From the NCBI RefSeq assembly GCF_021353265.1, contig NZ_JAJTWU010000009.1, forward strand, positions 248,001 through 312,000: DNA of 64,000 bases, in the 5' to 3' direction. Both the position numbers and the translations under genes were made by a program. This stretch comes from Pelomonas cellulosilytica (GTDB lineage Bacteria; Pseudomonadota; Gammaproteobacteria; Burkholderiales; Burkholderiaceae_C). Below the pieces are notes generated by a model that saw only the letters and a list, made by a program, of their open reading frames with translations, did no database searches and was not told where the DNA came from. Within the stretch, counting starts at the first letter, position 1. Each line of letters starts with the position of its first letter. Shown one piece after another: positions 1-64,000 of the stretch.

Positions 1-1
1 G

Positions 2-298
2 CGTGACGTGCAGCAGCCTTTCGTCACCGAGGCGCCGCTGAAGTGGTATCCCGCGAATGCGCAGGAGCGCGATGACGCGCTGGGTGAGTACCTCGTCACC
101 GGCCAGGTGCCCGGTGAGCAGGCCGTGCACACCGCCACCGACGTGCCGCTGTCGGCCTACGGCCCCGGCGCGCTGGCGTTCACCGGCGTCCAGGACAACA
201 CCGACGTGTTCTTCAAGCTCGCGCAGGCGACCGTGAAGGGCGTCGTCGCGCCGGCCGACACCACCGGTGCCCGCAAGCCGCCCAAGCCCAAGCGCTGA
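2..298 (+). CDS. Alkaline phosphatase, C-terminal fragment (gene starts before the window)
   Basis: The frame is open from the window edge (codons from base 2 read R-D-V-Q-Q) to a TGA at 296-298, so this is the last ~98 codons of a longer gene. The segment HTATDVPLSAYGPGA followed by FTGVQDNTDVF matches the C-terminal region of PhoA-type alkaline phosphatases. There the first His is a zinc ligand and the following residues pack against the active site. The family is periplasmic and hydrolyses phosphomonoesters. A short Lys/Pro-rich tail (KPPKPKR) ends the protein. The N-terminus, the signal peptide and the catalytic Ser lie outside the window, so intactness cannot be judged. Confidence 0.75.
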   Translation, partial: RDVQQPFVTEAPLKWYPANAQERDDALGEYLVTGQVPGEQAVHTATDVPLSAYGPGALAFTGVQDNTDVFFKLAQATVKGVVAPADTTGARKPPKPKR

Positions 299-362
299 CC
301 TTCGGCAGGGACTGTCCCGGCGCCGCATACTGGCGGCCCTTCAACGCACCGGGACATCGCCC

Positions 363-1127
363 ATGAAGCACTGGTTCGCCGCCACTCTCGTCATTGCCGC
401 TGCCGCCGTCCAGGCGCAGCCCGCCGACCCGCTGAAGGCCGCTGTCGCGGCCGACCACCGCAGCGTCGGCAACGTCGCGCGCGACGCGGCGCGCCATCCG
501 TACGAGACGCTGAGCTTTTTCGGCATCAAGCCCGCCGACACGGTCGTCGAGCTGGCGCCAGGAGGCGGCTGGTACACCGAGATCCTGGCGCCCTATCTGC
601 GCGAGCAGGGCCAGCTCTACGCCGCCGACGCCGGCAGCCCGCGCTTCAAGGCCAAGATGGAGTCGATGGGCGTCTACGGCAAGGTCAAGATCACGACCTT
701 TGACCCCGCCAAGGGCCTGCTCGACATCGCCCCGCCCGGCAGCGCCGACGCGGTGCTGACGTTCCGCAATGTGCACAACTGGATGGCCGGTGGCACCGCG
801 CAGGCCGTGTTCGACGCGGCCTTCAAAGCCTTGAAGCCGGGCGGCGTGCTGGGTGTGGAGGAGCACCGCCTGCCGGCCTCGCGTACGCAGGACCCGAAGG
901 CGCCGACCGGCTATGTTCAGGAGGCGACGGTCATCAAGTTCGCCGAGGCGGCCGGCTTCAAGCTGGCCGGCCGCAGCGAGGTCAATGCCAACCCCAAGGA
1001 CACGGCCGACCACCCCAGCGGCGTCTGGACGCTGCCGCCTACCTACGCGATGAAGGACCAGGACCGCGCCAAGTACCAGGCCATCGGCGAGAGCGACCGC
1101 ATGACGCTGAAGTTCGTCAAGCCCTGA
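363..1127 (+). CDS. Secreted class I SAM-dependent methyltransferase-like protein
   Basis: The product has 254 residues. The ATG at 363 is chosen over an upstream in-frame start because it begins a clear signal peptide (MKHWFAATLVIAAAAVQAQ). The mature part has a Rossmann methyltransferase core: the SAM-binding motif I reads VVELAPGGGWYTEIL near residues 60-75, and an acidic strand end follows (YAADAG). This agrees with the COG4798 type of predicted methyltransferase, proteins that often carry a signal peptide; the substrate is unknown. The following gene starts 8 bases downstream, so the two are probably co-transcribed. A methyltransferase outside the cytoplasm would have no obvious SAM supply, so the fold may serve another role. 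Confidence 0.7.
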   Translation: MKHWFAATLVIAAAAVQAQPADPLKAAVAADHRSVGNVARDAARHPYETLSFFGIKPADTVVELAPGGGWYTEILAPYLREQGQLYAADAGSPRFKAKMESMGVYGKVKITTFDPAKGLLDIAPPGSADAVLTFRNVHNWMAGGTAQAVFDAAFKALKPGGVLGVEEHRLPASRTQDPKAPTGYVQEATVIKFAEAAGFKLAGRSEVNANPKDTADHPSGVWTLPPTYAMKDQDRAKYQAIGESDRMTLKFVKP

Positions 1128-1135
1128 GCGCGCGG

Positions 1136-1945
1136 ATGGCGCTGACCCACGCGGTCATCGGCTTTGGCCGGCTGGCTCAAGCGCTGGTGCCGGCGCTGCG
1201 TGCGGCGGGCGAGGCGGTCGTCGTCGGCCGCCGTTCGCCCGGCGCTGGCGAGTTCATGGCCGCCGCAGCTGCCGCGCAGGCCGACTGGGTGTGGCTGACC
1301 GTCCCTGACGACCACATCGCCACCACCGCGTCGGTGCTGCGCTGGCGGGCCGGTCAGCTGGCGCTGCATTGCAGCGGCGCGACGCCGCTGTCGGCGCTGG
1401 CGGCGGCTCCGGCGGCGGCGGGCTTCCATCCGCTGAAGCTGCTGGCCGGCGAGGCCGGCCTGGCGGGTGTGCATGTCGGCATCGAGGCCGACGCGGCGCA
1501 TCGCCCGGCGCTGGAGGACCTGGCCCGGCGGCTGGCCCTGCAGCCGCTGGCGCTGCCGTCGCCGATGGATAGCCGGGCCCGCGCGGCCTATCACGCGGCG
1601 GCCAATCTCGCGGCCAGCGGCGTGCTGGCCGTGCTGGCGGAGGCTGCCACGCTGTGGGACGAAGCCGGCCTGAACGGGGCGGATGCCCTGCCGGCGCTGC
1701 TGCCGCTGACGCGCGGTGCGCTCGACACCGCCGCCGCCCGTGGCCTGGCCGGCGCCGTGTCCGGCCCCATCGCCCGGGGCGACGCCGGCGTGCTGCAGCG
1801 CCACCTCGCGGCGCTCGCCGATGCCGGGCTGGATGCCGACCTGCTGCTGGCGCTGGGTCGCCGTCAGATTGCGCTGGCCGAGACCGCAGGCCGGCTGGAC
1901 GCCGCCCAGGCGGCCGGCCTTCGGGCCTTGCTCGTGCCGCGCTGA
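1136..1945 (+). CDS. Rossmann-like / DUF2520 domain protein
   Basis: The product has 269 residues. The N-terminus AVIGFGRLAQALVPALRAAG has the dinucleotide-binding layout (GxGxxA with hydrophobic residues around it). The middle contains the short Rossmann segment with LHCSGA and GFHPLK typical of the DUF2520 family (residues ~75-105). The C-terminal half is a helical domain (HAAANLAASG, residues ~155-165) like that of 6-phosphogluconate dehydrogenase-type proteins. The family is predicted to be NAD(P)-dependent with no established substrate. It follows the methyltransferase-like gene by 8 bases. Ala, Leu and Gly dominate, as expected at this GC content. Confidence 0.75.
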   Translation: MALTHAVIGFGRLAQALVPALRAAGEAVVVGRRSPGAGEFMAAAAAAQADWVWLTVPDDHIATTASVLRWRAGQLALHCSGATPLSALAAAPAAAGFHPLKLLAGEAGLAGVHVGIEADAAHRPALEDLARRLALQPLALPSPMDSRARAAYHAAANLAASGVLAVLAEAATLWDEAGLNGADALPALLPLTRGALDTAAARGLAGAVSGPIARGDAGVLQRHLAALADAGLDADLLLALGRRQIALAETAGRLDAAQAAGLRALLVPR

Positions 1946-2071
1946 ACCCGCCGGGGTTCGCGTGACAAAGGCCGCGTTCGCCTCGCTGTTGGGCCGTGGC
2001 ATCGCACGGTGCCCCTCCTAAACTGAGTGAGCCTCGTCGCTGCCGGCCGGGCTCAGCCCAGGGGAACCCAC

Positions 2072-2626
2072 ATGTCCGATGCGTCCATCCAGACCTTGAT
2101 CCGCGCCGACGCCGCGCAGATCCTGCACACCGTCGTCGACGAACTGCCGGACGCCCGTGAGCGCCTGGCCTACGTGCGCAGCATGACCGAGCAGGCCGCC
2201 ACCAAGGTGCTCAACCTTGTGGAAGCCGCCCAGGAGGACGCCGAGGCCGTGCGCAAGAAGGGCCGTGAACTGTCGGACGCGCTGAACCGCCTGGCCCTGT
2301 CCACCAACATCAGCCAGGAGCGCGCCCGCGCGCTGATGAAGCTGTGCGCCGCCTACGCGGCCGACGCGGCGAGCTTTGCCGCGCGCGAGAAGTCGCTGCA
2401 CACCGAGATCATGATGTCGCAGGACTTTCAGGATCTCTCCGGCCAGGTCATCAACAAGGTCAGCAAGATGCTGGAGCGCGCGGAGCCGCCGCTGCAGGAC
2501 CTGATCGCCTCGCTGCCGCCTCCGCCGGTCTCGGAAGAACCCTCCGTCATGGGTGGCGTGCAGACGCCGGACAAGGCACTCAAGCAGGACGACGTGGACG
2601 ACCTGCTCGCCTCGCTGGGCTTCTAA
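2072..2626 (+). CDS. cheZ: Protein phosphatase CheZ
   Basis: The product has 184 residues and acts on phospho-CheY to end the chemotaxis signal. The diagnostic segment MSQDFQDLSGQVI is present; by homology to E. coli CheZ, D121 and Q125 correspond to the catalytic Asp143 and Gln147. The extreme C-terminus DDVDDLLASLGF is the amphipathic CheY-binding helix. In between lies a long four-helix hairpin and a short Pro-rich linker (LPPPPVSEEP). The start at 2072 follows an AGGGGAA ribosome site and removes 15 unlikely residues from the longest frame. The gene is alone: cheY and the flagellar genes are not beside it. It is about 30 residues shorter than the E. coli protein. Its stop codon overlaps that of the convergent peptidase gene. 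Confidence 0.9.
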   Translation: MSDASIQTLIRADAAQILHTVVDELPDARERLAYVRSMTEQAATKVLNLVEAAQEDAEAVRKKGRELSDALNRLALSTNISQERARALMKLCAAYAADAASFAAREKSLHTEIMMSQDFQDLSGQVINKVSKMLERAEPPLQDLIASLPPPPVSEEPSVMGGVQTPDKALKQDDVDDLLASLGF

Positions 2627-3441
2627 GCCCAGGCTGTCGGGTCGAGGCGGTAGTAGCCGCTGAGTTCGGCATACAGCGCCGGATGGCCTGCGGCCAGTTC
2701 CACCGGCCGCTCGAAGAACAGCTCGCTGATGACGGCGAAGAACTCCGCCGGGTCGGTCGCCGCATAGGCGTCGATGAGTCCCGGCTCGCCGCGCGCGAGC
2801 CGCCAGCGCAGCGCATCGAATTCGTTCTGCATCACCGTCGACCAGCGCCGGTAGGCCTCGGCCGTCGGCAGCTGCGGCGCGCCGTTGGCCGCGCCATGAG
2901 CCTGGTCCAGCTGATGGGCGAATTCATGGATAACGACGTTGTGGCCGTCGCCCGGCGTGGCCGCACCGCGCCTGACCTCGTCCCATGCCAGCAGCACCTG
3001 GCCCTGGCTCCAGCTTTCGCCGGCCAGCACCCGCCGCTGGTCGGACTGCACGCCGCCTTCCGTCACCGGCCGGTCGACGATGAAGGCGCCCGGGTAGACC
3101 AGCACCTGGCGCAGCTCCGGGTACAGGCCACGCGCCGCGCCCAGCAGCGGCAGGCAGGCCAGCGCGGCGATGGTCACGCGCACTTCGTCGGTAACGCGCA
3201 GGCCGCGGCAGCCGATGATGGGTTTTTCGGCCAGGAAGACCTGCATCAACGCTTTCAGCCTCAGCTGCTGTCGTGCCGGCAGCCGCGCCACCAGCGGCAC
3301 ATGGCGGCGCAACAGCCGCCGCCACGCGGCCGGGAAGGGCTGTCCGGCGATGCGCTCGCGCCGGTGTCGCACCCACAGCGGCCACAACGCAATGACAGCG
3401 GCGGCGCACAGCACCAGCAGGAAGCAGACGAGCAACGGCAT
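2623..3441 (-). CDS. mtfA: M90 family zinc metallopeptidase, MtfA-like
   Basis: With the start at 3441 (MPLLVCFLL) the product has 272 residues. A second in-frame ATG at 3462 adds 7 residues and cannot be excluded. A hydrophobic N-terminal segment is followed by the soluble peptidase domain. The zinc site is HEFAHQLD at residues ~172-179 (HExxH), and a downstream acidic segment (DPAEFFAVISELFFERP) resembles the third-ligand region of MtfA. In E. coli, MtfA is an aminopeptidase that interacts with the glucose regulator Mlc. Here the N-terminal segment suggests membrane attachment. The gene is convergent with cheZ (stop codons overlap) and divergent from the MFS transporter gene. Confidence 0.82.
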   Translation of the reverse strand: MPLLVCFLLVLCAAAVIALWPLWVRHRRERIAGQPFPAAWRRLLRRHVPLVARLPARQQLRLKALMQVFLAEKPIIGCRGLRVTDEVRVTIAALACLPLLGAARGLYPELRQVLVYPGAFIVDRPVTEGGVQSDQRRVLAGESWSQGQVLLAWDEVRRGAATPGDGHNVVIHEFAHQLDQAHGAANGAPQLPTAEAYRRWSTVMQNEFDALRWRLARGEPGLIDAYAATDPAEFFAVISELFFERPVELAAGHPALYAELSGYYRLDPTAWA

Positions 3442-3505
3442 GGGCTGGCAACTGGGTGCCATCGCACCGTTTGCAAGCCCCCGGCGCGGGGATGCACCGC
3501 TCGCG

Positions 3506-3511
3506 TAACCT
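3506..3511 (+). promoter_or_regulatory. Putative -10 box of a leaderless promoter (MFS gene)
   Basis: TAACCT ends exactly 6 bases before the ATG at 3518, and no Shine-Dalgarno sequence lies between. A TTGCAA occurs at 3471-3476, but 29 bases away it is too distant for a normal -35. The spacing matches other genes in this window (tldD, DUF815, hisI, the aro leader). By itself a six-base match is weak evidence. Confidence 0.3.
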
Positions 3512-3517
3512 GTGCCG

Positions 3518-4705
3518 ATGCCCGAGGCCGCCTCCACTGAATCGCTGCGCCCCTGGCAGGTGCTGCTCGGCGGCATCTGCGCGCTGGTGCTGACGGTCGG
3601 GCTCGCCCGCTTCGCGTTCACGCCGCTGCTGCCGCAGATGCATGCCCAGGCCGGCCTGGGACTGGCCGACGGCGGCCTGCTGGCGGCGCTGAACTATGCC
3701 GGCTACATGAGCGGTGCGCTGCTGGTGGCTTGGGTGGAAAGCCCGGCCTGGCGTCGGCGGCTGTACAGCGCCGCATTGCCGCTGGCGCTGGTCATCACGG
3801 CGCTGATGGGCTGGAGCACGGCCTTCGGCGTCTGGGCGCTGTCGCGCTATCTGGGCGGCCTGTGCGGCGCCGCCGGCATGCTGCTGGGCTCGGGGCTGGT
3901 GCAGGGCTGGCTGATCCGTTCGGGGCGGCGGCCGGAACTGGGCCTGTACTTCATCGGACTGGGCCTCGGCGTGGCGGTGTCGGCCATCGGCGCGCTGGGC
4001 ATGACCGGGATGCAGCTTGGATGGTCGGCGCAATGGCAGGGCTTTGCGCTGCTGGGTCTGGCCTTCCTGCTGCCCGCCTGGGCCTGGCGGCCGCCGGTGC
4101 CACCGGCTGCGCAGCGCATGGCCGCGGGCGGCGGGCCGGGGCGGCGCTGGATGGCGTGGATGCTGGCGGCCTACTTCTGCGCCGGCTGGGGCTTCGTCAT
4201 CAACGCGACGTTTACTGTCGCCATCGTCGAGAAGCAGCCGCTGCTGGCGGGCCATGGGCCGTGGGCCTGGCTGCTCGTGGGTCTGGCGGCGACGCCGGCC
4301 GTCTTCGTGTGGGACCGCGTCGCACGCCGGCTGGGCGACGTGGGCGCGCTGCTGCTGGCCTTCGGCCTGCAGATCGTCGGCGTGCTGCTGCCGGCGCTGT
4401 CGCACGGACTGGTGGCTGCGCTGGCGGGGGCGTTGCTGTATGGCGCGACCTTCATCGGCATCGTCAGCTTGACGCTGGCGTTGGCCGGGCGCCAGTCACC
4501 CACCAACCCCGGCAAGGCCATGGCACGTCTGACGTTGAGCTATGGCGCCGCGCAGGTCAGCGCGCCAGCATTGACGGGGCGCATGGTGGAAGCCAGCGGC
4601 AGCTTCGACGCCGCCTTGTGGCTGACGGCCGTCGTTCTGGCGCTGGGCATGCTGGCGCTGGCCGGCGTCATGTGGGAGTCACGCGAGGCTCGGAGGCCGT
4701 CGTGA
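3518..4705 (+). CDS. YbfB/YjiJ-type MFS transporter
   Basis: The product has 395 residues and about 12 hydrophobic segments. The N-terminus carries the family signature GLARFAFTPLLPQM (residues ~27-40), found in the YbfB/YjiJ group of major facilitator proteins, which sit in the inner membrane. The substrate is unknown. The central cytoplasmic linker is basic (PGRRW). The ATG at 3518 is preferred to the GTG two codons earlier. No ribosome site is visible; see the -10 box directly upstream. The divergent MtfA-like gene starts about 55-75 bases away, so the two may share a regulatory region. Confidence 0.85.
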   Translation: MPEAASTESLRPWQVLLGGICALVLTVGLARFAFTPLLPQMHAQAGLGLADGGLLAALNYAGYMSGALLVAWVESPAWRRRLYSAALPLALVITALMGWSTAFGVWALSRYLGGLCGAAGMLLGSGLVQGWLIRSGRRPELGLYFIGLGLGVAVSAIGALGMTGMQLGWSAQWQGFALLGLAFLLPAWAWRPPVPPAAQRMAAGGGPGRRWMAWMLAAYFCAGWGFVINATFTVAIVEKQPLLAGHGPWAWLLVGLAATPAVFVWDRVARRLGDVGALLLAFGLQIVGVLLPALSHGLVAALAGALLYGATFIGIVSLTLALAGRQSPTNPGKAMARLTLSYGAAQVSAPALTGRMVEASGSFDAALWLTAVVLALGMLALAGVMWESREARRPS

Positions 4706-4729
4706 CGGGCCCGCGCCGGCACGGCGATG

Positions 4730-4984
4730 TCAGCCGCCCTTGCCCTTCATTTCCACGGAGCGCACGTGCCGTGTGGCTTCCTGCATCGCGTCGATATCGC
4801 GCTTGTCCTGCGCCTGCTGGGCCGGCGTGCGGCAGCGCACGCTGATCATGTGCGAACCGGTGGACTGCTCGCGCTCGCAGCGCGTGCCTGGCTCCACGGC
4901 GGCGGCCTGTTGTTCTTCAACAGGGGGCGTTCCCGCGCAGCCGATCAGGGTGGCGGGGAGAAGGGCGATGAGGAGACGCTTCAT
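4730..4984 (-). CDS. Small lipoprotein (paralogue 1 of a tandem pair)
   Basis: The product has 84 residues and begins MKRLLIALLPATLIGCAG, a lipoprotein signal peptide with the lipobox LIGC (Cys16). After an Ala/Glu-rich spacer comes PGTRCERE then HMISVRCR, with two conserved Cys, and a Gln/Asp-rich helix near the end. The gene at 5081-5323 encodes a clear paralogue with the same order of motifs. Function is unknown. It is probably anchored in a membrane facing the periplasm. Confidence 0.75.
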   Translation of the reverse strand: MKRLLIALLPATLIGCAGTPPVEEQQAAAVEPGTRCEREQSTGSHMISVRCRTPAQQAQDKRDIDAMQEATRHVRSVEMKGKGG

Positions 4985-5080
4985 GGGTGAATGGGATGGC
5001 TGATGCGGTGTTGGAGGATAGCGCGCGCCTGACGCCTCAATCACAGGTCATGGGGCCCGTGAACGGCGTGGCGTACAGGG

Positions 5081-5323
5081 TCAGAACTCGCCGGGCGCCT
5101 TCGTGGGGCGGGTGGCTTCATGCAGGGCGTCCACGCCGTCCCGGTTCTGTTGCTGCTGCTCGGCCGACTGGCAACGCACGCTGACCATGAGCGTGCCGGT
5201 GGTGCGCTGCCGTTCGCAACGCGTGCCGGGCTCGGCGTTGGCGGCCTGCTGGTTGTCGGCCGCGGGAGGGGCGGCGCAGCCGATGAGCACGGCAGACAGA
5301 AAGGCGAGAAGAAGATGCTTCAT
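5081..5323 (-). CDS. Small lipoprotein (paralogue 2 of a tandem pair)
   Basis: The product has 80 residues: MKHLLLAFLSAVLIGCAAPP with lipobox LIGC. The shared core PGTRCERQ..TG..MVSVRC keeps both Cys of paralogue 1, and both proteins share a DALHEATR / DAMQEATR helix before divergent tails. The two genes are 96 bases apart on the same strand, which suggests a local duplication. Function is unknown. The paired Cys after the lipobox could form a disulphide in the periplasm (inference). Confidence 0.75.
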   Translation of the reverse strand: MKHLLLAFLSAVLIGCAAPPAADNQQAANAEPGTRCERQRTTGTLMVSVRCQSAEQQQQNRDGVDALHEATRPTKAPGEF

Positions 5324-5483
5324 AGGGGGCGAGACGTGCAAATTTGATGCCCGGCATGCGCTGGGTGCTGACCGCACCGTCACCTGACATCCGGTCCGCG
5401 TAACTTTATGTGAGCCGGTCATCCATGCAGCGCTTTCCACGGTTATGGACGGGCGGCTGCCTCCGGTGGCCGGGAGATGTCTG

Positions 5484-5642
5484 ATGAAACGAATGACGCT
5501 GGCTGTGTGCCTTGTTTCCGCGGCGCTGCTGTCAGGCTGCATCATCGTGCCGGGCCATCGCCATTGCGCCGGCCTGGGTGACGACGGCGGCCCGCGATGC
5601 GGCCGGACCGTCTACGACATGCCGGGCCGTGGCCCGCGCTGA
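5484..5642 (+). CDS. Very small lipoprotein
   Basis: The product has 52 residues. The start at 5484 gives MKRMTLAVCLVSAALLSGC, a lipoprotein signal with lipobox LSGC. A GGGAG ribosome site lies just upstream. The short mature part is Gly-rich with two further Cys (HRHCAGLGDDGGPRCG) and has no recognised domain. The next gene starts 4 bases downstream with a similar signal peptide (MKRFTWALALASAGLLSAC), so the pair is co-transcribed and may be related. Confidence 0.6.
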   Translation: MKRMTLAVCLVSAALLSGCIIVPGHRHCAGLGDDGGPRCGRTVYDMPGRGPR

Positions 5643-5646
5643 TGCC

Positions 5647-5979
5647 ATGAAGCGCTTCACCTGGGCCCTGGCCCTGGCATCTGCCGGGCTGTTGTCGGCG
5701 TGCATTGTGGTGCCTGCGCACCATGGGGGTTACTACGCCCCGTCGTCCGTCGTCGTTGTCGACACGCCGCCACCGGCGCCGTATGTCGAAGCGGTACCGG
5801 TCATGCCCTATCCGGGCGCGGTGTGGATCGGCGGCTATTGGGGCTGGAGCGGAGGGCGGCATGACTGGGTGCCCGGCCACTACGAACGTCCGCGGCCGGG
5901 CTACCGGTATGAGCCCCATCGCTGGGAGAACCAGGGCGGGCGTTGGCATCTGCGCGCCGGAGGCTGGGTGCGCTTCTAG
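5647..5979 (+). CDS. YXWGXW-repeat lipoprotein
   Basis: The product has 110 residues with a lipoprotein signal peptide (lipobox LSAC). After a Pro/Val-rich spacer (VVDTPPPAPYVEAVPVMPYP) the chain contains IGGYWGWSGGRHDWVPGHY, then GYRYEPHRWENQGGRWHLRAGGW. These are Trp/Gly/Tyr repeats of the YXWGXW (BcpO-related) type found in many betaproteobacterial surface lipoproteins. The role is unknown. It is translationally close to the tiny lipoprotein gene upstream (4-base gap). Confidence 0.8.
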   Translation: MKRFTWALALASAGLLSACIVVPAHHGGYYAPSSVVVVDTPPPAPYVEAVPVMPYPGAVWIGGYWGWSGGRHDWVPGHYERPRPGYRYEPHRWENQGGRWHLRAGGWVRF

Positions 5980-6010
5980 TTCGTCGAGCAGGACGGGCGA
6001 TGATGTCGCC

Positions 6011-6523
6011 ATGCCGCCTCTCGACACTGGCTCGGCCCTTGCGCGCTTCGACACGCTGCCTGCTGTCGCCAACGACTTCATGCTGGGCAGTTGGCGGGGT
6101 GAGGGCTGTCCTACCGGTCATCCGCTCGACGGCGCGCTGGAGGCCTATGGCTGGTGGGGCAAGCGGTTCGACAGCGAGGAGGCCGTCCACCCGCTGCTGT
6201 TCGCGCGCCGTGGAGGCGGCACGCTGGCGCTGAACCCGCGCTGGATGGCGCCGGCGATCGGCTGGCTGGACCGCTGGCCGCTGCCCAAGTCGCCCACGCT
6301 GGGGCGTGCGTTGCAGGTGCTGCTGCCGCTGCTGGCCACGCGGCAGTCCGCGGCGAGGTTGCGGCAGATCGAGCACCGCGGCGTCGTCAGCGCCGCCATG
6401 GTGTACGACCGGTTGCCCATTCACGACGTGTTCCGCCGCATCGATGACGACACGGTGATGGGGCTGATGGACCTGAAGGGCGCGAGCCGGGCGTTCTTCT
6501 TCTTGCTCAAGCGCCAGCGCTAG
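6011..6523 (+). CDS. DUF4334 (GXWXG) domain protein
   Basis: The product has 170 residues. The N-terminal motif MLGSWRGEG matches GXWXG, and the C-terminal part with RGVVSAAMVYDRLPIHDVFR and MGLMDLKG matches DUF4334, the usual partner of that motif in small beta-rich cytoplasmic proteins. Function is not established. The ATG at 6011 directly precedes the conserved part. The 3' end overlaps the convergent YlqF gene by 4 bases. Confidence 0.8.
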   Translation: MPPLDTGSALARFDTLPAVANDFMLGSWRGEGCPTGHPLDGALEAYGWWGKRFDSEEAVHPLLFARRGGGTLALNPRWMAPAIGWLDRWPLPKSPTLGRALQVLLPLLATRQSAARLRQIEHRGVVSAAMVYDRLPIHDVFRRIDDDTVMGLMDLKGASRAFFFLLKRQR

Positions 6524-7458
6524 CCATTGCGGCGTCCGCTGCGCCGCAGCTTGTCGGCAGCCTTTTGCGCTTCGAGTTCGGCGGTCTTGCGCGCCTCTTC
6601 GTCCGCTGCGGCCTGGCGCCACGCGGCCATTTCGTCGGGGGTTTCGAGCGTGATGCGTCCCAGCAGGCCGGCCCGGAAGTCGCCCAGCAGCGCCTCGGCC
6701 GCCTTGTGCATCTGCACCGCACCGCCGCGGATCTTGGCGCCGCGCTTCACGCCGATGGCTTCCAGCACCGCGTCATCCGACCCCAGCTCCGCCAGGCCGA
6801 AGCGTTCCTGCAGCCGGTCGGCATAGCGGCCCTTGAGCACCGCGATCAGCTCGAGCGCCACTTCTTCTTCGTCGAACGCGTTGCGGCCGATGGCCCCGCT
6901 GGCGGCGAGGTGGTAGCCGCTTTGCGCGATGGAGATGCGAGGCCACAGCATGCCTGGCGTGTCGAAGAGATAGAAGCCGTCCTCCAGCACGATCTTCTGC
7001 TCGATCTTGGTGATGCCGGGCTCGTCCCCGGTCTTGGCCGCGCGGCGGCCCACCAGCGTGTTGATCAGCGTGCTCTTGCCGACGTTGGGGATGCCGCAGA
7101 TCAGCACGCGCATCGGCTTGGCGAGCCCGCCGCGTTGCGGCGCGAGCTCGCGGCAGGCCTTGATCAGTGCGCGTGCGGGCGCCTTGTCGCCGGCGTCCAG
7201 CGCGATGGCACGGGTGTGGGGTTGGGCGTTGTAGTGGGCCAGCCAGGCCTCTGTCTGTGCCGCGTCGGCCAGATCCTGCTTGTTGAGCACCTTCAGCGAC
7301 GGCCGGCCTGTCGTCAGTGCTGCCAGCAACGGGTTGCTGCTGGAGCCCGGCAGTCGGGCGTCGAGCAGTTCGATGACGACGTCCAGCCCGGCCTTCACGC
7401 GATCCTTGATCGCCTGCCGGGTGGCGTTCATGTGGCCGGGAAACCAATGGATGGGCAT
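6520..7458 (-). CDS. ylqF: Ribosome biogenesis GTPase YlqF (RbgA)
   Basis: The product has 312 residues. It is a circularly permuted GTPase: G4 NKQD at 59-62 precedes the P-loop GIPNVGKST at 122-130 and G3 DTPG at 166-169. The N-terminus IHWFPGHM is the family signature. The C-terminal part is helical and ends in a charged Ala/Glu/Arg tail. In Bacillus, RbgA acts late in 50S assembly. The start at 7458 is chosen because it places MPIHWFPGHM at the N-terminus, as in homologues; the longer frame adds unrelated residues. Confidence 0.92.
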   Translation of the reverse strand: MPIHWFPGHMNATRQAIKDRVKAGLDVVIELLDARLPGSSSNPLLAALTTGRPSLKVLNKQDLADAAQTEAWLAHYNAQPHTRAIALDAGDKAPARALIKACRELAPQRGGLAKPMRVLICGIPNVGKSTLINTLVGRRAAKTGDEPGITKIEQKIVLEDGFYLFDTPGMLWPRISIAQSGYHLAASGAIGRNAFDEEEVALELIAVLKGRYADRLQERFGLAELGSDDAVLEAIGVKRGAKIRGGAVQMHKAAEALLGDFRAGLLGRITLETPDEMAAWRQAAADEEARKTAELEAQKAADKLRRSGRRNG

Positions 7459-7565
7459 GCGCTGAAGAGAGGCAAAAGGCGGAAGGGGCGGATTGTGCGG
7501 CTTACATCCCGTTGCGGGCTTGGCGGCGTCGTCTCCCAATATTCCCACTTGCAGTGAAGGACATC

Positions 7566-7958
7566 ATGCGATTCGAAGGAGTACTGACCGCCTGGAACCA
7601 CGAGGCGGGTTACGGCAGCATCCGCGCGGCAGGCGGCGGCGACGAAGTGTTTGTCAGCCTCGCGGCGTTCCCCACGGATGGCGATGGACCGCGGCTGGAC
7701 GAGCCGCTGACCTTCGGAATTGTGACGGGACGTGACGGCCGCAAGCACGCGGTGGAGGTCAGACGCGTGCCCGCCGCCACGCCCGCTGCACTGCGCCAGG
7801 CACGCGGCGGCGGGCGCGCCCATGTGCGTGCCGCTAAAAGGAAACGGCGCCTGGGCCTCTTGGCCGGCGCCGTGTTGGCGGTGATGCTGGCAGTGGGTGG
7901 GCTGCGTTGGTGGCACCCCATGGGCCGGGGCGCCGAGTTGCCCGTGGTGAGCCGATAG
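7566..7958 (+). CDS. Cold-shock-like domain fused to a transmembrane helix
   Basis: The product has 130 residues. Residues 1-65 resemble a cold-shock domain: MRFEGVLTAWNHEAGYGSI is followed by DEVFVSLAAFP. These correspond to the RNP1 and RNP2 strands, although the usual aromatic GFGFI is changed to GYGSI and VFVH to VFVS. A basic linker (RAAKRKRR) leads into one hydrophobic helix (LGLLAGAVLAVMLAVGGL, ~100-118) and a short tail. Positive residues before the helix put the nucleic-acid-binding part in the cytoplasm. Related Burkholderiales proteins pair a cold-shock domain with DUF1294; this one has only a single helix. A GAAGGA ribosome site precedes the ATG. Confidence 0.7.
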   Translation: MRFEGVLTAWNHEAGYGSIRAAGGGDEVFVSLAAFPTDGDGPRLDEPLTFGIVTGRDGRKHAVEVRRVPAATPAALRQARGGGRAHVRAAKRKRRLGLLAGAVLAVMLAVGGLRWWHPMGRGAELPVVSR

Positions 7959-7973
7959 ACCCACCCGGGGAAG

Positions 7974-8303
7974 TCAGTCCTCGTTCTTGAAGACGAGCTT
8001 GACTTCGTGCGTCGTCTTCTCGCCCGGCTCGAAGCGCCATTCCATCAGCGCGTCCTTCACCGCGCGGTCGAACAGCCGCTTGGGTTCGGCTTCCAGGATT
8101 TCCACATCGGTGACCTTGCCGTCGGCATCGATGCTGATCTTGGCCTTGACGACGCCGGTGCTGACGCCCTTTTTGGCGGCTTCGGCGGGGAACTCGGGCG
8201 GCACCTTCTTGACCACCTTCGGTACGGCCTGGGCCGAGAAGGCGAGCATCAGGCCGAGAGTGGCGGCGGCGACGGTGCGAAGCAGGCGTGACGTGGCGGG
8301 CAT
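7974..8303 (-). CDS. Secreted TonB C-terminal-domain protein
   Basis: The product has 109 residues: a signal peptide (AAATLGLMLAFSAQA) followed directly by a TonB-type C-terminal domain with PPEFPAEAAKKGVSTGVV and VEILEAEPKRLFDRAV. This domain normally contacts TonB-dependent outer-membrane receptors. The usual membrane anchor and Pro-rich spacer are missing, so it cannot work as a full TonB and is probably a periplasmic stand-alone domain. No ExbB/ExbD genes are adjacent. It lies downstream of the chemoreceptor gene on the same strand. Confidence 0.8.
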   Translation of the reverse strand: MPATSRLLRTVAAATLGLMLAFSAQAVPKVVKKVPPEFPAEAAKKGVSTGVVKAKISIDADGKVTDVEILEAEPKRLFDRAVKDALMEWRFEPGEKTTHEVKLVFKNED

Positions 8304-8338
8304 GGAAACCTCGGCTCGGATGATGGAGTGATCGGCGC

Positions 8339-9886
8339 TCAGGCGGCGCGGAAGAAGCCGACGGCCTCGATCAGGCGGGTGGAGCTGTCGCGCAGCGCAT
8401 CGGCCGAGCGGCTGAGTTCACCCACCAGGCTGGTGTTCTGCTGCGTCGCGCGGTCGAGTTCGTTCATCGCGCCGTTGACGACGCCGACGCCCGTGGCCTG
8501 CTCCTGTGCGGAGTGCGAGATCTCCTCGATCAGCTGGCCCATGTTGTTGACTTCGTCGACGACGCTGCGGATGGTCACGCCGGCGTTGTTGACCAGCGTC
8601 GTGCCGTTCTCGACCTTGACCGTCGATTCCTGGATCAGCACCTTGATTTCCTTCGCGGCGCCAGCCGAGCGCTGGGCCAGCGCGCGCACTTCGGCGGCGA
8701 CGACCGCGAAGCCACGGCCGTGTTCGCCGGCACGTGCGGCTTCCACCGCGGCGTTCAGCGCCAGGATGTTCGTCTGGAAGGCGATGCCGTCGATGACGCC
8801 GATGATGTCGCCGATCTTCTTGGAACTGGCGCTGATCTCTTCCATCGTCTCGACGACCTTGGAGACGACCGAGCCACCGTTGCTGGCGGCCTGGCGGGCC
8901 GTCACGGCGATGCCGGCGGCGCGGCGGGTCAGGTCGCTTGCGCCCTTGAGCGTGGATGCGATCTCCTCGACCGAGGCGGCAGTGTTCTGCAGGCTGGCGG
9001 CGGAGCGGCTGGTGCGCTCGGCCAGGTTGTTGTTGCTGTCGGCAATGGTGCCGGAGTTCTGCGCAACCTCGCTGGCGGCAGACGACACGTCGCGGACGAC
9101 GCCGGACAGCGCAGCCTGCATGTCCTGCATGGCCTGCAGCATCTGGCTCAGTTCGTCACGGCCTTCCACGACGATGCTTTGCGTCAGGTCGCCAGCGCGG
9201 ATCGCTTCCGCGGCGGCCTGGGCACGGCGGGCCGGCGCCACGATGGAGCGCGAAATGACGATGCCGCCGCCGATGCCGATGGCCACGGCGACCGCCACAA
9301 GAACGAAGGTCAGCATCACGGCTGAGCGCGCACGCTCGTTGCCGGACGTGGCCAGCGCCTTGCCGCTTTCGAACTGCATGTCGACCAGCTTCTTGATGCC
9401 CTCCTGCAGTGCGGCCTGGGCGGGGCGAAGGTCCGTAATCAGGCTTTCGCGCGCCTCGTCGGGGCTGCCGTCGGTCTGGACCTTCTGGAACTTCTCAAGC
9501 GCCGTCAGGAACTTGGTCTTGCGCTCGCGCACCTCGGCGACGGTGGATTTCTCTGTGTCGTCAGAGACGACTTCTTCCAGGCTCTTGAGCTGCTTCTCAG
9601 CCTCTTCCAGCGCGTCGCTGATGGCCTTCTTCTGCTTCTTGATGGCGCCGGCGGTGTCCAGCAGCAGCAGGTCGCGCACGGCACGCGAGATGATGTTGAC
9701 CTGGCTCTCCAGCGCGTTGGCGGAGCCGATCTTCACAAGGCTGGAGTTCGCGGTGCGGTCGAGGTCCTTGGCCAGGCTGTTCGCGCTGGATGCCCCGAAG
9801 ATGCCGATGGCCACCAAAAGCACAATCAACAAGCCGAAGCTGACGGCGAGGCGCTGGCCAATGCGCAGTTGGGTCAGGAAGTTCAT
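8339..9886 (-). CDS. Methyl-accepting chemotaxis protein
   Basis: The product has 515 residues. [28 protein letters not shown] starts the first transmembrane helix. A four-helix-bundle sensor region (~35-190) is followed by a second helix ([20 protein letters not shown]), a HAMP segment and the signalling domain. The hairpin tip is present ([20 protein letters not shown], then [20 protein letters not shown]). No C-terminal pentapeptide for CheR/CheB binding is seen; the protein ends EAVGFFRAA. The ATG at 9886 is chosen over a longer frame because it follows an AAGGACC ribosome site and starts the helix. The ligand is unknown. Confidence 0.92.
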
Positions 9887-10097
9887 GCGGTTCAGGTCCT
9901 TGTCCGGTGTCGTCGGTGATCGGCGGCGGAGGGCCGCTCTTGAATCGACGGTCACTTTAGGCTGGTGCCCCGTCTTTTGAGCGGGCCCACCGTTGGGCCG
10001 ACGAGCAGTGTGTCGCGACCTCAGGGGATTAATTACCGACCGTTGCAACCTTGCGTGAAGTCGTTCACGGCGTGCTGTCGGGGCGGTTTGACGCTTG

Positions 10098-11378
10098 TCA
10101 GTGTGTTGCGTTGGCCGAGCGCAAACGCAACACCTGCACGGTGTCGACTTCGGTCGCACCGTGCCCGAAGTCATGGCGCAGATGGCTGGCGAGGGCTGCG
10201 AGCTCCTCGACGTTCAGCACGCCCGCGAAGGGCGGCATGCCATAAGGCCTGGGATGCCGCGGCGTGGCGGGTGCGAAACCCCCGCGATCGATGATGCGCA
10301 GCAGGTTGGCCGGGCTGGTCATCGCGACGGTCCTGCTGCCGGCCAGCGCGGGGTAGGCGAGGCCGCCCGCGGTATCGCGCCGCCCCTCGCCCTGCGCGCC
10401 GTGACAGGCCGCGCAATGGTCGGCATACAGCCGTGCCCCGCGTTCGCGGCGTTGGGCGTCCGGCCGCGCGCCTTCCGCGCGGGGGACGGGCTGCTCGGGT
10501 AGTGCGAGCAGATAGGTCGTCATGGCGGCGATATCCGTGTCATCCAGGGCAGACGTGCTGCCCAGCACGACCTCGGCCATCGGCCCTTGTGCCGTGTGCC
10601 CTTCGGCATTTCCGTCGCGCAACCAGCGTTGCAGCGTGGCGGCGGGCCAGCGCTGCACGCCGGCCTCCTGCGGGTCCAGAAGTGACGGGGCCTGCCAGCC
10701 CAGGCCGCTCAGCAGCCCGCCGCGGAAATCGGCCGGGCCGTCGTCGCCACCCAGTGCATTGCGCCCGGCGTGACAGGCGCTGCAGTGGGCCAGCCCCTGG
10801 CTCAGGTAGGCGCCACGGTTCCAGGCGGCGTCATGCGCCGGATCGGCGCGGTAGACGCCCGGGCGGAAGTACAGCGCGCGCCAGGCTGCCAGCGCCAGTT
10901 GGGTGCCGTAGGGCCAGCGCAGCTCATGCTCTCGTCGCGGCGAGGCCACCGGCGGCTGCGCTTGCAGCCAGGCGTGCAGCGCGTCCGCGTCCTCGCGCGT
11001 GACCCGAGTCGTGTTGACGACCGGATGGGCGGGCACCAGCAGCCGGCCGTCGCGGCTGCGGCCGAAGTGCAGCGCGCCCCAGAAATCGTCTGCGCTCCAG
11101 CCGGCGATCCCGCTCGCATCGGGTGTCAGGTTGGAAGAGAAGACAGTGCCGAACGGCGTCGGGATGGGTCTTCCGCCGGCGAGTGGCACGCCGCCGCGCG
11201 CCGTGTGGCAGCCGGCGCAGTTGCCGATGGCGGCGAGGTAGGCACCCCGCTCGACGCTCGCCGGCCGGTCGGCGCGGGGCGTGTCGTCCGACAGCTGACG
11301 CTGCCAGGTCAGCAGGCCGGCGGCGGCCGCGGCTGCAAGCGCTGCCACCAGCCCCAGGCCGATCAACAGGCGCTTCAT
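10098..11378 (-). CDS. Triheme cytochrome c, dehydrogenase-subunit type
   Basis: The product has 426 residues with an N-terminal membrane anchor or signal ([21 protein letters not shown]). Three heme c sites are visible: CAGCH (54-58), CSACH (199-203) and CAACH (322-326). The region after heme 1 ([19 protein letters not shown]) is typical of the cytochrome subunit of membrane alcohol or gluconate dehydrogenases (AdhB-like), which passes electrons to ubiquinone. No catalytic flavin or PQQ subunit is next to it; the only partner is the diheme cytochrome upstream, whose stop codon overlaps this ATG by 4 bases. A 10-base inverted repeat (10103-10112 / 10124-10133) covers the last codons. Confidence 0.85.
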
Positions 11379-12073
11379 GGCGTCAGGCTGCCGCACTGCA
11401 TCGGCGCAGGTGCGGGCAGGCGGTCGGCCGGGTGCGGGTCGGCCGGCATCGTGCGGCTCGCGAGAAACTGCGTGACGGCGTTGATCTCGGACTCGGTCAG
11501 GGCCTGGGCGATTGTCTTCATGCAGTCCGGCGCCTGGGCGCGCCGCTGGCCGCTGCGCCAGGCGCCAAGCTGGCCGTTCAGGTAGTCCCGCGACAGGCCC
11601 AGAAGTCCCGGCACGGCGGGCTGCGTGCCGGTCAGCCGTTCACCATGGCAGGCGGTGCAGGCGGGCAGCCTGCGCGCCGCGTCGCCCTGGCGGATCAACG
11701 CTTGCGCGCGTGCGAGTTCGGGTGCGGGAAGCGTGGTCGGCTGGGGCGGTGAATAGGGCAGGTCGAGCGACGCGAAATGGCCGGCCAGTTCCTGCAGATA
11801 GGCGTCGGACAACGGCGCGATCAGCTCGCTCATCAGCCCGTAGTCGCGCCGGCCATCGCGGAAGTTCAGCAGTTGCCGGTACAGATAACCGGCCGGCTTG
11901 CCGGCCAGTCGCGGGTAGTAGCCGTCCGGCGCGGCGCGGCCTTCCTTGCCATGGCAGCCGGTGCAGGCCAGCGCGCGCTGCGCCAGCGTGTCGGGCACTG
12001 GCTCGTTCGCGGCGGCAATGCCGACGAGCAGCAGCAGGGTGGCGGCCAGCGCGGGGAGGGCACGGGTGGACAT
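11375..12073 (-). CDS. Diheme cytochrome c (c4-like)
   Basis: The product has 232 residues with a cleavable signal peptide (ALAATLLLLVGIAAA). Two class I heme sites, CTGCH (37-41) and CTACH (139-143), each head a domain with the ...YPRLAGKPAGYL.. pattern of cytochrome c4. These are periplasmic electron carriers. The stop codon overlaps the ATG of the triheme cytochrome (ATGA), so the two are translated together and probably form one electron-transfer unit. The divergent beta-galactosidase gene starts about 100 bases away. Confidence 0.88.
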   Translation of the reverse strand: MSTRALPALAATLLLLVGIAAANEPVPDTLAQRALACTGCHGKEGRAAPDGYYPRLAGKPAGYLYRQLLNFRDGRRDYGLMSELIAPLSDAYLQELAGHFASLDLPYSPPQPTTLPAPELARAQALIRQGDAARRLPACTACHGERLTGTQPAVPGLLGLSRDYLNGQLGAWRSGQRRAQAPDCMKTIAQALTESEINAVTQFLASRTMPADPHPADRLPAPAPMQCGSLTP

Positions 12074-12175
12074 GGCCGCAGTGTGCCTTGACGGCAAACC
12101 GATCAAGGCCGTGATTGTTTGCCGGCCTGTCTGGGCGTCTAGCATGCGCGCTTCTGTTCGCCTCAAGGCCAGACC

Positions 12176-14782
12176 ATGCCGACTCGTGCTGCCCCGCTGA
12201 TCCTGATGACCCTGGCGTTCGCCAGCGCCCTGCCGGCCCAGGCGCGGGAGCGGACAGACTGGTCGGCCGGCTGGCGCTTCGCCCAGGGCGACCCCGCCGG
12301 CGTGCCCGCGCTGAAGCCGGCCGATTTCAAGCCCTGGCTGCTGGCCGCGGCCGCACCACTGCTGGCGACGCCACCGGCCGCACCGCCTGCAGGTCCGGTG
12401 CCCGGCGAGGCGCTGGCCTACGCGCAACCCGGGTTCGACGACGCCGGCTGGCGACTGCTGGACCTGCCGCACGACTGGGGCGTCGAAGGGCCGTTTGACC
12501 AGGCGCTGCCGGGCGAGACGGGCAAACTGCCCTGGCAGGGTGTGGCCTGGTACCGCAAGCAGCTGGTGCAGCCCGCCGCCGCGGCGGGCCAGCGCACGCT
12601 GCTGGAGATCGACGGTGCACTGGCCAACTCGGCCGTGTACTGCAACGGCCGCCTCGTGGGCGGCTGGGCCTACGGCTACACGTCCTACCAGGTCGACCTG
12701 ACCGGCTGCCTGAAGCCAGGCGCCAGCAACAGCTTGGCCATCCGGCTCGACAACCCGCCCGAGTCGTCGCGCTGGTATCCCGGTGGCGGCATTTACCGCC
12801 ATGTCTGGCTGACGCGCACCGATGCCGTCCACGTGCCGGCGGGCCAGGTGTTCGTGCGCACGCCGCAGGTGACGGCCGAGCGCGCCACCGTGGCCGTGCA
12901 GGTCGCCGTGGCGAACGAGAGCCGTGCGCCGGTCAAGGTCGGCGTGACGGTGGACATCTACCGGGCCGACGCCAACGGCCGCCCGGTCGGTGCGCCGCTG
13001 GCGCCGTCGCGAGCGCAGCCGCGTACCTTGAAGGCCGGTGAGCGCACGGCGCTGGACTTTGACGTCAGGCTCGACAAGCCTGTGCTGTGGGACCTGAACT
13101 CGCCGCAGCGCCACGTCGCCGTCACCGTCGTGAAGCAGGGCGGTCGCGTACTGGACCGCGTGGAGTCGCCATTCGGCATCCGCCAGGCGGCCTTCACGGC
13201 GGACGACGGCTTCCACCTGAACGGCCGGCGCGTGCAGCTCAACGGCGTCTGCATGCACCACGACCTCGGCGCGCTGGGGGCAGCCTTCAACGTGCGCGCT
13301 GCCGAGCGCCAGTTGGAGCTGCTGCGCGAGATGGGCGTCAACGCGCTGCGCACCAGCCACAACCCGCCGGCGCCGGAGCTGCTGGAGCTGACCGACCGCA
13401 TGGGCTTCCTCGTCATCGACGAGCTGCTCGACACCTGGACCCACGCGAAGAAGCCCAACGACTACCACCTGCACTTTGCGGACTGGTCCGAGCCCGACCT
13501 GCGCGCCTGGGTGCGCCGCGACCGCAACCACCCGTCGGTCATCCTGTGGAGCATCGGCAACGAGATCGAGGAGCTGGGCCGCGCCGACGGGCCGCCCGTG
13601 GCCGCCCGGCTGGCCGCGCTGGTGAAGCAGGAAGACGCGACGCGCCCGGTCTCCGCGGCGGCCAATGTGCTGCAGGCCGGCTACAACGGCTTCCAGAAGA
13701 CGGTGGACGTGTTCGGCTACAACTACAAGCCCAGGGAATACGCGAAGTTCCGTGCCGCCAACCCGAGCCAGCCGCTGTTCGGCAGCGAGACGGCCTCGAC
13801 GGTCAGCACGCGGGGCGAGTACGTGTTCCCGGTCAGCGACGACCCGCGGCAGGGCCGCGGCGGCTTCCAGGTCAGCAGCTACGACCTCGTCTACCCGTCG
13901 TGGGCGACGACGCCCGATGCCGAGTTCAAGGCGCAGGACCAGCAGCGTTTCGTGGCCGGGGAGTTCGTCTGGACCGGCTTCGACTACCTCGGCGAGCCCA
14001 CGCCCTACAACGACGACCTGACCAATGTGCTGAACTTTCCCGAGGGCCCGGAGCGCGAGCGCGCCCGGGACGAGCTGGCGCGGCTCGGCAAGATCCAGAT
14101 GCCGTCGCGCAGCTCCTACTTCGGCATCCTCGACCTGGCCGGCTTCAAGAAGGACCGCTTCTACCTGTACCAGGCGCATTGGCGTCCTGAGCTGCCGATG
14201 GCCCACATCCTGCCGCACTGGAACTGGCCGGAGCGCGTCGGTCAGGTCACGCCGGTGCACGTCTACACGTCGGGTGACGAGGCTGAGCTGTTCCTCAACG
14301 GCCGCTCGCTGGGCCGCAAGAAGAAGGGCGACGGCGAATACCGTCTGCGCTGGAACGACGTGGTCTACGAGCCGGGTGAACTGCTCGTCGTGGCGTACAA
14401 GGCGGGCAAGGCGTGGGCGCGCGACCGCGTCGTGACGACGGGGGCGCCGGCCGCGTTGCAGCTATCGGCGGACCGCCCGGCCATTGCCGCCGATGGCCGC
14501 GACCTGGCCTTCGTGACGGCCACCGTGGCCGATGCCGACGGCCGGGCCGTGCCGCGCAGCAAGCCACTGCTGGCGTTCACCGTTGAAGGGCCGGCCGAGA
14601 TCGTCGCCACGGACAACGGCGACCCGACCGATCACACCGTCTTCAAGTCCGCCGAGCGCAAGGCTTTCAACGCGCTCGCGCTGGCCATCGTGAAGCTCAA
14701 GCCGGGCGCGACCGGCCCGGTGACGCTGCGCGTCTCGTCCGACGGACTGCAGCCCGCCGAGGTGGTGATCAGGCCCCGTTGA
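12176..14782 (+). CDS. Secreted glycoside hydrolase family 2 (beta-galactosidase type)
   Basis: The product has 868 residues with a signal peptide (ending ALPAQA). Domain order: N-terminal sugar-binding jelly roll (~60-230), Ig-like domain (~230-330), TIM barrel (~340-640), then a DUF4982-like segment and an Ig-like domain to the end. The putative acid/base Glu is E463 in ILWSIGNEIEE, and the putative nucleophile is E538 in FGSETAS, as in GalA-type GH2 enzymes. The sugar-binding-domain segment RWYPGGGIYRHVWL is typical. Substrate range (galactoside or other) cannot be set from sequence. No transporter or sugar regulator is adjacent. The 3' end overlaps the convergent yggS gene by 14 bases. 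Confidence 0.88.
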   Translation: MPTRAAPLILMTLAFASALPAQARERTDWSAGWRFAQGDPAGVPALKPADFKPWLLAAAAPLLATPPAAPPAGPVPGEALAYAQPGFDDAGWRLLDLPHDWGVEGPFDQALPGETGKLPWQGVAWYRKQLVQPAAAAGQRTLLEIDGALANSAVYCNGRLVGGWAYGYTSYQVDLTGCLKPGASNSLAIRLDNPPESSRWYPGGGIYRHVWLTRTDAVHVPAGQVFVRTPQVTAERATVAVQVAVANESRAPVKVGVTVDIYRADANGRPVGAPLAPSRAQPRTLKAGERTALDFDVRLDKPVLWDLNSPQRHVAVTVVKQGGRVLDRVESPFGIRQAAFTADDGFHLNGRRVQLNGVCMHHDLGALGAAFNVRAAERQLELLREMGVNALRTSHNPPAPELLELTDRMGFLVIDELLDTWTHAKKPNDYHLHFADWSEPDLRAWVRRDRNHPSVILWSIGNEIEELGRADGPPVAARLAALVKQEDATRPVSAAANVLQAGYNGFQKTVDVFGYNYKPREYAKFRAANPSQPLFGSETASTVSTRGEYVFPVSDDPRQGRGGFQVSSYDLVYPSWATTPDAEFKAQDQQRFVAGEFVWTGFDYLGEPTPYNDDLTNVLNFPEGPERERARDELARLGKIQMPSRSSYFGILDLAGFKKDRFYLYQAHWRPELPMAHILPHWNWPERVGQVTPVHVYTSGDEAELFLNGRSLGRKKKGDGEYRLRWNDVVYEPGELLVVAYKAGKAWARDRVVTTGAPAALQLSADRPAIAADGRDLAFVTATVADADGRAVPRSKPLLAFTVEGPAEIVATDNGDPTDHTVFKSAERKAFNALALAIVKLKPGATGPVTLRVSSDGLQPAEVVIRPR

Positions 14783-15461
14783 CGGGCGGGCGGGCGCCGA
14801 AGATGGCCGAGCCGACGCGCACCATCGTCGAGCCGGCCCGGATCGCATCTTCCAGATCGGCGCTCATCCCCAGCGACAGCGTGTCCAGCGCAAGCCCTTC
14901 GGCCTTCAGCGCGTTGAACAGCGCCGCCATCGCCTGGTGCTGGGCCAGCGCGCCCGGGCCCGGTTCGGGCACGGCCATCAGGCCGCGCAGCTTCAGTCTC
15001 GGCAGCGCGGCAACCTGGCGGGCCAGCGCAGCGACGTCGCCAGGCAGCAGGCCGCTCTTGCTGGCCTCGGCGCTGATGTTGATTTGCAAGCAGATGTTCA
15101 GCGGCGGCAGGTCCGCCGGGCGCTGTTCGGACAGCCTTTCGGCGATCTTGAGGCGGTCCACGCTGTGCACCCAGTCGAACTGCTCGGCGACGGGGCGCGT
15201 CTTGTTGGACTGCAGCGGGCCGATCAGGTGCCACTCGATCTGGCCGCGCAATGCGATGAGTTCGCCGATCTTGGCGAGACCTTCCTGCACATAGTTCTCG
15301 CCGAAGGCCCGTGCGCCGGCCCGGAATGCTTCGCGGACGGCGGCGGCGGGGAAGGTCTTGCTGACGACCAGCAGCGCCACCGCGTCCGGTGACCGCCCGG
15401 CCGCGACACATGCCGCAGCAATCCGTGTTTTGGTGACTTGGAGGGAATCTGAGATCGCCAT
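14769..15461 (-). CDS. yggS: YggS/PLPBP family pyridoxal-phosphate homeostasis protein
   Basis: The product has 230 residues and one TIM-barrel-like PLP domain. The PLP Lys lies in LLVVSKTFP near residue 35. Other conserved segments are FGENYVQEG, WHLIGPLQSNK and LSLGMSADLEDAI. The family has no clear enzyme activity and buffers free PLP in the cytoplasm. It is divergent from pilT (29 bases between start codons), an arrangement common across Proteobacteria. Confidence 0.93.
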   Translation of the reverse strand: MAISDSLQVTKTRIAAACVAAGRSPDAVALLVVSKTFPAAAVREAFRAGARAFGENYVQEGLAKIGELIALRGQIEWHLIGPLQSNKTRPVAEQFDWVHSVDRLKIAERLSEQRPADLPPLNICLQINISAEASKSGLLPGDVAALARQVAALPRLKLRGLMAVPEPGPGALAQHQAMAALFNALKAEGLALDTLSLGMSADLEDAIRAGSTMVRVGSAIFGARPPVNGA

Positions 15462-15490
15462 AATCAGCCGAGCTCTCTCATACGCACACC

Positions 15491-16534
15491 ATGGACATCA
15501 CCCAGCTGCTGGCATTCTCGGTCAAGAACAAGGCGTCCGACCTGCACCTTTCGGCCGGCCTGCCGCCCATGATCCGGGTGCACGGCGACGTGCGGCGCAT
15601 CAACGTCGAGGCGCTGGACCACCGCGCGGTCCACGACATGGTGTACGACATCATGAACGACTCGCAGCGCAAGGTGTACGAGGAGACGCTGGAAGTCGAC
15701 TTCTCGTTCGAGATCCAGGGCCTGGCGCGTTTCCGCGTCAACGCCTTCAACCAGAACCGCGGCGCGGGCGCCGTGTTCCGGACGATTCCGAGCAAGATCC
15801 TGTCGCTGGAACAGCTCAACGCGCCCAAGGTCTTCGCCGAGCTGGCGCTGCGCCCGCGCGGCCTGGTGCTGGTGACGGGCCCGACGGGCTCCGGCAAGAG
15901 CACGACGCTGGCCGGCATGGTCAACCACCTCAACGAGAACGAATACGGCCACATCCTCACCATCGAGGACCCGATCGAATTCGTGCACGAGTCCAAGAAG
16001 AGCCTGATCAACCAGCGCGAGGTCGGCCCGCACACGCACTCGTTCGCGAATGCACTGCGCTCGGCGCTGCGCGAGGACCCGGACTGCGTGCTCGTCGGCG
16101 AAATGCGCGACCTGGAGACCATCCGCCTCGCGCTGACCGCCGCCGAGACGGGTCACCTGGTGTTCGGCACACTGCACACGTCATCAGCCGCCAAGACGGT
16201 GGACCGCATCGTCGACGTGTTCCCCGCCGCCGAAAAGGAAATGGTGCGGGCGATGGTGTCGGAGTCGCTGCAGGCCGTCATCTCGCAGAGCCTGTGCAAG
16301 TTGAAGGACGGCTCGGGCCGCGTGGCGGCGCACGAAATCATGCTGGGCACGTCGGCCATCCGCAACCTGATCCGCGAGAACAAGGTCGCGCAGATGTACT
16401 CGGCCATCCAGACCGGCAATTCGCAGGGCATGCAGACACTGGACCAGAACCTCACCGATCTGGTTCGCCGCAACATCATTTCGCCCGCCGAGGCGCGCGC
16501 GAAGGCGAAGTTCCCCGAGAACTTCCCCGGCTAG
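15491..16534 (+). CDS. pilT: Type IV pilus retraction ATPase PilT
   Basis: The product has 347 residues and is a hexameric cytoplasmic ATPase that retracts type IV pili in twitching motility. Visible features are the N-terminal SDLHLSAG segment, Walker A GPTGSGKST at 130-138, a Walker B-like region near VLVGEMRDLETI, His-box HTSSA, and the C-terminal AIRNLIRE motif required for retraction in PilT proteins. It is followed by pilU 168 bases downstream; the gap holds two strong hairpins and a dispersed repeat. No pilus assembly genes are in the window. Confidence 0.96.
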   Translation: MDITQLLAFSVKNKASDLHLSAGLPPMIRVHGDVRRINVEALDHRAVHDMVYDIMNDSQRKVYEETLEVDFSFEIQGLARFRVNAFNQNRGAGAVFRTIPSKILSLEQLNAPKVFAELALRPRGLVLVTGPTGSGKSTTLAGMVNHLNENEYGHILTIEDPIEFVHESKKSLINQREVGPHTHSFANALRSALREDPDCVLVGEMRDLETIRLALTAAETGHLVFGTLHTSSAAKTVDRIVDVFPAAEKEMVRAMVSESLQAVISQSLCKLKDGSGRVAAHEIMLGTSAIRNLIRENKVAQMYSAIQTGNSQGMQTLDQNLTDLVRRNIISPAEARAKAKFPENFPG

Positions 16535-16549
16535 AACGATTCACTCCCC

Positions 16550-16659
16550 GGTTCGGCGCGAGCGCCGAACCACCCCCAGGGGGTGCAAATCACTGCGGGC
16601 CGGGGCCCTCAGTGATTTGCAAAGCGGGCCGGCTTGGGAGCGGCCCGGCGCTCGGCCCG
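16550..16659 (+). repeat. pilT-pilU gap: hairpins plus dispersed GC-rich repeat (copy 1)
   Basis: Three structures sit in tandem: a 10-base perfect inverted repeat at 16550-16559 / 16562-16571 (GGTTCGGCGC); a CCCCC-A-GGGGG hairpin at 16571-16585; and a 12-base perfect inverted repeat TGCAAATCACTG at 16584-16595 / 16610-16621 with a 14-base loop. They are followed by the repeat core at 16624-16659 (GGGCCG, CTTGGG, CGGCCCGGCGCT, GGCCCG). Related cores occur at 20083, 24554 and 34376. The hairpins lack a T-run, so they are more likely RNA processing or stability elements than strong terminators. Confidence 0.7.
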
Positions 16660-16702
16660 AACAGCCATGCTCCGGCAAATGCCGGGTTGGGAAGGATCAT
16701 TC

Positions 16703-17839
16703 ATGGAACGCGACCAGGCCTCAAAATTCATCAACGACCTGCTGCGGCTGATGCTGTCGCGCAAAGGTTCCGACCTGTTCCTGACGGCGGAGTTCCCGCC
16801 GGCGATCAAGGTGGACGGCAAGATGACCAAGGTCTCGCCGCAGCCGCTGACCGGCCAGCACACGCTGCAGCTGGCGCGGGCGATCATGAACGACAAGCAG
16901 GCCGCGGAGTTCGAGCGCACGAAGGAGTGCAACTTCGCGATCTCGCCGCATGGCGTCGGGCGCTTCCGCGTCAACGCCTTCATCCAGCAGGGCCAGGTGG
17001 GCCTGGTGCTGCGGACCATCCCGTCCACGCTGCCGACGATCGAGTCGCTGGACCTGCCGCCCGTGCTGCGTGAAGTGGTGCAGCAAAAGCGCGGCCTCGT
17101 CATCGTCGTTGGCGCGACGGGCTCGGGCAAGAGCACCTCGCTGGCGGCCATGATCGACGAGCGCAACGAGACGACCTATGGCCACATCGTGACCATCGAG
17201 GATCCGATCGAGTTCGTGCATCCGCACAAGAACTGCATCGTCACGCAGCGTGAGCTGGGCATCGACACCGACAGCTGGGAGGCCGCGCTGAAGAACTCGC
17301 TACGTCAGGCGCCCGACGTCATCCTGATGGGGGAGCTGCGCGACCGCGAGACGATGGACCATGCCATCGCCTTCGCCGAGACCGGCCACCTGTGCATGGC
17401 TACGCTGCACGCCAACAGCGCCAACCAGGCGCTGGACCGCATCATCAACTTCTTCCCGGAAGACCGTCGCGCCCAGCTGCTGATGGATTTGTCGCTGAAC
17501 CTGCGCGCCCTCATCAGCCAGCGGCTGCTGCCGCGTCGCGAGGGCAAAGGCCGGGTCGCCGCCGTCGAGATCCTGCTGAATTCGCCGCTGATTTCCGACC
17601 TGATTTTCAAGGGCGAGATCAGCGAGATCAAGGAGCTGATGAAGCGCTCGCGCGAGCAGGGCATGCAGACCTTTGACCAGGCGCTTTTCGACCTCTACGA
17701 AGCTGGCAAGGTGACGTATGAAGACGCGCTGCGCAATGCCGACTCCGTGAACGACCTGCGCCTGCAAATCAAGCTCAACAGCGAGCGCGCCCGCAGCGGC
17801 GACCTGTCCACCGGCACCGAACACTTGACCATTCTTTGA
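16703..17839 (+). CDS. pilU: PilT-like ATPase PilU
   Basis: The product has 378 residues and is a paralogue of PilT that helps retraction. The Walker A motif is GATGSGKST at 137-145; further motifs are VTIEDPIEFVH and MGELRDRETM. The C-terminal extension beyond the ATPase core (~345-378) is typical of PilU. The ATG at 16703 follows GAAGGATC and matches the usual PilU N-terminus (MERDQASKFINDLL); the longer frame would read through the repeat. The next gene starts 2 bases after the stop. Confidence 0.95.
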   Translation: MERDQASKFINDLLRLMLSRKGSDLFLTAEFPPAIKVDGKMTKVSPQPLTGQHTLQLARAIMNDKQAAEFERTKECNFAISPHGVGRFRVNAFIQQGQVGLVLRTIPSTLPTIESLDLPPVLREVVQQKRGLVIVVGATGSGKSTSLAAMIDERNETTYGHIVTIEDPIEFVHPHKNCIVTQRELGIDTDSWEAALKNSLRQAPDVILMGELRDRETMDHAIAFAETGHLCMATLHANSANQALDRIINFFPEDRRAQLLMDLSLNLRALISQRLLPRREGKGRVAAVEILLNSPLISDLIFKGEISEIKELMKRSREQGMQTFDQALFDLYEAGKVTYEDALRNADSVNDLRLQIKLNSERARSGDLSTGTEHLTIL

Positions 17840-17841
17840 GC

Positions 17842-18768
17842 ATGACCCGCACCTACGAACCCGTTCCCGCCCGCCGAGTCGCCTTCCTGGGCCTGGGCGT
17901 GATGGGCCACCCCATGGCCGGCCACCTCGCGCGCGCCGGCCACCAGGTCACCGTCTACAACCGCACCACCGCCAAGGCCGAAGCCTGGGTGAAGGAGTAC
18001 GGCGGCGCCTTCGCCGCGACGCCCGCTGAGGCGGCGAAAGGGGCGCAGTTCGTGTTCTGCTGCGTCGGCAATGACGACGACCTGCGGTCCGTCGTGCTGG
18101 GCGAGCAGGGTGCCTTCGCCAGCATGGCCGCGGGCGCCGTGTTCGTCGACCACACGACGGCCTCGGCCGAGGTCGCGCGCGAGCTGCATGCCGAAGCCGC
18201 CGGTCGCGGCATCGCGTTCATCGACGCGCCGGTGTCCGGGGGCCAGGCCGGTGCGGTCAATGGCGCGCTGACGGTCATGTGCGGCGGTGAGGCCGCGCCG
18301 TTCGACGCGATGAAGCCGCTGGTGCTGGCCTTCGCCAAGGCCGTCACGCTGCTGGGCGGGCCGGGCTCGGGGCAACTGGCCAAGATGGTCAACCAGATCT
18401 GCATCGCCGGCGTCGTGCAAGGGTTGGCCGAGGCGGTGCGCTTCGGCCAGAACGCCGGCCTGGACATGGCTCAGGTGCTTGACGTCATCGGCAAAGGCGC
18501 CGCCCAGAGCTGGCAGATGGACAACCGCGGCAAGACCATGGTCGAAGGCAAGTTCGACTTCGGTTTCGCCGTGGACTGGATGCGCAAGGACCTCGGCCTC
18601 GTGCTCGACGAAGCGCGCCGCAACGGCTCGCGCCTGCCGCTGACGGCGCTGGTGGACCAGTTCTACGCGGACGTGCAGGCCATGGGCGGCAATCGCTGGG
18701 ACACGTCCAGCCTGATCGTGAGGCTGCTGGCGCCCGCCGACCGCCGGGCGGTTCCCCGCCTGACCTGA
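17842..18768 (+). CDS. 3-hydroxyisobutyrate dehydrogenase-family oxidoreductase
   Basis: The product has 308 residues. The N-terminal Rossmann fold shows FLGLGVMGHPMAGHLARAGH. The substrate motif DAPVSGGQAGA and the catalytic-Lys region GQLAKMVNQ place it among beta-hydroxyacid dehydrogenases (GarR/MmsB/GLYR group), which oxidise or reduce small hydroxy or semialdehyde acids with NAD(P). The exact substrate cannot be read from sequence. The start at 17842 is 2 bases after the pilU stop, so it may be read from the pil transcript, although no functional link is known. Confidence 0.88.
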   Translation: MTRTYEPVPARRVAFLGLGVMGHPMAGHLARAGHQVTVYNRTTAKAEAWVKEYGGAFAATPAEAAKGAQFVFCCVGNDDDLRSVVLGEQGAFASMAAGAVFVDHTTASAEVARELHAEAAGRGIAFIDAPVSGGQAGAVNGALTVMCGGEAAPFDAMKPLVLAFAKAVTLLGGPGSGQLAKMVNQICIAGVVQGLAEAVRFGQNAGLDMAQVLDVIGKGAAQSWQMDNRGKTMVEGKFDFGFAVDWMRKDLGLVLDEARRNGSRLPLTALVDQFYADVQAMGGNRWDTSSLIVRLLAPADRRAVPRLT

Positions 18769-18821
18769 CGCGATGACCGGCCAGCGCGGGGGCGACGAGC
18801 GGCCCGCGACGGGCCGCGTGG

Positions 18822-19433
18822 TCAGGACTTCTTCGGCAGCGTCTGCGCGAGTTCTTCCTCGCTGATGATCTCGAACGCGCGCACGACCTTCTTGACGCCG
18901 CCGATCTGCCGCGCGATTTCGGTCGCGCGGGCTGCTTCGCGTTCCGTCACGCGGCCCATCAGGTAGACGTCGCCGCGCTCGACGACAACCTGGAAGGCAT
19001 TGCTGAACAGGTCGCGTGCGTCGATGAGCTGGGCCTTGACCTTGCCGGAGATGACCACGTCGTTGGAGCGGCTGCCCAGCGAGCTGGCCGGCATGACGGT
19101 GACTTCGTTCAGCACCTTGCTGACGTTCTCCACGCCGCCGACGATGGTCTCCAGCTGAGCCTTCGCTTCCTCGGAGTTGGCCTCGCCGGTGATGAGGGCT
19201 ACGCGGTTGTAGCTGTTGACGTTGGCATGCACCTTCTCGCCAAGCTGCTCGCGCACGCGGGCGCCGGCCTTGACCTCGATGGTCTCGTCCTCCAGCTGGG
19301 TGCCGGAGGTGCGCCGGTCGGTCGCGACGGTGACGCCGCCCACCATCGCGCCGCCGATCAGCAGCGGGGCGCAGCCGGTGGCGAGGGTGCTGGCGAGGAC
19401 GGCCGCGGTCAGGGTCAGGGAAAGCTTCTTCAT
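18822..19433 (-). CDS. dolP: BON-domain lipoprotein, DolP-like
   Basis: The product has 203 residues. The lipoprotein signal MKKLSLTLTAAVLASTLATGC has lipobox ATGC (Cys21). Two BON domains follow: one with DETIEVKAGARV.. NVNSYNRVALITGEA (~50-115), one with NDVVISGKVKAQLIDA.. DVYLMGRVTE (~120-190). In E. coli, DolP (YraP) binds anionic lipid and supports outer-membrane integrity. Its position after diaA and yraN matches the E. coli yraN-diaA-dolP order. The ATG at 19433 is preferred to one 9 codons upstream because it fits the lipoprotein signal. Confidence 0.87.
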   Translation of the reverse strand: MKKLSLTLTAAVLASTLATGCAPLLIGGAMVGGVTVATDRRTSGTQLEDETIEVKAGARVREQLGEKVHANVNSYNRVALITGEANSEEAKAQLETIVGGVENVSKVLNEVTVMPASSLGSRSNDVVISGKVKAQLIDARDLFSNAFQVVVERGDVYLMGRVTEREAARATEIARQIGGVKKVVRAFEIISEEELAQTLPKKS

Positions 19434-19453
19434 CGGGATTCCAGGCAAGGGTT

Positions 19454-20032
19454 TCATTCGTCGCTGCCGAGCAGTTGAAGGTCGACAGCGTCGGCCAGCG
19501 CATGCAGCAGCACGCGCTGGGCCTCCACAACGCGCGGCTCGCGGGCGTGGCTGACGCGGATCTGGATGTCGGTGTCCTGCAGCAGGCCGCGCCATTCGTC
19601 GGCCGCGCCCGGGGGCTGTGCGGTCAGCGCGATGATGCTCATCTCCTGCGCATGGGCCACGGCCAGCGCCGGCTGCCAGGCGTCGCGCTGCTCGCGCAGC
19701 GGCTCGATCATGACGAGCACGTCGCCGGGGTGGCCGTGGGCTTGCAGCAGCCGCGCCAGGTCCAGCCCGGCGGCCTCGCGGGCCTGGGCGGCCAGGCTCC
19801 ACGCGGCCAGGCCCGGGCGCTCCTGCTCGAAGCGGCCGGCCAGCCGGGCGGCGAGGTAGTCGGCGTCCATGCCGGCCAGGCCGTGGGCCGCGCACAGGAT
19901 GCGGTTGCCTCCGGTGATGGCGTCCACCACCATCTGTGCGGCCATCGCCAAAGGCCGGGCCAGTTGCTCGGCAGCTTGGTACAGCAGGTCGGCGCTTTCG
20001 AAAAACTGCTGCTGGATTCTTTGTTCAATCAT
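19454..20032 (-). CDS. diaA: SIS-domain protein DiaA / GmhA family
   Basis: The product has 192 residues. It has a sugar-isomerase fold, with the N-terminal helix hairpin RIQQQFFESADLLYQAAEQL and segments GNRILCAAHG and HGHPGDVLVMI. In E. coli, DiaA binds DnaA and promotes timely initiation of replication; GmhA homologues make heptose phosphate. The position between yraN and dolP favours DiaA. The gene starts just after a hairpin-T element that ends the yraN remnant on the same strand. Confidence 0.85.
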   Translation of the reverse strand: MIEQRIQQQFFESADLLYQAAEQLARPLAMAAQMVVDAITGGNRILCAAHGLAGMDADYLAARLAGRFEQERPGLAAWSLAAQAREAAGLDLARLLQAHGHPGDVLVMIEPLREQRDAWQPALAVAHAQEMSIIALTAQPPGAADEWRGLLQDTDIQIRVSHAREPRVVEAQRVLLHALADAVDLQLLGSDE

Positions 20033-20045
20033 TCGGGCGGATCAT

Positions 20046-20109
20046 AAAAGCCCCCTCGTCCGGTCTCCCGAGGGGCGGCGATGCTTGGGGCAGCCCGGCG
20101 CCGGTCCGC
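20046..20109 (-). terminator. Hairpin with T-run downstream of yraN, inside dispersed repeat copy 2
   Basis: Read on the minus strand, CGAGGGG-type arms (20050-20058 with 20069-20076) form a stem of about 8 pairs around a 10-base loop, followed by TTTT (20046-20049). This fits an intrinsic terminator between yraN and diaA. On the plus strand the same place continues into the repeat core GCTTGGGGCAGCCCGGCGCCGGTCCG (two parts, 20083-20109), related to the cores at 16624, 24554 and 34376. Confidence 0.55.
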
Positions 20110-20137
20110 GTTGAACGCGGGTGTGTTCAGCGCAGTG

Positions 20138-20380
20138 TTACCCCGCGTCGAAAGCCCCTTGTAACCAGGTGAGTTCAGCGCCGTCGATGGTTCCACGTCG
20201 AAGCGGCAAGGTGGCGGCGTCGCCCACCCGGCCGGCGCGGCGGCTGGCGCCGGCGGCGACTCGATAATTGCGCTCCAGCAGGCGCAGGCCCGCGCGCTGA
20301 AAATGCGCCAGCGCCGCGTCCTTGGCGGCATCGCCCGAGGCCTTGGCGGCCGTTTTTGATCGAGAGCCCCAGTTGAACAT
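20138..20380 (-). pseudogene. yraN: Remnant of yraN with its nuclease-like core deleted
   Basis: The frame from the ATG at 20380 to the TAA at 20138 gives 80 residues. The first half, AALAHFQRAGLRLLERNYRV, is the typical N-terminus of the YraN (UPF0102) family, and the end, IDGAELTWLQGAFDAG, is its usual C-terminus. The middle of about 45-50 residues is missing, including the family motif GEIDL and the EVR..R strand of the restriction-endonuclease-like fold. Just before the C-terminus the other frame still reads ATPPPCRFDV, the expected preceding motif, so a one-base shift adds to the deletion. YraN genes normally encode ~115-130 residues. The result is probably non-functional. The start faces the rsmI start with an 8-base overlap. 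Confidence 0.7.
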
Positions 20381-21293
20381 CGACGCTTCCCTGCTCCGCC
20401 AGGCCGCCCAGGCCGCAGCCGGTGGCCAGCAGTATCCGACCGCCACGCTCTATGTCGTCGCCACGCCCATCGGCAACCTGGCCGACCTGTCGCTGCGGGC
20501 CATCCATACGCTGGGCCTCGTTGACGCGCTGGCCTGCGAGGACACCCGCCAGGGCGGCGCGCTGCTGCGCCACCTGGGCCTGCACAAGCCGCTGATCGCG
20601 CTGCACCAGCACAACGAGCGCGAGGCCAGCGCCGCGGTGCTGGCGCGGCTGGCCGCCGGCGAGCGCGTCGCCTACGCGTCGGATGCCGGCACGCCGGCGA
20701 TTTCCGACCCCGGCGCGGTGCTGGTACGCGAGGTCGTGTCCGCCGGCTACCGCGTGCTGCCGCTGCCAGGGCCCAGCAGCGCCGTGACGGCGCTCAGCGT
20801 GGCCGGCGACACGGTCGCAACGAGCTTCGCCTTCGCCGGCTTCCTGCCGACGAAGGCCGGCGAGCGCCGCTCGGCGCTGCAGACGGTGCTGGCCGTCGAG
20901 GGCCAGAGCCAGGTTGTCTTCGAGGCGCCGCACCGCATCACGGAGCTGGTCGCGCTGCTGGCCGAGCTGGCGCCGGCCCGCCGTGTGACCGTCTGCCGCG
21001 AGCTGACCAAGCAGTTCGAAAGCGTGACCACCGCCGACGCAGCCTCACTGCCGGCGTGGCTGGCGGCCGACGCCCAGCGTCAGCGCGGCGAGTTCGTGCT
21101 CGTGCTGCACGCCCAGGCGCCACAGGCGGTGGCGGATGACGACCTGCCGGCCGAGACGCTGCGCGTGCTGGCGCTGCTGGCGACCGAACTGCCGCTGAAG
21201 CAGGCCGTGGCGCTGGCCGCGCAGATCACCGGCGCGCCGCGCAACCGGCTCTACGACGCGGGGCTGCAGCTCAAGCGCGGCGGCGACGAATGA
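20373..21293 (+). CDS. rsmI: 16S rRNA (cytidine(1402)-2'-O)-methyltransferase RsmI
   Basis: With the TTG at 20373 as start the product has 306 residues. Conserved motifs: TLYVVATPIGNLADLSLRA, CEDTR, ASDAGTPAISDPG, LPGPSSAVTALSVAG, GFLPTK and FEAPHRI. All are typical of RsmI, which with RsmH modifies C1402 in the 16S decoding centre. A further upstream TTG (20322) would extend into yraN and is less likely; no strong ribosome site precedes either. It diverges from yraN, as in many Proteobacteria. The 3' end overlaps the convergent PEP-CTERM gene by 23 bases. Confidence 0.92.
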   Translation: MNIDASLLRQAAQAAAGGQQYPTATLYVVATPIGNLADLSLRAIHTLGLVDALACEDTRQGGALLRHLGLHKPLIALHQHNEREASAAVLARLAAGERVAYASDAGTPAISDPGAVLVREVVSAGYRVLPLPGPSSAVTALSVAGDTVATSFAFAGFLPTKAGERRSALQTVLAVEGQSQVVFEAPHRITELVALLAELAPARRVTVCRELTKQFESVTTADAASLPAWLAADAQRQRGEFVLVLHAQAPQAVADDDLPAETLRVLALLATELPLKQAVALAAQITGAPRNRLYDAGLQLKRGGDE

Positions 21294-22449
21294 GGCTGTA
21301 GGCCATCAGACCCACCGCCAACAACGCGGCCGGTGCCGGCTCGGGCACCGCAGCGGCGAGCAGGTAGATGTTGCCGTGGATGTCGATGGCGTACAGCGCG
21401 CCGGTGCCGCCTTCGCCGAAGCTGCTCAGCCCGCTGGTGTTGTTTAGCGGTGAATCCAGCGCGGTGACGCTGCCGCCACTGAGCGCCCAGATGCTGCCGC
21501 TCACGTAGTCCCCGAAGACGTACTTGCCCTCCAGGTTGGCGTCCGCGCCACCGCGGTAGACATAGCCGCCGATCACGGACTGCCCGACGGTGTGGCCGTA
21601 GTCGTAGATCGGGTCCACGGCGCCGGGAGGTCTGGCGCCGCCGACGCCCGGCGTGGCGATCGTGCCCTCTCGCAGGCGCCAGCCGTAGTTGGCGCCGCGG
21701 CCGAGGCCCGATGCCGCGGACGCGAAGTCGATCTCCTCGCGTTGGCCCTGGCCCACGTCGCCGATCCACAGGTCGCCTGTCGTGCGGTCGAAGCTGTTGC
21801 GGTAGGGGTTGCGAAGGCCGTAGGCCCAGATCTCGTCATTGCCAGCCGCGCCGACGAAGGGGTTGTCCGCCGGCACCGTGTAGCCGCCGTCGGTGCCCGG
21901 GGTGATGCGCAGCAGCTTGCCGAGGTTGCTGGACAGGTTCTGCGCGTTGTTGTTCGGGTCGTTGACGCTGCCGCCGTCGCCCGTGGCGATGTAGAGCTGG
22001 CCCGGGTCCTTGGGGCTGAAGCCGATCCAGCCGGCCTTGTGGTTGCTGAACCCACCCGTCTGGGGCACGGTCAGGATCGTCCGTGCGCTGGCCTTGTCGA
22101 CACCTTGGCTCGTGGCCGTATAGCTGGCAACGACGGTGGCGAGCGTCGTCTTGTCGATGTAGTCAACGTAGAAGCGACCGTTGGTGGCGTAGTTCGGGTC
22201 GAAGGCCAGGCCCAGCAGGCCGCGTTCGCTGTCGGTGTTGACCTGGGCGGAAATGTCCAGCCAGGGCGTGACCTTGCCGCCGGACTGCATCTTGATGACG
22301 CCGCCCTTCTCGACGATGAACAGCCGCGAGGCATCGCCGGACGGAGCGGTCAGGAAGACCGGTTCGGTGTAGCCCTGGCCGACCAGGGTGTAGGCCAGGG
22401 CGGGACCCGTGCCGGCCAGGGCCAGCGTGGCGAGCAGCAGCTTTTTCAT
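21271..22449 (-). CDS. PQQ-dependent sugar dehydrogenase-like protein with PEP-CTERM anchor
   Basis: The product has 392 residues. A signal peptide (ALAGTGPALA) precedes a six-bladed propeller of the soluble glucose / aldose dehydrogenase type: SERGLLGLAFDPNYATNG, QLYIATGDGG, EIWAYGLRNPYRNSFD and LWIGDVGQGQREEID are family motifs around the PQQ/calcium site. The C-terminus is a PEP-CTERM signal: VPEP, a hydrophobic stretch (APAALLAVGLMAYSLI) and RRRR. Such proteins are processed by an exosortase and exported to the cell surface or matrix. No exosortase gene is in the window. Whether it binds PQQ is not shown by sequence alone. Confidence 0.87.
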   Translation of the reverse strand: MKKLLLATLALAGTGPALAYTLVGQGYTEPVFLTAPSGDASRLFIVEKGGVIKMQSGGKVTPWLDISAQVNTDSERGLLGLAFDPNYATNGRFYVDYIDKTTLATVVASYTATSQGVDKASARTILTVPQTGGFSNHKAGWIGFSPKDPGQLYIATGDGGSVNDPNNNAQNLSSNLGKLLRITPGTDGGYTVPADNPFVGAAGNDEIWAYGLRNPYRNSFDRTTGDLWIGDVGQGQREEIDFASAASGLGRGANYGWRLREGTIATPGVGGARPPGAVDPIYDYGHTVGQSVIGGYVYRGGADANLEGKYVFGDYVSGSIWALSGGSVTALDSPLNNTSGLSSFGEGGTGALYAIDIHGNIYLLAAAVPEPAPAALLAVGLMAYSLIRRRRA

Positions 22450-22552
22450 GGCGCGCTCCAGGTTGGTGCGGAGCGCTGCATGCTGTGCCTCGGTCGGCGC
22501 CAGCGACATCCCTAGACCCTCGCGTCCAGGGATCGAGTTGTTAGCAGCGGTA

Positions 22553-22891
22553 TCAGCCGGGCGTGCCAGCAGCGCGGTTATTGTTGCGCTTGCGGTGGAT
22601 GTCGCGGCTGGCACCGTCCTGCATGACGTGCAGGCGGCGACGTTCCTGCGCCGTCACCGTGCCGTCCGCCTTCGCCTTGGCCTCGGCGTTGTCGATGCGG
22701 GCCTGCTCCTTTTCGAGGCGCTGCGTCTCATGTGGCGTCAGGCTGCCATTGGCGGCGCCACTGGCGATGCGCGCCTGCTGGTTCGCCTCACGCTGGTCGA
22801 CGCGTGGCGTGTTGGTGCCAGGCGTTTGCGCGAAGGCGCCGGCGCTGGCCAAAGACAGCAGGGCAATCAGGGTCTTGTGCGAGTGCTTCAT
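22553..22891 (-). CDS. Small periplasmic helical protein, unknown function
   Basis: The product has 112 residues. The signal peptide is MKHSHKTLIALLSLASAGAFAQ. The mature protein is highly charged and helical, with two similar acidic-polar units, GSLTPHETQRLEKEQARID and GTVTAQERRRLHVMQDGAS. Each unit starts with a G-[ST]-[LV]-T turn, reminiscent of a degenerate EF-hand-like pair, but lacking the full Asp-rich loop. An AAGGAG ribosome site precedes the ATG. I do not recognise a characterised family. Confidence 0.65.
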   Translation of the reverse strand: MKHSHKTLIALLSLASAGAFAQTPGTNTPRVDQREANQQARIASGAANGSLTPHETQRLEKEQARIDNAEAKAKADGTVTAQERRRLHVMQDGASRDIHRKRNNNRAAGTPG

Positions 22892-22988
22892 CGAGGGCTC
22901 CTTGGTGGGTTGGGTGACGAGGCCCACCCACAACGACGATGCTGCAGCCGCCGCCGACCGCTCAGGCGTAAGCAAGCATTCCCATGTC

Positions 22989-23019
22989 TTGCAAGTTCTG
23001 ACGCGGTACTTCCTAGAAT
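22989..23019 (+). promoter_or_regulatory. Putative promoter of tldD
   Basis: TTGCAA at 22989-22994 and TAGAAT at 23014-23019 are separated by 19 bases, one or two more than ideal. The -10 box ends exactly 6 bases before the tldD ATG, with no Shine-Dalgarno sequence, so the transcript would start at or next to the start codon. This is the best supported of the leaderless candidates here. Confidence 0.45.
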
Positions 23020-23025
23020 CCACGA

Positions 23026-24489
23026 ATGATCGCCGTCGAACCCACCCTGGCCCGCCTGGCCACCGCCCGCTCGCAACTGCTGGAGCCCTTCGGCCTGACC
23101 GAGGCCTCGCTCACGCAGGCGTTGCGGCTCATCACCGACCACCGGGTCGACGATGCCGACCTGTACTTCCAGACCACCCGCGCCGAGGGCTGGAGCCTGG
23201 AGGAGGGCATCGTCAAGAGCGGCTCGTTCAGCATCGACCAGGGCGTGGGCGTTCGCGCCGTGGCCGGCGAGAAGACGGCATTCGCCTACTCGGACGACAT
23301 CTCGCTGGACTCGCTGCTGGATGCCGCCCGCACCGTGCGCACCATCGCCGCGGCAGGGCAGAGCAAGAAGGTGAAGGTACCCGGCCAGGGCCGCGTGGCC
23401 GGCAGCCGCGAGCTCTACGGCGTCACCGACCCCATCGCCAGCCTCGACAGCGCGGCCAAGGTGGCGCTGCTGGAGCGCGCCGAAAAAATGGCCCGCGCCA
23501 AGGACCCGCGCATCGTGCAGGTCATGGCCGGGCTGGCCGCCGAGCACGAGGTGGTGCTGATCGCCCGCGCCGACGGCACGCTGGCGGCCGACGTGCGACC
23601 GCTCGTGCGGCTGTCCATCACCGTCATTGCCGAAAGCAACGGCCGCCGCGAGGTGGGCTCGGGCGGCGGCGGCGGTCGCTTCGGGTTGGCGTATTTCACC
23701 GACGACATGATCGCCAGCTATGTCGAGCACGCCGTGCACGCTGCGCTGACCAACCTGGACAGCCGCCCGGCACCCGCCGGCGAGATGACCGTCGTCGTCG
23801 GCCCGGGCTGGCCCGGCGTGCTGCTGCACGAGGCCGTCGGCCACGGGCTCGAGGGTGACTTCAACCGCAAGGGGTCGAGCACCTTCTCCGGCCGTATCGG
23901 CCAGCGCGTGGCCGCCAAGGGCGTCACGGTGCTGGATGACGGCACCATCCCCGACCGCCGAGGCTCGCTGAACATCGACGACGAGGGCTGTGCCAGCCAG
24001 CGCAACGTGCTCATCGAGGACGGCATCCTGAAGGGCTACATCCAGGACGCGATGAACGCGCGCCTGATGAAGACGGCCCCCACCGGCAACGGCCGCCGCG
24101 AGAGCTATGCCCACCTGCCGATGCCGCGCATGACCAACACCTACATGCTGGGCGGCCAGGACGACCCGCAGGAGATCGTCGCGTCGATCAAGAAGGGCCT
24201 GTACGCCACCAACTTCGGCGGCGGCCAGGTCGACATCACGAGCGGCAAGTTCGTGTTCTCGGCCAGTGAGGCCTACTGGGTCGAGAACGGCAAGATCCAG
24301 TACCCCGTCAAGGGCGCCACCATCATCGGCAACGGTCCGGACGCGCTGACCCGCGTCAGCATGATCGGCAACGACATGAAGCTGGATACCGGTGTCGGCG
24401 TCTGCGGCAAGGAAGGCCAGAGCGTGCCGGTGGGCGTGGGCCAGCCGACGTTGCGCATCGATGGCCTGACCGTGGGCGGCACGGCCTGA
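23026..24489 (+). CDS. tldD: Metalloprotease TldD
   Basis: The product has 487 residues. TldD forms a heterodimer with TldE (PmbA) that trims unfolded peptides and is needed for some modified peptides and for CcdA turnover. The zinc motif HEAVGH is at 268-273 (HExxxH), with the helical continuation GLEGDFNRKGSS. N-terminal motifs DDADLYFQ and GVGVRAV, and the C-terminal GVCGKEGQSVPVGVGQPTLR, are typical. pmbA is not in the window; in many Proteobacteria it is located elsewhere. No ribosome site precedes the ATG. Confidence 0.95.
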   Translation: MIAVEPTLARLATARSQLLEPFGLTEASLTQALRLITDHRVDDADLYFQTTRAEGWSLEEGIVKSGSFSIDQGVGVRAVAGEKTAFAYSDDISLDSLLDAARTVRTIAAAGQSKKVKVPGQGRVAGSRELYGVTDPIASLDSAAKVALLERAEKMARAKDPRIVQVMAGLAAEHEVVLIARADGTLAADVRPLVRLSITVIAESNGRREVGSGGGGGRFGLAYFTDDMIASYVEHAVHAALTNLDSRPAPAGEMTVVVGPGWPGVLLHEAVGHGLEGDFNRKGSSTFSGRIGQRVAAKGVTVLDDGTIPDRRGSLNIDDEGCASQRNVLIEDGILKGYIQDAMNARLMKTAPTGNGRRESYAHLPMPRMTNTYMLGGQDDPQEIVASIKKGLYATNFGGGQVDITSGKFVFSASEAYWVENGKIQYPVKGATIIGNGPDALTRVSMIGNDMKLDTGVGVCGKEGQSVPVGVGQPTLRIDGLTVGGTA

Positions 24490-24497
24490 CTGACACG

Positions 24498-24589
24498 GCC
24501 CCCCCGAGGGGGGGGCGATGCTGGCGGCATCGAGCCGCCGGCACATCGCCCTGGCGGGCCGTCTTGGGGCGGCCCCGGCGCTAGGCCCG
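24498..24589 (+). repeat. Dispersed GC-rich repeat (copy 3), between tldD and tetR
   Basis: CCCCCCCGAGGGGGGG forms a hairpin at the left end. A long imperfect stem follows, GGCGATG (24514-24520) with CATCGCC (24544-24550), enclosing GGCGGC / GCCGCC. Then comes the core at 24554-24589 (GCGGGCCG, CTTGGGGCGGCC, CCGGCGCT, GGCCCG). The core is near identical to that at 16624-16659. It lies between convergent genes, where such an element could stop transcription from both sides. Confidence 0.65.
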
Positions 24590-24609
24590 TATCCGTGGGT
24601 CACGTGCTT

Positions 24610-25257
24610 TCAGTCGTGGGCCATCAGCATCAGCATCAGCAGCAGCTCGCGGTGAGCCTGACGGACGCGTTCCGGCGGGTAGAGCAGCTGCTCGGGCAGC
24701 ACCAGTTGCATCAGCAGCGCATGCACGGCCGGTGACAGCGCCAGCCAGGGTTCGCGGGCCAGCAGCGGTGTCGCAGCGTCTGGCCGCTGATCGCCGAGAT
24801 GGCGGGCCAGCAGCGCGCTCACGGCGGCGAGGAAAGGCTCGATGACCACGCCGCGCCAGCGCGTCACCATGGCTGGCACGCGCTCGGCCTCAGCCACCAG
24901 CAATCGCAGCACGGCGCGCAGCTCCGGCCGGCCGAAGCCGGCATCGAGTGCGTCCAGCAGCCAGTCCACCAGCACGCCGGCGCCCAGTTCGGCCGCCGGC
25001 GGCTCGCCCAGCTCGGGGGGCACTAGCACGCGCGACAGCAGTGCCTCGAAGACCTCGTCCTTGCTCGCGAAGTGCGCGTACAGCCCGCCCTTGGACAGGC
25101 CGCTGCGCAGGGCGATGTCGTCCATGCGCGCGGCGGCGTAGCCGTGCTCGGTGAACACGGTCAGGGCGGCGTCCAGGATCTGCTGGCTGCGCACGGCCGG
25201 CGGCAGGCGCAGACGCGGGCCTTCGCGCCGGACCGGCGCGGCCATCTGTGCGTCCAT
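24610..25257 (-). CDS. TetR/AcrR family transcriptional regulator
   Basis: The product has 215 residues. The N-terminal HTH domain reads QQILDAALTVFTEHGYAAAR, then DDIALRSGLSKGGLYAHFASKDEVFEAL. The C-terminal domain is helical and diverged, as usual for ligand binding. The ATG at 25257 follows AAGGAGA at good distance. It is divergent from phaC (143 bases between starts). An imperfect palindrome of TetR-operator type is in that gap, so it probably represses itself and the phaC-ackA run. The ligand is unknown; an acyl-CoA or an exported toxic compound are both plausible from the neighbours (inference). Confidence 0.88.
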   Translation of the reverse strand: MDAQMAAPVRREGPRLRLPPAVRSQQILDAALTVFTEHGYAAARMDDIALRSGLSKGGLYAHFASKDEVFEALLSRVLVPPELGEPPAAELGAGVLVDWLLDALDAGFGRPELRAVLRLLVAEAERVPAMVTRWRGVVIEPFLAAVSALLARHLGDQRPDAATPLLAREPWLALSPAVHALLMQLVLPEQLLYPPERVRQAHRELLLMLMLMAHD

Positions 25258-25288
25258 GTCGATGTCTCCTTGATGACGTCCAGTAGAT

Positions 25289-25324
25289 ACCGACCGGCCA
25301 GTCGTTAGCTTGACGTCAGTCAAG
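25289..25324. promoter_or_regulatory. Putative TetR operator and adjacent inverted repeat
   Basis: ACCGACCGGCCAGTCGTT (25289-25306) is an imperfect palindrome, 14 of 18 positions symmetric, close to the ACCGACCGGTCGGT type used by many TetR/AcrR proteins. It is followed by CTTGAC-GTCA-GTCAAG (25309-25324), whose 6-base arms are perfectly inverted and which includes a TTGAC -35-like element. Both lie between the divergent tetR and phaC starts. Confidence 0.45.
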
Positions 25325-25400
25325 TTGCCGTTGCGCGTGGCTGCCTACATTGCTCGGAGAGCGGGCCGTAGGGCTCCGCACAGCGCCCCTGGGAGGACCG

Positions 25401-27122
25401 ATGAGCAGCCCCGAGATCGACAGCCCAAGCCAGCGGCTGGACCAGCATTTCCACGCCATGCTGGCGCGCTGGACGCGTTCGCTTTCCGTGGTGTCGCCGG
25501 CCCTGGCGCTGGCCGACTGGGCGGCGCACCTGAGCCTGTCACCGGGGCGGCGGCTCGAGCTGGCTGCGCTGGCCCAGCAGCAGGCCGCCGAGCTGGTGGC
25601 CTATGCGCGCGACAGCTGGCAGAGCGCCGACCCGCCCCGGCCGCCGCTGCCCGACCGCCGCTTCGCGGGCCCCGACTGGCAGCACTGGCCCTTCAACGTG
25701 ATGCAGCAGGCCTTCGTGATGCAGGAGGCCTGGTGGGCCGAGGCCACGCGCGGCGTCTGGGGTGTGGACCGGCACCACGGCGAGCTGATGGGCTTCTGGA
25801 CCCGCCAGTGGCTGGACATGGCCTCGCCCGCCAACCTGCCCTGGACCAATCCCGAGGTGCTGCGCCGCACGGCCACCGAGGGCGGCATGAATTTTCTGCG
25901 CGGCGCGCGGGACTGGGTGGATGACGTGCAGCGCCTGGCGACCAGCGCGCCGCCGGCCGGCACCGAGGAGTTCGCCGTCGGCCGCAACCTCGCCACGACG
26001 GCCGGCAAGGTGGTCTGGCGCAACGCGTTGATGGAGCTGATCCAGTACGCGCCGCAGACACCGACCGTCCACGCCGAGCCCCTGCTTGTCGTGCCGGCCT
26101 GGATCATGAAGTACTACATCCTCGACCTGGCGCCCGGCAGCTCGCTGATCGAGCACCTCGTGCAGCAGGGCCACACGGTGTTCGCGATCTCGTGGAAGAA
26201 CCCCGGTGCCGAACAGCGCGAGCTGGGCATGGACGACTACCTGCAGCTGGGCATCGCCGACGCGCTGCGCGCCGTCAACGCCGTCGTGCCGGGGCGGCCT
26301 GTGCACGGCGTGGGCTATTGCCTGGGTGGCACGTTGCTGAGCATCGCCGCTGCCGCGATGGCGCGCGATGGGGACGAGCGCTTCGCATCGCTGACGCTGT
26401 TCGCCGCGCAGACCGATTTCAGCGAGCCCGGCGAGCTGGGCCTGTTCATCGACGAGAGCCAGCTCAGCCTGCTGGAGGCGCAGATGCAGCAGCGCGGCTA
26501 TCTTCGCGCCGACCAGATGGCTGGCGCTTTCCAGATGCTGCGCTCCTATGACCTGCTGTGGTCGCGTCTGGTGCAGGAGTACCTGCTGGGCGAGCGCCCG
26601 GCGCTGAATGCGCTGATGGCCTGGAATGCCGACGCCACCCGAATGCCGGCGCGCATGCATGGCGACTACTTGCGCCAGCTCTTCCTCCACAACGACCTGG
26701 CCGAGGGCCGCTACCTCGCCGGCGGCCGTGCTGTCGCGCTGAGCGACCTGCAAATGCCGATGTTTATCGTCGGCACCGAGACCGACCACGTCGCGCCCTG
26801 GCGCTCGGTCTACAAGCTGCACCACCTCTGCCCGGCCGAGATCCGCTTCGTGCTGACCAGCGGCGGCCACAACGCCGGCATCGTCAGCCCGCCGGGGCAA
26901 GGCCACCGCCACTACCGCGCGGCGACGGCCGCGCCGGGCCAGCCCTATGTCGCGCCGCAGGACTGGTTCGAGCGCACGCCCGTCACCGAGGGCTCCTGGT
27001 GGCCAGCCTGGATCGACTGGCTTGCCGGCCGCGGTGGGCCGCGCGTGAAGCCGCCGCGCCTGGGCGCCAAGGCCGCTCCGGTGCTCGGCGACGCGCCGGG
27101 CACCTACGTGCTGGAGCGATGA
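25401..27122 (+). CDS. phaC: Class I-type poly(3-hydroxyalkanoate) synthase
   Basis: The product has 573 residues. It polymerises hydroxyacyl-CoA into PHA granules in the cytoplasm. The N-terminal PhaC_N domain (~60-230) precedes an alpha/beta-hydrolase fold. The triad is visible: Cys307 in the lipase-like box GYCLGG, Asp462 in GTETDHVAPW and His490 in SGGHNAGI. Length is as usual for class I. The ATG follows GGGAGGACC. fabI begins one base after the stop. phaA, phaB and phasin genes are absent here, so this may be a second synthase dedicated to the local cluster. Confidence 0.93.
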   Translation: MSSPEIDSPSQRLDQHFHAMLARWTRSLSVVSPALALADWAAHLSLSPGRRLELAALAQQQAAELVAYARDSWQSADPPRPPLPDRRFAGPDWQHWPFNVMQQAFVMQEAWWAEATRGVWGVDRHHGELMGFWTRQWLDMASPANLPWTNPEVLRRTATEGGMNFLRGARDWVDDVQRLATSAPPAGTEEFAVGRNLATTAGKVVWRNALMELIQYAPQTPTVHAEPLLVVPAWIMKYYILDLAPGSSLIEHLVQQGHTVFAISWKNPGAEQRELGMDDYLQLGIADALRAVNAVVPGRPVHGVGYCLGGTLLSIAAAAMARDGDERFASLTLFAAQTDFSEPGELGLFIDESQLSLLEAQMQQRGYLRADQMAGAFQMLRSYDLLWSRLVQEYLLGERPALNALMAWNADATRMPARMHGDYLRQLFLHNDLAEGRYLAGGRAVALSDLQMPMFIVGTETDHVAPWRSVYKLHHLCPAEIRFVLTSGGHNAGIVSPPGQGHRHYRAATAAPGQPYVAPQDWFERTPVTEGSWWPAWIDWLAGRGGPRVKPPRLGAKAAPVLGDAPGTYVLER

Positions 27123-27123
27123 C

Positions 27124-27891
27124 ATGACCGGTGAACTGCAAGGCCTGCGCGGCCTCGTCGTCGGCGTCGCCAACGAGCACAGCATCGCCTGGGGCTGCGC
27201 CCGGGCCTGCCACGAGGCCGGCGCCGAGCTGGCCCTGACCTGGCTGAACGACAAGGCCCGGCTCTTCGTCGAGCCGCTGGCCGAGCAGGTCGGCGCGCCG
27301 CTGAGGTTGCCGCTGGACGTCGAGCAGCCGGGTCAGCTGGAAGCGGTCTTCGATGCGATCGGGCGCCGATGGGGCGGGCTGGACTTCCTCGTCCACTCCA
27401 TTGCCTTCGCGCCGCGAGCCGACCTGCAGGGGCGTGTCGTCGACAGCAGCGCCGCCGGCTTCGCGCGGGCCATGGATGTGTCCTGCCACTCGTTGCTGCG
27501 CATGGCGCGGCTGGCCGAGCCGCTGATGAGCGACGGCGGCAGCATCGTCACGATGAGCTACCTCGGCGCCGAAGAGGTGGTCGACAACTACGGGCTGATG
27601 GGTCCGGTCAAGGCCGCGCTGGAATCGAGCGTGCGCTACCTGGCTGCCGAGCTGGGCCCGCTCGGCATCAGCGTCAACGCGGTGTCGCCGGGGCCGATGG
27701 CCACGCGGGCGGCATCGGGGCTGCCGGGCTTCGACGAGTTGATGGCCCGCTCGCGCGAGCGCGCGCCGCTGCGCCGGCTGGTGGACATCGCCGAGGTCGG
27801 CGCGCTGTGCCGCCACCTGGTCAGCCCGCTTGGCCGTGCGCTGACGGGCAATGTGCTCTACGTCGATGGTGGCCTGCACATCCTGGGATGA
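27124..27891 (+). CDS. fabI: Enoyl-[acyl-carrier-protein] reductase FabI
   Basis: The product has 255 residues. It is an NADH-dependent short-chain reductase completing the fatty-acid elongation cycle. The FabI-type nucleotide site shows VVGVANEHSIAWGCA, and the active site has Tyr146, Tyr156 and Lys163, the same numbering as E. coli FabI (MSYLGAEE, NYGLMGPVK). The C-terminus GNVLYVDGGLHILG is typical. Being inside a phaC-efflux-pta-ackA run is unusual for the housekeeping copy, so it may be a second, cluster-specific reductase. It is one base after phaC and 4 bases before the next gene. Confidence 0.9.
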   Translation: MTGELQGLRGLVVGVANEHSIAWGCARACHEAGAELALTWLNDKARLFVEPLAEQVGAPLRLPLDVEQPGQLEAVFDAIGRRWGGLDFLVHSIAFAPRADLQGRVVDSSAAGFARAMDVSCHSLLRMARLAEPLMSDGGSIVTMSYLGAEEVVDNYGLMGPVKAALESSVRYLAAELGPLGISVNAVSPGPMATRAASGLPGFDELMARSRERAPLRRLVDIAEVGALCRHLVSPLGRALTGNVLYVDGGLHILG

Positions 27892-27895
27892 CCCG

Positions 27896-29296
27896 ATGCG
27901 ATTGACTGTTCCCGCCGCCAGCCTGGCGATGCTGCTCGCGGGCTGCGCGCCACTGGCGCCGCAACCCGCTGCCGATGCCGGCCTGCCCGCGCGTTTCGCG
28001 ACGGACGCCGGCGACCCCGCCGCCGCACCGCCCGCCTGGCGCGACTACTTCGCCGACCCGGCCCTGCAGGCCCAGATCGAGCAGGCGCTCACGCACAACC
28101 GTGACCGCGCGCTGGCACTGGCCCGGCTGGACGAGGCCCGTGCCCTGGCCGGTCTGCAGGCCAGCCAGCGCGCGCCGCAGATCGTGCTGGATGCGCAGGG
28201 CCAGCGCACCCGTGTGCCGGCCGACCTGAATCTCACCCGCCGCCCGCTGATGGGCAACGACTTCCAGCTCGGCCTGGGCCTGACCAGCTGGGAGCTGGAC
28301 CTGTGGGGTCGGCTGGCCAGCCTCGACACGGCCGCCCGCCAGGCCTGGCTGGCCAGCGATGCCGCCGCGCAGGCGCTGACGCTGTCCCTGGTGCACCAGG
28401 TTGCGCAGACCTGGCTGCAGCTCGCCGAGCTGGACGAGCGCCTGCGCCTGGCGCGCCGCGCGCTGGACAGCCGCGAGGAGACGCTGCGCATCTTCACGCG
28501 CCGTGTCGAGGTGGGCGCCACCTCGCGGCTCGCGCTGACCCAGGTGCGGCTGCTGCAAACGCAGGCCGCGGCGCTGGTGTCGCAGCTGCAGCAGCAGCGC
28601 GAGGCGCAGTGGCAGGCGTTGACGCTGCTGACCGGCGGCGCGCCCGCGGCCGGCGAACCCCGCCTCACCGAGCTGGCGCCGCTGCGTGCCGGCCTGCCGG
28701 CCGAGCTGCTGCGCCGGCGGCCCGACCTCGTCGCCGCCGAGCACCAACTGCGCGCGGCCGACGCCAACGTGAAGGCGGCCCGCGCCGCCTACCTGCCGCG
28801 CATCGGCCTGACGGCTGCGTTTGGCAGCGCCAGCGCCGAGCTTTCCGGTCTGCTGAAGGCCGGCAGCAGCGCCTGGAGCGTGACGCCCGACGTGGCGCTG
28901 CCGCTGCTGGACGGTGGCCGCCGCGAGCAGGCCCTGGCCGTGCAGCAGGCCCGCCGCCAGCAGGCAGTGCTGGCCTACGAGCGTGCCGTGCAGGGCGCGC
29001 TGCGGGACGTCAACGACGCGCTGTCTGCGCGCCAGCGCTACGCCGAGCAGCTGGACATCGCCGGCCAGACGCTGGCCACTCAGGCCGAGCGCGCCCGCCT
29101 TGCACTGCGCCGCTACGACACCGGCGCCGCCGCCTTCCTCGAAGTGCTGGACGCCCAGCGCGACCTGCTCGCCGCCGAGCAGCAGCAGGTGCAGGCCCGG
29201 CGCGCGCTTCTGGCCAGCCAGGCCGGCCTCTATGCCGCCCTCGGCGGTGGCGACCTCACGACCCCAGAACCCGCCCCCCAGGGAGCCCGCCCATGA
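27896..29296 (+). CDS. Outer-membrane efflux lipoprotein (NodT/OprM family)
   Basis: The product has 466 residues. The lipoprotein signal [17 protein letters not shown] has lipobox LAGC (Cys17). The TolC-like fold has two repeated OEP domains; typical pieces are [33 protein letters not shown] and [19 protein letters not shown]. It forms the outer-membrane channel of tripartite exporters. The HlyD-like adaptor gene overlaps its stop codon (ATGA), so it most likely serves the ABC exporter encoded next rather than an RND pump. It follows fabI by 4 bases. Confidence 0.92.
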
Positions 29297-30366
29297 CTGC
29301 CCCGTTCCTCAAGAAGACCCTGTTGCCCGCCGCGGTGGGCCTGGCCGTGCTGGCGCTGGCCGGCTGGGGCTGGACGCGACTGCGCCCGCAGGGACCGGGT
29401 GAGGCCTTCATGCAGGGCAACGGTCGCATCGAGGCCACCGAAATCGACATCGCCACCAAGCTGCCGGGCCGGCTGCAGGCCGTCATGGCCGGTGAGGGCG
29501 ACTTCGTCGCCGCCGGCCAGCCGCTGGCACGCCTGCAGGTACAGAGCCTGGAGGCCCAGTACGCTGAGGCCCAAGCGCGGCTGCGGCAGGCCGAGTCCGG
29601 GGTCGACAGCGCCCAGGCGCAGGTGGCCGTGCGCGAGAGCGACCGCCGCGCGGCCCAGGCCGTCGTCGCGCAGCGCGAGGCTGAGCTGGATGCCGCGCGC
29701 CGGCGCCTGTCGCGCTCGCAGGCGCTGGCCGAGGAGGGCGCATCGTCCGAGCAGGAGCTGGACGATGACCGGGCCCGCGTGCGCAGCGTCGAGGCGGCGC
29801 TGGCGGCGGCCCAGGCCCAGGTGGCTGCGGCGACGGCCGCCATCGAGGCTGCACGCACCCAGGCCACCGGCATGCAGGCCACGGTCAAGGCCGGCGGTGC
29901 GACGGTGGATCGCGTCAAGGCCGACCTCGATGACGCCGTGCTGACGGCGCCGCGCGCCGGCCGCGTTCAATACCGCATCGCCGAAGCCGGCGAGGTGCTA
30001 GGCGCCGGCGGCAAGGTGCTCAACCTCGTCGACCTCAGCGACGTCTACATGAGCTTCTTCGTGCCCGAGGCCGTGGCCGGCCGGCTGGCGCTGGGCAGCG
30101 AGGTGCGCCTGGTGCTGGACGCCGCGCCCGGCCTGGTCATCCCGGCCAAGGTGTCCTTCGTGGCCAGCACGGCGCAGTTCACGCCCAAGACGGTCGAGAC
30201 CGCCAGCGAGCGCCAGAAGCTGATGTTCCGCGTGCGCGCCCAGATCGCGCCCGAGCTGCTGAGGAAGCACGCCGAGCAGGTCAAGACCGGCCTGCCCGGC
30301 GTGGCCTGGGTGAGGCTGGATGCGCAGCAGCCCTGGCCGGCTTCGCTCGCCAAGGTGATCGACTGA
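29293..30366 (+). CDS. HlyD-family periplasmic adaptor (YhiI-like)
   Basis: The product has 357 residues. One N-terminal membrane helix ([20 protein letters not shown]) anchors the protein in the inner membrane. Then come a biotinyl-lipoyl half ([18 protein letters not shown]), a long Ala/Gln/Arg-rich coiled-coil hairpin (~70-200) and the second lipoyl half and barrel ([22 protein letters not shown]). This is the membrane-fusion partner of ABC exporters. The following RbbA-like and YhhJ-like genes reproduce the E. coli yhiI-rbbA-yhhJ order. Its ATG overlaps the stop of the channel gene by 4 bases. Confidence 0.9.
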
Positions 30367-33074
30367 TGCCGATCGCCCGCCTGCAGGGTCTGAGCCTGCG
30401 CTATGGCGACACGCAGGCGCTGGCAGACGTGACGCTGGATCTGCCGGCCGGCCGCATGCTGGGCCTGATCGGGCCCGATGGCGTCGGCAAGTCCAGCCTG
30501 CTGTCGCTGATTGCCGGTGCGCGTGCGCTACAGCAGGGGCAGCTGGAGGTGCTGGGGGGCGACATGGCCTCGCGTGCCCACCGCGAGTTCGTGTGCCCGC
30601 GCATCGCCTACATGCCGCAAGGCCTGGGCCGCAACCTCTACCCGACGCTGTCGGTCGAGGAGAACCTGCAGTTCTTCGGCCGTCTGTTCGGCCACGGCGC
30701 GGCCGAGCGTCGCCGGCGCATCGACGAGCTCTGCGGCAGCACCGGCCTGCTGCCCTTCCTCGCGCGGCCGGCGGGCAAGCTCTCGGGCGGCATGAAGCAG
30801 AAGCTGGGTCTGTGCTGCGCGCTGATCCACGACCCCGACCTGCTCATCCTCGACGAGCCCACCACCGGCGTGGACCCGCTGTCGCGCGCGCAGTTCTGGC
30901 AGCTCATCGCGCGCATCCGCGCGCAGCGGCCCGGCATGAGCGTCATCGTCGCGACGGCCTACATGGAGGAGGCCGAGGCTTTTGACTGGCTGGTGGCCAT
31001 GGACGCCGGGCGCGTGCTGGCCACCGGCAGCCCGGCCGAGCTGCGCGGCGCGCAGGCCTCTCTGGAGCGGGCCTTCATCGCGCTGCTGCCGGAGGAGCGG
31101 CGGCGCGGCCACCGCGAGGTCGTCGTGCCGCCGCTGGCCGCCGAGGCCGAGGACCAGATCGCCATCGAGGCGCGCGGGCTGACGATGCGCTTCGGCGACT
31201 TCACGGCGGTCGACCATGTCGACTTCCGCATCCGCCGCGGCGAGATCTTCGGCTTTCTCGGCTCCAACGGCTGCGGCAAGTCGACCACGATGAAGATGCT
31301 GACCGGCCTGCTCAGCGCCAGCGAGGGCCAGGCCTGGCTGTTCGGCCGCGAGGTGGACCCGCGCGACCTGCAGACCCGCCGGCGCGTGGGCTACATGACG
31401 CAGGCCTTCTCGCTCTACGCCGAGCTGAGCGTGCGCCAGAACCTCGTGCTGCACGCCCGGCTGTTCGAGGTGCCGGCGGCACGACTGGGGGCGCGCGTCG
31501 ACGAGATGCTGCAGCGCTTCGGGCTGGAGGATCAACAGCACAGCATGCCCGAGGCGCTGCCGCTGGGCATGCGCCAGCGCCTGTCGCTGGCCGTGGCCAT
31601 GGTGCACAGCCCGGAGCTGCTCATCCTCGACGAGCCGACCTCCGGCGTGGACCCGGTGGCGCGCGACATGTTCTGGCAGCTGATGGTCGAGTTGGCACGG
31701 CGCGATGGCGTGACGATCTTCATTTCCACGCATTTCATGAACGAGGCGCTGCGCTGCGACCGCATCTCGCTGATGCACGCCGGCCGCGTGCTGGTCAGCG
31801 ACACGCCAGCCGCCATCCAGGCCGGCCGTGGCGCGGTCAGCCTGGAACAAGCCTTCATCGCCTATCTGCAGGAGGCCACTGGCGAGGCCCCTGCGGCTGA
31901 CGCGGCCGACGCGGCGCCCGCGGTGGCCGCGCCGGCGCCGCCGCGCCGCCGCTTCAGCCCGGCCCGTGCCTGGAGCTACAGCCTGCGCGAGGCGCTGGAG
32001 CTGCGGCGCGACCCGGTGCGCGCGACGCTGGCACTGCTGGGAACGGCATTGCTGATGTTCATCATCGGCTACGGCATCAGCCTGGACGTGGAGAACCTGC
32101 GCTTCGCTGTGCTGGACCAGGACCAGACCGGCCTGAGCCAGAGCTATGCCCAGCGTCTGGCGGGCTCGCGCTATTTTCTGGAGCAGCCGCCGCTGCACGA
32201 CCACGCCGAGCTGGACCGCCGCATGCGGGCCGGCGAGCTGGCGATGGCCATCGAGATTCCGCACGGCTTCGCGCGCGACGTGGCCCGTGGCCATTCGGCG
32301 CAGATCGGCGTCTGGGTGGACGGCGCGATGCCCACGCGCGGCGAGACCTCGCGCGGCTATGTGCAGGCCATGCACCAGCTCTGGCTCGTGGAGATGGCGC
32401 GCGAGCGCTTCGGCGTCACGCTGGCCGCGCCCAGCCATGTGGAGCTGCGCTATCGCTACAACCCCGACGTGAAGAGTCTGCCGGCCATGGTGCCGGCCGT
32501 CATCCCGATGTTGCTGATGATGATCCCGGCCATGCTGACGGCGCTGTCCGTGGTGCGCGAGAAGGAGCTGGGCTCCATCCTCAATCTCTATGTGACGCCG
32601 GTGCGGCGCAGCGAGTTCCTGCTCGGCAAGCAGCTGCCCTACGTGCTGCTGGCGATGCTGAACTTCTTCCTGCTCGTGGTGCTTGCGGTGACAGTGTTCG
32701 GCGTGCCGTTGAAGGGCAGCCTGATGGCGCTGTCGGTGGCCGCGCTGCTCTACGTCGTCGCGGCGACGGGGCTGGGCCTGCTGGCCTCGACCTTTACGCG
32801 CAGCCAGATCGCCGCGCTGTTCGTCACGATGATCGGCACGCTGATTCCCTGCGTGCAGTTCGCGGGGCTGATCGACCCGGTGTCGTCGCTGGAAGGGGTG
32901 GGCTTGCTGATCGGCCGCGTCTATCCGGCGGCGCACTTCCTGACGATCAGCCGGGGCGTGTTCAGCAAGGCGCTGGCCTTGCCCGACTTGTGGTCGAGCC
33001 TCTGGCCATTGGCCGTTGCTGTGCCGGTCATTCTGGGGACTGCGATGCTGCTGTTGAGGAAGCAGGAGAGGTGA
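30366..33074 (+). CDS. RbbA-like ABC protein: two ATPase domains fused to a permease
   Basis: The product has 902 residues. Domain 1 (~1-235) has Walker [10 protein letters not shown] (36-44), signature [10 protein letters not shown] and Walker [14 protein letters not shown]. Domain 2 (~260-490) has Walker [10 protein letters not shown], a degenerate signature [10 protein letters not shown] and [13 protein letters not shown]. The degenerate signature also occurs in RbbA (YhiH) relatives. The rest (~530-902) is an ABC-2 permease with a large periplasmic part between the first and second helices and several helices near the end. It shares one base with the adaptor stop codon (TGATG). E. coli RbbA was described as ribosome-associated; here the context argues for export. 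Confidence 0.9.
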
Positions 33075-33180
33075 TGCTGCTTCGTTGCTTTGTCTTTCTG
33101 GCCGGGCCCATACCGGGATTTCGTCCCGGCATGGACCTTGCCATCGCCCCACCGCAACTACAGCGGAGCGTCTGACAACC

Positions 33181-34311
33181 ATGCCCCGCCTCAACCTCGC
33201 CCATGTCTACCGCCTCGGCATCAAGGAGCTGTGGAGCCTGTGGCGCGACCCCATGATGCTGGTGCTGATCGCCTATACCTTCAGCATCTCCATCTACGTC
33301 GCCGCGACCGCCATGCCCGAGAGCCTGCGCCACGCGGCCATCGCCATCGTCGACGAGGACGCGTCGCCGCTGTCCGCGCGGCTGGCATCCAGCTTCTATC
33401 CGCCGCAGTTCCGAAGCCCCGACCTGATCGCGGCGCGCGACATTGACGCCGGCATGGACCGCGGCGACTACACCTTCGTGCTCGTCATCCCGCCCGGTTT
33501 CCAGCGCGACGTGCTGGCGGGCCGCCAGCCGGCGCTGCAGCTCAACGTCGACGCGACGCGCATGAGCCAGGCCTTCACCGGCGGCGGCTACATCCAACAG
33601 ATCGTCGCCGGCGAGGTCAATGCCTTCGTGCAGCGCCAGGCCGGCACCACGGCCATGCCGGTGGAGCTGGCGCTACGCATGCGCTTCAACCCCAACCTCG
33701 AGCACGCCTGGTTCGGCTCGCTGATGGAGATCATCAACAACGTGACCATGCTGTCCATCATCCTGACCGGGGCCGCGCTGATCCGCGAGCGCGAGCACGG
33801 CACGGTGGAGCACCTGCTCGTCATGCCGGTCACGCCTGCCGAGATCATGCTGGCCAAGGTCTGGTCCATGGGGCTGGTCGTGCTCGTCGCGGCCATGGCC
33901 TCGCTGGCCCTGGTCGTGCAGGGCGCGTTGCATGTGCCGGTGCAGGGCTCGGTGGCACTGTTCGGCCTGGCCGCGGCGCTGCACCTGTTCGCGACGACGT
34001 CGATGGGCATCTTTCTCGCGACGCTCGCGCGCTCCATGCCGCAGTTCGGCATGCTGCTGGTCCTCGTGCTGCTGCCGCTGCAGATGCTGTCCGGCGGTGT
34101 CACGCCGCGCGAGAGCATGCCGGCGCTGGTTCAGTGGGTCATGGAGGCCGCGCCGACGACCCACTTCGTCGCCGCCGGCCAGGCCATCCTCTATCGCGGT
34201 GCCGGGCTCGAAGTCGTCTGGCCGCAGCTGCTCGCGGTCGCCGCCATCGGCAGCGCGCTGTTCGCCGCGGCGCTGTCACGTTTTCGCAAGACCATCGGCC
34301 TGATGGCCTGA
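33181..34311 (+). CDS. ABC-2 type permease (YhhJ-like)
   Basis: The product has 376 residues. The first helix (MLVLIAYTFSISIYVAA) is followed by a large periplasmic domain (~45-180), then five helices in an ABC-2 arrangement (MLSIILTGAALIREREHGTVEHLLVMPVT is the conserved segment before helix 3, shown in two pieces: ALIREREHGTVEHLL and VMPVTPAEIM). It should pair with the permease half of the RbbA-like protein to form the transmembrane pathway. A gap of 106 bases separates it from the RbbA-like gene. The gap contains a 6-pair hairpin (CCGGGA..TCCCGG) but no obvious gene. Confidence 0.9.
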   Translation: MPRLNLAHVYRLGIKELWSLWRDPMMLVLIAYTFSISIYVAATAMPESLRHAAIAIVDEDASPLSARLASSFYPPQFRSPDLIAARDIDAGMDRGDYTFVLVIPPGFQRDVLAGRQPALQLNVDATRMSQAFTGGGYIQQIVAGEVNAFVQRQAGTTAMPVELALRMRFNPNLEHAWFGSLMEIINNVTMLSIILTGAALIREREHGTVEHLLVMPVTPAEIMLAKVWSMGLVVLVAAMASLALVVQGALHVPVQGSVALFGLAAALHLFATTSMGIFLATLARSMPQFGMLLVLVLLPLQMLSGGVTPRESMPALVQWVMEAAPTTHFVAAGQAILYRGAGLEVVWPQLLAVAAIGSALFAAALSRFRKTIGLMA

Positions 34312-34375
34312 AATGGATGTGAGCCCCTCGCCCAGTATTGCCTCGCTGATCGCGAGCAGTCCCGGTCGGGCACCC

Positions 34376-34411
34376 GCAGGGACGGCTTGGGGCGGACCGG
34401 CGCTCTGCCCT
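34376..34411 (+). repeat. Dispersed GC-rich repeat (copy 4), before the pta gene
   Basis: The core GCAGGGACGGCTTGGGGCGG continues with ACCGGCGCTCTGCCCTG and lines up with the cores at 16624, 20083 and 24554 along CTTGGGGCGG and CCGGCGCT. The outer arms are more diverged. It lies in the 123-base gap between the exporter permease and pta, within one co-directional run, where it may lower read-through or protect the upstream RNA. Confidence 0.5.
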
Positions 34412-34434
34412 GAATGAATGCGACAAGGAGAGTC

Positions 34435-35844
34435 ATGAACCCACCGCGCCTGCAACTGCTGCACAACCGCAGCTTCGACGAGATCGCCGTCGGCGACAGT
34501 GCCTCGCTGGAGCGCACCGTCACGGCGGCCGACCTGCAGCTCTTCGCTGTGCTGTCGGGCGACGTGAATCCGCAGCACCTGGACGCTGGCTTCGCCGCGT
34601 CCACGCGCTTCCATGGCGTCATCGCCCACGGCATGTTCGGCGGTGCGCTGATCTCGGCCGTGCTAGGAACGCGCCTGCCCGGCCCTGGCACCATCTACCT
34701 CGGCCAGACGCTGAAATTCCTCGCTCCCGTGCGCATCGGCGACGTGCTGCAGGTGTGCGTGACCGTCACGTCCCGGGAGGCCGAGCATCGCCGACTGACG
34801 CTGGCCTGCCGGTGTGTGAACCAGCAGGGGCAGACGGTCATCGAGGGCGAGGCTGAGGTCATCGCGCCGAAGGAGCGCATCGAATGGCAGGCCAGCCAGC
34901 TGCCCGAGGTGCGCCTGAGCGAGGGCGGTGGCGGCCTGGCGCGGCTGCTGGCGGCGGTGCGGCCGCTGGGCGCGGTCAAGGTGGCGGTGGTGCATCCGTG
35001 CGATGCCGTCAGCCTCGGGGCTGCGTTGGAGGCGCGTGACGCCGGCCTCATCGAGCCGGTTCTCGTCGCGCCCCGTGCCCGCGTGGAGGCCGTGGCCGCC
35101 GAGCACGGCTGGGATCTTGCCGGCATCGCCATTGACGACGTGGCTCACAGCCATGCCGCCGCCGCGCGCGCGGCCGCGTTGGCCGGGCAGGGCGAGGTGC
35201 AGGCGCTGATGAAGGGCAGCCTGCACACCGACGAGCTGATGACCGCCGTGCTGGACGCCAGCGCCGGCCTGCGCACCAGCCGCCGCGCCAGCCATTGCTT
35301 CCTGATGCAGACGCCGGCCTATCCGCGCCCGTTCATCATCACGGACGCCGCGCTCAACATCGCGCCGACGCTGGAGCACAAGGCCGATATCGTGCGCAAC
35401 GCGATCGATCTGGCCCAGGCCATCGGCGTGGCGCGGCCCAAGGTGGCCATCTTGGCGGCGGTCGAGACCGTCAACGCACACATGCCGGCGACGCTGGACG
35501 CCGCAGCGCTGTGCAAGATGGCCGACCGTGGCCAGATCACCGGCGCGGAGCTGGACGGGCCGCTGGCCTTCGACAACGCCGTCTCCATCGCCGCCGCGCG
35601 CATCAAGGGCATCCAGTCCGGCGTGGCGGGCCAGGCCGACGTGCTCGTCGTGCCCGACCTGGAGAGCGGCAACATGCTGGCCAAGCAGCTCGAATACCTG
35701 GGCGGCGCGGCCAGCGCCGGCATCGTCATGGGAGCCCGCGTGCCCATCGTGCTGACCAGCCGGGCCGACGGCGCCGAGTCCCGCATCGCCTCCTGTGCGC
35801 TGGCCGTGCTGCTGGCCCACCACTACCGGAGCACGCCGCCGTGA
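34435..35844 (+). CDS. Bifunctional enoyl-CoA hydratase (MaoC) / phosphate acyltransferase
   Basis: The product has 469 residues. Residues ~10-145 form a MaoC-like hotdog domain with FAVLSGDVNPQHLD and IAHGMFGGALISAVLG, which carries the hydratase Asp/His pair. Residues ~165-469 form a phosphate acetyl/butyryltransferase domain (ADVLVVPDLESGNMLAKQL, GIVMGARVPIVLTSRAD). Such fusions are annotated as bifunctional enzymes in PHA-producing Proteobacteria and convert acyl-CoA to acyl phosphate. The ATG at 34435 has a strong AAGGAG site. ackA overlaps its stop (GTGA), so acyl phosphate probably goes straight to the kinase. Confidence 0.9.
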   Translation: MNPPRLQLLHNRSFDEIAVGDSASLERTVTAADLQLFAVLSGDVNPQHLDAGFAASTRFHGVIAHGMFGGALISAVLGTRLPGPGTIYLGQTLKFLAPVRIGDVLQVCVTVTSREAEHRRLTLACRCVNQQGQTVIEGEAEVIAPKERIEWQASQLPEVRLSEGGGGLARLLAAVRPLGAVKVAVVHPCDAVSLGAALEARDAGLIEPVLVAPRARVEAVAAEHGWDLAGIAIDDVAHSHAAAARAAALAGQGEVQALMKGSLHTDELMTAVLDASAGLRTSRRASHCFLMQTPAYPRPFIITDAALNIAPTLEHKADIVRNAIDLAQAIGVARPKVAILAAVETVNAHMPATLDAAALCKMADRGQITGAELDGPLAFDNAVSIAAARIKGIQSGVAGQADVLVVPDLESGNMLAKQLEYLGGAASAGIVMGARVPIVLTSRADGAESRIASCALAVLLAHHYRSTPP

Positions 35845-37040
35845 GCCTCGCCTCTAACCCGCCTGCGTCGGTCGTCGTCGTGCTGAACTGCGGCTCGTCG
35901 AGCATCAAGTTCGCCCTCTTCGACGCAGGTACTCAAGACCCGCCGCGCCAGCCCTGGTGGGGCGGCAAGGTACAGGGCATCGGCAGTGGCAACGCCAGCC
36001 TTCAGGCGCAGGACGGCGTGGAGTGTTCGCTGACCCTGGGCGATGCCGAGCCGTATCACGATGCGCTGGGCGTCATCCGCGAGGCCATCCGCGCCCGTCT
36101 CGGGGCGGTGCCGGTGCGCGCCGTGACTCACCGTGTCGTCCATGGCGGCGCCCACCACGCGGCACCGCTGCGCGTCGATGCGGCCGCACTGGCTGAGTTG
36201 CGCGGATACGTCCCGCTCGCCCCGCTGCACCAGCCCTTCGCGCTGGAGGCCATGGAGGTGCTGTTGAAGCAGCGGCCCGACCTGCCCCAGGTGGCCTGCT
36301 TCGACACCGCCTTCCATCACACGCTGCCGCAGGTGGAGCAGCTGCTGCCGCTGCCCTGGTCGGCCTGGGAGCGTGGCCTGCGCCGCTACGGCTTCCACGG
36401 CCTGTCCTACGAGTACCAGTCCATCGTGCTGCCGGAGCGCCATGGCGAGCCGGCGCGCGGGCGGTGCATCGTCGCCCACCTGGGCAGCGGCGCGAGCCTT
36501 TGCGCCATGCAGGATGGGCGCAGCGTCGCGACGACGATGGGCTTCTCCGCGCTGGACGGGCTGATGATGGGCACACGCTGCGGCGCACTGGACCCGGGCG
36601 CGCTGCTCTACCTGATGGAGATCGAGGGGCTGGACGTGCATGCGGTCGGCCAGCTGCTCTATCACCAGTCCGGCCTGCTCGGTGTGTCGGGCCGCTCGGC
36701 CGACCCGCGCGAGCTCCTCGCCCACGAGGCCGACGACCCGCGCTGCGCGGCGGCGCTAGCGCTGTTCGTGCGGCGCATCGTGAGGGAGATCGGCGCGCTG
36801 GTGGCCGTGCTCGGCGGGCTGGACCTGCTGGTCTTCACGGCCGGCATCGGCGAGCACCAGGCCGAGGTGCGCCGGCGCGTCGTGGCGGGGCTGGGTTTTC
36901 TGGGCCTCGTGCTGGACGATGAAGCCAACGCGCGCAACGAGGCGGTCATTTCCGCGCCGGCCTGCGCGGTGCGGGTGGCTGTGGAGCCGACCAACGAGGA
37001 ATGGGTGGCAGCGCGTCAGGCGCTGCAGCTGCTGTCATGA
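35841..37040 (+). CDS. ackA: Acetate/propionate-family kinase
   Basis: The product has 399 residues with a GTG start inside the pta stop codon. Acetate-kinase motifs: VVLNCGSSSIKFALF at the N-terminus, THRVVHGG, CFDTAFHHTLP, YGFHGLSYEY, HLGSGASL and FTAGIGEHQ. It forms ATP and a short-chain acid from acyl phosphate, or the reverse. Together with the MaoC-Pta fusion it forms an acyl-CoA to acid module whose chain length cannot be read from sequence. Confidence 0.93.
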   Translation: MSLASNPPASVVVVLNCGSSSIKFALFDAGTQDPPRQPWWGGKVQGIGSGNASLQAQDGVECSLTLGDAEPYHDALGVIREAIRARLGAVPVRAVTHRVVHGGAHHAAPLRVDAAALAELRGYVPLAPLHQPFALEAMEVLLKQRPDLPQVACFDTAFHHTLPQVEQLLPLPWSAWERGLRRYGFHGLSYEYQSIVLPERHGEPARGRCIVAHLGSGASLCAMQDGRSVATTMGFSALDGLMMGTRCGALDPGALLYLMEIEGLDVHAVGQLLYHQSGLLGVSGRSADPRELLAHEADDPRCAAALALFVRRIVREIGALVAVLGGLDLLVFTAGIGEHQAEVRRRVVAGLGFLGLVLDDEANARNEAVISAPACAVRVAVEPTNEEWVAARQALQLLS

Positions 37041-37111
37041 CGCCCGTTGTCCCATCGCGCCGCGCGACGGCTGGTTTGCAAGCCGCCGAAGCGGCCCGCG
37101 GGCCGGCATGC

Positions 37112-37117
37112 TAGATT
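37112..37117 (+). promoter_or_regulatory. Putative -10 box before the aromatic leader peptide
   Basis: TAGATT ends 6 bases before the leader-peptide ATG at 37124. No good -35 is seen at 16-18 bases; a TTGCAA lies 30 bases upstream (37076-37081). If used, transcription would start at the leader ATG itself and give a leaderless leader peptide. Confidence 0.3.
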
Positions 37118-37123
37118 TCAGGC

Positions 37124-37186
37124 ATGTCCCGCGCTGCCTACTTTAGCTTTTGGTTTTTTCCCCGCCCCGGCGGTGGAGAGTCCTGA
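37124..37186 (+). CDS. Leader peptide rich in aromatic residues, upstream of DAHP synthase
   Basis: A 20-codon frame reads M-S-R-A-A-Y-F-S-F-W-F-F-P-R-P-G-G-G-E-S and stops at TGA 37184-37186. Six of seven consecutive residues (Y6 to F12, S8 excepted) are Tyr, Phe or Trp, the three end products of the pathway whose first enzyme is encoded next. This composition, the short length and the terminator that follows are the marks of an attenuator leader such as E. coli pheL. An AGG lies 4-5 bases before the ATG, a weak ribosome site. It is too short for normal gene finders. Confidence 0.7.
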   Translation: MSRAAYFSFWFFPRPGGGES

Positions 37187-37213
37187 GCGCGCGCGCTGAA
37201 CAGCAAACTCCCC

Positions 37214-37249
37214 AAAAACCGCCGAGGCCGCCAAGCCCGGCGGTTTTTT
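37214..37249 (+). terminator. Attenuator terminator before the DAHP synthase gene, with a possible antiterminator
   Basis: AAAAACCGCC (37214-37223) pairs perfectly with GGCGGTTTTT (37239-37248), loop of 15 bases, and the stem ends in six T: an intrinsic terminator in the leader, not after a gene. Within the last codons of the leader peptide, CGGCGGT (37168-37174) is complementary to ACCGCCG (37218-37224), the terminator's 5' arm, so it can act as an antiterminator. A ribosome stalled at the aromatic codons (37139-37159) would leave that segment free to pair and open the terminator. Confidence 0.7.
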
Positions 37250-37271
37250 GCTTTCTGAAAGGCTGACTCCG

Positions 37272-38399
37272 ATGAACGCCAAAGTCTCCTCCGTCCAACC
37301 CGAAGCCCAGCGCTGGTACTCCCAGGACGACAAGACCAGCGCCACCGATGACGAGCGCATCGTCGACGTGACGCCGCTGCCGCCGCCGGAGCACCTGATC
37401 CGCTTCTTCCCCATCCGCGGCACCGTGATGGAGAACCTGATCAGCCAGACGCGCCAGCGCATCCGCCAGATCATGAGCGGCAAGGACGACCGGTTGCTCG
37501 TCGTCATCGGCCCCTGCTCCATCCACGACCCGACCGCGGCCATCGAGTACGCCCGCAAGCTCAAGGAGCAGCGCGAGAAGTACGCCGGCACGCTGGAGAT
37601 CGTCATGCGCGTCTACTTCGAGAAGCCGCGCACCACGGTGGGCTGGAAGGGGCTCATCAACGACCCCTATCTCGACGAGAGCTACCGCATCGACGAGGGC
37701 CTGCGCATCGCGCGCCAGTTGCTGCTGGAGATCAACCGCCTAGGCATGCCGGCCGGCAGCGAGTTCCTGGACGTCATCTCGCCGCAGTACATCGGCGACC
37801 TGATCTCCTGGGGTGCCATCGGCGCCCGCACGACCGAGAGCCAGGTGCACCGCGAGCTGGCTTCGGGCCTGTCGGCGCCCATCGGCTTCAAGAATGGCAC
37901 TGATGGCAATATCAAGATCGCGACCGACGCGATCCAGGCCGCCGCCCGCGGCCACCATTTCCTGTCGGTGCACAAGAACGGCCAGGTCGCCATTGTCGAG
38001 ACGCGCGGCAACGCAGACTGCCATGTCATCCTGCGTGGCGGCAAGGCGCCCAACTATGACGCCAAGAGCGTGGCCGAAGCTTGTGCGGACCTCGACAAGG
38101 CCAAGCTGGCGCAGCGCCTGATGGTGGACTGCTCGCACGCCAACTCCAGCAAGCAGCACAGCCGCCAGCTCGACGTGGCGCGCGACATCGCCGGCCAGCT
38201 GCGCGAGGGCAGCAACAGCGTCTTCGGCGTCATGGTGGAAAGCCACCTGAACGACGGCGCCCAGAAGTTCACGCCCGGCAAGGACGACCCGGCCACGCTG
38301 CAATACGGCAAGAGCATCACCGACGCCTGCCTGGGCTGGGATGATTCGCTCGCCGTGCTGGACGTGCTGAGTGAGGCGGTCAAGGCGCGGCGCGGCTGA
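37272..38399 (+). CDS. aroG: 3-deoxy-7-phosphoheptulonate (DAHP) synthase, class I
   Basis: The product has 375 residues. It condenses PEP and erythrose 4-phosphate, the first step of the shikimate pathway. Typical motifs: LLVVIGPCSIHDP, MRVYFEKPRTTVGWKG, GARTTESQVHRELASGL, FKNGTDG, DCSHANSSKQH and VMVESHLNDG (a metal and PEP site). The AroF/G/H type cannot be separated with certainty. The ATG at 37272 has AAAGG upstream and lies 23 bases after the attenuator T-run. The gene is thus likely controlled by aromatic amino-acid supply. An intrinsic terminator follows. Confidence 0.94.
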   Translation: MNAKVSSVQPEAQRWYSQDDKTSATDDERIVDVTPLPPPEHLIRFFPIRGTVMENLISQTRQRIRQIMSGKDDRLLVVIGPCSIHDPTAAIEYARKLKEQREKYAGTLEIVMRVYFEKPRTTVGWKGLINDPYLDESYRIDEGLRIARQLLLEINRLGMPAGSEFLDVISPQYIGDLISWGAIGARTTESQVHRELASGLSAPIGFKNGTDGNIKIATDAIQAAARGHHFLSVHKNGQVAIVETRGNADCHVILRGGKAPNYDAKSVAEACADLDKAKLAQRLMVDCSHANSSKQHSRQLDVARDIAGQLREGSNSVFGVMVESHLNDGAQKFTPGKDDPATLQYGKSITDACLGWDDSLAVLDVLSEAVKARRG

Positions 38400-38429
38400 G
38401 AGAATTCCCGCACAGCCTCTTGAATCCCT

Positions 38430-38465
38430 GAAACGCGGCCCGATATTGGCCGCGTTTCGCTTTTT
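38430..38465 (+). terminator. Intrinsic terminator after the DAHP synthase gene
   Basis: GAAACGCGGCC (38430-38440) pairs perfectly with GGCCGCGTTTC (38448-38458) around a 7-base loop, followed by GC and five T. It separates the DAHP synthase gene from htpG. Confidence 0.85.
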
Positions 38466-38480
38466 CAGACCCAACCCGCC

Positions 38481-40361
38481 ATGACCAAGCAAACCCACGC
38501 TTTCCAGGCCGAAGTCAAGCAGATCCTGCACCTCGTCACCCACAGCCTGTACTCCAACAAGGAGATCTTCCTTCGCGAGCTGGTGAGCAACGCCAGCGAC
38601 GCCTGCGACAAGCTGCGCTTCGAAGCGCTGGACAACGCGGCGCTGTGGGAAGACCAGCCCAACCTCGAAGTCCGCATCAAGTTCGATGAAGAGGCCAAGA
38701 CGCTGACGATCAGCGACAACGGCATCGGCATGAGCGCCGAAGAAGCCGCGGCGCACCTGGGCACCATTGCCAAGAGCGGCACGCGCGAGTTCATGGCCAA
38801 GCTGGACGGCGACCAGAAGAAGGACGCTCAGCTCATCGGCCAGTTCGGCGTGGGCTTCTACTCGGGCTTCATCGTCGCCGACCGCATCACCGTCGAGACC
38901 CGCCGCGCCGGGCTGCCGGCCGACCAGGGCGTGCGCTGGACCAGTGAAGGTACCGGCGAGTACGACCTGGAAACCATCACCAAGGAAGGCCGTGGCACCG
39001 ACGTCATCCTGCATTTGCGCGAGGGCGAGGAAGAGTTCCTGAAGACCTGGCGCGTGAAGTCCACCGTCAGCAAGTACAGCGACCACATCTCACTGCCTAT
39101 CCTGATGCGCAAGGAGACCTGGGATGCCGAGAACGCGAAGCAGGTCGTCACCGACGAATGGGAGCCGGTCAACAAGGCCTCTGCGCTTTGGACGCGCAGC
39201 AAGAGCGACATCACGGCAGAGCAGTACGAGGAGTTCTACAAGCAGATCTCGTACGACACCGAGGCGCCACTGGCCTACACGCACAACCGTGTCGAGGGCC
39301 GCAGCGAGTACACGCAGCTCCTCTACATCCCCAAAAAGGCGCCGTTCGATCTGTGGAACCGCGACAAGCGTGGCGGCGTCAAGCTGTACGTGAAGCGCGT
39401 CTTCATCATGGACGACGCCGAGGCGCTGATGCCGGTCTACCTGCGCTTCGTGAAGGGCGTGATCGACTCGGCCGACCTGCCGCTGAACGTGTCGCGCGAG
39501 CTGCTGCAGGAAAGCCGCGACGTGAAGGCGATCCGCGAGGGTTCGACCAAGCGGGTGCTGGGCATGCTGGAAAGCCTCGCCAACAGCGATGACGCCGCCG
39601 AGAAGCAGAAGTACGCCGAGTTCTGGAAGGACTTTGGCCAGGTGCTGAAGGAAGGCATCGGCGAGGACCATGCCAACCAGGAGCGCCTGGCCAAGCTGTT
39701 CCGCTTCGCGTCCACGCACGCGGACGAAGGCGTGAGCCTGGCCGACTATGTGTCGCGCATGAAGGAAGGCCAAGAGACCATCTACTACATCACCGCCGAC
39801 TCGCTGGCCGCGGCCAAGCACAGCCCGCAGCTGGAGATCTTCCGCAAGAAGGGCATCGAGGTGCTGTTGCTGGTGGACCGCGTCGACGAGTGGATGCTGA
39901 GCCACCTCTACGAATTCGACGGCAAGCAATTGCAGTCCGTCGCCAAGGGGTCTGTCGATCTCGGCAAGCTGCAGGACGAGGAAGAAAAGAAGAAGGCTGA
40001 GGCCACTGCCGAGGCCTTCAAGCCGCTGGTCGACAAGCTCAAGGAAGCGCTGAAGGACCGCGCCAAGGACGTGCGCGTGACGACCCGCCTCGTTGACTCG
40101 CCGGCCTGCATCGTCGTGGAAGAAGGCGACGTCAGCGGCCACCTGGCCCGCCTGCTGAAGCAGGCTGGCCAGCAGGCGCCCGAGAGCAAGCCGACGCTCG
40201 AGATCAACCCCGACCACGCCCTCGTCAAGCGCCTGGACAACAGTGCGCATTTCGATGACCTGGCCCAGGTGCTGTTCGACCAGGCCGTGCTGGCCGAAGG
40301 CGGCCACCTGGAAGACCCGGCCGCCTACGTCCGCCGCGTCAACGCGATGCTGGTCGGTTGA
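38481..40361 (+). CDS. htpG: Chaperone HtpG (Hsp90)
   Basis: The product has 626 residues, full length for the family. The N-terminal ATPase domain has [18 protein letters not shown], the ISDNGIGM loop and [11 protein letters not shown] lid region. The middle domain has [17 protein letters not shown] and [11 protein letters not shown] with the conserved Arg contacting ATP. The C-terminal dimerisation domain ends without a charged MEEVD tail, as in bacteria. No HrcA/CIRCE or clear sigma-32 promoter is recognised in the 80-base gap, which is mostly filled by the preceding terminator. Confidence 0.97.
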
Positions 40362-40591
40362 GCACTGCCACGCTGCAGCTGAAGGCCAAGCCCGGATCGT
40401 CGCGGTCCGAGCTGGTCCAGGAGGCCGACGGTACCTGGACCGCCTGGCTGAAGTCGCCGCCGGTCGATGGCAAGGCCAACGCCGAGCTGATCGCACTGGT
40501 GGCCAAGCGCTTCGGCTGCGCGAAGTCGGCCGTCAGCATCCACAGCGGCGGCGGTTCCCGCTTCAAGCGGGTGAAGGTCGACTTGCCCTGA
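40358..40591 (+). CDS. DUF167 (YggU) family protein
   Basis: The product has 77 residues and starts at a TTG inside the htpG stop (TTGA). The sequence [15 protein letters not shown], then [20 protein letters not shown] and [16 protein letters not shown] is characteristic of DUF167, a small alpha/beta fold of unknown function. Translation probably depends on htpG. The start codon is not certain, but no ATG lies earlier in the conserved part. Confidence 0.8.
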
Positions 40592-40592
40592 C

Positions 40593-41087
40593 TCAGCGCG
40601 GCGGCAGCGCGTACTCGAAGCGGTAGCGGTGCGCGCCGTCTGCCGCAATCTCGATGGTCATGTGGCCGGTCAGGCCTTGCAGCGCGCCGGTGCCCGAATC
40701 GGGCACGACGGTGATGGACAGGGCCGGCTCGCCGCGCGTCATCGTCGCGCTGTGCTGCAGCACGAAGCTGCCCTCTCGGCCGGCCAGTTGGCCGCGCACC
40801 GTCTCCATGGCCACATAGCCGGCCGAGCCAGGTGTCGTGCTGCGGAAGGCGATCATCTCGCCGCGGCTGGTGGCGTCCAGCGCACCGTGGAAGTGCTTGT
40901 CCAGCGACATCCGGCCGATGCCGGCCACCTCGGCCGCGGCGCTGGGCGGCTCCTGAGAAAGCTTCACGTCGAACGGGCCGCTCGCCACTTCGAGGTTCAT
41001 CGTCGTCTCCTGCGGAGCTGAAATTGCGGTGCCGGCTGCGAGCGTCAGGGCCGCGGCCAACGCCAGGGGTTGCGTGAAAAGTCTCAT
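40593..41087 (-). CDS. Secreted DUF3224 domain protein
   Basis: The product has 164 residues. A signal peptide (LALAAALTLAAGTAISA) is followed by a DUF3224 beta-barrel domain: GRMSLDKHFHGAL, ATSRGEMIAF, GSAGYVAMETVRGQL, FVLQHSATMTRGEP and VPDSGTGALQGLTGHM. Most DUF3224 proteins are cytoplasmic and begin at about the second Met here (MNLEVASG), so either the family member is exported or the shorter start is used. It is divergent from an AraC-type regulator gene (57 bases between starts), which may control it. Confidence 0.8.
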   Translation of the reverse strand: MRLFTQPLALAAALTLAAGTAISAPQETTMNLEVASGPFDVKLSQEPPSAAAEVAGIGRMSLDKHFHGALDATSRGEMIAFRSTTPGSAGYVAMETVRGQLAGREGSFVLQHSATMTRGEPALSITVVPDSGTGALQGLTGHMTIEIAADGAHRYRFEYALPPR

Positions 41088-41144
41088 GACATCATCCGTT
41101 GCCTGGCTCGTGTCGCCAGGCCCTATTGCAGCCGCAACCCCGCC

Positions 41145-41966
41145 ATGACGATTGGAAAAACGCGACCGGCGCGTGGGCTGCCACCGGCCCGAGGCGTGCT
41201 GCACCGCCTGCGCGTCGGCGAGTTCGCGCATGGACGCGTCGAGGCGCCGACGGATCTCGCCGACCGCGTGGAGCACTTCTGGCTTGTGCGCTGGAACCTC
41301 GAAGGCCTGCCGCCCCAGGTACAGGAGACGCTGCCGCATCCGAACCTGCATCTCGTCGTGGAGCCGGAGCGGGCGGACCTGTGGGGCGTGCACACAGGCC
41401 GCTGGACGCGCCGGCTGGAGGGGCGCTCCATGGCATTCGGCATCAAGTTCCGCCCCGGCGCGCTGCGCGCCTGGCTCGGCCGCGCGGTGTCGGGCCTGGC
41501 CAATGCGTCGCTGCCGGCACAGGCGCTCATGGGCGACGATGTCCAACGTCTGGCTGAGGTGCTTCATGCGGCTGACGACGCGAGCGCCGCCGACCTCGCC
41601 TCGGATGTGCTGCGTGCCCACCTGCCGCCGTCCAGTGAGCCGGCGCTGTTGGCCGGCCGCATCGTCGACAGCGCCGCCGCCGATCACGAGCTGCTGTCGG
41701 CCCAGCAACTGGCCGACCGCTGGGGCATGACGCTGCGCAGCCTGCAGCGATTCTTCAGCCAGCATGTCGGCGTCGGGCCCAAATGGGTCATCAACCGATA
41801 CCGGCTGCATGAGGCGCTGGCCCGGGTGCAGGCCGGCCAGCCGGTCTCCTGGGCGGCGCTCGCGCAGGAGCTCGGCTACTTCGACCAGGCCCACTTCATC
41901 GCCGATTTCCGGCGGCTGGTCGGCTGTACGCCGGCTGCGTACTCGCAGGCCTGGCATCGCCGGTAG
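41145..41966 (+). CDS. AraC-family transcriptional regulator
   Basis: The product has 273 residues. The C-terminal AraC DNA-binding domain (~175-270) has two HTH motifs: LSAQQLADRWGMTLRSLQRF and VSWAALAQELGYFDQAHFIA, then DFRRLVGCTPAAY. The N-terminal part has a DUF6597-like sensor segment with FWLVRWNLEGLPPQ and FGIKFRPGALRAWLG. The ligand is unknown. The divergent DUF3224 gene is the likely target. The ATG at 41145 starts the protein just before conserved sequence; the longer frame overlaps the divergent gene. Confidence 0.85.
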   Translation: MTIGKTRPARGLPPARGVLHRLRVGEFAHGRVEAPTDLADRVEHFWLVRWNLEGLPPQVQETLPHPNLHLVVEPERADLWGVHTGRWTRRLEGRSMAFGIKFRPGALRAWLGRAVSGLANASLPAQALMGDDVQRLAEVLHAADDASAADLASDVLRAHLPPSSEPALLAGRIVDSAAADHELLSAQQLADRWGMTLRSLQRFFSQHVGVGPKWVINRYRLHEALARVQAGQPVSWAALAQELGYFDQAHFIADFRRLVGCTPAAYSQAWHRR

Positions 41967-42091
41967 CGGCTGGCTGAAGCCGGCGACGTGGATTTGTGAC
42001 GGGAACGCGACAAAGCCCGTCAGTCCGGGCTTCCCCCAAAAGCGTCTCGTGTTTACCCTGCTGGGGTTTGTACCGAGTTTCGCGCTGTTTC

Positions 42092-42700
42092 ATGGCCCTG
42101 ACCGACGCTTGCGATCCCGTGCCCGCCTCTCCGGCTGCCCTTGTCACCCACCGATTGGTGCTGCGCCCGCCCCGGGACAGCGATCTCGATACCCTGATGG
42201 CGCTCTACGCCGATCCGGCCGTCACGCGCTTCTGCGCTGCCGCCACGCCCCATGGCCGCATCGCCACCGAGGCGCAGCTGAAGGACTGGATCGTGCACTG
42301 GCGGGCTTACGGATTCGGACACTGGGCCATCGCGTGGCGCGAACGGCCGGACGAGCTGATCGGCTTTGGCGGCCTCATGCGACGCAGCGTTGCCGGGCAT
42401 GCGGGGTTGTATCTGTATTACCGAATTACACCGCAGGCGTGGGGCCGCGGCCTGGCGTCGGAGATGGCCTTGCACGCGTTCCAGCAGGCCTTCGAGCAGC
42501 GCCAGGAGCCGTCCGTCATCGCGGCCGTGCTGCCCAACAACGTGCCGACCCGTAAGACGCTGGACAGCCTGGGCCTGCGGCTCAAGGGCACGGTGTCGGA
42601 CGGGCCCGGCAGTGCGGCGGCACTGCTGTACGAACTGACCGCCGAGCGCTGGGCCAGCCTGCCCCGCGGCGAGCCGGAGGCGGTAGCCTTCGCAGCCTGA
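42092..42700 (+). CDS. GNAT-family N-acetyltransferase (RimJ/RimL-like)
   Basis: The product has 202 residues. The RimJ/RimL type fold shows LVTHRLVLRPPRDSDLDTLMALYADP at the N-terminus (pieces LVTHRLVLRPP and DSDLDTLMALY), GHWAIAWRERPDELIGFGGL, and the acetyl-CoA site TPQAWGRGLASEMA. The end NNVPTRKTLDSLGL is also typical. The acceptor is unknown. The upstream 125 bases contain no gene that I can support. Confidence 0.82.
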   Translation: MALTDACDPVPASPAALVTHRLVLRPPRDSDLDTLMALYADPAVTRFCAAATPHGRIATEAQLKDWIVHWRAYGFGHWAIAWRERPDELIGFGGLMRRSVAGHAGLYLYYRITPQAWGRGLASEMALHAFQQAFEQRQEPSVIAAVLPNNVPTRKTLDSLGLRLKGTVSDGPGSAAALLYELTAERWASLPRGEPEAVAFAA

Positions 42701-42748
42701 CCGGCGCGCGCTGCGTCCGCGATTGCGGCGCCGGCCAAGGAGACAGGC

Positions 42749-43048
42749 ATGGATGACGATTCCTGGGAGATGGCGCCGCCGCCGTTCAACGCGGCGTCCG
42801 CGGTGCAGACAATGCGCCGCTTCGTGCGGGACCAACGCGTGCTGGCCGAGCGCGGCGAGGGCTGGCTCCTCGGCGCCGACGAGGTGCTGCAACTTTCGCT
42901 CGATGGTGCGCAAGTGCAGGTGCGGCTTGCCAGGCGTCCGGCGCGCACGCCTGAGTGGGACCGCTTCACGCTGGCCTCCGCGACCGACCTGCGCAAGGTG
43001 CAGGACGAGATCAGGCGCCGGCTGCGCCGCTGGCAGGACGACGAGTGA
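42749..43048 (+). CDS. Conserved-looking hypothetical protein
   Basis: The product has 99 residues, no signal peptide and no membrane helix. It is acidic at the N-terminus (MDDDSWEMAPPPFN) and strongly basic near the C-terminus (DLRKVQDEIRRRLRRWQDDE), with a predicted beta-sheet middle (VLQLSLDGAQVQVRLARRP). An AAGGAGA ribosome site at good distance supports expression. I do not recognise the family. It stands between the acetyltransferase and the convergent dtd gene. Confidence 0.6.
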   Translation: MDDDSWEMAPPPFNAASAVQTMRRFVRDQRVLAERGEGWLLGADEVLQLSLDGAQVQVRLARRPARTPEWDRFTLASATDLRKVQDEIRRRLRRWQDDE

Positions 43049-43059
43049 CTGGGGCGGTC

Positions 43060-43500
43060 TCAGCCGAGCCGCATGGGGATCGTGACCGGGCCGTCGTTGA
43101 TCAGATGCACCTGCATGTCCGCACCGAAGCGGCCGCAGGCGACATCGGCATGCTGCCGTCGGGCGAACGCCAGCGTGTGCTCGTAGAGCCGCCGCCCTTG
43201 TTCTGAGGGCGCGGCGCCCGTGAAGCTGGGCCGGTTGCCGCCCGATGTGTCGGCAGCCAGCGTGAACTGGCTGACGATCAGCAGGCCGCCGGCGATGTCC
43301 TGCAGGCTGCGGTTCATCTTGCCGGCCTCGTCGCTGAAGACACGCAGTTTGAGCACCTTGGCGACAAGCTTTTCGGCCGTCGCCTCACTGTCCGAAGGCT
43401 CGGCGCAGACCAGCATCAGCAGCCCAGGCCCGATGGCCCCGACCACCTCGCCAGCCACCTCCACGCGGGCTTCGCGCACGCGCTGCAGTACCGCGATCAT
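43060..43500 (-). CDS. dtd: D-aminoacyl-tRNA deacylase
   Basis: The product has 146 residues. Dtd removes D-amino acids from mischarged tRNA. The two active-site motifs are present: [17 protein letters not shown] and the cis-Gly-Pro motif NDGPVT near the C-terminus. Start [15 protein letters not shown] is standard. The ATG overlaps the stop codon of the metal transporter gene (ATGA), so the two form an operon. Confidence 0.95.
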
Positions 43501-44390
43501 GCGGCGTCCTCGTCCTGGAGGGTACGGGCTTCCATGTCCATCGGCAGCAGCTGGATGCTGGCGCGCAGGCCGGGCACGGCGCCCAGCAGCGCGCGCTCGA
43601 CATCGCCGCGCAGTGCTGCGGCGCGCGCCAGCGTCCATTGGGCCGGCATGTGCATGTGCAGGTCCACGAAGCGGCGCTGGCCGGCCACGCGGCTGGCGAT
43701 GTGGTCGAAGCGCACCGGGTGCGGCTCGCGGAAGCCGTCGAGCACGGCGTGTATGCGGGCCAGGCTGTCTGCGTCCAGCGCCTCGTCCATCAGTCCGCGC
43801 GAGGCTTCGTGCAGCAGGTGCACGCCCTCGCGAAGGATGTTCAGCGCCACGGCGACGGCCAGCAGCGGGTCCAGCCATTGCCAGCCGGTCGCCATCACGC
43901 CCAGCAACCCTGCCACGACGCCGGCCGACGTCCACACGTCCGTGAACAGATGGCGGGCGTCCCCCTCCAGCGCCGCTGAGCGAACCTCCCGCGCCTTGCG
44001 CAGCATCGCCCAGGCCAGTGCGCCGTTCAGCGAAGAGCTGACGACGGACAGCACCACGCCGAGGCCGACCGACTCCAGCGGCTGCGGGTGGCGCCAGCGG
44101 TCGACCGCGCCCCAGAGGATGCCCAGCGCCGCCGCGATGATCAGGATGCCCTCGAAGCCGCCGGAGAAGTACTCGGCCTTGTGATGTCCGTAGGGATGCT
44201 CGGCGTCGGGCGGCTGCTGGGCGAGCGTGACCATCGCGAGCGCGAAGGCCGCCCCTGCCAGGTTGACGAGCGACTCCAACGCATCGGCCGCCATGCTCAC
44301 CGAACCCGTCCACTGCCAGGCCGCCGCCTTCAGGACAATCGTCACCAGGGCCGTGGCGATGGAGAGCTTCAGATAGGCGCTGGCTTGCAT
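43497..44390 (-). CDS. Cation diffusion facilitator (FieF-like metal exporter)
   Basis: The product has 297 residues. Six transmembrane segments fill the first ~205 residues, with metal-site residues expected in [12 protein letters not shown] (helix 2) and [13 protein letters not shown] (helix 5). The C-terminal cytoplasmic domain shows [13 protein letters not shown], a metallochaperone-like fold. The family exports Zn, Fe or Cd by proton antiport; the metal cannot be assigned. The helix 2 site reads D-A-L-E-S rather than the usual D/H pattern. The ATG at 44390 is chosen at the family N-terminus. Confidence 0.88.
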
Positions 44391-44489
44391 GGCGGCATTT
44401 TGGCGTGGCGGTCGGCTGTGAGGATTCACCGCGAGGGGTGTTCGCGCCGTGGGCTAACCTGCCGCTTACCTTCATCCCGGAATCCCGCC

Positions 44490-45245
44490 ATGCGAACCTT
44501 GCTGCGTCCCGTCGTCATTGCCCTGACCCTGCTGGCCAGCGGGCTGGCCGCGGCCGCGCCGATCACGAAGCTGGGCGTCATGTCCGTGCTGGGCCGCGAG
44601 CTGGAGCTCGTCATCCGCGCGCCGACCACCGGCACGCGCGTGGACCGCAACGCGCGCGAGACGGTCAAGATGGCGCCTGGCGACTTCGAGAATTTCGTAC
44701 TGCGAACGACGGCCGACAGCGCCCGGCGCGAGGGTCTGGGCGACGCCGTGCTGCTGGCGCGCCCGGCCGACGGCAGCATGCCCTGGAAGCGCGACGGACA
44801 GGCGGTGCTGGTCACCCAGGCCCTGCTGGACGCGGCGCGCGCCGCCAAGCTGTCCCATCTCGTGCTCATCCAGCCGGCGCGTGCCGAGGCCAAGCTGCAG
44901 ATGTACCGCAGCATGACCGGCGCCGGCCAGCTCGAAGGGCTGGGTTTCTACATCGACACCATGGTGACCGTAGAGCGGGCCGACAGCAACGAGGTCGGGG
45001 AGGGCTTCCTGGCGCCGTATGCGTATTTCGACGTCTACCTGGTGGACGTGGCGACGCTGGATCTGCAGGCGGCGCACCTCGCCCGCGCCAGCATCGCCCT
45101 CGCGGACCCCGGCCACCAGGGCACCGACCCTTGGAAGGCGCTGTCGTCCGAGCGCAAGGTCGAGGTGGTGCGGCACCTCATCCAGACGGAAGTGCAGGCC
45201 GCCGTGCACGAGTGGGTGCAGCCGGCGCCGACGTCTACACGCTGA
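44490..45245 (+). CDS. Exported protein of unknown function
   Basis: The product has 251 residues. The signal peptide is [16 protein letters not shown]. The mature protein has an alternating alpha/beta pattern with [18 protein letters not shown] and a later [23 protein letters not shown], and ends in a helix ([19 protein letters not shown]). No Cys, no repeat, no catalytic motif that I recognise. Its sequence looks well conserved in composition with neighbours and its start has a weak GGAA site. It lies alone between divergent fieF-like and co-directional argB genes. Confidence 0.65.
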
Positions 45246-45304
45246 GGCCGGCCAATGTCGCGGCGGCTTCCTAGAATGCGCCGCATTTCCCCGGAGCTGC
45301 CCGC

Positions 45305-46210
45305 ATGACCCCGCATCCCACCACCGACGTGTCCCACGTCGCGCCGCGCGAGAAGGCCGAGATCCTTTCTCAAGCGCTGCCTTACATCCGCAAGTTCCAC
45401 GGCAAGACCATCGTCATCAAGTACGGCGGCAATGCGATGACCGACCCGGCGCTGCAGCAGGACTTTGCCGAGGACGTCGTGCTGTTGAAGCTTGTGGGGC
45501 TGAACCCCATCGTTGTGCACGGGGGCGGCCCGCAGATCGAGGACGCGCTGAACAAGCTTGGCAAGAAGGGCCACTTCATCCAGGGCATGCGCGTGACCGA
45601 CGAAGAGACGATGAGCGTCGTCGAGTGGGTGCTGGCCGGCGAGGTGCAGCAGGACATCGTGGGTCTCATCAACGCCGCGGGCGGCAAGGCCGTGGGGCTG
45701 ACGGGGCGCGACGGCGGCATGATCCGCGCGAAGAAGCTCAGGATGCTAGACAAGGACGACCCCGCCAAGGAGCACGACATCGGCCAAGTGGGCGACATCG
45801 TCAGCATCGACCCGTCTGTCGTGAAGGCGCTGCAGGACGACCAGTTCATCCCTGTCGTCAGTCCGATCGGTTTCGGCGAGAAGAACGAGAGCTACAACAT
45901 CAATGCCGACGTCGTGGCCGCCAAGCTGGCTACGGTACTGCAGGCCGAAAAGCTGCTGATGCTGACCAACATCCGTGGCGTGCTGGACAAGCAGGGCGAC
46001 CTGCTGACCGAGCTGACGCCGCGTCGCATCGACGAGCTGGTGGCCGATGGCACCATCAGTGGCGGCATGATCCCGAAGATCGCCGGCGCTATCGATGCGG
46101 CCAAGAGCGGTGTCAATGCCGTCCACATCATCGACGGCCGGGTGCCGCACGCGATGCTGCTGGAGGTGCTGACCGACCAGGCCTACGGCACGATGATTTC
46201 GTCTCGATGA
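45305..46210 (+). CDS. argB: Acetylglutamate kinase
   Basis: The product has 301 residues. ArgB phosphorylates N-acetylglutamate in arginine synthesis. The amino-acid kinase fold has [32 protein letters not shown], and [13 protein letters not shown] near the C-terminus. The length and the N-terminal helix [14 protein letters not shown] fit the arginine-sensitive hexameric type. A TAGAAT -10-like box lies at 45272-45277 and a CGGAG ribosome site before the ATG, so this gene has a normal leader. The HAD gene overlaps its stop codon. Confidence 0.96.
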
Positions 46211-46959
46211 GAAGAAATGCGCGTGCCGCGTCCAGGCCGAAAGCGCGTGCTTGCAATGAGCTCGTCACGCCGACCGACGTGAATGTCCGCGAGCGCGTCT
46301 GGCTCTTCGACCTCGACGACACGTTGCACAACGCGTCGCACCGGGCGATGCCGGCGCTCAACGAGTCCATGACCGCCTACATCCAGACGCACCTCGGCTT
46401 GAGCATGCATGAGGCCGTCGCGTTGCGGCACCGTTACTGGCTCCGCTACGGCGCGACGCTGACCGGCCTGCAGCGCCACCACGGTATCAAGCCCGCTCAC
46501 TTCCTGGATGAAACGCACCAGTTGCCGGGCCTGGACGAGCACCTGCACGGTCATGCGCACGACCTGGCCGCGTTGCGCCGGCTGCGCGGCCGCAAGTTCC
46601 TGTTGACGAACGCGCCGCGCGCCTACGCCGAGCGCGTGCTGGCTGCCATCGGTCTGCGCGGCATGTTCGAGCGGCTGATCTGCATCGAGGACATGGCCTG
46701 CTTCGGCGAGTCGCGGCCCAAGCCGGACGCGCGCATGTTCCGCCTCGTGCTGGCTCGACTGGGGCTGCGGCCCGAGCGCTGCGTGCTGGTGGAGGACACG
46801 CTGATCCACCAGAAGTCCGCGCACCGGCTGGGGCTGTCCACCGTATGGATGCAGCGCTGGCTGCGCAGCGCGGGTGCGGCGAGGCTGCATCGCCGCCCGC
46901 CCTATGTGAGCCACCGCGTGCGTTCGCTGGCGGCGCTGGCAAGATTGCCCCACTTCTGA
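46207..46959 (+). CDS. HAD-family pyrimidine 5'-nucleotidase-like protein
   Basis: The product has 250 residues. The HAD nucleophile motif is [14 protein letters not shown]; motif II/III regions are [15 protein letters not shown] and [23 protein letters not shown]. The helical cap (residues ~50-110, [15 protein letters not shown]) resembles that of yeast SDT1-like pyrimidine 5'-nucleotidases. In Burkholderiales this gene commonly sits between argB and slmA, as here. The ATG overlaps the argB stop (ATGA). The 30 basic residues before motif I may be partly unused if translation begins at a later GTG. Confidence 0.85.
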
Positions 46960-47027
46960 AGGAAGACAGCGGCGGTCGAGGCGTATCCTCAGCCGAAAAT
47001 AGCGCTTTTGATGAAGCTGAAGAGTCA

Positions 47028-47714
47028 ATGACCCCGTTCTCGGTCCTCATCGTCGAAGACCAGGCCCGCTTCCGCGAGGCCTTTACGCATGCCCTGGGCA
47101 GCGTGCCCGACATCGAGCTCCTCGGCATCGCCCCCGATCTGCCGCAGGGCCGCCGCATGTTCGACCAGCTGCAGCCCGACGTGCTGCTCGTGGACCTCGA
47201 TCTGCCCGGTGGCAGCGGCATCGAGCTGATCCGCCATGCGGCGCAAACGCGCCCGCAATGCGAAGTCATGGTCATCTCCGTGTTTGGGGACGAGCAGCAT
47301 GTCGTCGCGAGCATTGAGGCTGGCGCCACCGGCTATCTGCTCAAGGACAGCCTTGCGCTGGACCTGCCGGGCCAGCTGCGCTCGCTGCGTGCGGGCGGCA
47401 GCCCCATCAGCCCGGTCATCGCCCGCCGGCTGCTGGTGCGCCTGGCGCCCGGCGCGCAGAGCGCCCAAGGGCCGTCGCCTGAAGCGATGGCCGCGACGCT
47501 GGCCGACGAGGAGATCGTCGCGTTGTCCGAGCAGGAGAGCCGCGTGCTGCATCTAGCGGCCAAGGGCTTCACGTTCGACGAGATCGCGCAGTTCATGCAG
47601 GTCTCGCCGCACACGGTCATGACCTACGTGAAGCGCGTCTACCGCAAGCTGCACGTGCGCTCCAAGGTCGAGGCAATTTACGAGGCCCGGCGGCTGGGCT
47701 GGCTGCGGGACTAG
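47028..47714 (+). CDS. LuxR/NarL-type response regulator, orphan
   Basis: The product has 228 residues. The receiver domain has FSVLIVEDQARFREAF, the phospho-acceptor Asp in DVLLVDLDLPGGSG, Thr/Ser switch VISVFGD and Lys in YLLKDSL. The C-terminal HTH (~165-228) shows LSEQESRVLHLAAKGFTFDE and VSPHTVMTYVKRVYRKL. No histidine kinase is adjacent, so its partner is elsewhere. It lies between the argB-HAD pair and slmA, a position where slmA homologues are usually next. The slmA -10-like box overlaps its stop codon. Confidence 0.88.
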   Translation: MTPFSVLIVEDQARFREAFTHALGSVPDIELLGIAPDLPQGRRMFDQLQPDVLLVDLDLPGGSGIELIRHAAQTRPQCEVMVISVFGDEQHVVASIEAGATGYLLKDSLALDLPGQLRSLRAGGSPISPVIARRLLVRLAPGAQSAQGPSPEAMAATLADEEIVALSEQESRVLHLAAKGFTFDEIAQFMQVSPHTVMTYVKRVYRKLHVRSKVEAIYEARRLGWLRD

Positions 47715-47717
47715 CAT
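47712..47717 (+). promoter_or_regulatory. Putative -10 box before slmA
   Basis: TAGCAT overlaps the response-regulator stop codon and ends 7 bases before the slmA ATG. No Shine-Dalgarno sequence is seen (CCCCGCC precedes the ATG). It fits the leaderless pattern with one extra base. Read-through from upstream is equally possible. Confidence 0.25.
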
Positions 47718-47724
47718 CCCCGCC

Positions 47725-48351
47725 ATGGACGCCGACCTGCCTGCCACCGCCCCGCCCATCCCCAAGAGGCGCCCCAAGCCCGGCGAGCGGCGCACGCAGA
47801 TTCTGCAGGTGCTGGCCAGCATGCTGGAGCAGCCGGGCGCCGACCGCATCACCACTGCGGCGCTGGCCGCCCGGCTGGACGTGAGCGAAGCGGCGCTTTA
47901 CCGCCACTTCGCCAGCAAGGCGCAGATGTTCGAGGCGCTGATCGACTTCATCGAGCACAGCGTCTTCGGGCTCATCCACCAGGTCGTCGACGCGCCGCAT
48001 CCGCTGCCGCCCCCCGGCCCGGCCGCGCGCATCGCGAGCCTCGTCCTGCAGTTCGGCGAGAAGAACCCCGGCATGGCGCGCGTCATGGTGGGTGATGCGC
48101 TGGTGTACGAGAACGAGCGGCTGACGGCGCGCATCAACCAGTTCTTCGACCGCGTCGAGTCTTCGCTGCGCCAGGTATTGCGCACCGCCGCGGAGGCGCA
48201 GGGCTCGCTGACGCCCACCGTGCAAGCCAACGCCCACGCGTCGGTTTGGATCAGCTTCATCATCGGCCGGCTGCACCGCTATGCGCGCTCCGGCTTCAAG
48301 CGGCTGCCGACCGAGCAACTCGAAGCCTCGCTGCGCGCGTTAGCGCAGTAG
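47725..48351 (+). CDS. slmA: Nucleoid occlusion factor SlmA (TetR fold)
   Basis: The product has 208 residues. The HTH is ITTAALAARLDVSEAALYRHFASKAQMFEAL; quoted pieces are ITTAALAARLDVSEAALYRH and FASKAQMFEAL. Conserved C-terminal segments include FGEKNPGMARVMVGDALVYE and INQFFDRVESSLRQ. SlmA binds DNA sites over the nucleoid and blocks FtsZ ring assembly there. The N-terminal Pro/Arg-rich tail (APPIPKRRPKPGERR) is usual. Its end overlaps the convergent protease-like gene by 12 bases. Confidence 0.92.
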   Translation: MDADLPATAPPIPKRRPKPGERRTQILQVLASMLEQPGADRITTAALAARLDVSEAALYRHFASKAQMFEALIDFIEHSVFGLIHQVVDAPHPLPPPGPAARIASLVLQFGEKNPGMARVMVGDALVYENERLTARINQFFDRVESSLRQVLRTAAEAQGSLTPTVQANAHASVWISFIIGRLHRYARSGFKRLPTEQLEASLRALAQ

Positions 48352-49398
48352 CTGGGCGATGTGGGGCAGGGCGCCCTCGTAGAGCTCGTCCGGCGTGACG
48401 GCCTGCGCGTCGCTGCGCACGGGCAGGCCGGGCAGCGCGGCAGCTGGCAGCAGGTGCTCGCCGCCATCCTCGCCGGGCATGGCCAGGCCGATGAGCCGCC
48501 CGGCGCCGTCGAACACCGGTCCGCCCGACAGCAGCGCGCCACGCGGCCAGCCCAGCGCCTGGGCCCCGTGGCGGTCCGTGCGGCCCAGGAAGCCGAGCTG
48601 CAGCACGGGCCAGGCCGGCCCAGCACTGTCGACCCGGGGCATGCCCAGCCGGGACGCCGGGCTTCCGGCAAACGCCGGCCTCGGCGCGCGCGTCAGCGAG
48701 GAGGTGGCCGGCAGCGGGGGCTCCACATGCAGCAAGGCCAGGCCGAGTGCGGCGAGGTCGGGGTCGGCTGCGGCGCGCCGCGCGTGGCTCGCACGGCCCA
48801 GGCCGTTGCGTAGCCACAGCGTCGCGTTGCCCTGGGCGGCCGATGCGGGCACCAGTGCCAGCTGTCCGGCGTCCAGCAGCAGCCCGGTCGTTACCGGACG
48901 CGCGCGCTGCGGCACCGCGACACCGTGTGGCCATGGCGCCGGCGCGGCTCCGGGCAAGGGCTGATCGAGGGCCAGGCCGTCTAGCAGTCGCACCAGCGCG
49001 GCGTCTGACGGATCGCCGACGTTCAACCGCCGCCGCGCGTAGTCGGCCTGGCCCGACACCGCCAGCAGCCACAGGTGCAAGGCTCGCGCTGCGGGTTCGT
49101 CGCGGTGCGCCGCTGCCGTGTGTGCAGCGAATGCCAGCGCCTGGCGGATGTGGCCGGCCTGCAACTGCATCTGCAGCTGCAGTAACTCGGTGTCGGCCGC
49201 ATGGCTCATGCCGGCGGCGGTTTCCAGCGGTACCAGCGCGGCGTCCGGCTCGCCACGCGACAGGGCCGCCCGCGCATCGCCGAGCAGGTGCTGGCGCACG
49301 ACCTCCTGCGCCGGCGGCAGCGCGTCGTCGTGAGCCGCGGTGGCGCCTGCCAGCAGCGCGGCCAGAAGCAGGCCCCAGCGCCGGATGCGTGGCGTCAA
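48340..49398 (-). CDS. Secreted trypsin-like protein, probably inactive
   Basis: The product has 352 residues with a signal peptide (LLLAALLAGATAA). Residues ~30-160 are helical and TPR-like (QEVVRQHLLGDARAALSRGE). Residues ~170-340 follow the HtrA/trypsin pattern: TTGLLLDAGQLALV, then DPDLAALGLALL, and the Ser region GALLSGGPVFDGAGRLIGLA. The Ser is kept, but where the catalytic His should stand (..LTNxHVV..) the sequence reads ALVPASAA, so the His is missing. It is likely a pseudo-protease. It follows the 5'-nucleotidase with a 4-base overlap, so the two are translated together. Confidence 0.65.
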   Translation of the reverse strand: MTPRIRRWGLLLAALLAGATAAHDDALPPAQEVVRQHLLGDARAALSRGEPDAALVPLETAAGMSHAADTELLQLQMQLQAGHIRQALAFAAHTAAAHRDEPAARALHLWLLAVSGQADYARRRLNVGDPSDAALVRLLDGLALDQPLPGAAPAPWPHGVAVPQRARPVTTGLLLDAGQLALVPASAAQGNATLWLRNGLGRASHARRAAADPDLAALGLALLHVEPPLPATSSLTRAPRPAFAGSPASRLGMPRVDSAGPAWPVLQLGFLGRTDRHGAQALGWPRGALLSGGPVFDGAGRLIGLAMPGEDGGEHLLPAAALPGLPVRSDAQAVTPDELYEGALPHIAQLLR

Positions 49399-51377
49399 GG
49401 TGCGACGCTGATGCGCGGCTTGCCCAGCTCGGCGGCCGCGCCGTTGTAGGCAGCGGCTGGTGCCTTGTAGCCGGCGAGGTAGGCGATGAGCGCATCGATG
49501 TCCTGCGCGCCGCCCAGCGTATTCGTGCCACCGATGAGCACGCCGAAACCGTCACCGCCGGTCGCCATGAAGTTGTTCACCGTCACGCGGTAGGTCTTGT
49601 TCGGGTTCTGCACGACGCCGTTGATGACCAGCATCTCCGTCGGGCCGGTGAGCTGCGGCGGCACGGTGGTCAGATCCTTCGGCGTGAAGCTGACGTTCCG
49701 GATGCGCGCGCCGCAGCTGCCGCTGGCGGACCAGCTGTAGCTGAAGCCGTTGCTGATCTGCAGGATGCGGTTGCTGCCACCCTGGCCCAGGCAGTTGGCG
49801 AACTGCTGTTCCAGCACGTCCTTGATCTGCTGCTGCGTCAGCGTCATCGTCACCAGGCTGTTGCCGAAGGGCTGGACGGTGAAGGCGTCACCGTAGGTCA
49901 GGGCATAGGGGTAGCTGGCGCCGGTAGGCTTGACGAAGCCCGGGTTGCGCACGCCGCCGGCATTCATGAAGGCGATCTGTGCGCCGCCAAGGCCGGCCGG
50001 CTGCGTCGCGGCGAGCTGCGCATCGGCGATTAGGTCGCCGGCCGGCATCTCGCCGGCGGCGTTGGCGGTGTTGGGCAGGTCGCCGGTGATCGTGGCGACG
50101 ACCGCGTTGGCCAGCGGCGAGACGGCTGACTTGTACGCCGCGACGACATTCGTGACGCCGGGGTTCTGCGCGACGTGGTTCTGCGCGGCGACGACGGCTG
50201 GATCGGTCGCCGCGACGATGGCGCCGCCCTGGCGCCTGTCGCGTGCCGCCAGCACGTTGGTGGGGCTCACGTCGATGACGTCGCGGGTGGTCGGGTCGAT
50301 CTGCAGGTCGATCTCGGTGACCATGCGGCCGAAGGCGCTGGCACTGGTCACCGGCACGAGGCGGCCGACCTTGTTCGGCACGCCGGCCACGCGCGATGTC
50401 GTCGTTGCACCGTTGCTGCTGACGTCAATCGTGTTCCTGGAGCAGTTGTAGGCCGCGTGCGTGTGGGCACTGACGACGAGGTCGACCGCGTTGTCCAGCC
50501 GCTTGACGATGGCACGGATGTCGCTGTCGCTGCCGTCGCCGTTGCGCAGATCGCCGGTGCAGCCGTTGATGTCGCTGGTGGTCGCCTGCGTGCCGCCGCC
50601 GGTGATGACGTTCTGGAAGCCGCCTTGGTGCACCAGCACGACGATGGACTCGATGCCCTGCGCGCGCAGCTTGGGTACGAGCGCGTTGACTGTGTCGGCC
50701 TCGTCGTCGAACCGTAGGCCGGCCACGCCGGTGGGCGTGACGATGCCGGGCGTGCCCTTGAGCGTCATGCCAATGAACGCGACCTTCACGCCGCCGAAGC
50801 TCTTCACGCCGTACGCCGCAAAGAGCGGCCGTCCGCTGGCGGTCTCGACGACGTTGGCCGACAGCCACTGGAACTTCGCGCCATCGAACGTGCCCGGCGC
50901 GGATGAACCGAAGCCGCGGCAGCTGTTGGTGTCCGGCACGCCGGAGCCGGTCAGCTTGCAGCCGCCCGTCTGCAGCCGGCGGAGCTCGGCCTTGCCCTTG
51001 TCGAACTCGTGGTTGCCGACCGACGAGAAGTCCAGGCCGATCTGGTTCAGCGTCTCGACAGCGGGCTCGTCGAAAAACAGCGCCGAAATCAGCGGCGACG
51101 CGCCGATCAGGTCGCCTGCGCCGACGACGACGGTGTTGCGGTTCTTCGCCCGCATGCCGGCCACATAGGCAGCGAGGAACTCGGCGCCGCCCACGTCGGG
51201 GCGGTTGCCGGCGCTGGCGTAGGCGCCCACCGTGTTGGGGCCGAAGGTGCCGGGGGATTCGAGGTTGCCGTGGTAGTCGTTGAGGGCCACGATCTTGACG
51301 CTGATGGGCGTGGCGGCCGTGGCGGTGCCGGCGGCCAGCGCGGCAGCCAGTGCGAGGGGCAGGACGTGCAGGCGCAT
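49395..51377 (-). CDS. Bifunctional metallophosphatase / 5'-nucleotidase, periplasmic
   Basis: The product has 660 residues with a signal peptide (ALAAALAAGTATA). The N-terminal calcineurin-like domain shows IVALNDYHGNLE, GNHEFDKG and VVSAHTHAAYNC, which carry metal ligands. The C-terminal 5_nucleotid_C domain shows AGEMPAGDLIADAQL, NAGGVRNPG, GDAFTVQPFGN and NNFMATGGDGFGVL. It should dephosphorylate nucleotides outside the cytoplasm. The last base pairs overlap the trypsin-like gene start. A PEP-CTERM gene lies 15 bases upstream on the same strand. Confidence 0.92.
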   Translation of the reverse strand: MRLHVLPLALAAALAAGTATAATPISVKIVALNDYHGNLESPGTFGPNTVGAYASAGNRPDVGGAEFLAAYVAGMRAKNRNTVVVGAGDLIGASPLISALFFDEPAVETLNQIGLDFSSVGNHEFDKGKAELRRLQTGGCKLTGSGVPDTNSCRGFGSSAPGTFDGAKFQWLSANVVETASGRPLFAAYGVKSFGGVKVAFIGMTLKGTPGIVTPTGVAGLRFDDEADTVNALVPKLRAQGIESIVVLVHQGGFQNVITGGGTQATTSDINGCTGDLRNGDGSDSDIRAIVKRLDNAVDLVVSAHTHAAYNCSRNTIDVSSNGATTTSRVAGVPNKVGRLVPVTSASAFGRMVTEIDLQIDPTTRDVIDVSPTNVLAARDRRQGGAIVAATDPAVVAAQNHVAQNPGVTNVVAAYKSAVSPLANAVVATITGDLPNTANAAGEMPAGDLIADAQLAATQPAGLGGAQIAFMNAGGVRNPGFVKPTGASYPYALTYGDAFTVQPFGNSLVTMTLTQQQIKDVLEQQFANCLGQGGSNRILQISNGFSYSWSASGSCGARIRNVSFTPKDLTTVPPQLTGPTEMLVINGVVQNPNKTYRVTVNNFMATGGDGFGVLIGGTNTLGGAQDIDALIAYLAGYKAPAAAYNGAAAELGKPRISVAP

Positions 51378-51392
51378 GTCGGGTCTCCGGAG

Positions 51393-51959
51393 TTAGCTGT
51401 TGTTGTCGTTGCGGCGGCGCAGCGCGCCGAGCAGCAGGCCCAGGCCGATGAGCAGCAGCGCCGCCGTGGCCGGCTCCGGCACGGGGCTGACGGTGAGCTT
51501 CAGGCCGCCGATCGTGGCGTTCAGCGGGCCGTAGTCGACGTCGATGGCCGACTGGAACAGTGCGCCGGTGATGGCATGCGTGCCGGCGCCCAGCGTGAAG
51601 CTGCCGCGGCTGAACGCCGGGTTGGCCAGCGCAGCGTCCGGGTCGAAGGTGATGTCGCCGCGCGTGTCGCCGTTCACGGAAGCGCCGGTGCTGCCGATCA
51701 GCTGGCCGCCGTCATACACGTGGAAGCGGTCGCCCGAGAAGCCGGTGTCCACCACGGTGAGGCGGCCCACGAAGCCCGGGTCGATCGTGATGTTGAAGCT
51801 CAGTGGCGTGCCATCGTCGGCGACCCAGCCAAAGCCGTACGGCGGCAGGTTGGCGTCGACGGTGAAACCGGCCCAGCTGCCGTCGGTGGGCAGCGTGTCG
51901 GCGTGGGCGCTGGACAGCGCTGCAAGCGCGAGCGTGGTGGCGATCAGGGCGGTGCGCAT
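51393..51959 (-). CDS. PEP-CTERM surface protein
   Basis: The product has 188 residues. Signal peptide LIATTLALAALSSAHA; a beta-rich middle (WAGFTVDANLPPYGFGWVAD, then LTVVDTGFSGDRFHVYDGGQ) without known catalytic motif; and a C-terminal PEP-CTERM signal, VPEPATAALLLIGLGLLLGALRRR in two pieces (VPEPATAALLLIGL, GLLLGALRRR). Exosortase would cut at PEP and pass it to the envelope or matrix. It is upstream of and probably co-transcribed with the 5'-nucleotidase (15-base gap). Function unknown. Confidence 0.85.
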   Translation of the reverse strand: MRTALIATTLALAALSSAHADTLPTDGSWAGFTVDANLPPYGFGWVADDGTPLSFNITIDPGFVGRLTVVDTGFSGDRFHVYDGGQLIGSTGASVNGDTRGDITFDPDAALANPAFSRGSFTLGAGTHAITGALFQSAIDVDYGPLNATIGGLKLTVSPVPEPATAALLLIGLGLLLGALRRRNDNNS

Positions 51960-52101
51960 GGTGGTCCTCGGTGGGGCTGCGGATGGGGACATGCTCGGCC
52001 GCTGCGGTGTCCTGACGTTGACGCCTGCCTGCCGGCGGCACAGGCCGTTGGAACCAGCGCGTGTGAACCTTGCGTGAACCCCGACGGGAATGGCGGCCGC
52101 C

Positions 52102-52107
52102 TAAACT
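52102..52107 (+). promoter_or_regulatory. Putative -10 box of a leaderless promoter (DUF815 gene)
   Basis: TAAACT ends exactly 6 bases before the ATG at 52114, and no Shine-Dalgarno sequence is present. A TTGCGT at 52070-52075 is 26 bases upstream, too far for a standard -35. Confidence 0.35.
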
Positions 52108-52113
52108 GGTGCG

Positions 52114-53040
52114 ATGTCTGCCGCCCTGGAATCCCTCCTCAGCCGCGCCGAAGGCCTGCTCACGCGGCTGGAAGCCGTGCTGCCCCATGCACCCACGCCG
52201 CCCGACTGGGCCGCGTCTACCGCCTTCCGCGCGCGCCGCCGCCATGGCGCGCTGTGCCTAGAACCGGTCCGGTCCGTCAGCCGCATCCGGCTGACGGACC
52301 TGCAGGAGGTCGAGCCGCAGAAGGAGAAGCTGCTGCGCAACACGGCCCAGTTCGTCGCGGGCCGGCCGGCCAACAACGTGCTGCTGACCGGCGCCAAGGG
52401 CACGGGCAAGAGTTCCCTGATCAAGGCCGTGCTCAACGAATTCGCCGATCGCGGCCTGCGTCTCATCGAAGTCGACAAGGCCGACCTCGTCGACCTGCCG
52501 GATCTTGTCGAGCAGGTGGCGGCGCGCCCGGAGCGCTTCGTCGTTTTTTGTGACGACTTGAGCTTCGACGAAGGCGAGGCCAGCTACAAGGCGCTGAAGA
52601 GCGTGCTGGACGGATCGGTCGCAGCCGCCAGCGACAACGTGCTGATCTACGCGACAAGTAACCGCCGCCACCTGCTGCCCGAGAAGATGGCCGACAACCT
52701 CGGCGGCACGCATGGTGAACTTGGCGAGATCCACCCTGGCGAGGCGGTGGAGGAAAAGATCTCGCTGTCCGAGCGCTTCGGCCTGTGGATCAGCTTCTAC
52801 CCGTTCAGCCAGGCGGAGTACCTGACCATCGTGGCCCAGTGGCTGCGCCACTTCGGGCTGGACGCTCCGGCCATCGAAGCGGCCCGCCAGGACGCGCTGA
52901 TCTGGGCGCTGGAGCGCGGCTCGCGTTCGGGCCGCGTGGCCTTCCAGTTCGCGCGTGACCGCGCGGGGCGGGGCAGCGTCGACACGCCGTCCGCGCTGGA
53001 GATCCAGGGCGATGCGCCGGAGGGGCTGGACCATGTCTGA
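52114..53040 (+). CDS. DUF815 family ATPase
   Basis: The product has 308 residues. An N-terminal helical region (~1-60) precedes an AAA-type domain with Walker A GAKGTGKSS (93-101), Walker B-like FCDDLSFDEGE and the sensor region LIYATSNRRHLLPE. The LGEIHPGEAVEEKISLSERFG segment is characteristic of DUF815. Role unknown; it resembles AAA+ P-loop proteins acting on DNA or complexes. The NUDIX gene overlaps its 3' end by 8 bases, so the two are co-translated. In Burkholderiales this pair commonly follows argJ, which is not visible here. Confidence 0.88.
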   Translation: MSAALESLLSRAEGLLTRLEAVLPHAPTPPDWAASTAFRARRRHGALCLEPVRSVSRIRLTDLQEVEPQKEKLLRNTAQFVAGRPANNVLLTGAKGTGKSSLIKAVLNEFADRGLRLIEVDKADLVDLPDLVEQVAARPERFVVFCDDLSFDEGEASYKALKSVLDGSVAAASDNVLIYATSNRRHLLPEKMADNLGGTHGELGEIHPGEAVEEKISLSERFGLWISFYPFSQAEYLTIVAQWLRHFGLDAPAIEAARQDALIWALERGSRSGRVAFQFARDRAGRGSVDTPSALEIQGDAPEGLDHV

Positions 53041-53479
53041 CGTCGACCGGGTGCCGGTAGAGGTGGCCGTCGGCGTGCTCGTGGAACGGGATTCGGCCGG
53101 CAGCGAAGGCCGCTTCCTGCTGACTTCGCGCCCCGAGGGCAAGGTCTACGCCGGCTACTGGGAGTTCCCGGGCGGCAAGGTCGAGGCCGGCGAGACGGTG
53201 GAGCAGGCGCTGGCCCGGGAGCTGCGCGAGGAGCTGGGCATCCGGATCGGCGCGACCCATCCGTGGCAGGTGCTGGTCATGGACTATCCGCATGCCCGCG
53301 TGCGGCTGAACTTCTGCAAGGTGTTCGACTGGACCGGCGACTTCCAGATGCTCGAAGGCCAGCAGATGGCCTGGAGCCAACTGCCGGTGGCGGTGACCCC
53401 CGTGCTGCCTGGCACCATCCCGGTGCTGCAGTGGTTTGCCGCGGAACGCGGCCATGCCGGCCCGACTCACCTAGACTGA
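53033..53479 (+). CDS. NUDIX hydrolase (MutT-like)
   Basis: The product has 148 residues. The NUDIX box is complete: [14 protein letters not shown] followed by [10 protein letters not shown] (Gx5Ex7REUxEExGU). Preceding [18 protein letters not shown] is MutT-like, so hydrolysis of 8-oxo-dGTP is likely but not proven. The ATG at 53033 is within the DUF815 gene; the longer frame has unrelated residues. hisI starts 4 bases downstream and may have its own promoter inside this gene's end. Confidence 0.88.
53472..53477 (+). promoter_or_regulatory. Putative -10 box of a leaderless promoter (hisI)
   Basis: TAGACT, overlapping the NUDIX gene's end, stops 6 bases before the hisI ATG (53484). No Shine-Dalgarno sequence and no -35 at standard distance are seen. 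It would give the hisIE-HIT-tat run its own start. Confidence 0.35.
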
Positions 53480-53483
53480 ACAT

Positions 53484-53873
53484 ATGACTTGGCTTGATGA
53501 CGTGAAGTGGGATGACCGGGGCCTGGTGCCCGTCATCGCGCAGGAGCAGGGCACGGGCGACGTGCTGATGTTCGCGTGGATGAACCGCGAGGCGCTCAAC
53601 GCTACCGCCGAGCGCGGCCAGGCCGTCTACTGGAGCCGTTCGCGCAACAAGCTGTGGCACAAGGGCGAGGAGAGCGGCCACTTCCAGCAGGTGCACGCCA
53701 TCCGCATGGACTGCGACAACGACGTCGTGCTGCTGACCGTCACGCAGCTCGGGCACGATCCCGGCATCGCCTGCCACACGGGCCGGCACAGCTGCTTCTT
53801 CCAGAAGCTGGAGAACGGCGTCTGGAGCACCACCGAACCGGTGCTGAAGGACGCGCACAAGATCTATGAGTGA
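53484..53873 (+). CDS. hisI: Phosphoribosyl-AMP cyclohydrolase
   Basis: The product has 129 residues. HisI opens the purine ring of PR-AMP, the third step of histidine synthesis. Motifs: [37 protein letters not shown] (metal site) and [12 protein letters not shown] with the zinc Cys. The hisE gene overlaps its end by 8 bases. The rest of the his operon is not in the window, which differs from bacteria where hisF precedes hisI. Confidence 0.96.
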
Positions 53874-54192
53874 CGACATCCTCCGCCGCGTCGGTGCGGT
53901 CATCGAATCCCGCAAGGGCGCCGACCCTTCCGCCAGTTACGTCGCCAAGTTGTTCGACAAGGGCCTGGACGCCATCCTGAAGAAGGTCGGCGAGGAAGCC
54001 ACCGAGACCGTTATGGCCGCCAAGGATGGCGACCCGAAGAAGGTCGTCTACGAGGTCGCCGACCTGTGGTTCCACAGCATGGTGGCACTGGCCCATTTCG
54101 GCCTGAAGCCCGAGGACGTGCTGGCCGAGCTGGCCCGCCGCGAAGGCCTGTCCGGCCTCGCTGAATTCGCCCAACGAGGAAGCACCCGATGA
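53866..54192 (+). CDS. hisE: Phosphoribosyl-ATP diphosphatase
   Basis: The product has 108 residues. HisE removes pyrophosphate from PR-ATP. The MazG-like helical signature is [20 protein letters not shown], then [18 protein letters not shown]. The gene overlaps hisI and hisI is a separate polypeptide, unlike the HisIE fusion of E. coli. The HIT gene overlaps its stop (ATGA). Confidence 0.95.
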
Positions 54193-54536
54193 GCGCAGAT
54201 CCGAACTGCATCTTCTGCAAGATCGTCGCCGGCCAGATCCCCAGCAAGAAGGTCTACGAGGACGAGGAACTGCTCGCCTTCCACGACATTCATCCCTGGG
54301 CGCCGGTGCACGTGCTCATCATCCCCAAGCGCCACATCGCGTCGATGGCCGAGGTGACCGAGGCCGATGCGGCCTTGCTCGGCCGGATGACCACGCTGGG
54401 CCCGCGGTTGATGAAGGAACTGGGTGTCACCAACGGTTTCCGCCACATCATTAACACCGGGGCCGACGGCGGGCAGGAGGTGTTCCACCTGCACCTGCAT
54501 GTGATGGGCGGTCCACGCCCGTGGTTGAAAGGCTGA
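54189..54536 (+). CDS. HIT-family protein, HinT-like
   Basis: The product has 115 residues. N-terminal zinc-type CIFCKIVAG, then the HIT motif HLHLHVMGG at the C-terminus. HinT proteins hydrolyse adenosine 5'-phosphoramidates; the cellular role is unclear. Translation is coupled to hisE (overlap). The hisE-HIT-tatA order is conserved in Burkholderiales. Confidence 0.94.
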
Positions 54537-54600
54537 GCCTCGCCCCCAGCTAACGTCGGCGTGTGACGCCACGATGGCAAGGGCCGCGCGGCCCCTCACC

Positions 54601-54606
54601 TAGAAT
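54601..54606 (+). promoter_or_regulatory. Putative -10 box upstream of tatA
   Basis: TAGAAT lies 28 bases before the tatA ATG, with an AAGGAG ribosome site in between, so tatA would have an ordinary leader. No clear -35 at 16-18 bases. Included because the same hexamer is the -10 candidate of tldD and argB. Confidence 0.3.
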
Positions 54607-54634
54607 TTGAGCCAGTCCACAAGGAGTACACATC

Positions 54635-54868
54635 ATGGGTTCATTCAGCATCTGGCACTGGCTGATCGTCCTGGTCGTCGTCATCGCGATCTTCGGCACC
54701 AAGAAGCTGCGCAACGTCGGTTCCGACCTCGGCGCCGCCGTCAAGGGTTTCAAGGACGGCATGAAGGATGGTTCGACCGACGCACCGGTCGCACCGGCGC
54801 AGCAGGTCACGGCCAACAAGGTCAACGACCCCAACACCGTCGACGTCGACGCCAAGACCAAGTCCTGA
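54635..54868 (+). CDS. tatA: Sec-independent translocase subunit TatA
   Basis: The product has 77 residues: one N-terminal helix ([20 protein letters not shown]), the FGTKKL hinge, then an amphipathic helix ([19 protein letters not shown]) and an acidic, disordered tail. TatA oligomers form the passage for folded proteins. AAGGAG lies well before the ATG. tatB follows 12 bases later. Confidence 0.95.
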
Positions 54869-54880
54869 ATCTGACGACTA

Positions 54881-55357
54881 GTGCTTGATTTCGGCTTTGA
54901 CAAGCTCGCGCTGATCGGCGCGGTGGCGTTGATCGTCATCGGCCCCGAGAAGCTGCCTCGTGTCGCCCGCACGGTGGGTACCTTGCTGGGCAAGGCGCAG
55001 CGCTACGTCGCCGACGTGAAGGCCGAGGTGAACCGGTCCATTGAGCTGGAGGAACTCCAGAAGATGAAGACCCAGTTCCAGACGGCCGTCAACGACGTGG
55101 AGCAGAGCGTGCGCCAGGAGGTCGACTCCGCGACGCAGGCGTTGAACCAGACCTGGGGCGACGTGAGCGGCGAGGGCGCATCCTATGAATCCGGGCTACC
55201 GGCGCCGCAGCCCGAGTACCGCCATCCGAAGAAGAACTGGCGGCTCAAGCGCGGCGCCACGCCGCTATGGTTCAAGCAGAAGGCCGGCGTGCGCCGCCAC
55301 ACCCAGTCCGGCGCCGCCCGTGTGGCCCGCTTCCGCCCTCCCGGCACGAGGACATGA
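54881..55357 (+). CDS. tatB: Sec-independent translocase subunit TatB
   Basis: The product has 158 residues with a GTG start. The N-terminal helix is [30 protein letters not shown] (pieces: [15 protein letters not shown] and [13 protein letters not shown]). A long amphipathic helix with [21 protein letters not shown] follows, then a Pro/Arg/His-rich tail ([12 protein letters not shown]). TatB with TatC recognises twin-arginine signal peptides. The basic tail is longer than in E. coli but common in this group. tatC overlaps its stop. Confidence 0.94.
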
Positions 55358-56123
55358 GCTCCTTCCAGAACCCTGACCACGACGAACTGGCCGGCACCGA
55401 GCAGCCCTTCGTCGCCCACCTGATGGAGCTACGCGACCGGCTTTTGCGCGCCGTCGTCGCCGTCGCCGTCTGCTTCGGTGTGCTCGCCCTCTACCCTGGC
55501 CCCGGCGCGCTGTACGACCTGCTGGCGCAGCCGCTGGTCTCGCACCTGCCAGAGGGCACCAAGCTCATCGCGACCAATGTCATCGCGCCGTTCTTCGTGC
55601 CGCTGAAGATCACGCTGCTGGCCGGCTTCCTGCTGGCGCTGCCGGTGGTGCTCTACCAGGCCTGGGCCTTCGTCGCGCCGGGCCTGTACTCGCACGAGAA
55701 GCGGCTGGTGCTGCCGCTGGTGGTGTCGAGCACGCTGCTGTTCTTTGCCGGCGTCGCGTTCTGCTATTTCTTCGTCTTCGGCCAGGTCTTCAAGTTCATC
55801 CAGAGCTTCGCGCCCAAGAGCATCACGGCGGCGCCGGATATCGAGGCCTACCTGGGCTTCGTCATGAACATGTTCATCGCGTTCGGCGCGGCCTTCGAGG
55901 TGCCGGTCATCGTCGTCGTGCTGGCCCGCATCGGCGTCGTGTCGGTGGAGAAGCTGCGCGAATGGCGCGGCTACTTCATCGTCGTGGCGTTCATCGTCGC
56001 GGCCGTCATCACGCCGCCGGACATCGTCTCGCAGCTGGCGCTGGCCATCCCCATGTGCCTGCTCTACGAGCTGGGCCTGTTTGCGGCCACCTACTTCATC
56101 CGCAGCACCAAGGCGCCTGAGGA

Positions 56124-56148
<25 letters not shown>
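55354..56148 (+). CDS. tatC: Sec-independent translocase subunit TatC
   Basis: The product has 264 residues with six membrane helices. Conserved pieces: [15 protein letters not shown] (residues ~20-34, signal-peptide site), [12 protein letters not shown] with the critical Glu, and [19 protein letters not shown]. The ATG at 55354 is the one overlapping the tatB stop codon; a longer frame lies in the other gene. Its 3' end overlaps the convergent Do-type protease gene by 25 bases. Confidence 0.96.
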
Positions 56149-57302
<1,154 letters not shown>

Positions 57303-57319
57303 CCGTTCACCTCACACCC

Positions 57320-58066
57320 ATGACCGATCGCGCCGCGCTGGAACGCCAGCTCAACCAGTGGCTGGAGCCCGCCCGCTTCAAGGATTATGGGCCGAACGGT
57401 CTGCAGGTCGAGGGTCGTGCCGACGTGCGCCACCTCGTCTGTGGTGTCACCGCCAGCCTGGCGCTGATCGATGCCGCCATCGCGGCCGGGGCTGATGCCA
57501 TCCTCGTGCACCACGGCCTGTTCTGGCGCGGCCAAGACGGCCGCGTGACGGGCTGGATGAAGCAGCGGCTGGCCCGGCTGCTGCGGCACGACGTCAGCCT
57601 GTTCGCGTACCACCTGCCGCTGGACGCGCATCCGGCGCTGGGCAACAACGCTCAGCTCGGCGCGCGGTTGGGCTGGACGGCCGATGGCCGCTTCGGTGAC
57701 CAGGACCTCGGCTTCACCGCGGCCGTCGAGCCGACCGACCTGCCGGCGCTCACGGTGCGGCTGCAGCAGGCGCTGGGTCGTGCGGTGACGGCGGTGCCGG
57801 GCGACGGTCGGCCGCTGCGCCGCGTGGCCTGGTGCAGCGGCGGCGCGCAGGGGTATTTCGAGTCGGCCATCGCGGCCGGGGCGGATGTCTTTGTCACCGG
57901 CGAGATCTCCGAGCCGCAGGCGCACTACGCCCGCGAGACCGGTGTGGCGTTCATCGCCGCAGGCCACCACGCCACCGAGCGCTACGGCGTGCAGGCCGTG
58001 GGCGCCCAGGTGGCGCAGGACCTGGGGCTGTCCTGGCAGTTCATCGACATCGACAACCCGGCCTGA
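57320..58066 (+). CDS. NIF3-like dinuclear metal centre protein
   Basis: The product has 248 residues. Motifs DYGPNGLQVEG, ADAILVHHGLFW, LFAYHLPLDAHPALGNNAQL, and C-terminal VTGEISEPQAHYARE with ...AGHHATERYG match the family, which binds two metals via His and Asp/Glu and forms a hexameric ring (YbgI). Function is uncertain; GTP cyclohydrolase activity was claimed for some. Its place next to the Do protease and tat genes is common in betaproteobacteria. Confidence 0.93.
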   Translation: MTDRAALERQLNQWLEPARFKDYGPNGLQVEGRADVRHLVCGVTASLALIDAAIAAGADAILVHHGLFWRGQDGRVTGWMKQRLARLLRHDVSLFAYHLPLDAHPALGNNAQLGARLGWTADGRFGDQDLGFTAAVEPTDLPALTVRLQQALGRAVTAVPGDGRPLRRVAWCSGGAQGYFESAIAAGADVFVTGEISEPQAHYARETGVAFIAAGHHATERYGVQAVGAQVAQDLGLSWQFIDIDNPA

Positions 58067-58076
58067 GGTAGCCGCG

Positions 58077-58994
58077 TCAGGCCCGCGCCAGCGCGAAGTC
58101 CACGGCCGCCTTGACGGCGATGACCTGTGCCAGCGTGCATTGCTCGGGCGTGGCGAGGGGGCTGTCGGGGTAGACCTCGGTCGTCGTCGCGAAGCGGGCG
58201 CCCGTGATGGCCGCGCACAGCTGCCAGCGGCTGACCGGGAACTCGATAACGCCAGGCGATTGCAGCGGCGACTCGTTGATCTGGCCGTTGGCATCCGGCG
58301 CAGCGATGTGGGTCACCTGCGCGACCGCGTTGATGACGGCGCGCTGGAACTCGGGCTGGGGGTGGTCGATGTCGTCGACGAGATAGAAGCCGTCCTGGAT
58401 CTCGCCGGGCGCGAAGGGCTGGCCGTCGCGTGCCGCCAGTGCGGGGCGGAACTCGGATTCGTCGGTGTCGGTCGTCTCGTGCAGGTCGATGTGCATCAGC
58501 ACGCGGCCGTGCAGCGGGGCCAGCAGCGCGACGAGCGCGGCCGACTCGCCGGCCGGGCTGCCGGCGCGGAAGTTGCGGTTCGGGTCCAGCGCATCGAAAT
58601 TCCAGCGCTGAACGCGTTCATAGGCCCAGGGACTGACGCAGGGCACGACCAGCAGGTTGGCGCGGCCGGCGGTGGCGTGGCCGTGCTCGCGCACGTAGCG
58701 CAGCGCGCCGTGCACGCCGCTGGTCTCATAGCCGTGCACGCCGCCCGTGACGACGAGGGTAGGCAGCTCGTCGCGCCAGTCGCGGCTGCGTACGGCCAGC
58801 AGCGGGAACCGCTCGCCGTCGTAGTGCAGCGCGCCGTACTCGCTGACGTCGAAGTCGTTGCGGAGCGTGTCGATGGCCGCGACGACGTCCTGCGCGTGGC
58901 TGCGTTGCCGCACCAGCCGCGCCCGCCACGCGCGCACGTCCGCCTCGCCCCAAGGCTGGCCGGGCGTGCCGACCGGGTAGAAGGCGGGGCTCAT
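58077..58994 (-). CDS. M14 family metallocarboxypeptidase-like protein
   Basis: The product has 305 residues without a clear signal peptide. Zinc site: H-x-x-E in GGVHGYETSG (~90-99) and the third His in LMHIDLHETTDTD. FNFDALDPNRNF-like text (NFDALDPNRNFRAG) is typical of M14 proteins related to succinylglutamate desuccinylase / aspartoacylase. Substrate unknown. Its ATG overlaps the stop of the DUF885 peptidase gene (ATGA), so the two act in one transcript. Confidence 0.82.
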   Translation of the reverse strand: MSPAFYPVGTPGQPWGEADVRAWRARLVRQRSHAQDVVAAIDTLRNDFDVSEYGALHYDGERFPLLAVRSRDWRDELPTLVVTGGVHGYETSGVHGALRYVREHGHATAGRANLLVVPCVSPWAYERVQRWNFDALDPNRNFRAGSPAGESAALVALLAPLHGRVLMHIDLHETTDTDESEFRPALAARDGQPFAPGEIQDGFYLVDDIDHPQPEFQRAVINAVAQVTHIAAPDANGQINESPLQSPGVIEFPVSRWQLCAAITGARFATTTEVYPDSPLATPEQCTLAQVIAVKAAVDFALARA

Positions 58995-60790
58995 GCGCGC
59001 GCCTTCTCGCTGGCGATCCAGCCGTCGATGCGCTGCTCCAGCAGTGGCAGCGGCATGGCGCCCTGGTCGATGACGGCGTTGTGGAAGCGGCGCTGATCGA
59101 AGCGGGCGCCGAGGGCGGCTTCGGCGCGGGCGCGCAGCTCAAGGATCTTCAGCTCGCCCATCATGTAGCTCAACGCCTGGCCGGGCAGCGATGTGTAGCG
59201 GTCCACCTCGGCGGCCATGAAGACGGGGTCGTGCCCGGTCTGCTCGATCATGTAGGCGATGGCCTGGTCGCGGCTCCAGCCCTGCGCGTGCAGGCCGGTG
59301 TCCACCACGAGCCGGGCGGCGCGGAACATCTGTCCCTGCAGGTGGCCGAAGCGGGTGTAGGGGTCGCGGTACAGGCCGATCTGCGGGCCTAGCGTCTCGG
59401 CATACAGCCCCCAGCCTTCGCTAAAGACCGAGTACTGCGACTGGCGGCGGAACTTCGGCAATTCGCCCAGCTCCACCTGGCGGGAGATCTGCAGGTGGTG
59501 GCCCGGCACGGTCTCGTGGGCGACGAGCGTCTCCATGGCCCATTTGGGCCGGCGCTTGAAGGCAATCGCATTGGCGTTGAACCAGCCGGGTGTCGTGCCG
59601 TCCAGCGACGGGCCGTTGTAGTTGTCTGCCGCGCCCTCGCCGGTGTAGGCCGGCATGCCGCGGATGCCGTAGGTCGAACGCGGCAGCTGGGCGAACAGCT
59701 TGGGCAGCTCAGGGTCGATGCGCTTGGCAATGGCGCGGTAGCCGTCCAGCAGTTCTTCGCCGCTTTGGTTGAAGAACTTCGGGTCGCTGTAGAGGAACTT
59801 CTTGAAGGCCGCGAGGTCACCGTCGAATCCGGCCTCGGCCTTGGTTTTCTCCATCTCGGCGCTCAGCCGGGCGACCTCGCGCAGCCCCACAGCGTGGATG
59901 TGGGCGGCCGACAGTGGGAGCGTCACGTTGCGCAGGATCAGCGCCTCGTAGACCTTGTCGCCGCCCGGGTAGCTCGACAGCGAGCCGCTCTCAGGCGCCC
60001 TGGGGAGCAGCTCGTCCTTCATGACCGCCAGCAGCCTGCGCTGGGCGGGGTAGAAGTGCTCGCGCAGCGCCGCCCGACCCTCGTCCTGCAGGCCCGTGCG
60101 GGCGCTAGCGGCGACTGTCATGCGGTTGAAGGGTTCGTAGACCGGGCTCCGGGTCACGTTGTCCGGCAGTTGGCCCTCCGCCTGGGCTATGGCTCGCACC
60201 AGCACCGGCCGGGCCGTGACCCAACCCAGCGCGAGGCCCCGGCGCAGGATGGCGATCTCCTGGTCTACCCGCGCCGGGTAGGCCGCGAGCCGGGCCAGCC
60301 ATTGCCGCACCTGTGTCTCGTCGTTGACGGGCACGTTGCGCGCGAAGCCCGCCAGTGCCGACTGCGCGCCGTACAGCGTGCCCAGCGTCAGCGTGCGCCA
60401 GCCGGCGAAGCCTTGCATCGCGACATCCTGCTCGTAGCGGTGCATGAACAGCGCGAGCGACACGCGGTCGGTCTCGTCGAGCGTGCTGGCATCGATGGTG
60501 CGGGCGCGTGCCAGCATGTTCCGGGCGAAGGCGTCGCGCGCCGCGAGAGCAGCCGGCGAGCGGTCGGCGAGCTTGTCGTTGTAGCGCAGGTCGCCGCGCA
60601 ACGATGCTCCTTCGGGCGCTGCACGGGCCTCGGTCTCCCAGGCTTCATCGAACAGCGCGTGCAGCGCCTCGCGCGTGCGCACAGCGGCGTCCGTGGCCGC
60701 GGCGGTGGTGGTGGGTGGGGCCGGCGGGGTGGCGGCCAGTGAGGTCAGCTGCAGGCCCGCGATGAGGGCGGCGACAAGGGTCTTGTGCAA
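58991..60790 (-). CDS. DUF885 family metalloprotein, probable peptidase
   Basis: The product has 599 residues when begun at a TTG (60790), which follows GGAGAAC at good spacing; no ATG gives a sensible signal peptide. The signal peptide reads LVAALIAGLQLTSLA. The catalytic-like motif is HETVPGHHLQ, a gluzincin variant of HExxH, with a downstream EGWGLYAETLG that carries a further Glu. DUF885 proteins are large helical periplasmic or lipoprotein peptidases with unknown substrate. It precedes the M14 gene with a 4-base overlap. Confidence 0.85.
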   Translation of the reverse strand: MHKTLVAALIAGLQLTSLAATPPAPPTTTAAATDAAVRTREALHALFDEAWETEARAAPEGASLRGDLRYNDKLADRSPAALAARDAFARNMLARARTIDASTLDETDRVSLALFMHRYEQDVAMQGFAGWRTLTLGTLYGAQSALAGFARNVPVNDETQVRQWLARLAAYPARVDQEIAILRRGLALGWVTARPVLVRAIAQAEGQLPDNVTRSPVYEPFNRMTVAASARTGLQDEGRAALREHFYPAQRRLLAVMKDELLPRAPESGSLSSYPGGDKVYEALILRNVTLPLSAAHIHAVGLREVARLSAEMEKTKAEAGFDGDLAAFKKFLYSDPKFFNQSGEELLDGYRAIAKRIDPELPKLFAQLPRSTYGIRGMPAYTGEGAADNYNGPSLDGTTPGWFNANAIAFKRRPKWAMETLVAHETVPGHHLQISRQVELGELPKFRRQSQYSVFSEGWGLYAETLGPQIGLYRDPYTRFGHLQGQMFRAARLVVDTGLHAQGWSRDQAIAYMIEQTGHDPVFMAAEVDRYTSLPGQALSYMMGELKILELRARAEAALGARFDQRRFHNAVIDQGAMPLPLLEQRIDGWIASEKARA

Positions 60791-60862
60791 GAAGTTCTCC
60801 AGGGCTGGATGAGCCGGTCGGCAGTCTGCCAGCCCGCCGCGCCCGTGATGGAAGAATGCCGC

Positions 60863-61888
60863 ATGACGCTGGAAAACTTCCCGGCCGCGGACGCGGTTCA
60901 CCCGGTTCCCCTCGTCGTCACCATGGGTGACGCCTGCGGTATCGGCCCGGAGATCATCGCCAGGCTCTGGCAGCGCGACACGTCGCGCGATGCGGTTGTC
61001 GTCGGCGATCCGGCCGTTCTGCGCCGGGCCGTCGCCTGCGTGGGCGGCGGGCTCGCGGTCGCGGTGCTGCAGGGGCTGCATGAGCTGCACCGCGTGCCGC
61101 CACGCTGCCTGCCGGTCTGGCGGCCTGAAGGCCTGCCGGCCGGTCTGGTCGATGCGCCGCTCGGTCGGGTCGATGCTCGGGCCGGCGCCGCGGCGGCGCG
61201 TTGCATCGAGGCCGCCGTGGCCGAGGTGCAGGCCGGCCGTGCGCGGGCCGTTGTCACGTCGCCCATCCACAAGGAGGCGCTGCACGCCGCGGGCTCGCCC
61301 TATCCGGGCCACACCGAGATGCTGCAGGCGCTTGCCGGCGGCGTGCCGGTGCGCATGATGCTGGCCAACGAGGAGCTGCGCACGGTGCTCGTCACCATCC
61401 ACTGCGCGCTGCGCGACGCGATCGAGCGCGTGACGCGGCAGAACGTGCTGGAGACGCTGCGCATCACCGGTGCGGCGCTGAGGCGCATGGGTGTGGCGGC
61501 GCCACGCATCGCCGTGGCCGGGCTCAATCCGCATGCGGGTGAGGGCGGGCTGTTCGGCGACGAGGAGATCCGCCACATCGCGCCGGCCATCGCCGATGCG
61601 CGTGCCGAGGGCTGGGATGCCAGCGGGCCTTACGCGCCGGACACTGTCTTCATGCGCGCGCGGCGCGGCGAGTTCGATGTGGTCGTCGCGATGACGCACG
61701 ACCACGGGCTCATTCCGGTCAAGTACCTCGGCGTGGAGCAGGGCGTCAACGTGACGCTGGGCCTGCCCTTCGTGCGGACCAGCCCCGACCACGGCACGGC
61801 GTTCGACATCGCGGGCCGCGGCGTGGCCGATCCGGCCAGCCTGGGGGCGGCGCTCGCGATGGCGCGGCGCCTTACCGGGCCGGCGTAG
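60863..61888 (+). CDS. pdxA: 4-hydroxythreonine-4-phosphate dehydrogenase
   Basis: The product has 341 residues. PdxA oxidises 4-phosphohydroxy-L-threonine in vitamin B6 synthesis. Motifs: VTMGDACGIGPEI at the N-terminus, then GHTEMLQALAGG, TIHCALRDAI, GLNPHAGEGG and DFVVAMTHDHGLIP-like text (VVVAMTHDHGLIPVK), with the metal His residues. The ATG at 60863 has GGAAG upstream; one 5 codons earlier is possible. The 3' end overlaps the convergent DUF1631 gene by 17 bases. pdxJ is not near. Confidence 0.93.
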   Translation: MTLENFPAADAVHPVPLVVTMGDACGIGPEIIARLWQRDTSRDAVVVGDPAVLRRAVACVGGGLAVAVLQGLHELHRVPPRCLPVWRPEGLPAGLVDAPLGRVDARAGAAAARCIEAAVAEVQAGRARAVVTSPIHKEALHAAGSPYPGHTEMLQALAGGVPVRMMLANEELRTVLVTIHCALRDAIERVTRQNVLETLRITGAALRRMGVAAPRIAVAGLNPHAGEGGLFGDEEIRHIAPAIADARAEGWDASGPYAPDTVFMRARRGEFDVVVAMTHDHGLIPVKYLGVEQGVNVTLGLPFVRTSPDHGTAFDIAGRGVADPASLGAALAMARRLTGPA

Positions 61889-64000
61889 ACAGCGCGGCGA
61901 GCTGGGCGCGGGCCCTTGCGGTCGCGCGCTCCAGCAGGTGGGCGGTTTCGTAGGTGCGCATACGTCCGGCTTCGCAGAGCTTCTTCAGCATGCGGGCCGT
62001 CATCGTCACCGTCTCCTGGTGGCGGTTGCCATGCGTGAAGATGAAGAAGCTGCGGCCGGCGCTGATGTGCGCCAGACGCACCTTCTGCCACTCGGTGCCC
62101 GTGTGCATCTGGTAGGCGAAGCCGAGCTGCAGGTTCTCCATCAGCAGCGCGCCGGTGGTCGGCTCGGGGGCGCTCTCCGCCGGCGGCAGGCCGTCGATGG
62201 AGATGTCCACCGCCTGCAGCGGCTCGGCGGCCGTGGCGGCGTCATTGCCCGAGAGGTCCAGGTCCAGCTCGCCGTTCCAGTCGACGGTGGACTCCTCCAC
62301 GAGGCCCAGGCTCTTGGCTTCGGCCGGTGTCAGGCGCTGGCTCGCGTCGAGGTCGCCCGGCAGCGTCTCGCCGGCCATCGGCTTCGCGAGGTCGGCTTCG
62401 TTGGGCGGGGCGACGCCGAAGATCTGGTCGAGCTGCTTGATCAGCAGGTTGGTGTCCAGTGCGCTGGGGGCCTGGCCCTTCAGCGATTCGGCGTGCGCAG
62501 GCAGCAGCGCGCCGAAGAAGTCCTTGCGCGGCGCATCGGGCCAGCGGATCAGATCCAGCCCCTCGTTGAGCGTGCGCATCAGGTTGGGCAGCTCGCGCAG
62601 GAACTCGGCGCGCGCCGCCGTGCCGCCCTTGGGCTGCACGCTCATGACGAGGCTGCGGCCCAGCGCGCGCAGCCGCAGTGCGCGCTCCGGCGCACCTTCG
62701 CGCGACGCGAGCACGATGGCCTGGCTCCAGACCTGCGCCAGGAAGTCGCGCAAAAAGCCCTGCATCGGCACCTTGGCCAGCTGCTGCTGCAACTGCAGCG
62801 AGTAGCGCTGCTGCAGGCGCAGGTCGGTTTCGCGGCGTTCCACGACGGCAGCGGCATCGCCCGCGGCCTTCAGCGTGTTGCGCGTCTGCTCGGCGATGAA
62901 GGTCTCGAGCGCATCCAGCTTGGCCGTATAGACGTCCATGCGGTCGAAGTCGCCCTGTGCCACGTCCTGCACGAGGTCGCGCACATGGGACAGGAAGGCC
63001 CGGCCGGGGTCGTCGCTGAAGTCGTCGAACGCGCAGGCCAGCGAGGCCAGCCGGTTGATGAAGACCCGCACCGGATGGCGCCGCGACGAGAAGAACGTCT
63101 CGTCGCCGAGCGCGGTGCGCAGCACCGGCAGCTGCAGCCGGGCAAGCAGGCGCGCCATCTGAGGCGGCACCTTGGGATCGGCCAGGATCTGGTCGAACAG
63201 GCTGCTGACCACGTCGATGACCATGTGGTCCAGCCGGCCGGTGGCGGCCTGCCGCAGCTCGTCGCGGTGCATGTTGATCAGGTTGGCCGGCAGCGGCGCC
63301 TGGCTCCAGGCGCTGGGCTCGCCGGACACCGTGTCCAAGCCCATACGGCTGGAGTGACCGCTGTCGAAGCCCTCGTACGGCGCCGGCGCGTGGGCCAGGC
63401 GCCGCAGCAGGTCCATCATCTGTGGGTCGACACGGCCGAGGCCACCGGGACCGCTGGCGCGGCCGGTGCTGCCGCTGAAGCCGCCGAACCCGCTGCGCCC
63501 ACCACCGCCGCCCAGGCTGCCGTGGCCCGAGCCGCCATAGCCGCTGCGCGTGGACATCGCGCCGTAGCTGGAGTCGAGGTCGCCCGCCTGCGTGTTGCCG
63601 CCGAGGCCGCCATGGCGTGATACCGCGTCCGGCGTGGCGCGCACGCGCAGGTCCTGGGGGCGCAGCCCGCGTGAGCGCAGCAACTCGGCGATGTCGCCGT
63701 AGCACGCGCGCATCTCCTGCGCGAGCGCGCGGGTCAGTTCGTCGGTCAGCGTCTGGCGGATCGGCGGGTCGTCGGTGATGGCCTGCACGGCGTCCAGCAG
63801 CGCCTGGCCGATCAGCTCGGGCCGTAGCGGATTGCGCTCGCCCACCTGGATGCTGGACACGTAAGACTCCACCTCGCGCAGCTCCCACTCGCTGTGGTGG
63901 CCGATGGCAAGGCCGATACGGTCGGCCGCGACCAGGTTGTTCACCTGGTCGTCGTCCATCAGCGAGAGTTCGCCCCAGTTCTTCTTGGCCGGAGCGGCGG
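61872..64000 (-). CDS. DUF1631 family protein, 5' end outside window
   Basis: The frame stays open to the right edge; before the first Met in the window (63959) the codons still read K-N-W-G-E-L-S-L, and the family has a similar ELSL(M/V)(D/E) segment, so the start lies outside. At least 709 residues are visible. The protein is hydrophilic with a helical N-terminal part (LIGQALLDAVQAITDDPPIR), a Gly/Ser-rich linker (~135-165, many Gly and Ser) and a long helical C-terminal domain that ends with a beta-rich segment (MHTGTEWQKVRLAHISAG, FFIFTHGNRHQETVTM). DUF1631 has no established function. The C-terminal segment resembles a PilZ-like barrel, which would suggest c-di-GMP binding (inference). 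Confidence 0.75.
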   Translation of the reverse strand, partial: AAPAKKNWGELSLMDDDQVNNLVAADRIGLAIGHHSEWELREVESYVSSIQVGERNPLRPELIGQALLDAVQAITDDPPIRQTLTDELTRALAQEMRACYGDIAELLRSRGLRPQDLRVRATPDAVSRHGGLGGNTQAGDLDSSYGAMSTRSGYGGSGHGSLGGGGGRSGFGGFSGSTGRASGPGGLGRVDPQMMDLLRRLAHAPAPYEGFDSGHSSRMGLDTVSGEPSAWSQAPLPANLINMHRDELRQAATGRLDHMVIDVVSSLFDQILADPKVPPQMARLLARLQLPVLRTALGDETFFSSRRHPVRVFINRLASLACAFDDFSDDPGRAFLSHVRDLVQDVAQGDFDRMDVYTAKLDALETFIAEQTRNTLKAAGDAAAVVERRETDLRLQQRYSLQLQQQLAKVPMQGFLRDFLAQVWSQAIVLASREGAPERALRLRALGRSLVMSVQPKGGTAARAEFLRELPNLMRTLNEGLDLIRWPDAPRKDFFGALLPAHAESLKGQAPSALDTNLLIKQLDQIFGVAPPNEADLAKPMAGETLPGDLDASQRLTPAEAKSLGLVEESTVDWNGELDLDLSGNDAATAAEPLQAVDISIDGLPPAESAPEPTTGALLMENLQLGFAYQMHTGTEWQKVRLAHISAGRSFFIFTHGNRHQETVTMTARMLKKLCEAGRMRTYETAHLLERATARARAQLAALSTPAR

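Follow-up and report, generated by a model that had tools for sequence, protein, structure and literature searches.

A putative ribosome-mediated attenuator with Phe, Tyr and Trp codons upstream of DAHP synthase in Pelomonas cellulosilytica and other Burkholderiales

Aromatic synthesis begins with DAHP synthase, whose gene in Pelomonas cellulosilytica is considered here. In E. coli, TyrR and TrpR control the DAHP synthases, and among 196 reference proteobacterial genomes both regulators occur in gammaproteobacterial groups and are absent in other classes (PMC5343134). Searching the Pelomonas genome with PF01371 and TIGR04381 returned no match to TrpR or TyrR, the E. coli control being positive in both. 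This fits the contrast with E. coli drawn in an earlier note on the analysed stretch of DNA (64,000 nucleotides, hereafter the window, to which positions refer unless another locus is named), which had proposed an aromatic leader-peptide attenuator upstream of the gene. Our analysis indicates that the leader is very probably a ribosome-mediated transcription attenuator of DAHP synthase, whose signal would be the supply of charged tRNA for Phe, Tyr and Trp. The features of the locus are the following.

37109-37117, + strand: extended -10-like box TGCTAGATT (hexamer TAGATT at 37112-37117), 6 nt before the leader ATG, recognised from the alignment.
37124-37186, + strand: leader ORF MSRAAYFSFWFFPRPGGGES of 20 codons, from ATG 37124-37126 to TGA 37184-37186.
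37139-37159, + strand: putative control codons 6-12, Y-F-S-F-W-F-F (TAC TTT AGC TTT TGG TTT TTT), from sequence and codon bias.
37156-37165, + strand: segment 1, predicted to pair with segment 2 in the 1:2 hairpin (anti-antiterminator); fold of -14.5 kcal/mol.
37168-37181, + strand: segment 2 CGGCGGTGGAGAGT, predicted partner of segment 1 or segment 3, from folding and covariation.
37207-37228, + strand: segment 3, with an outer part (37207-37213) used in the antiterminator only and a core ACCGCCG (37218-37224) common to the terminator; predicted antiterminator of -31.0 kcal/mol, z -2.94.
37214-37249, + strand: predicted intrinsic terminator (segments 3:4), 11 bp (37214-37224/37238-37248) with a T run at 37244-37249; -36.4 kcal/mol, z -3.25.
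37272-38399, + strand: DAHP synthase (3-deoxy-7-phosphoheptulonate synthase, aroF/G/H type, class I), the putative regulated gene, from profile matches (NCBIfam TIGR00034, 537.9 bits against a cut-off of 173.2; Pfam PF00793).

Re-reading of the sequence placed the 20-codon frame and its Y-F-S-F-W-F-F run exactly where the earlier note had put them, and a short leader ORF with end-product codons is thus found upstream of a biosynthetic gene, as expected of an attenuator. When the 400 nt preceding the DAHP synthase gene were shuffled 2000 times by mononucleotide, no short ORF with six of eight residues aromatic arose, and five of eight were reached in 3 of the 2000. Scanning the 64 kb on both strands in 636 overlapping 400-nt windows yielded six of eight aromatics twice, both times in windows containing the leader itself, and five of eight in two further windows. 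The aromatic leader is beyond chance, and conservation is its strongest support.

Comparison of DAHP synthase loci, taken as the best 80 of 593 stretches and hence favouring close relatives, revealed a terminator and an 18-30-codon leader rich in aromatic residues ahead of the gene in 63 of the 79 usable loci (L027, with 16 nt upstream, was dropped; L014 was retained with a score of 4, and the L071 leader was placed by eye). The other 16 of these 79 showed no leader within 400 nt upstream. They comprise Cupriavidus and Polynucleobacter loci (L024, L025, L026, L028, L035), a MAG locus (L055), loci of Azoarcus, Thauera, Rhodocyclus and Thioalkalivibrio, three Methylotenera loci, and three MAG loci named for other phyla.

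We then used R1, a covariance model built from 44 of the 64 leader sequences (the 63 loci and the window). Its single full-length match in the Pelomonas genome is the window locus. Across the order, R1 gave 102 strong full-length matches (E at most 2.1e-7), spread over 101 of 399 genomes and 14 family groups. Among these are each of the 12 genomes listed for the family to which the window belongs, a family absent from the no-match genomes listed (20 of 242). The earlier note had suggested comparing the leader codons and both pairings among related Burkholderiales; the comparison supports it, both in the 63 of 79 usable loci and order-wide, where every one of the 102 strong matches immediately precedes a DAHP synthase gene in the same orientation. 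In the 101 matches other than the window, the T run ends at most 153 nt before the first aligned DAHP synthase codon, the alignment in four of them starting 15-36 nt before the end of the T run. Of eight weaker places also examined, five are not before DAHP synthase and three are. One of these three, L194, has the leader MRLIVYAFAFYFGLPAGGGRVPEPARQ; the other two, L191 (MNLIHPAPTRFSRPPHPAAGDR) and L192 (MHASPRPLRFCRPRSTAVGRQ), show an attenuator layout (bases ~100-420) whose leader frame has almost no aromatic codons, as if the structure had been kept after codon loss or were sensing something else.

Outside the order, 274 genomes drawn from the class contained two with the element before DAHP synthase, L197 (MNAARASFYFWYYFPKPLAEEGLRSP) and L198, which has a GTG start. 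These two loci belong to one family of the class, and their DAHP synthases are 61% and 59% identical to that of the window. Three weaker class-wide matches (L199, L200, L202) have no DAHP synthase, and the window piece found no match in plasmids. A locus from another group of the class, L201 (1444 to ~1650), carries a distant DAHP synthase (35% identity) behind a different aromatic leader, MSHSTVHQKLNRKAAFKQAVACFFYFSFFSPALGG, and a terminator-like hairpin, and thus appears to follow the same logic with a different sequence. The Rfam models matching within 36000-39000 at E up to 1 (ar7, ar35, rnk_pseudo, BSR0602) scored below their gathering scores and were rejected as chance; no T-box is among these four.

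Phe codons are present in all 64 leaders, Tyr in 63, Trp in 51 and all three in 50. A larger set of 163 leaders, 99 of them picked partly on aromatic score, contains Phe in 163, Tyr in 153, Trp in 99 and all three in 94; it comprises 151 distinct peptides, and since some genomes repeat species of the first locus set its leaders are not independent. Ten of the 109 loci L088-L196 were left out of it, five with a DAHP synthase and a score below 4 or missed by the pattern (L170, L187, L191, L192, L194) and five without the enzyme (L189, L190, L193, L195, L196). The Phe codons of the 64 leaders are biased to TTT (184 TTT, 97 TTC), compared with 86 TTT and 412 TTC in the first 340 aligned codons of the DAHP synthases of the same loci. 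Leader codon choice has been tied to sensitivity (PMC1183508); the bias could alternatively come from a need for U-rich RNA. The L014 leader, MRTTVRYHFWHFHIQHLTGAGVANA (1017-1094), mixes His codons with its Phe, Tyr and Trp codons.

Alignment of the leaders revealed a further element. In 50 of the 163 leaders, the window included, the motif TGnTAnAnT precedes the ATG by 6-8 nt, for 0.2 expected from shuffles. A consensus scan found no sigma-70 promoter, the -10-like box emerging from the alignment instead, and in Burkholderia-like loci a -10-like sequence lies farther upstream of the leader. A Shine-Dalgarno-like 4-mer precedes the ATG in 9 of the 163 leaders, that of the window not being among them, and is found at 9 of the 13 DAHP synthase starts checked. 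The simplest reading for the 50 box-bearing leaders is that transcription starts at or next to the ATG and that translation is hence leaderless, as suggested at the window by the box 6 nt before the ATG together with the lack of a Shine-Dalgarno site. The elements that the earlier note had described in the leader stand; this box and the TTT bias are additions to it. ORFs read from the first base of the transcript are described for S. meliloti trpL/rnTrpL and for leaderless Streptomyces leaders (PMC7298713, PMC8079986), which differ in their amino acids (Trp, Leu and others) and in the genes they precede; the start proposed here is deduced from the -10 spacing.

Folding of the leader region predicts a textbook 1:2 / 2:3 / 3:4 layout, the scheme that, with an intrinsic terminator, characterises the E. 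coli attenuators (PMC1183508). The whole leader folds at -51.6 kcal/mol (z -2.29), with 3 of 200 shuffles as good. The terminator, whose fold was computed without the first bases of segment 2, has the position (37214-37248) and the spacing of 23 nt before the DAHP synthase ATG first claimed for it, with 11 base pairs and not 10. The reported complementarity of CGGCGGT (37168-37174) to ACCGCCG (37218-37224) is correct at both positions, and the 2:3 and 3:4 structures are indeed mutually exclusive; what had been missed is the 1:2 hairpin and the outer pairing that lengthens the antiterminator (37175-37181 with 37207-37213). When segment 1 is excluded from the fold, the antiterminator is predicted to pair 37164-37166, 37168-37176 and 37178-37181 on its 5' side with 37207-37210, 37212-37213, 37218-37224 and 37226-37228 on its 3' side. 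Segment 1 consists of the last aromatic codons and the bases after them, and in the fold of the region it pairs with segment 2 through GCGG (37170-37173) and GGAGAG (37175-37180).

Run on the 64-sequence alignment, RNAalifold predicted the terminator alone and not the other two helices, after which these were tested in each sequence, the 2:3 helix also on the named structure. The terminator, located between leader and gene, has a pairing probability above 0.5 in 64 of 64 sequences. The antiterminator, exclusive with it, exceeds 0.5 in 62 of 64 (L006 and L053 being kept as failures though segment 3 or 2 was misplaced in them) and in 154 of the larger set of 163, where no segment 2 was found in three and the probability was low in six. 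The 1:2 hairpin is seen by folding only, with the tail of segment 2 paired upstream in 63 of 64 sequences and its GGCGG centre in 34 of 64. Replacing segment 1 by that of another species makes the 1:2 pairing only a little weaker (-5.64 own vs -5.15 swapped); the same control gives -5.49 own vs -4.29 swapped for the outer part of 2:3.

Selection acts on the leader at the RNA level. Among the 64 leaders, the reading frame across the GGCGG of segment 2 is 0 in 30, 2 in 32 and 1 in 2, L053 standing in the wrong class and frame in these counts through segment misplacement; in the larger set, frames 2, 0 and 1 occur in 102, 43 and 9 of 154 leaders. As segment 2 is read in different frames, it is the RNA that is conserved and not the peptide. 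In 63 distinct rows, the outer 2:3 pair is C-G in 32, U-A in 16, U-G in 3, A-U in 2 and unpaired in 10, and the same segment 3 base forms with segment 4 G-C in 39, A-U in 21, U-A in 2 and another combination in 1. The covariation score was reached by none of 500 shuffles in either helix, the shuffles ignoring kinship, and sliding the pairing partner lowered it in both. The signal comes from one or two pairs that vary, beside a GGCGG core of five pairs that is nearly invariant, and at the variable 2:3 position of the larger set 117 of 154 leaders can pair and 37 have no standard pair. Compared with leaders recoded by synonymous codons sampled from the whole leader set, the native antiterminator was stronger than the randomised mean in 150 of 154 leaders and the 1:2 hairpin in 117 of 154. 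Support for the 1:2 hairpin is weaker than for the antiterminator.

These elements suggest the following mechanism. Transcription would start at or within about 2 bases of the leader ATG, and a ribosome would translate the 20 codons. With charged Phe, Tyr and Trp tRNAs plentiful, it would reach the stop codon and cover segment 2; segments 3 and 4 would then pair, and RNA polymerase would stop at about 37249. With one of these tRNAs short, the ribosome would stall on the aromatic codons and cover segment 1, leaving segment 2 free to form the long antiterminator with segment 3, so that no terminator would arise and DAHP synthase would be transcribed. If the leader were not translated, the 1:2 hairpin could free segment 3 for the terminator. 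One gene might in this way respond to a shortage of any of the three amino acids.

We modelled ribosome positions at the window by equilibrium folding of the remaining RNA, assuming a leading edge 13 nt downstream of the A-site codon's first base. The predicted terminator probability is 0.89-0.98 for stalls at codons 1-5, 0.55-0.66 at codons 6-8, 0.41 at Phe9 and 0.0 at Trp10 and Phe11; it returns to 0.99 at Phe12, where the ribosome edge cuts into segment 2, and stays at 1.0 for codon 13 and every later position up to the stop. All 154 leaders are predicted to have one or more aromatic stalls that permit 2:3 before segment 4 exists. With no ribosome and before segment 4 is made, 2:3 is disfavoured in 83 of 154 and still favoured in 71 of 154, so that termination without translation is not a uniform prediction.

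The same numbers bear on a narrower reading, in which the attenuator is real and effectively senses Phe (with Trp or Tyr), the other aromatic codons being filler or drift. We regard this as a serious possibility, somewhat short of an even case. The ranking of Phe, Tyr and Trp across the 163 leaders, subject to their selection on aromatic score, agrees with it, as does the folding, in which only stalls at Trp10 and Phe11 abolish the terminator of the window at equilibrium and a stall at Tyr6 leaves it at 0.55. The C. glutamicum aroF leader, with its F-Y-F run, is likewise described as responding to Phe and not to Tyr (PMC11802643). Against it, Tyr is kept in 153 of the 163 leaders, only one other position of the window is as sensitive as Trp10, and an equilibrium model ignores kinetics. 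More broadly, and more doubtfully, a leaderless Phe/Tyr/Trp sensor could be the main control of shikimate entry in much of the Burkholderiales, replacing TyrR and TrpR and graded by codon position, with a leader RNA that possibly acts in trans.

Such action in trans, by the terminated leader RNA (~125 nt) or by its peptide, would resemble that of rnTrpL/peTrpL in Sinorhizobium meliloti. A leaderless start and a terminated leader RNA are the layout shared with S. meliloti rnTrpL, which starts at the trpL ATG (PMC7298713), but the peptide is unconserved beyond its aromatic class and segment 2 is read in different frames, and we find this addition unlikely.

Nascent-chain arrest or metabolite sensing by the peptide, in place of slow decoding, is very improbable. 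A short hydrophobic peptide is indeed retained upstream of DAHP synthase, as such a reading would have it. TnaC-type arrest peptides are conserved and have invariant arrest residues; no such residues are found among the 163 leaders, in which F, Y and W interchange across the 151 distinct peptides and the C-terminal residues shift with the frame while the RNA stays. Hardly tenable at all is the idea of a chance ORF beside the ordinary terminator of the upstream gene, presumably acetate-kinase-like by motif: that gene's frame closes at 37040, just ahead of the leader, and is indeed followed by the terminator, but leader and terminator stay with DAHP synthase despite differing upstream sequence (one upstream gene-end motif is matched by 33 of the 163 and not by 130), and the aromatic coding, the frame-independent segment 2 and the covariation would be left unexplained.

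Ribosome-mediated attenuation by Phe, Tyr and Trp tRNA thus remains our preferred reading, and attenuation before DAHP synthase is already known in principle. The precedent is C. glutamicum, where the aroR leader (Phe-Tyr-Phe) precedes aroF and ribosome-mediated attenuation is described (PMC11802643, PMC4046766). As judged by described features, the two share a short aromatic leader peptide upstream of a DAHP synthase gene, and differ in that C. glutamicum is an Actinobacterium whose description at hand mentions a response to Phe but not to Tyr, and no Trp. Attenuation has also been proposed for the uORFC-13-1 motif upstream of aroF in Acholeplasma, with 24 representatives (PMC8632094). By its description, this motif resembles the present element in placing a terminator and a uORF that contains one or more Phe codons ahead of a DAHP synthase gene, and differs in being confined to Acholeplasma and unknown organisms, with Phe alone mentioned. 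The E. coli trp, pheA and pheST attenuators share end-product codons in the leader and ribosome stalling (PMC11802643), but concern other genes and one amino acid each. A search of the open-licence literature found no description of this element in Burkholderiales; the 82 5'UTRs giving short transcripts in Burkholderia cenocepacia might include it (PMC5688073). The particular trait of this widespread element is that Phe, Tyr and Trp codons occur in it side by side. Such an element would explain the control of the entry step in a large bacterial group; it names codons and pairings, gives a searchable RNA model, and points producers of aromatic compounds to a site where control could be relieved.

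The genome encodes a second DAHP synthase (L082), which, with its start taken as 1309, begins 28 nt after the upstream open frame. This spacing is too short to accommodate a leader, and it may therefore be the attenuated copy that is adjustable. A third PF00793 match (L083) is one we take to be KDO-8-phosphate-synthase-like. Downstream of the attenuated gene, a strong terminator-like hairpin of 12 pairs occupies 38429-38459, between DAHP synthase and an HSP90-like gene at 38481, so that DAHP synthase is probably transcribed alone. Farther upstream, a single frame at 34414-35844 combines a MaoC-like domain with a phosphate acetyl/butyryl transferase domain (Pfam).
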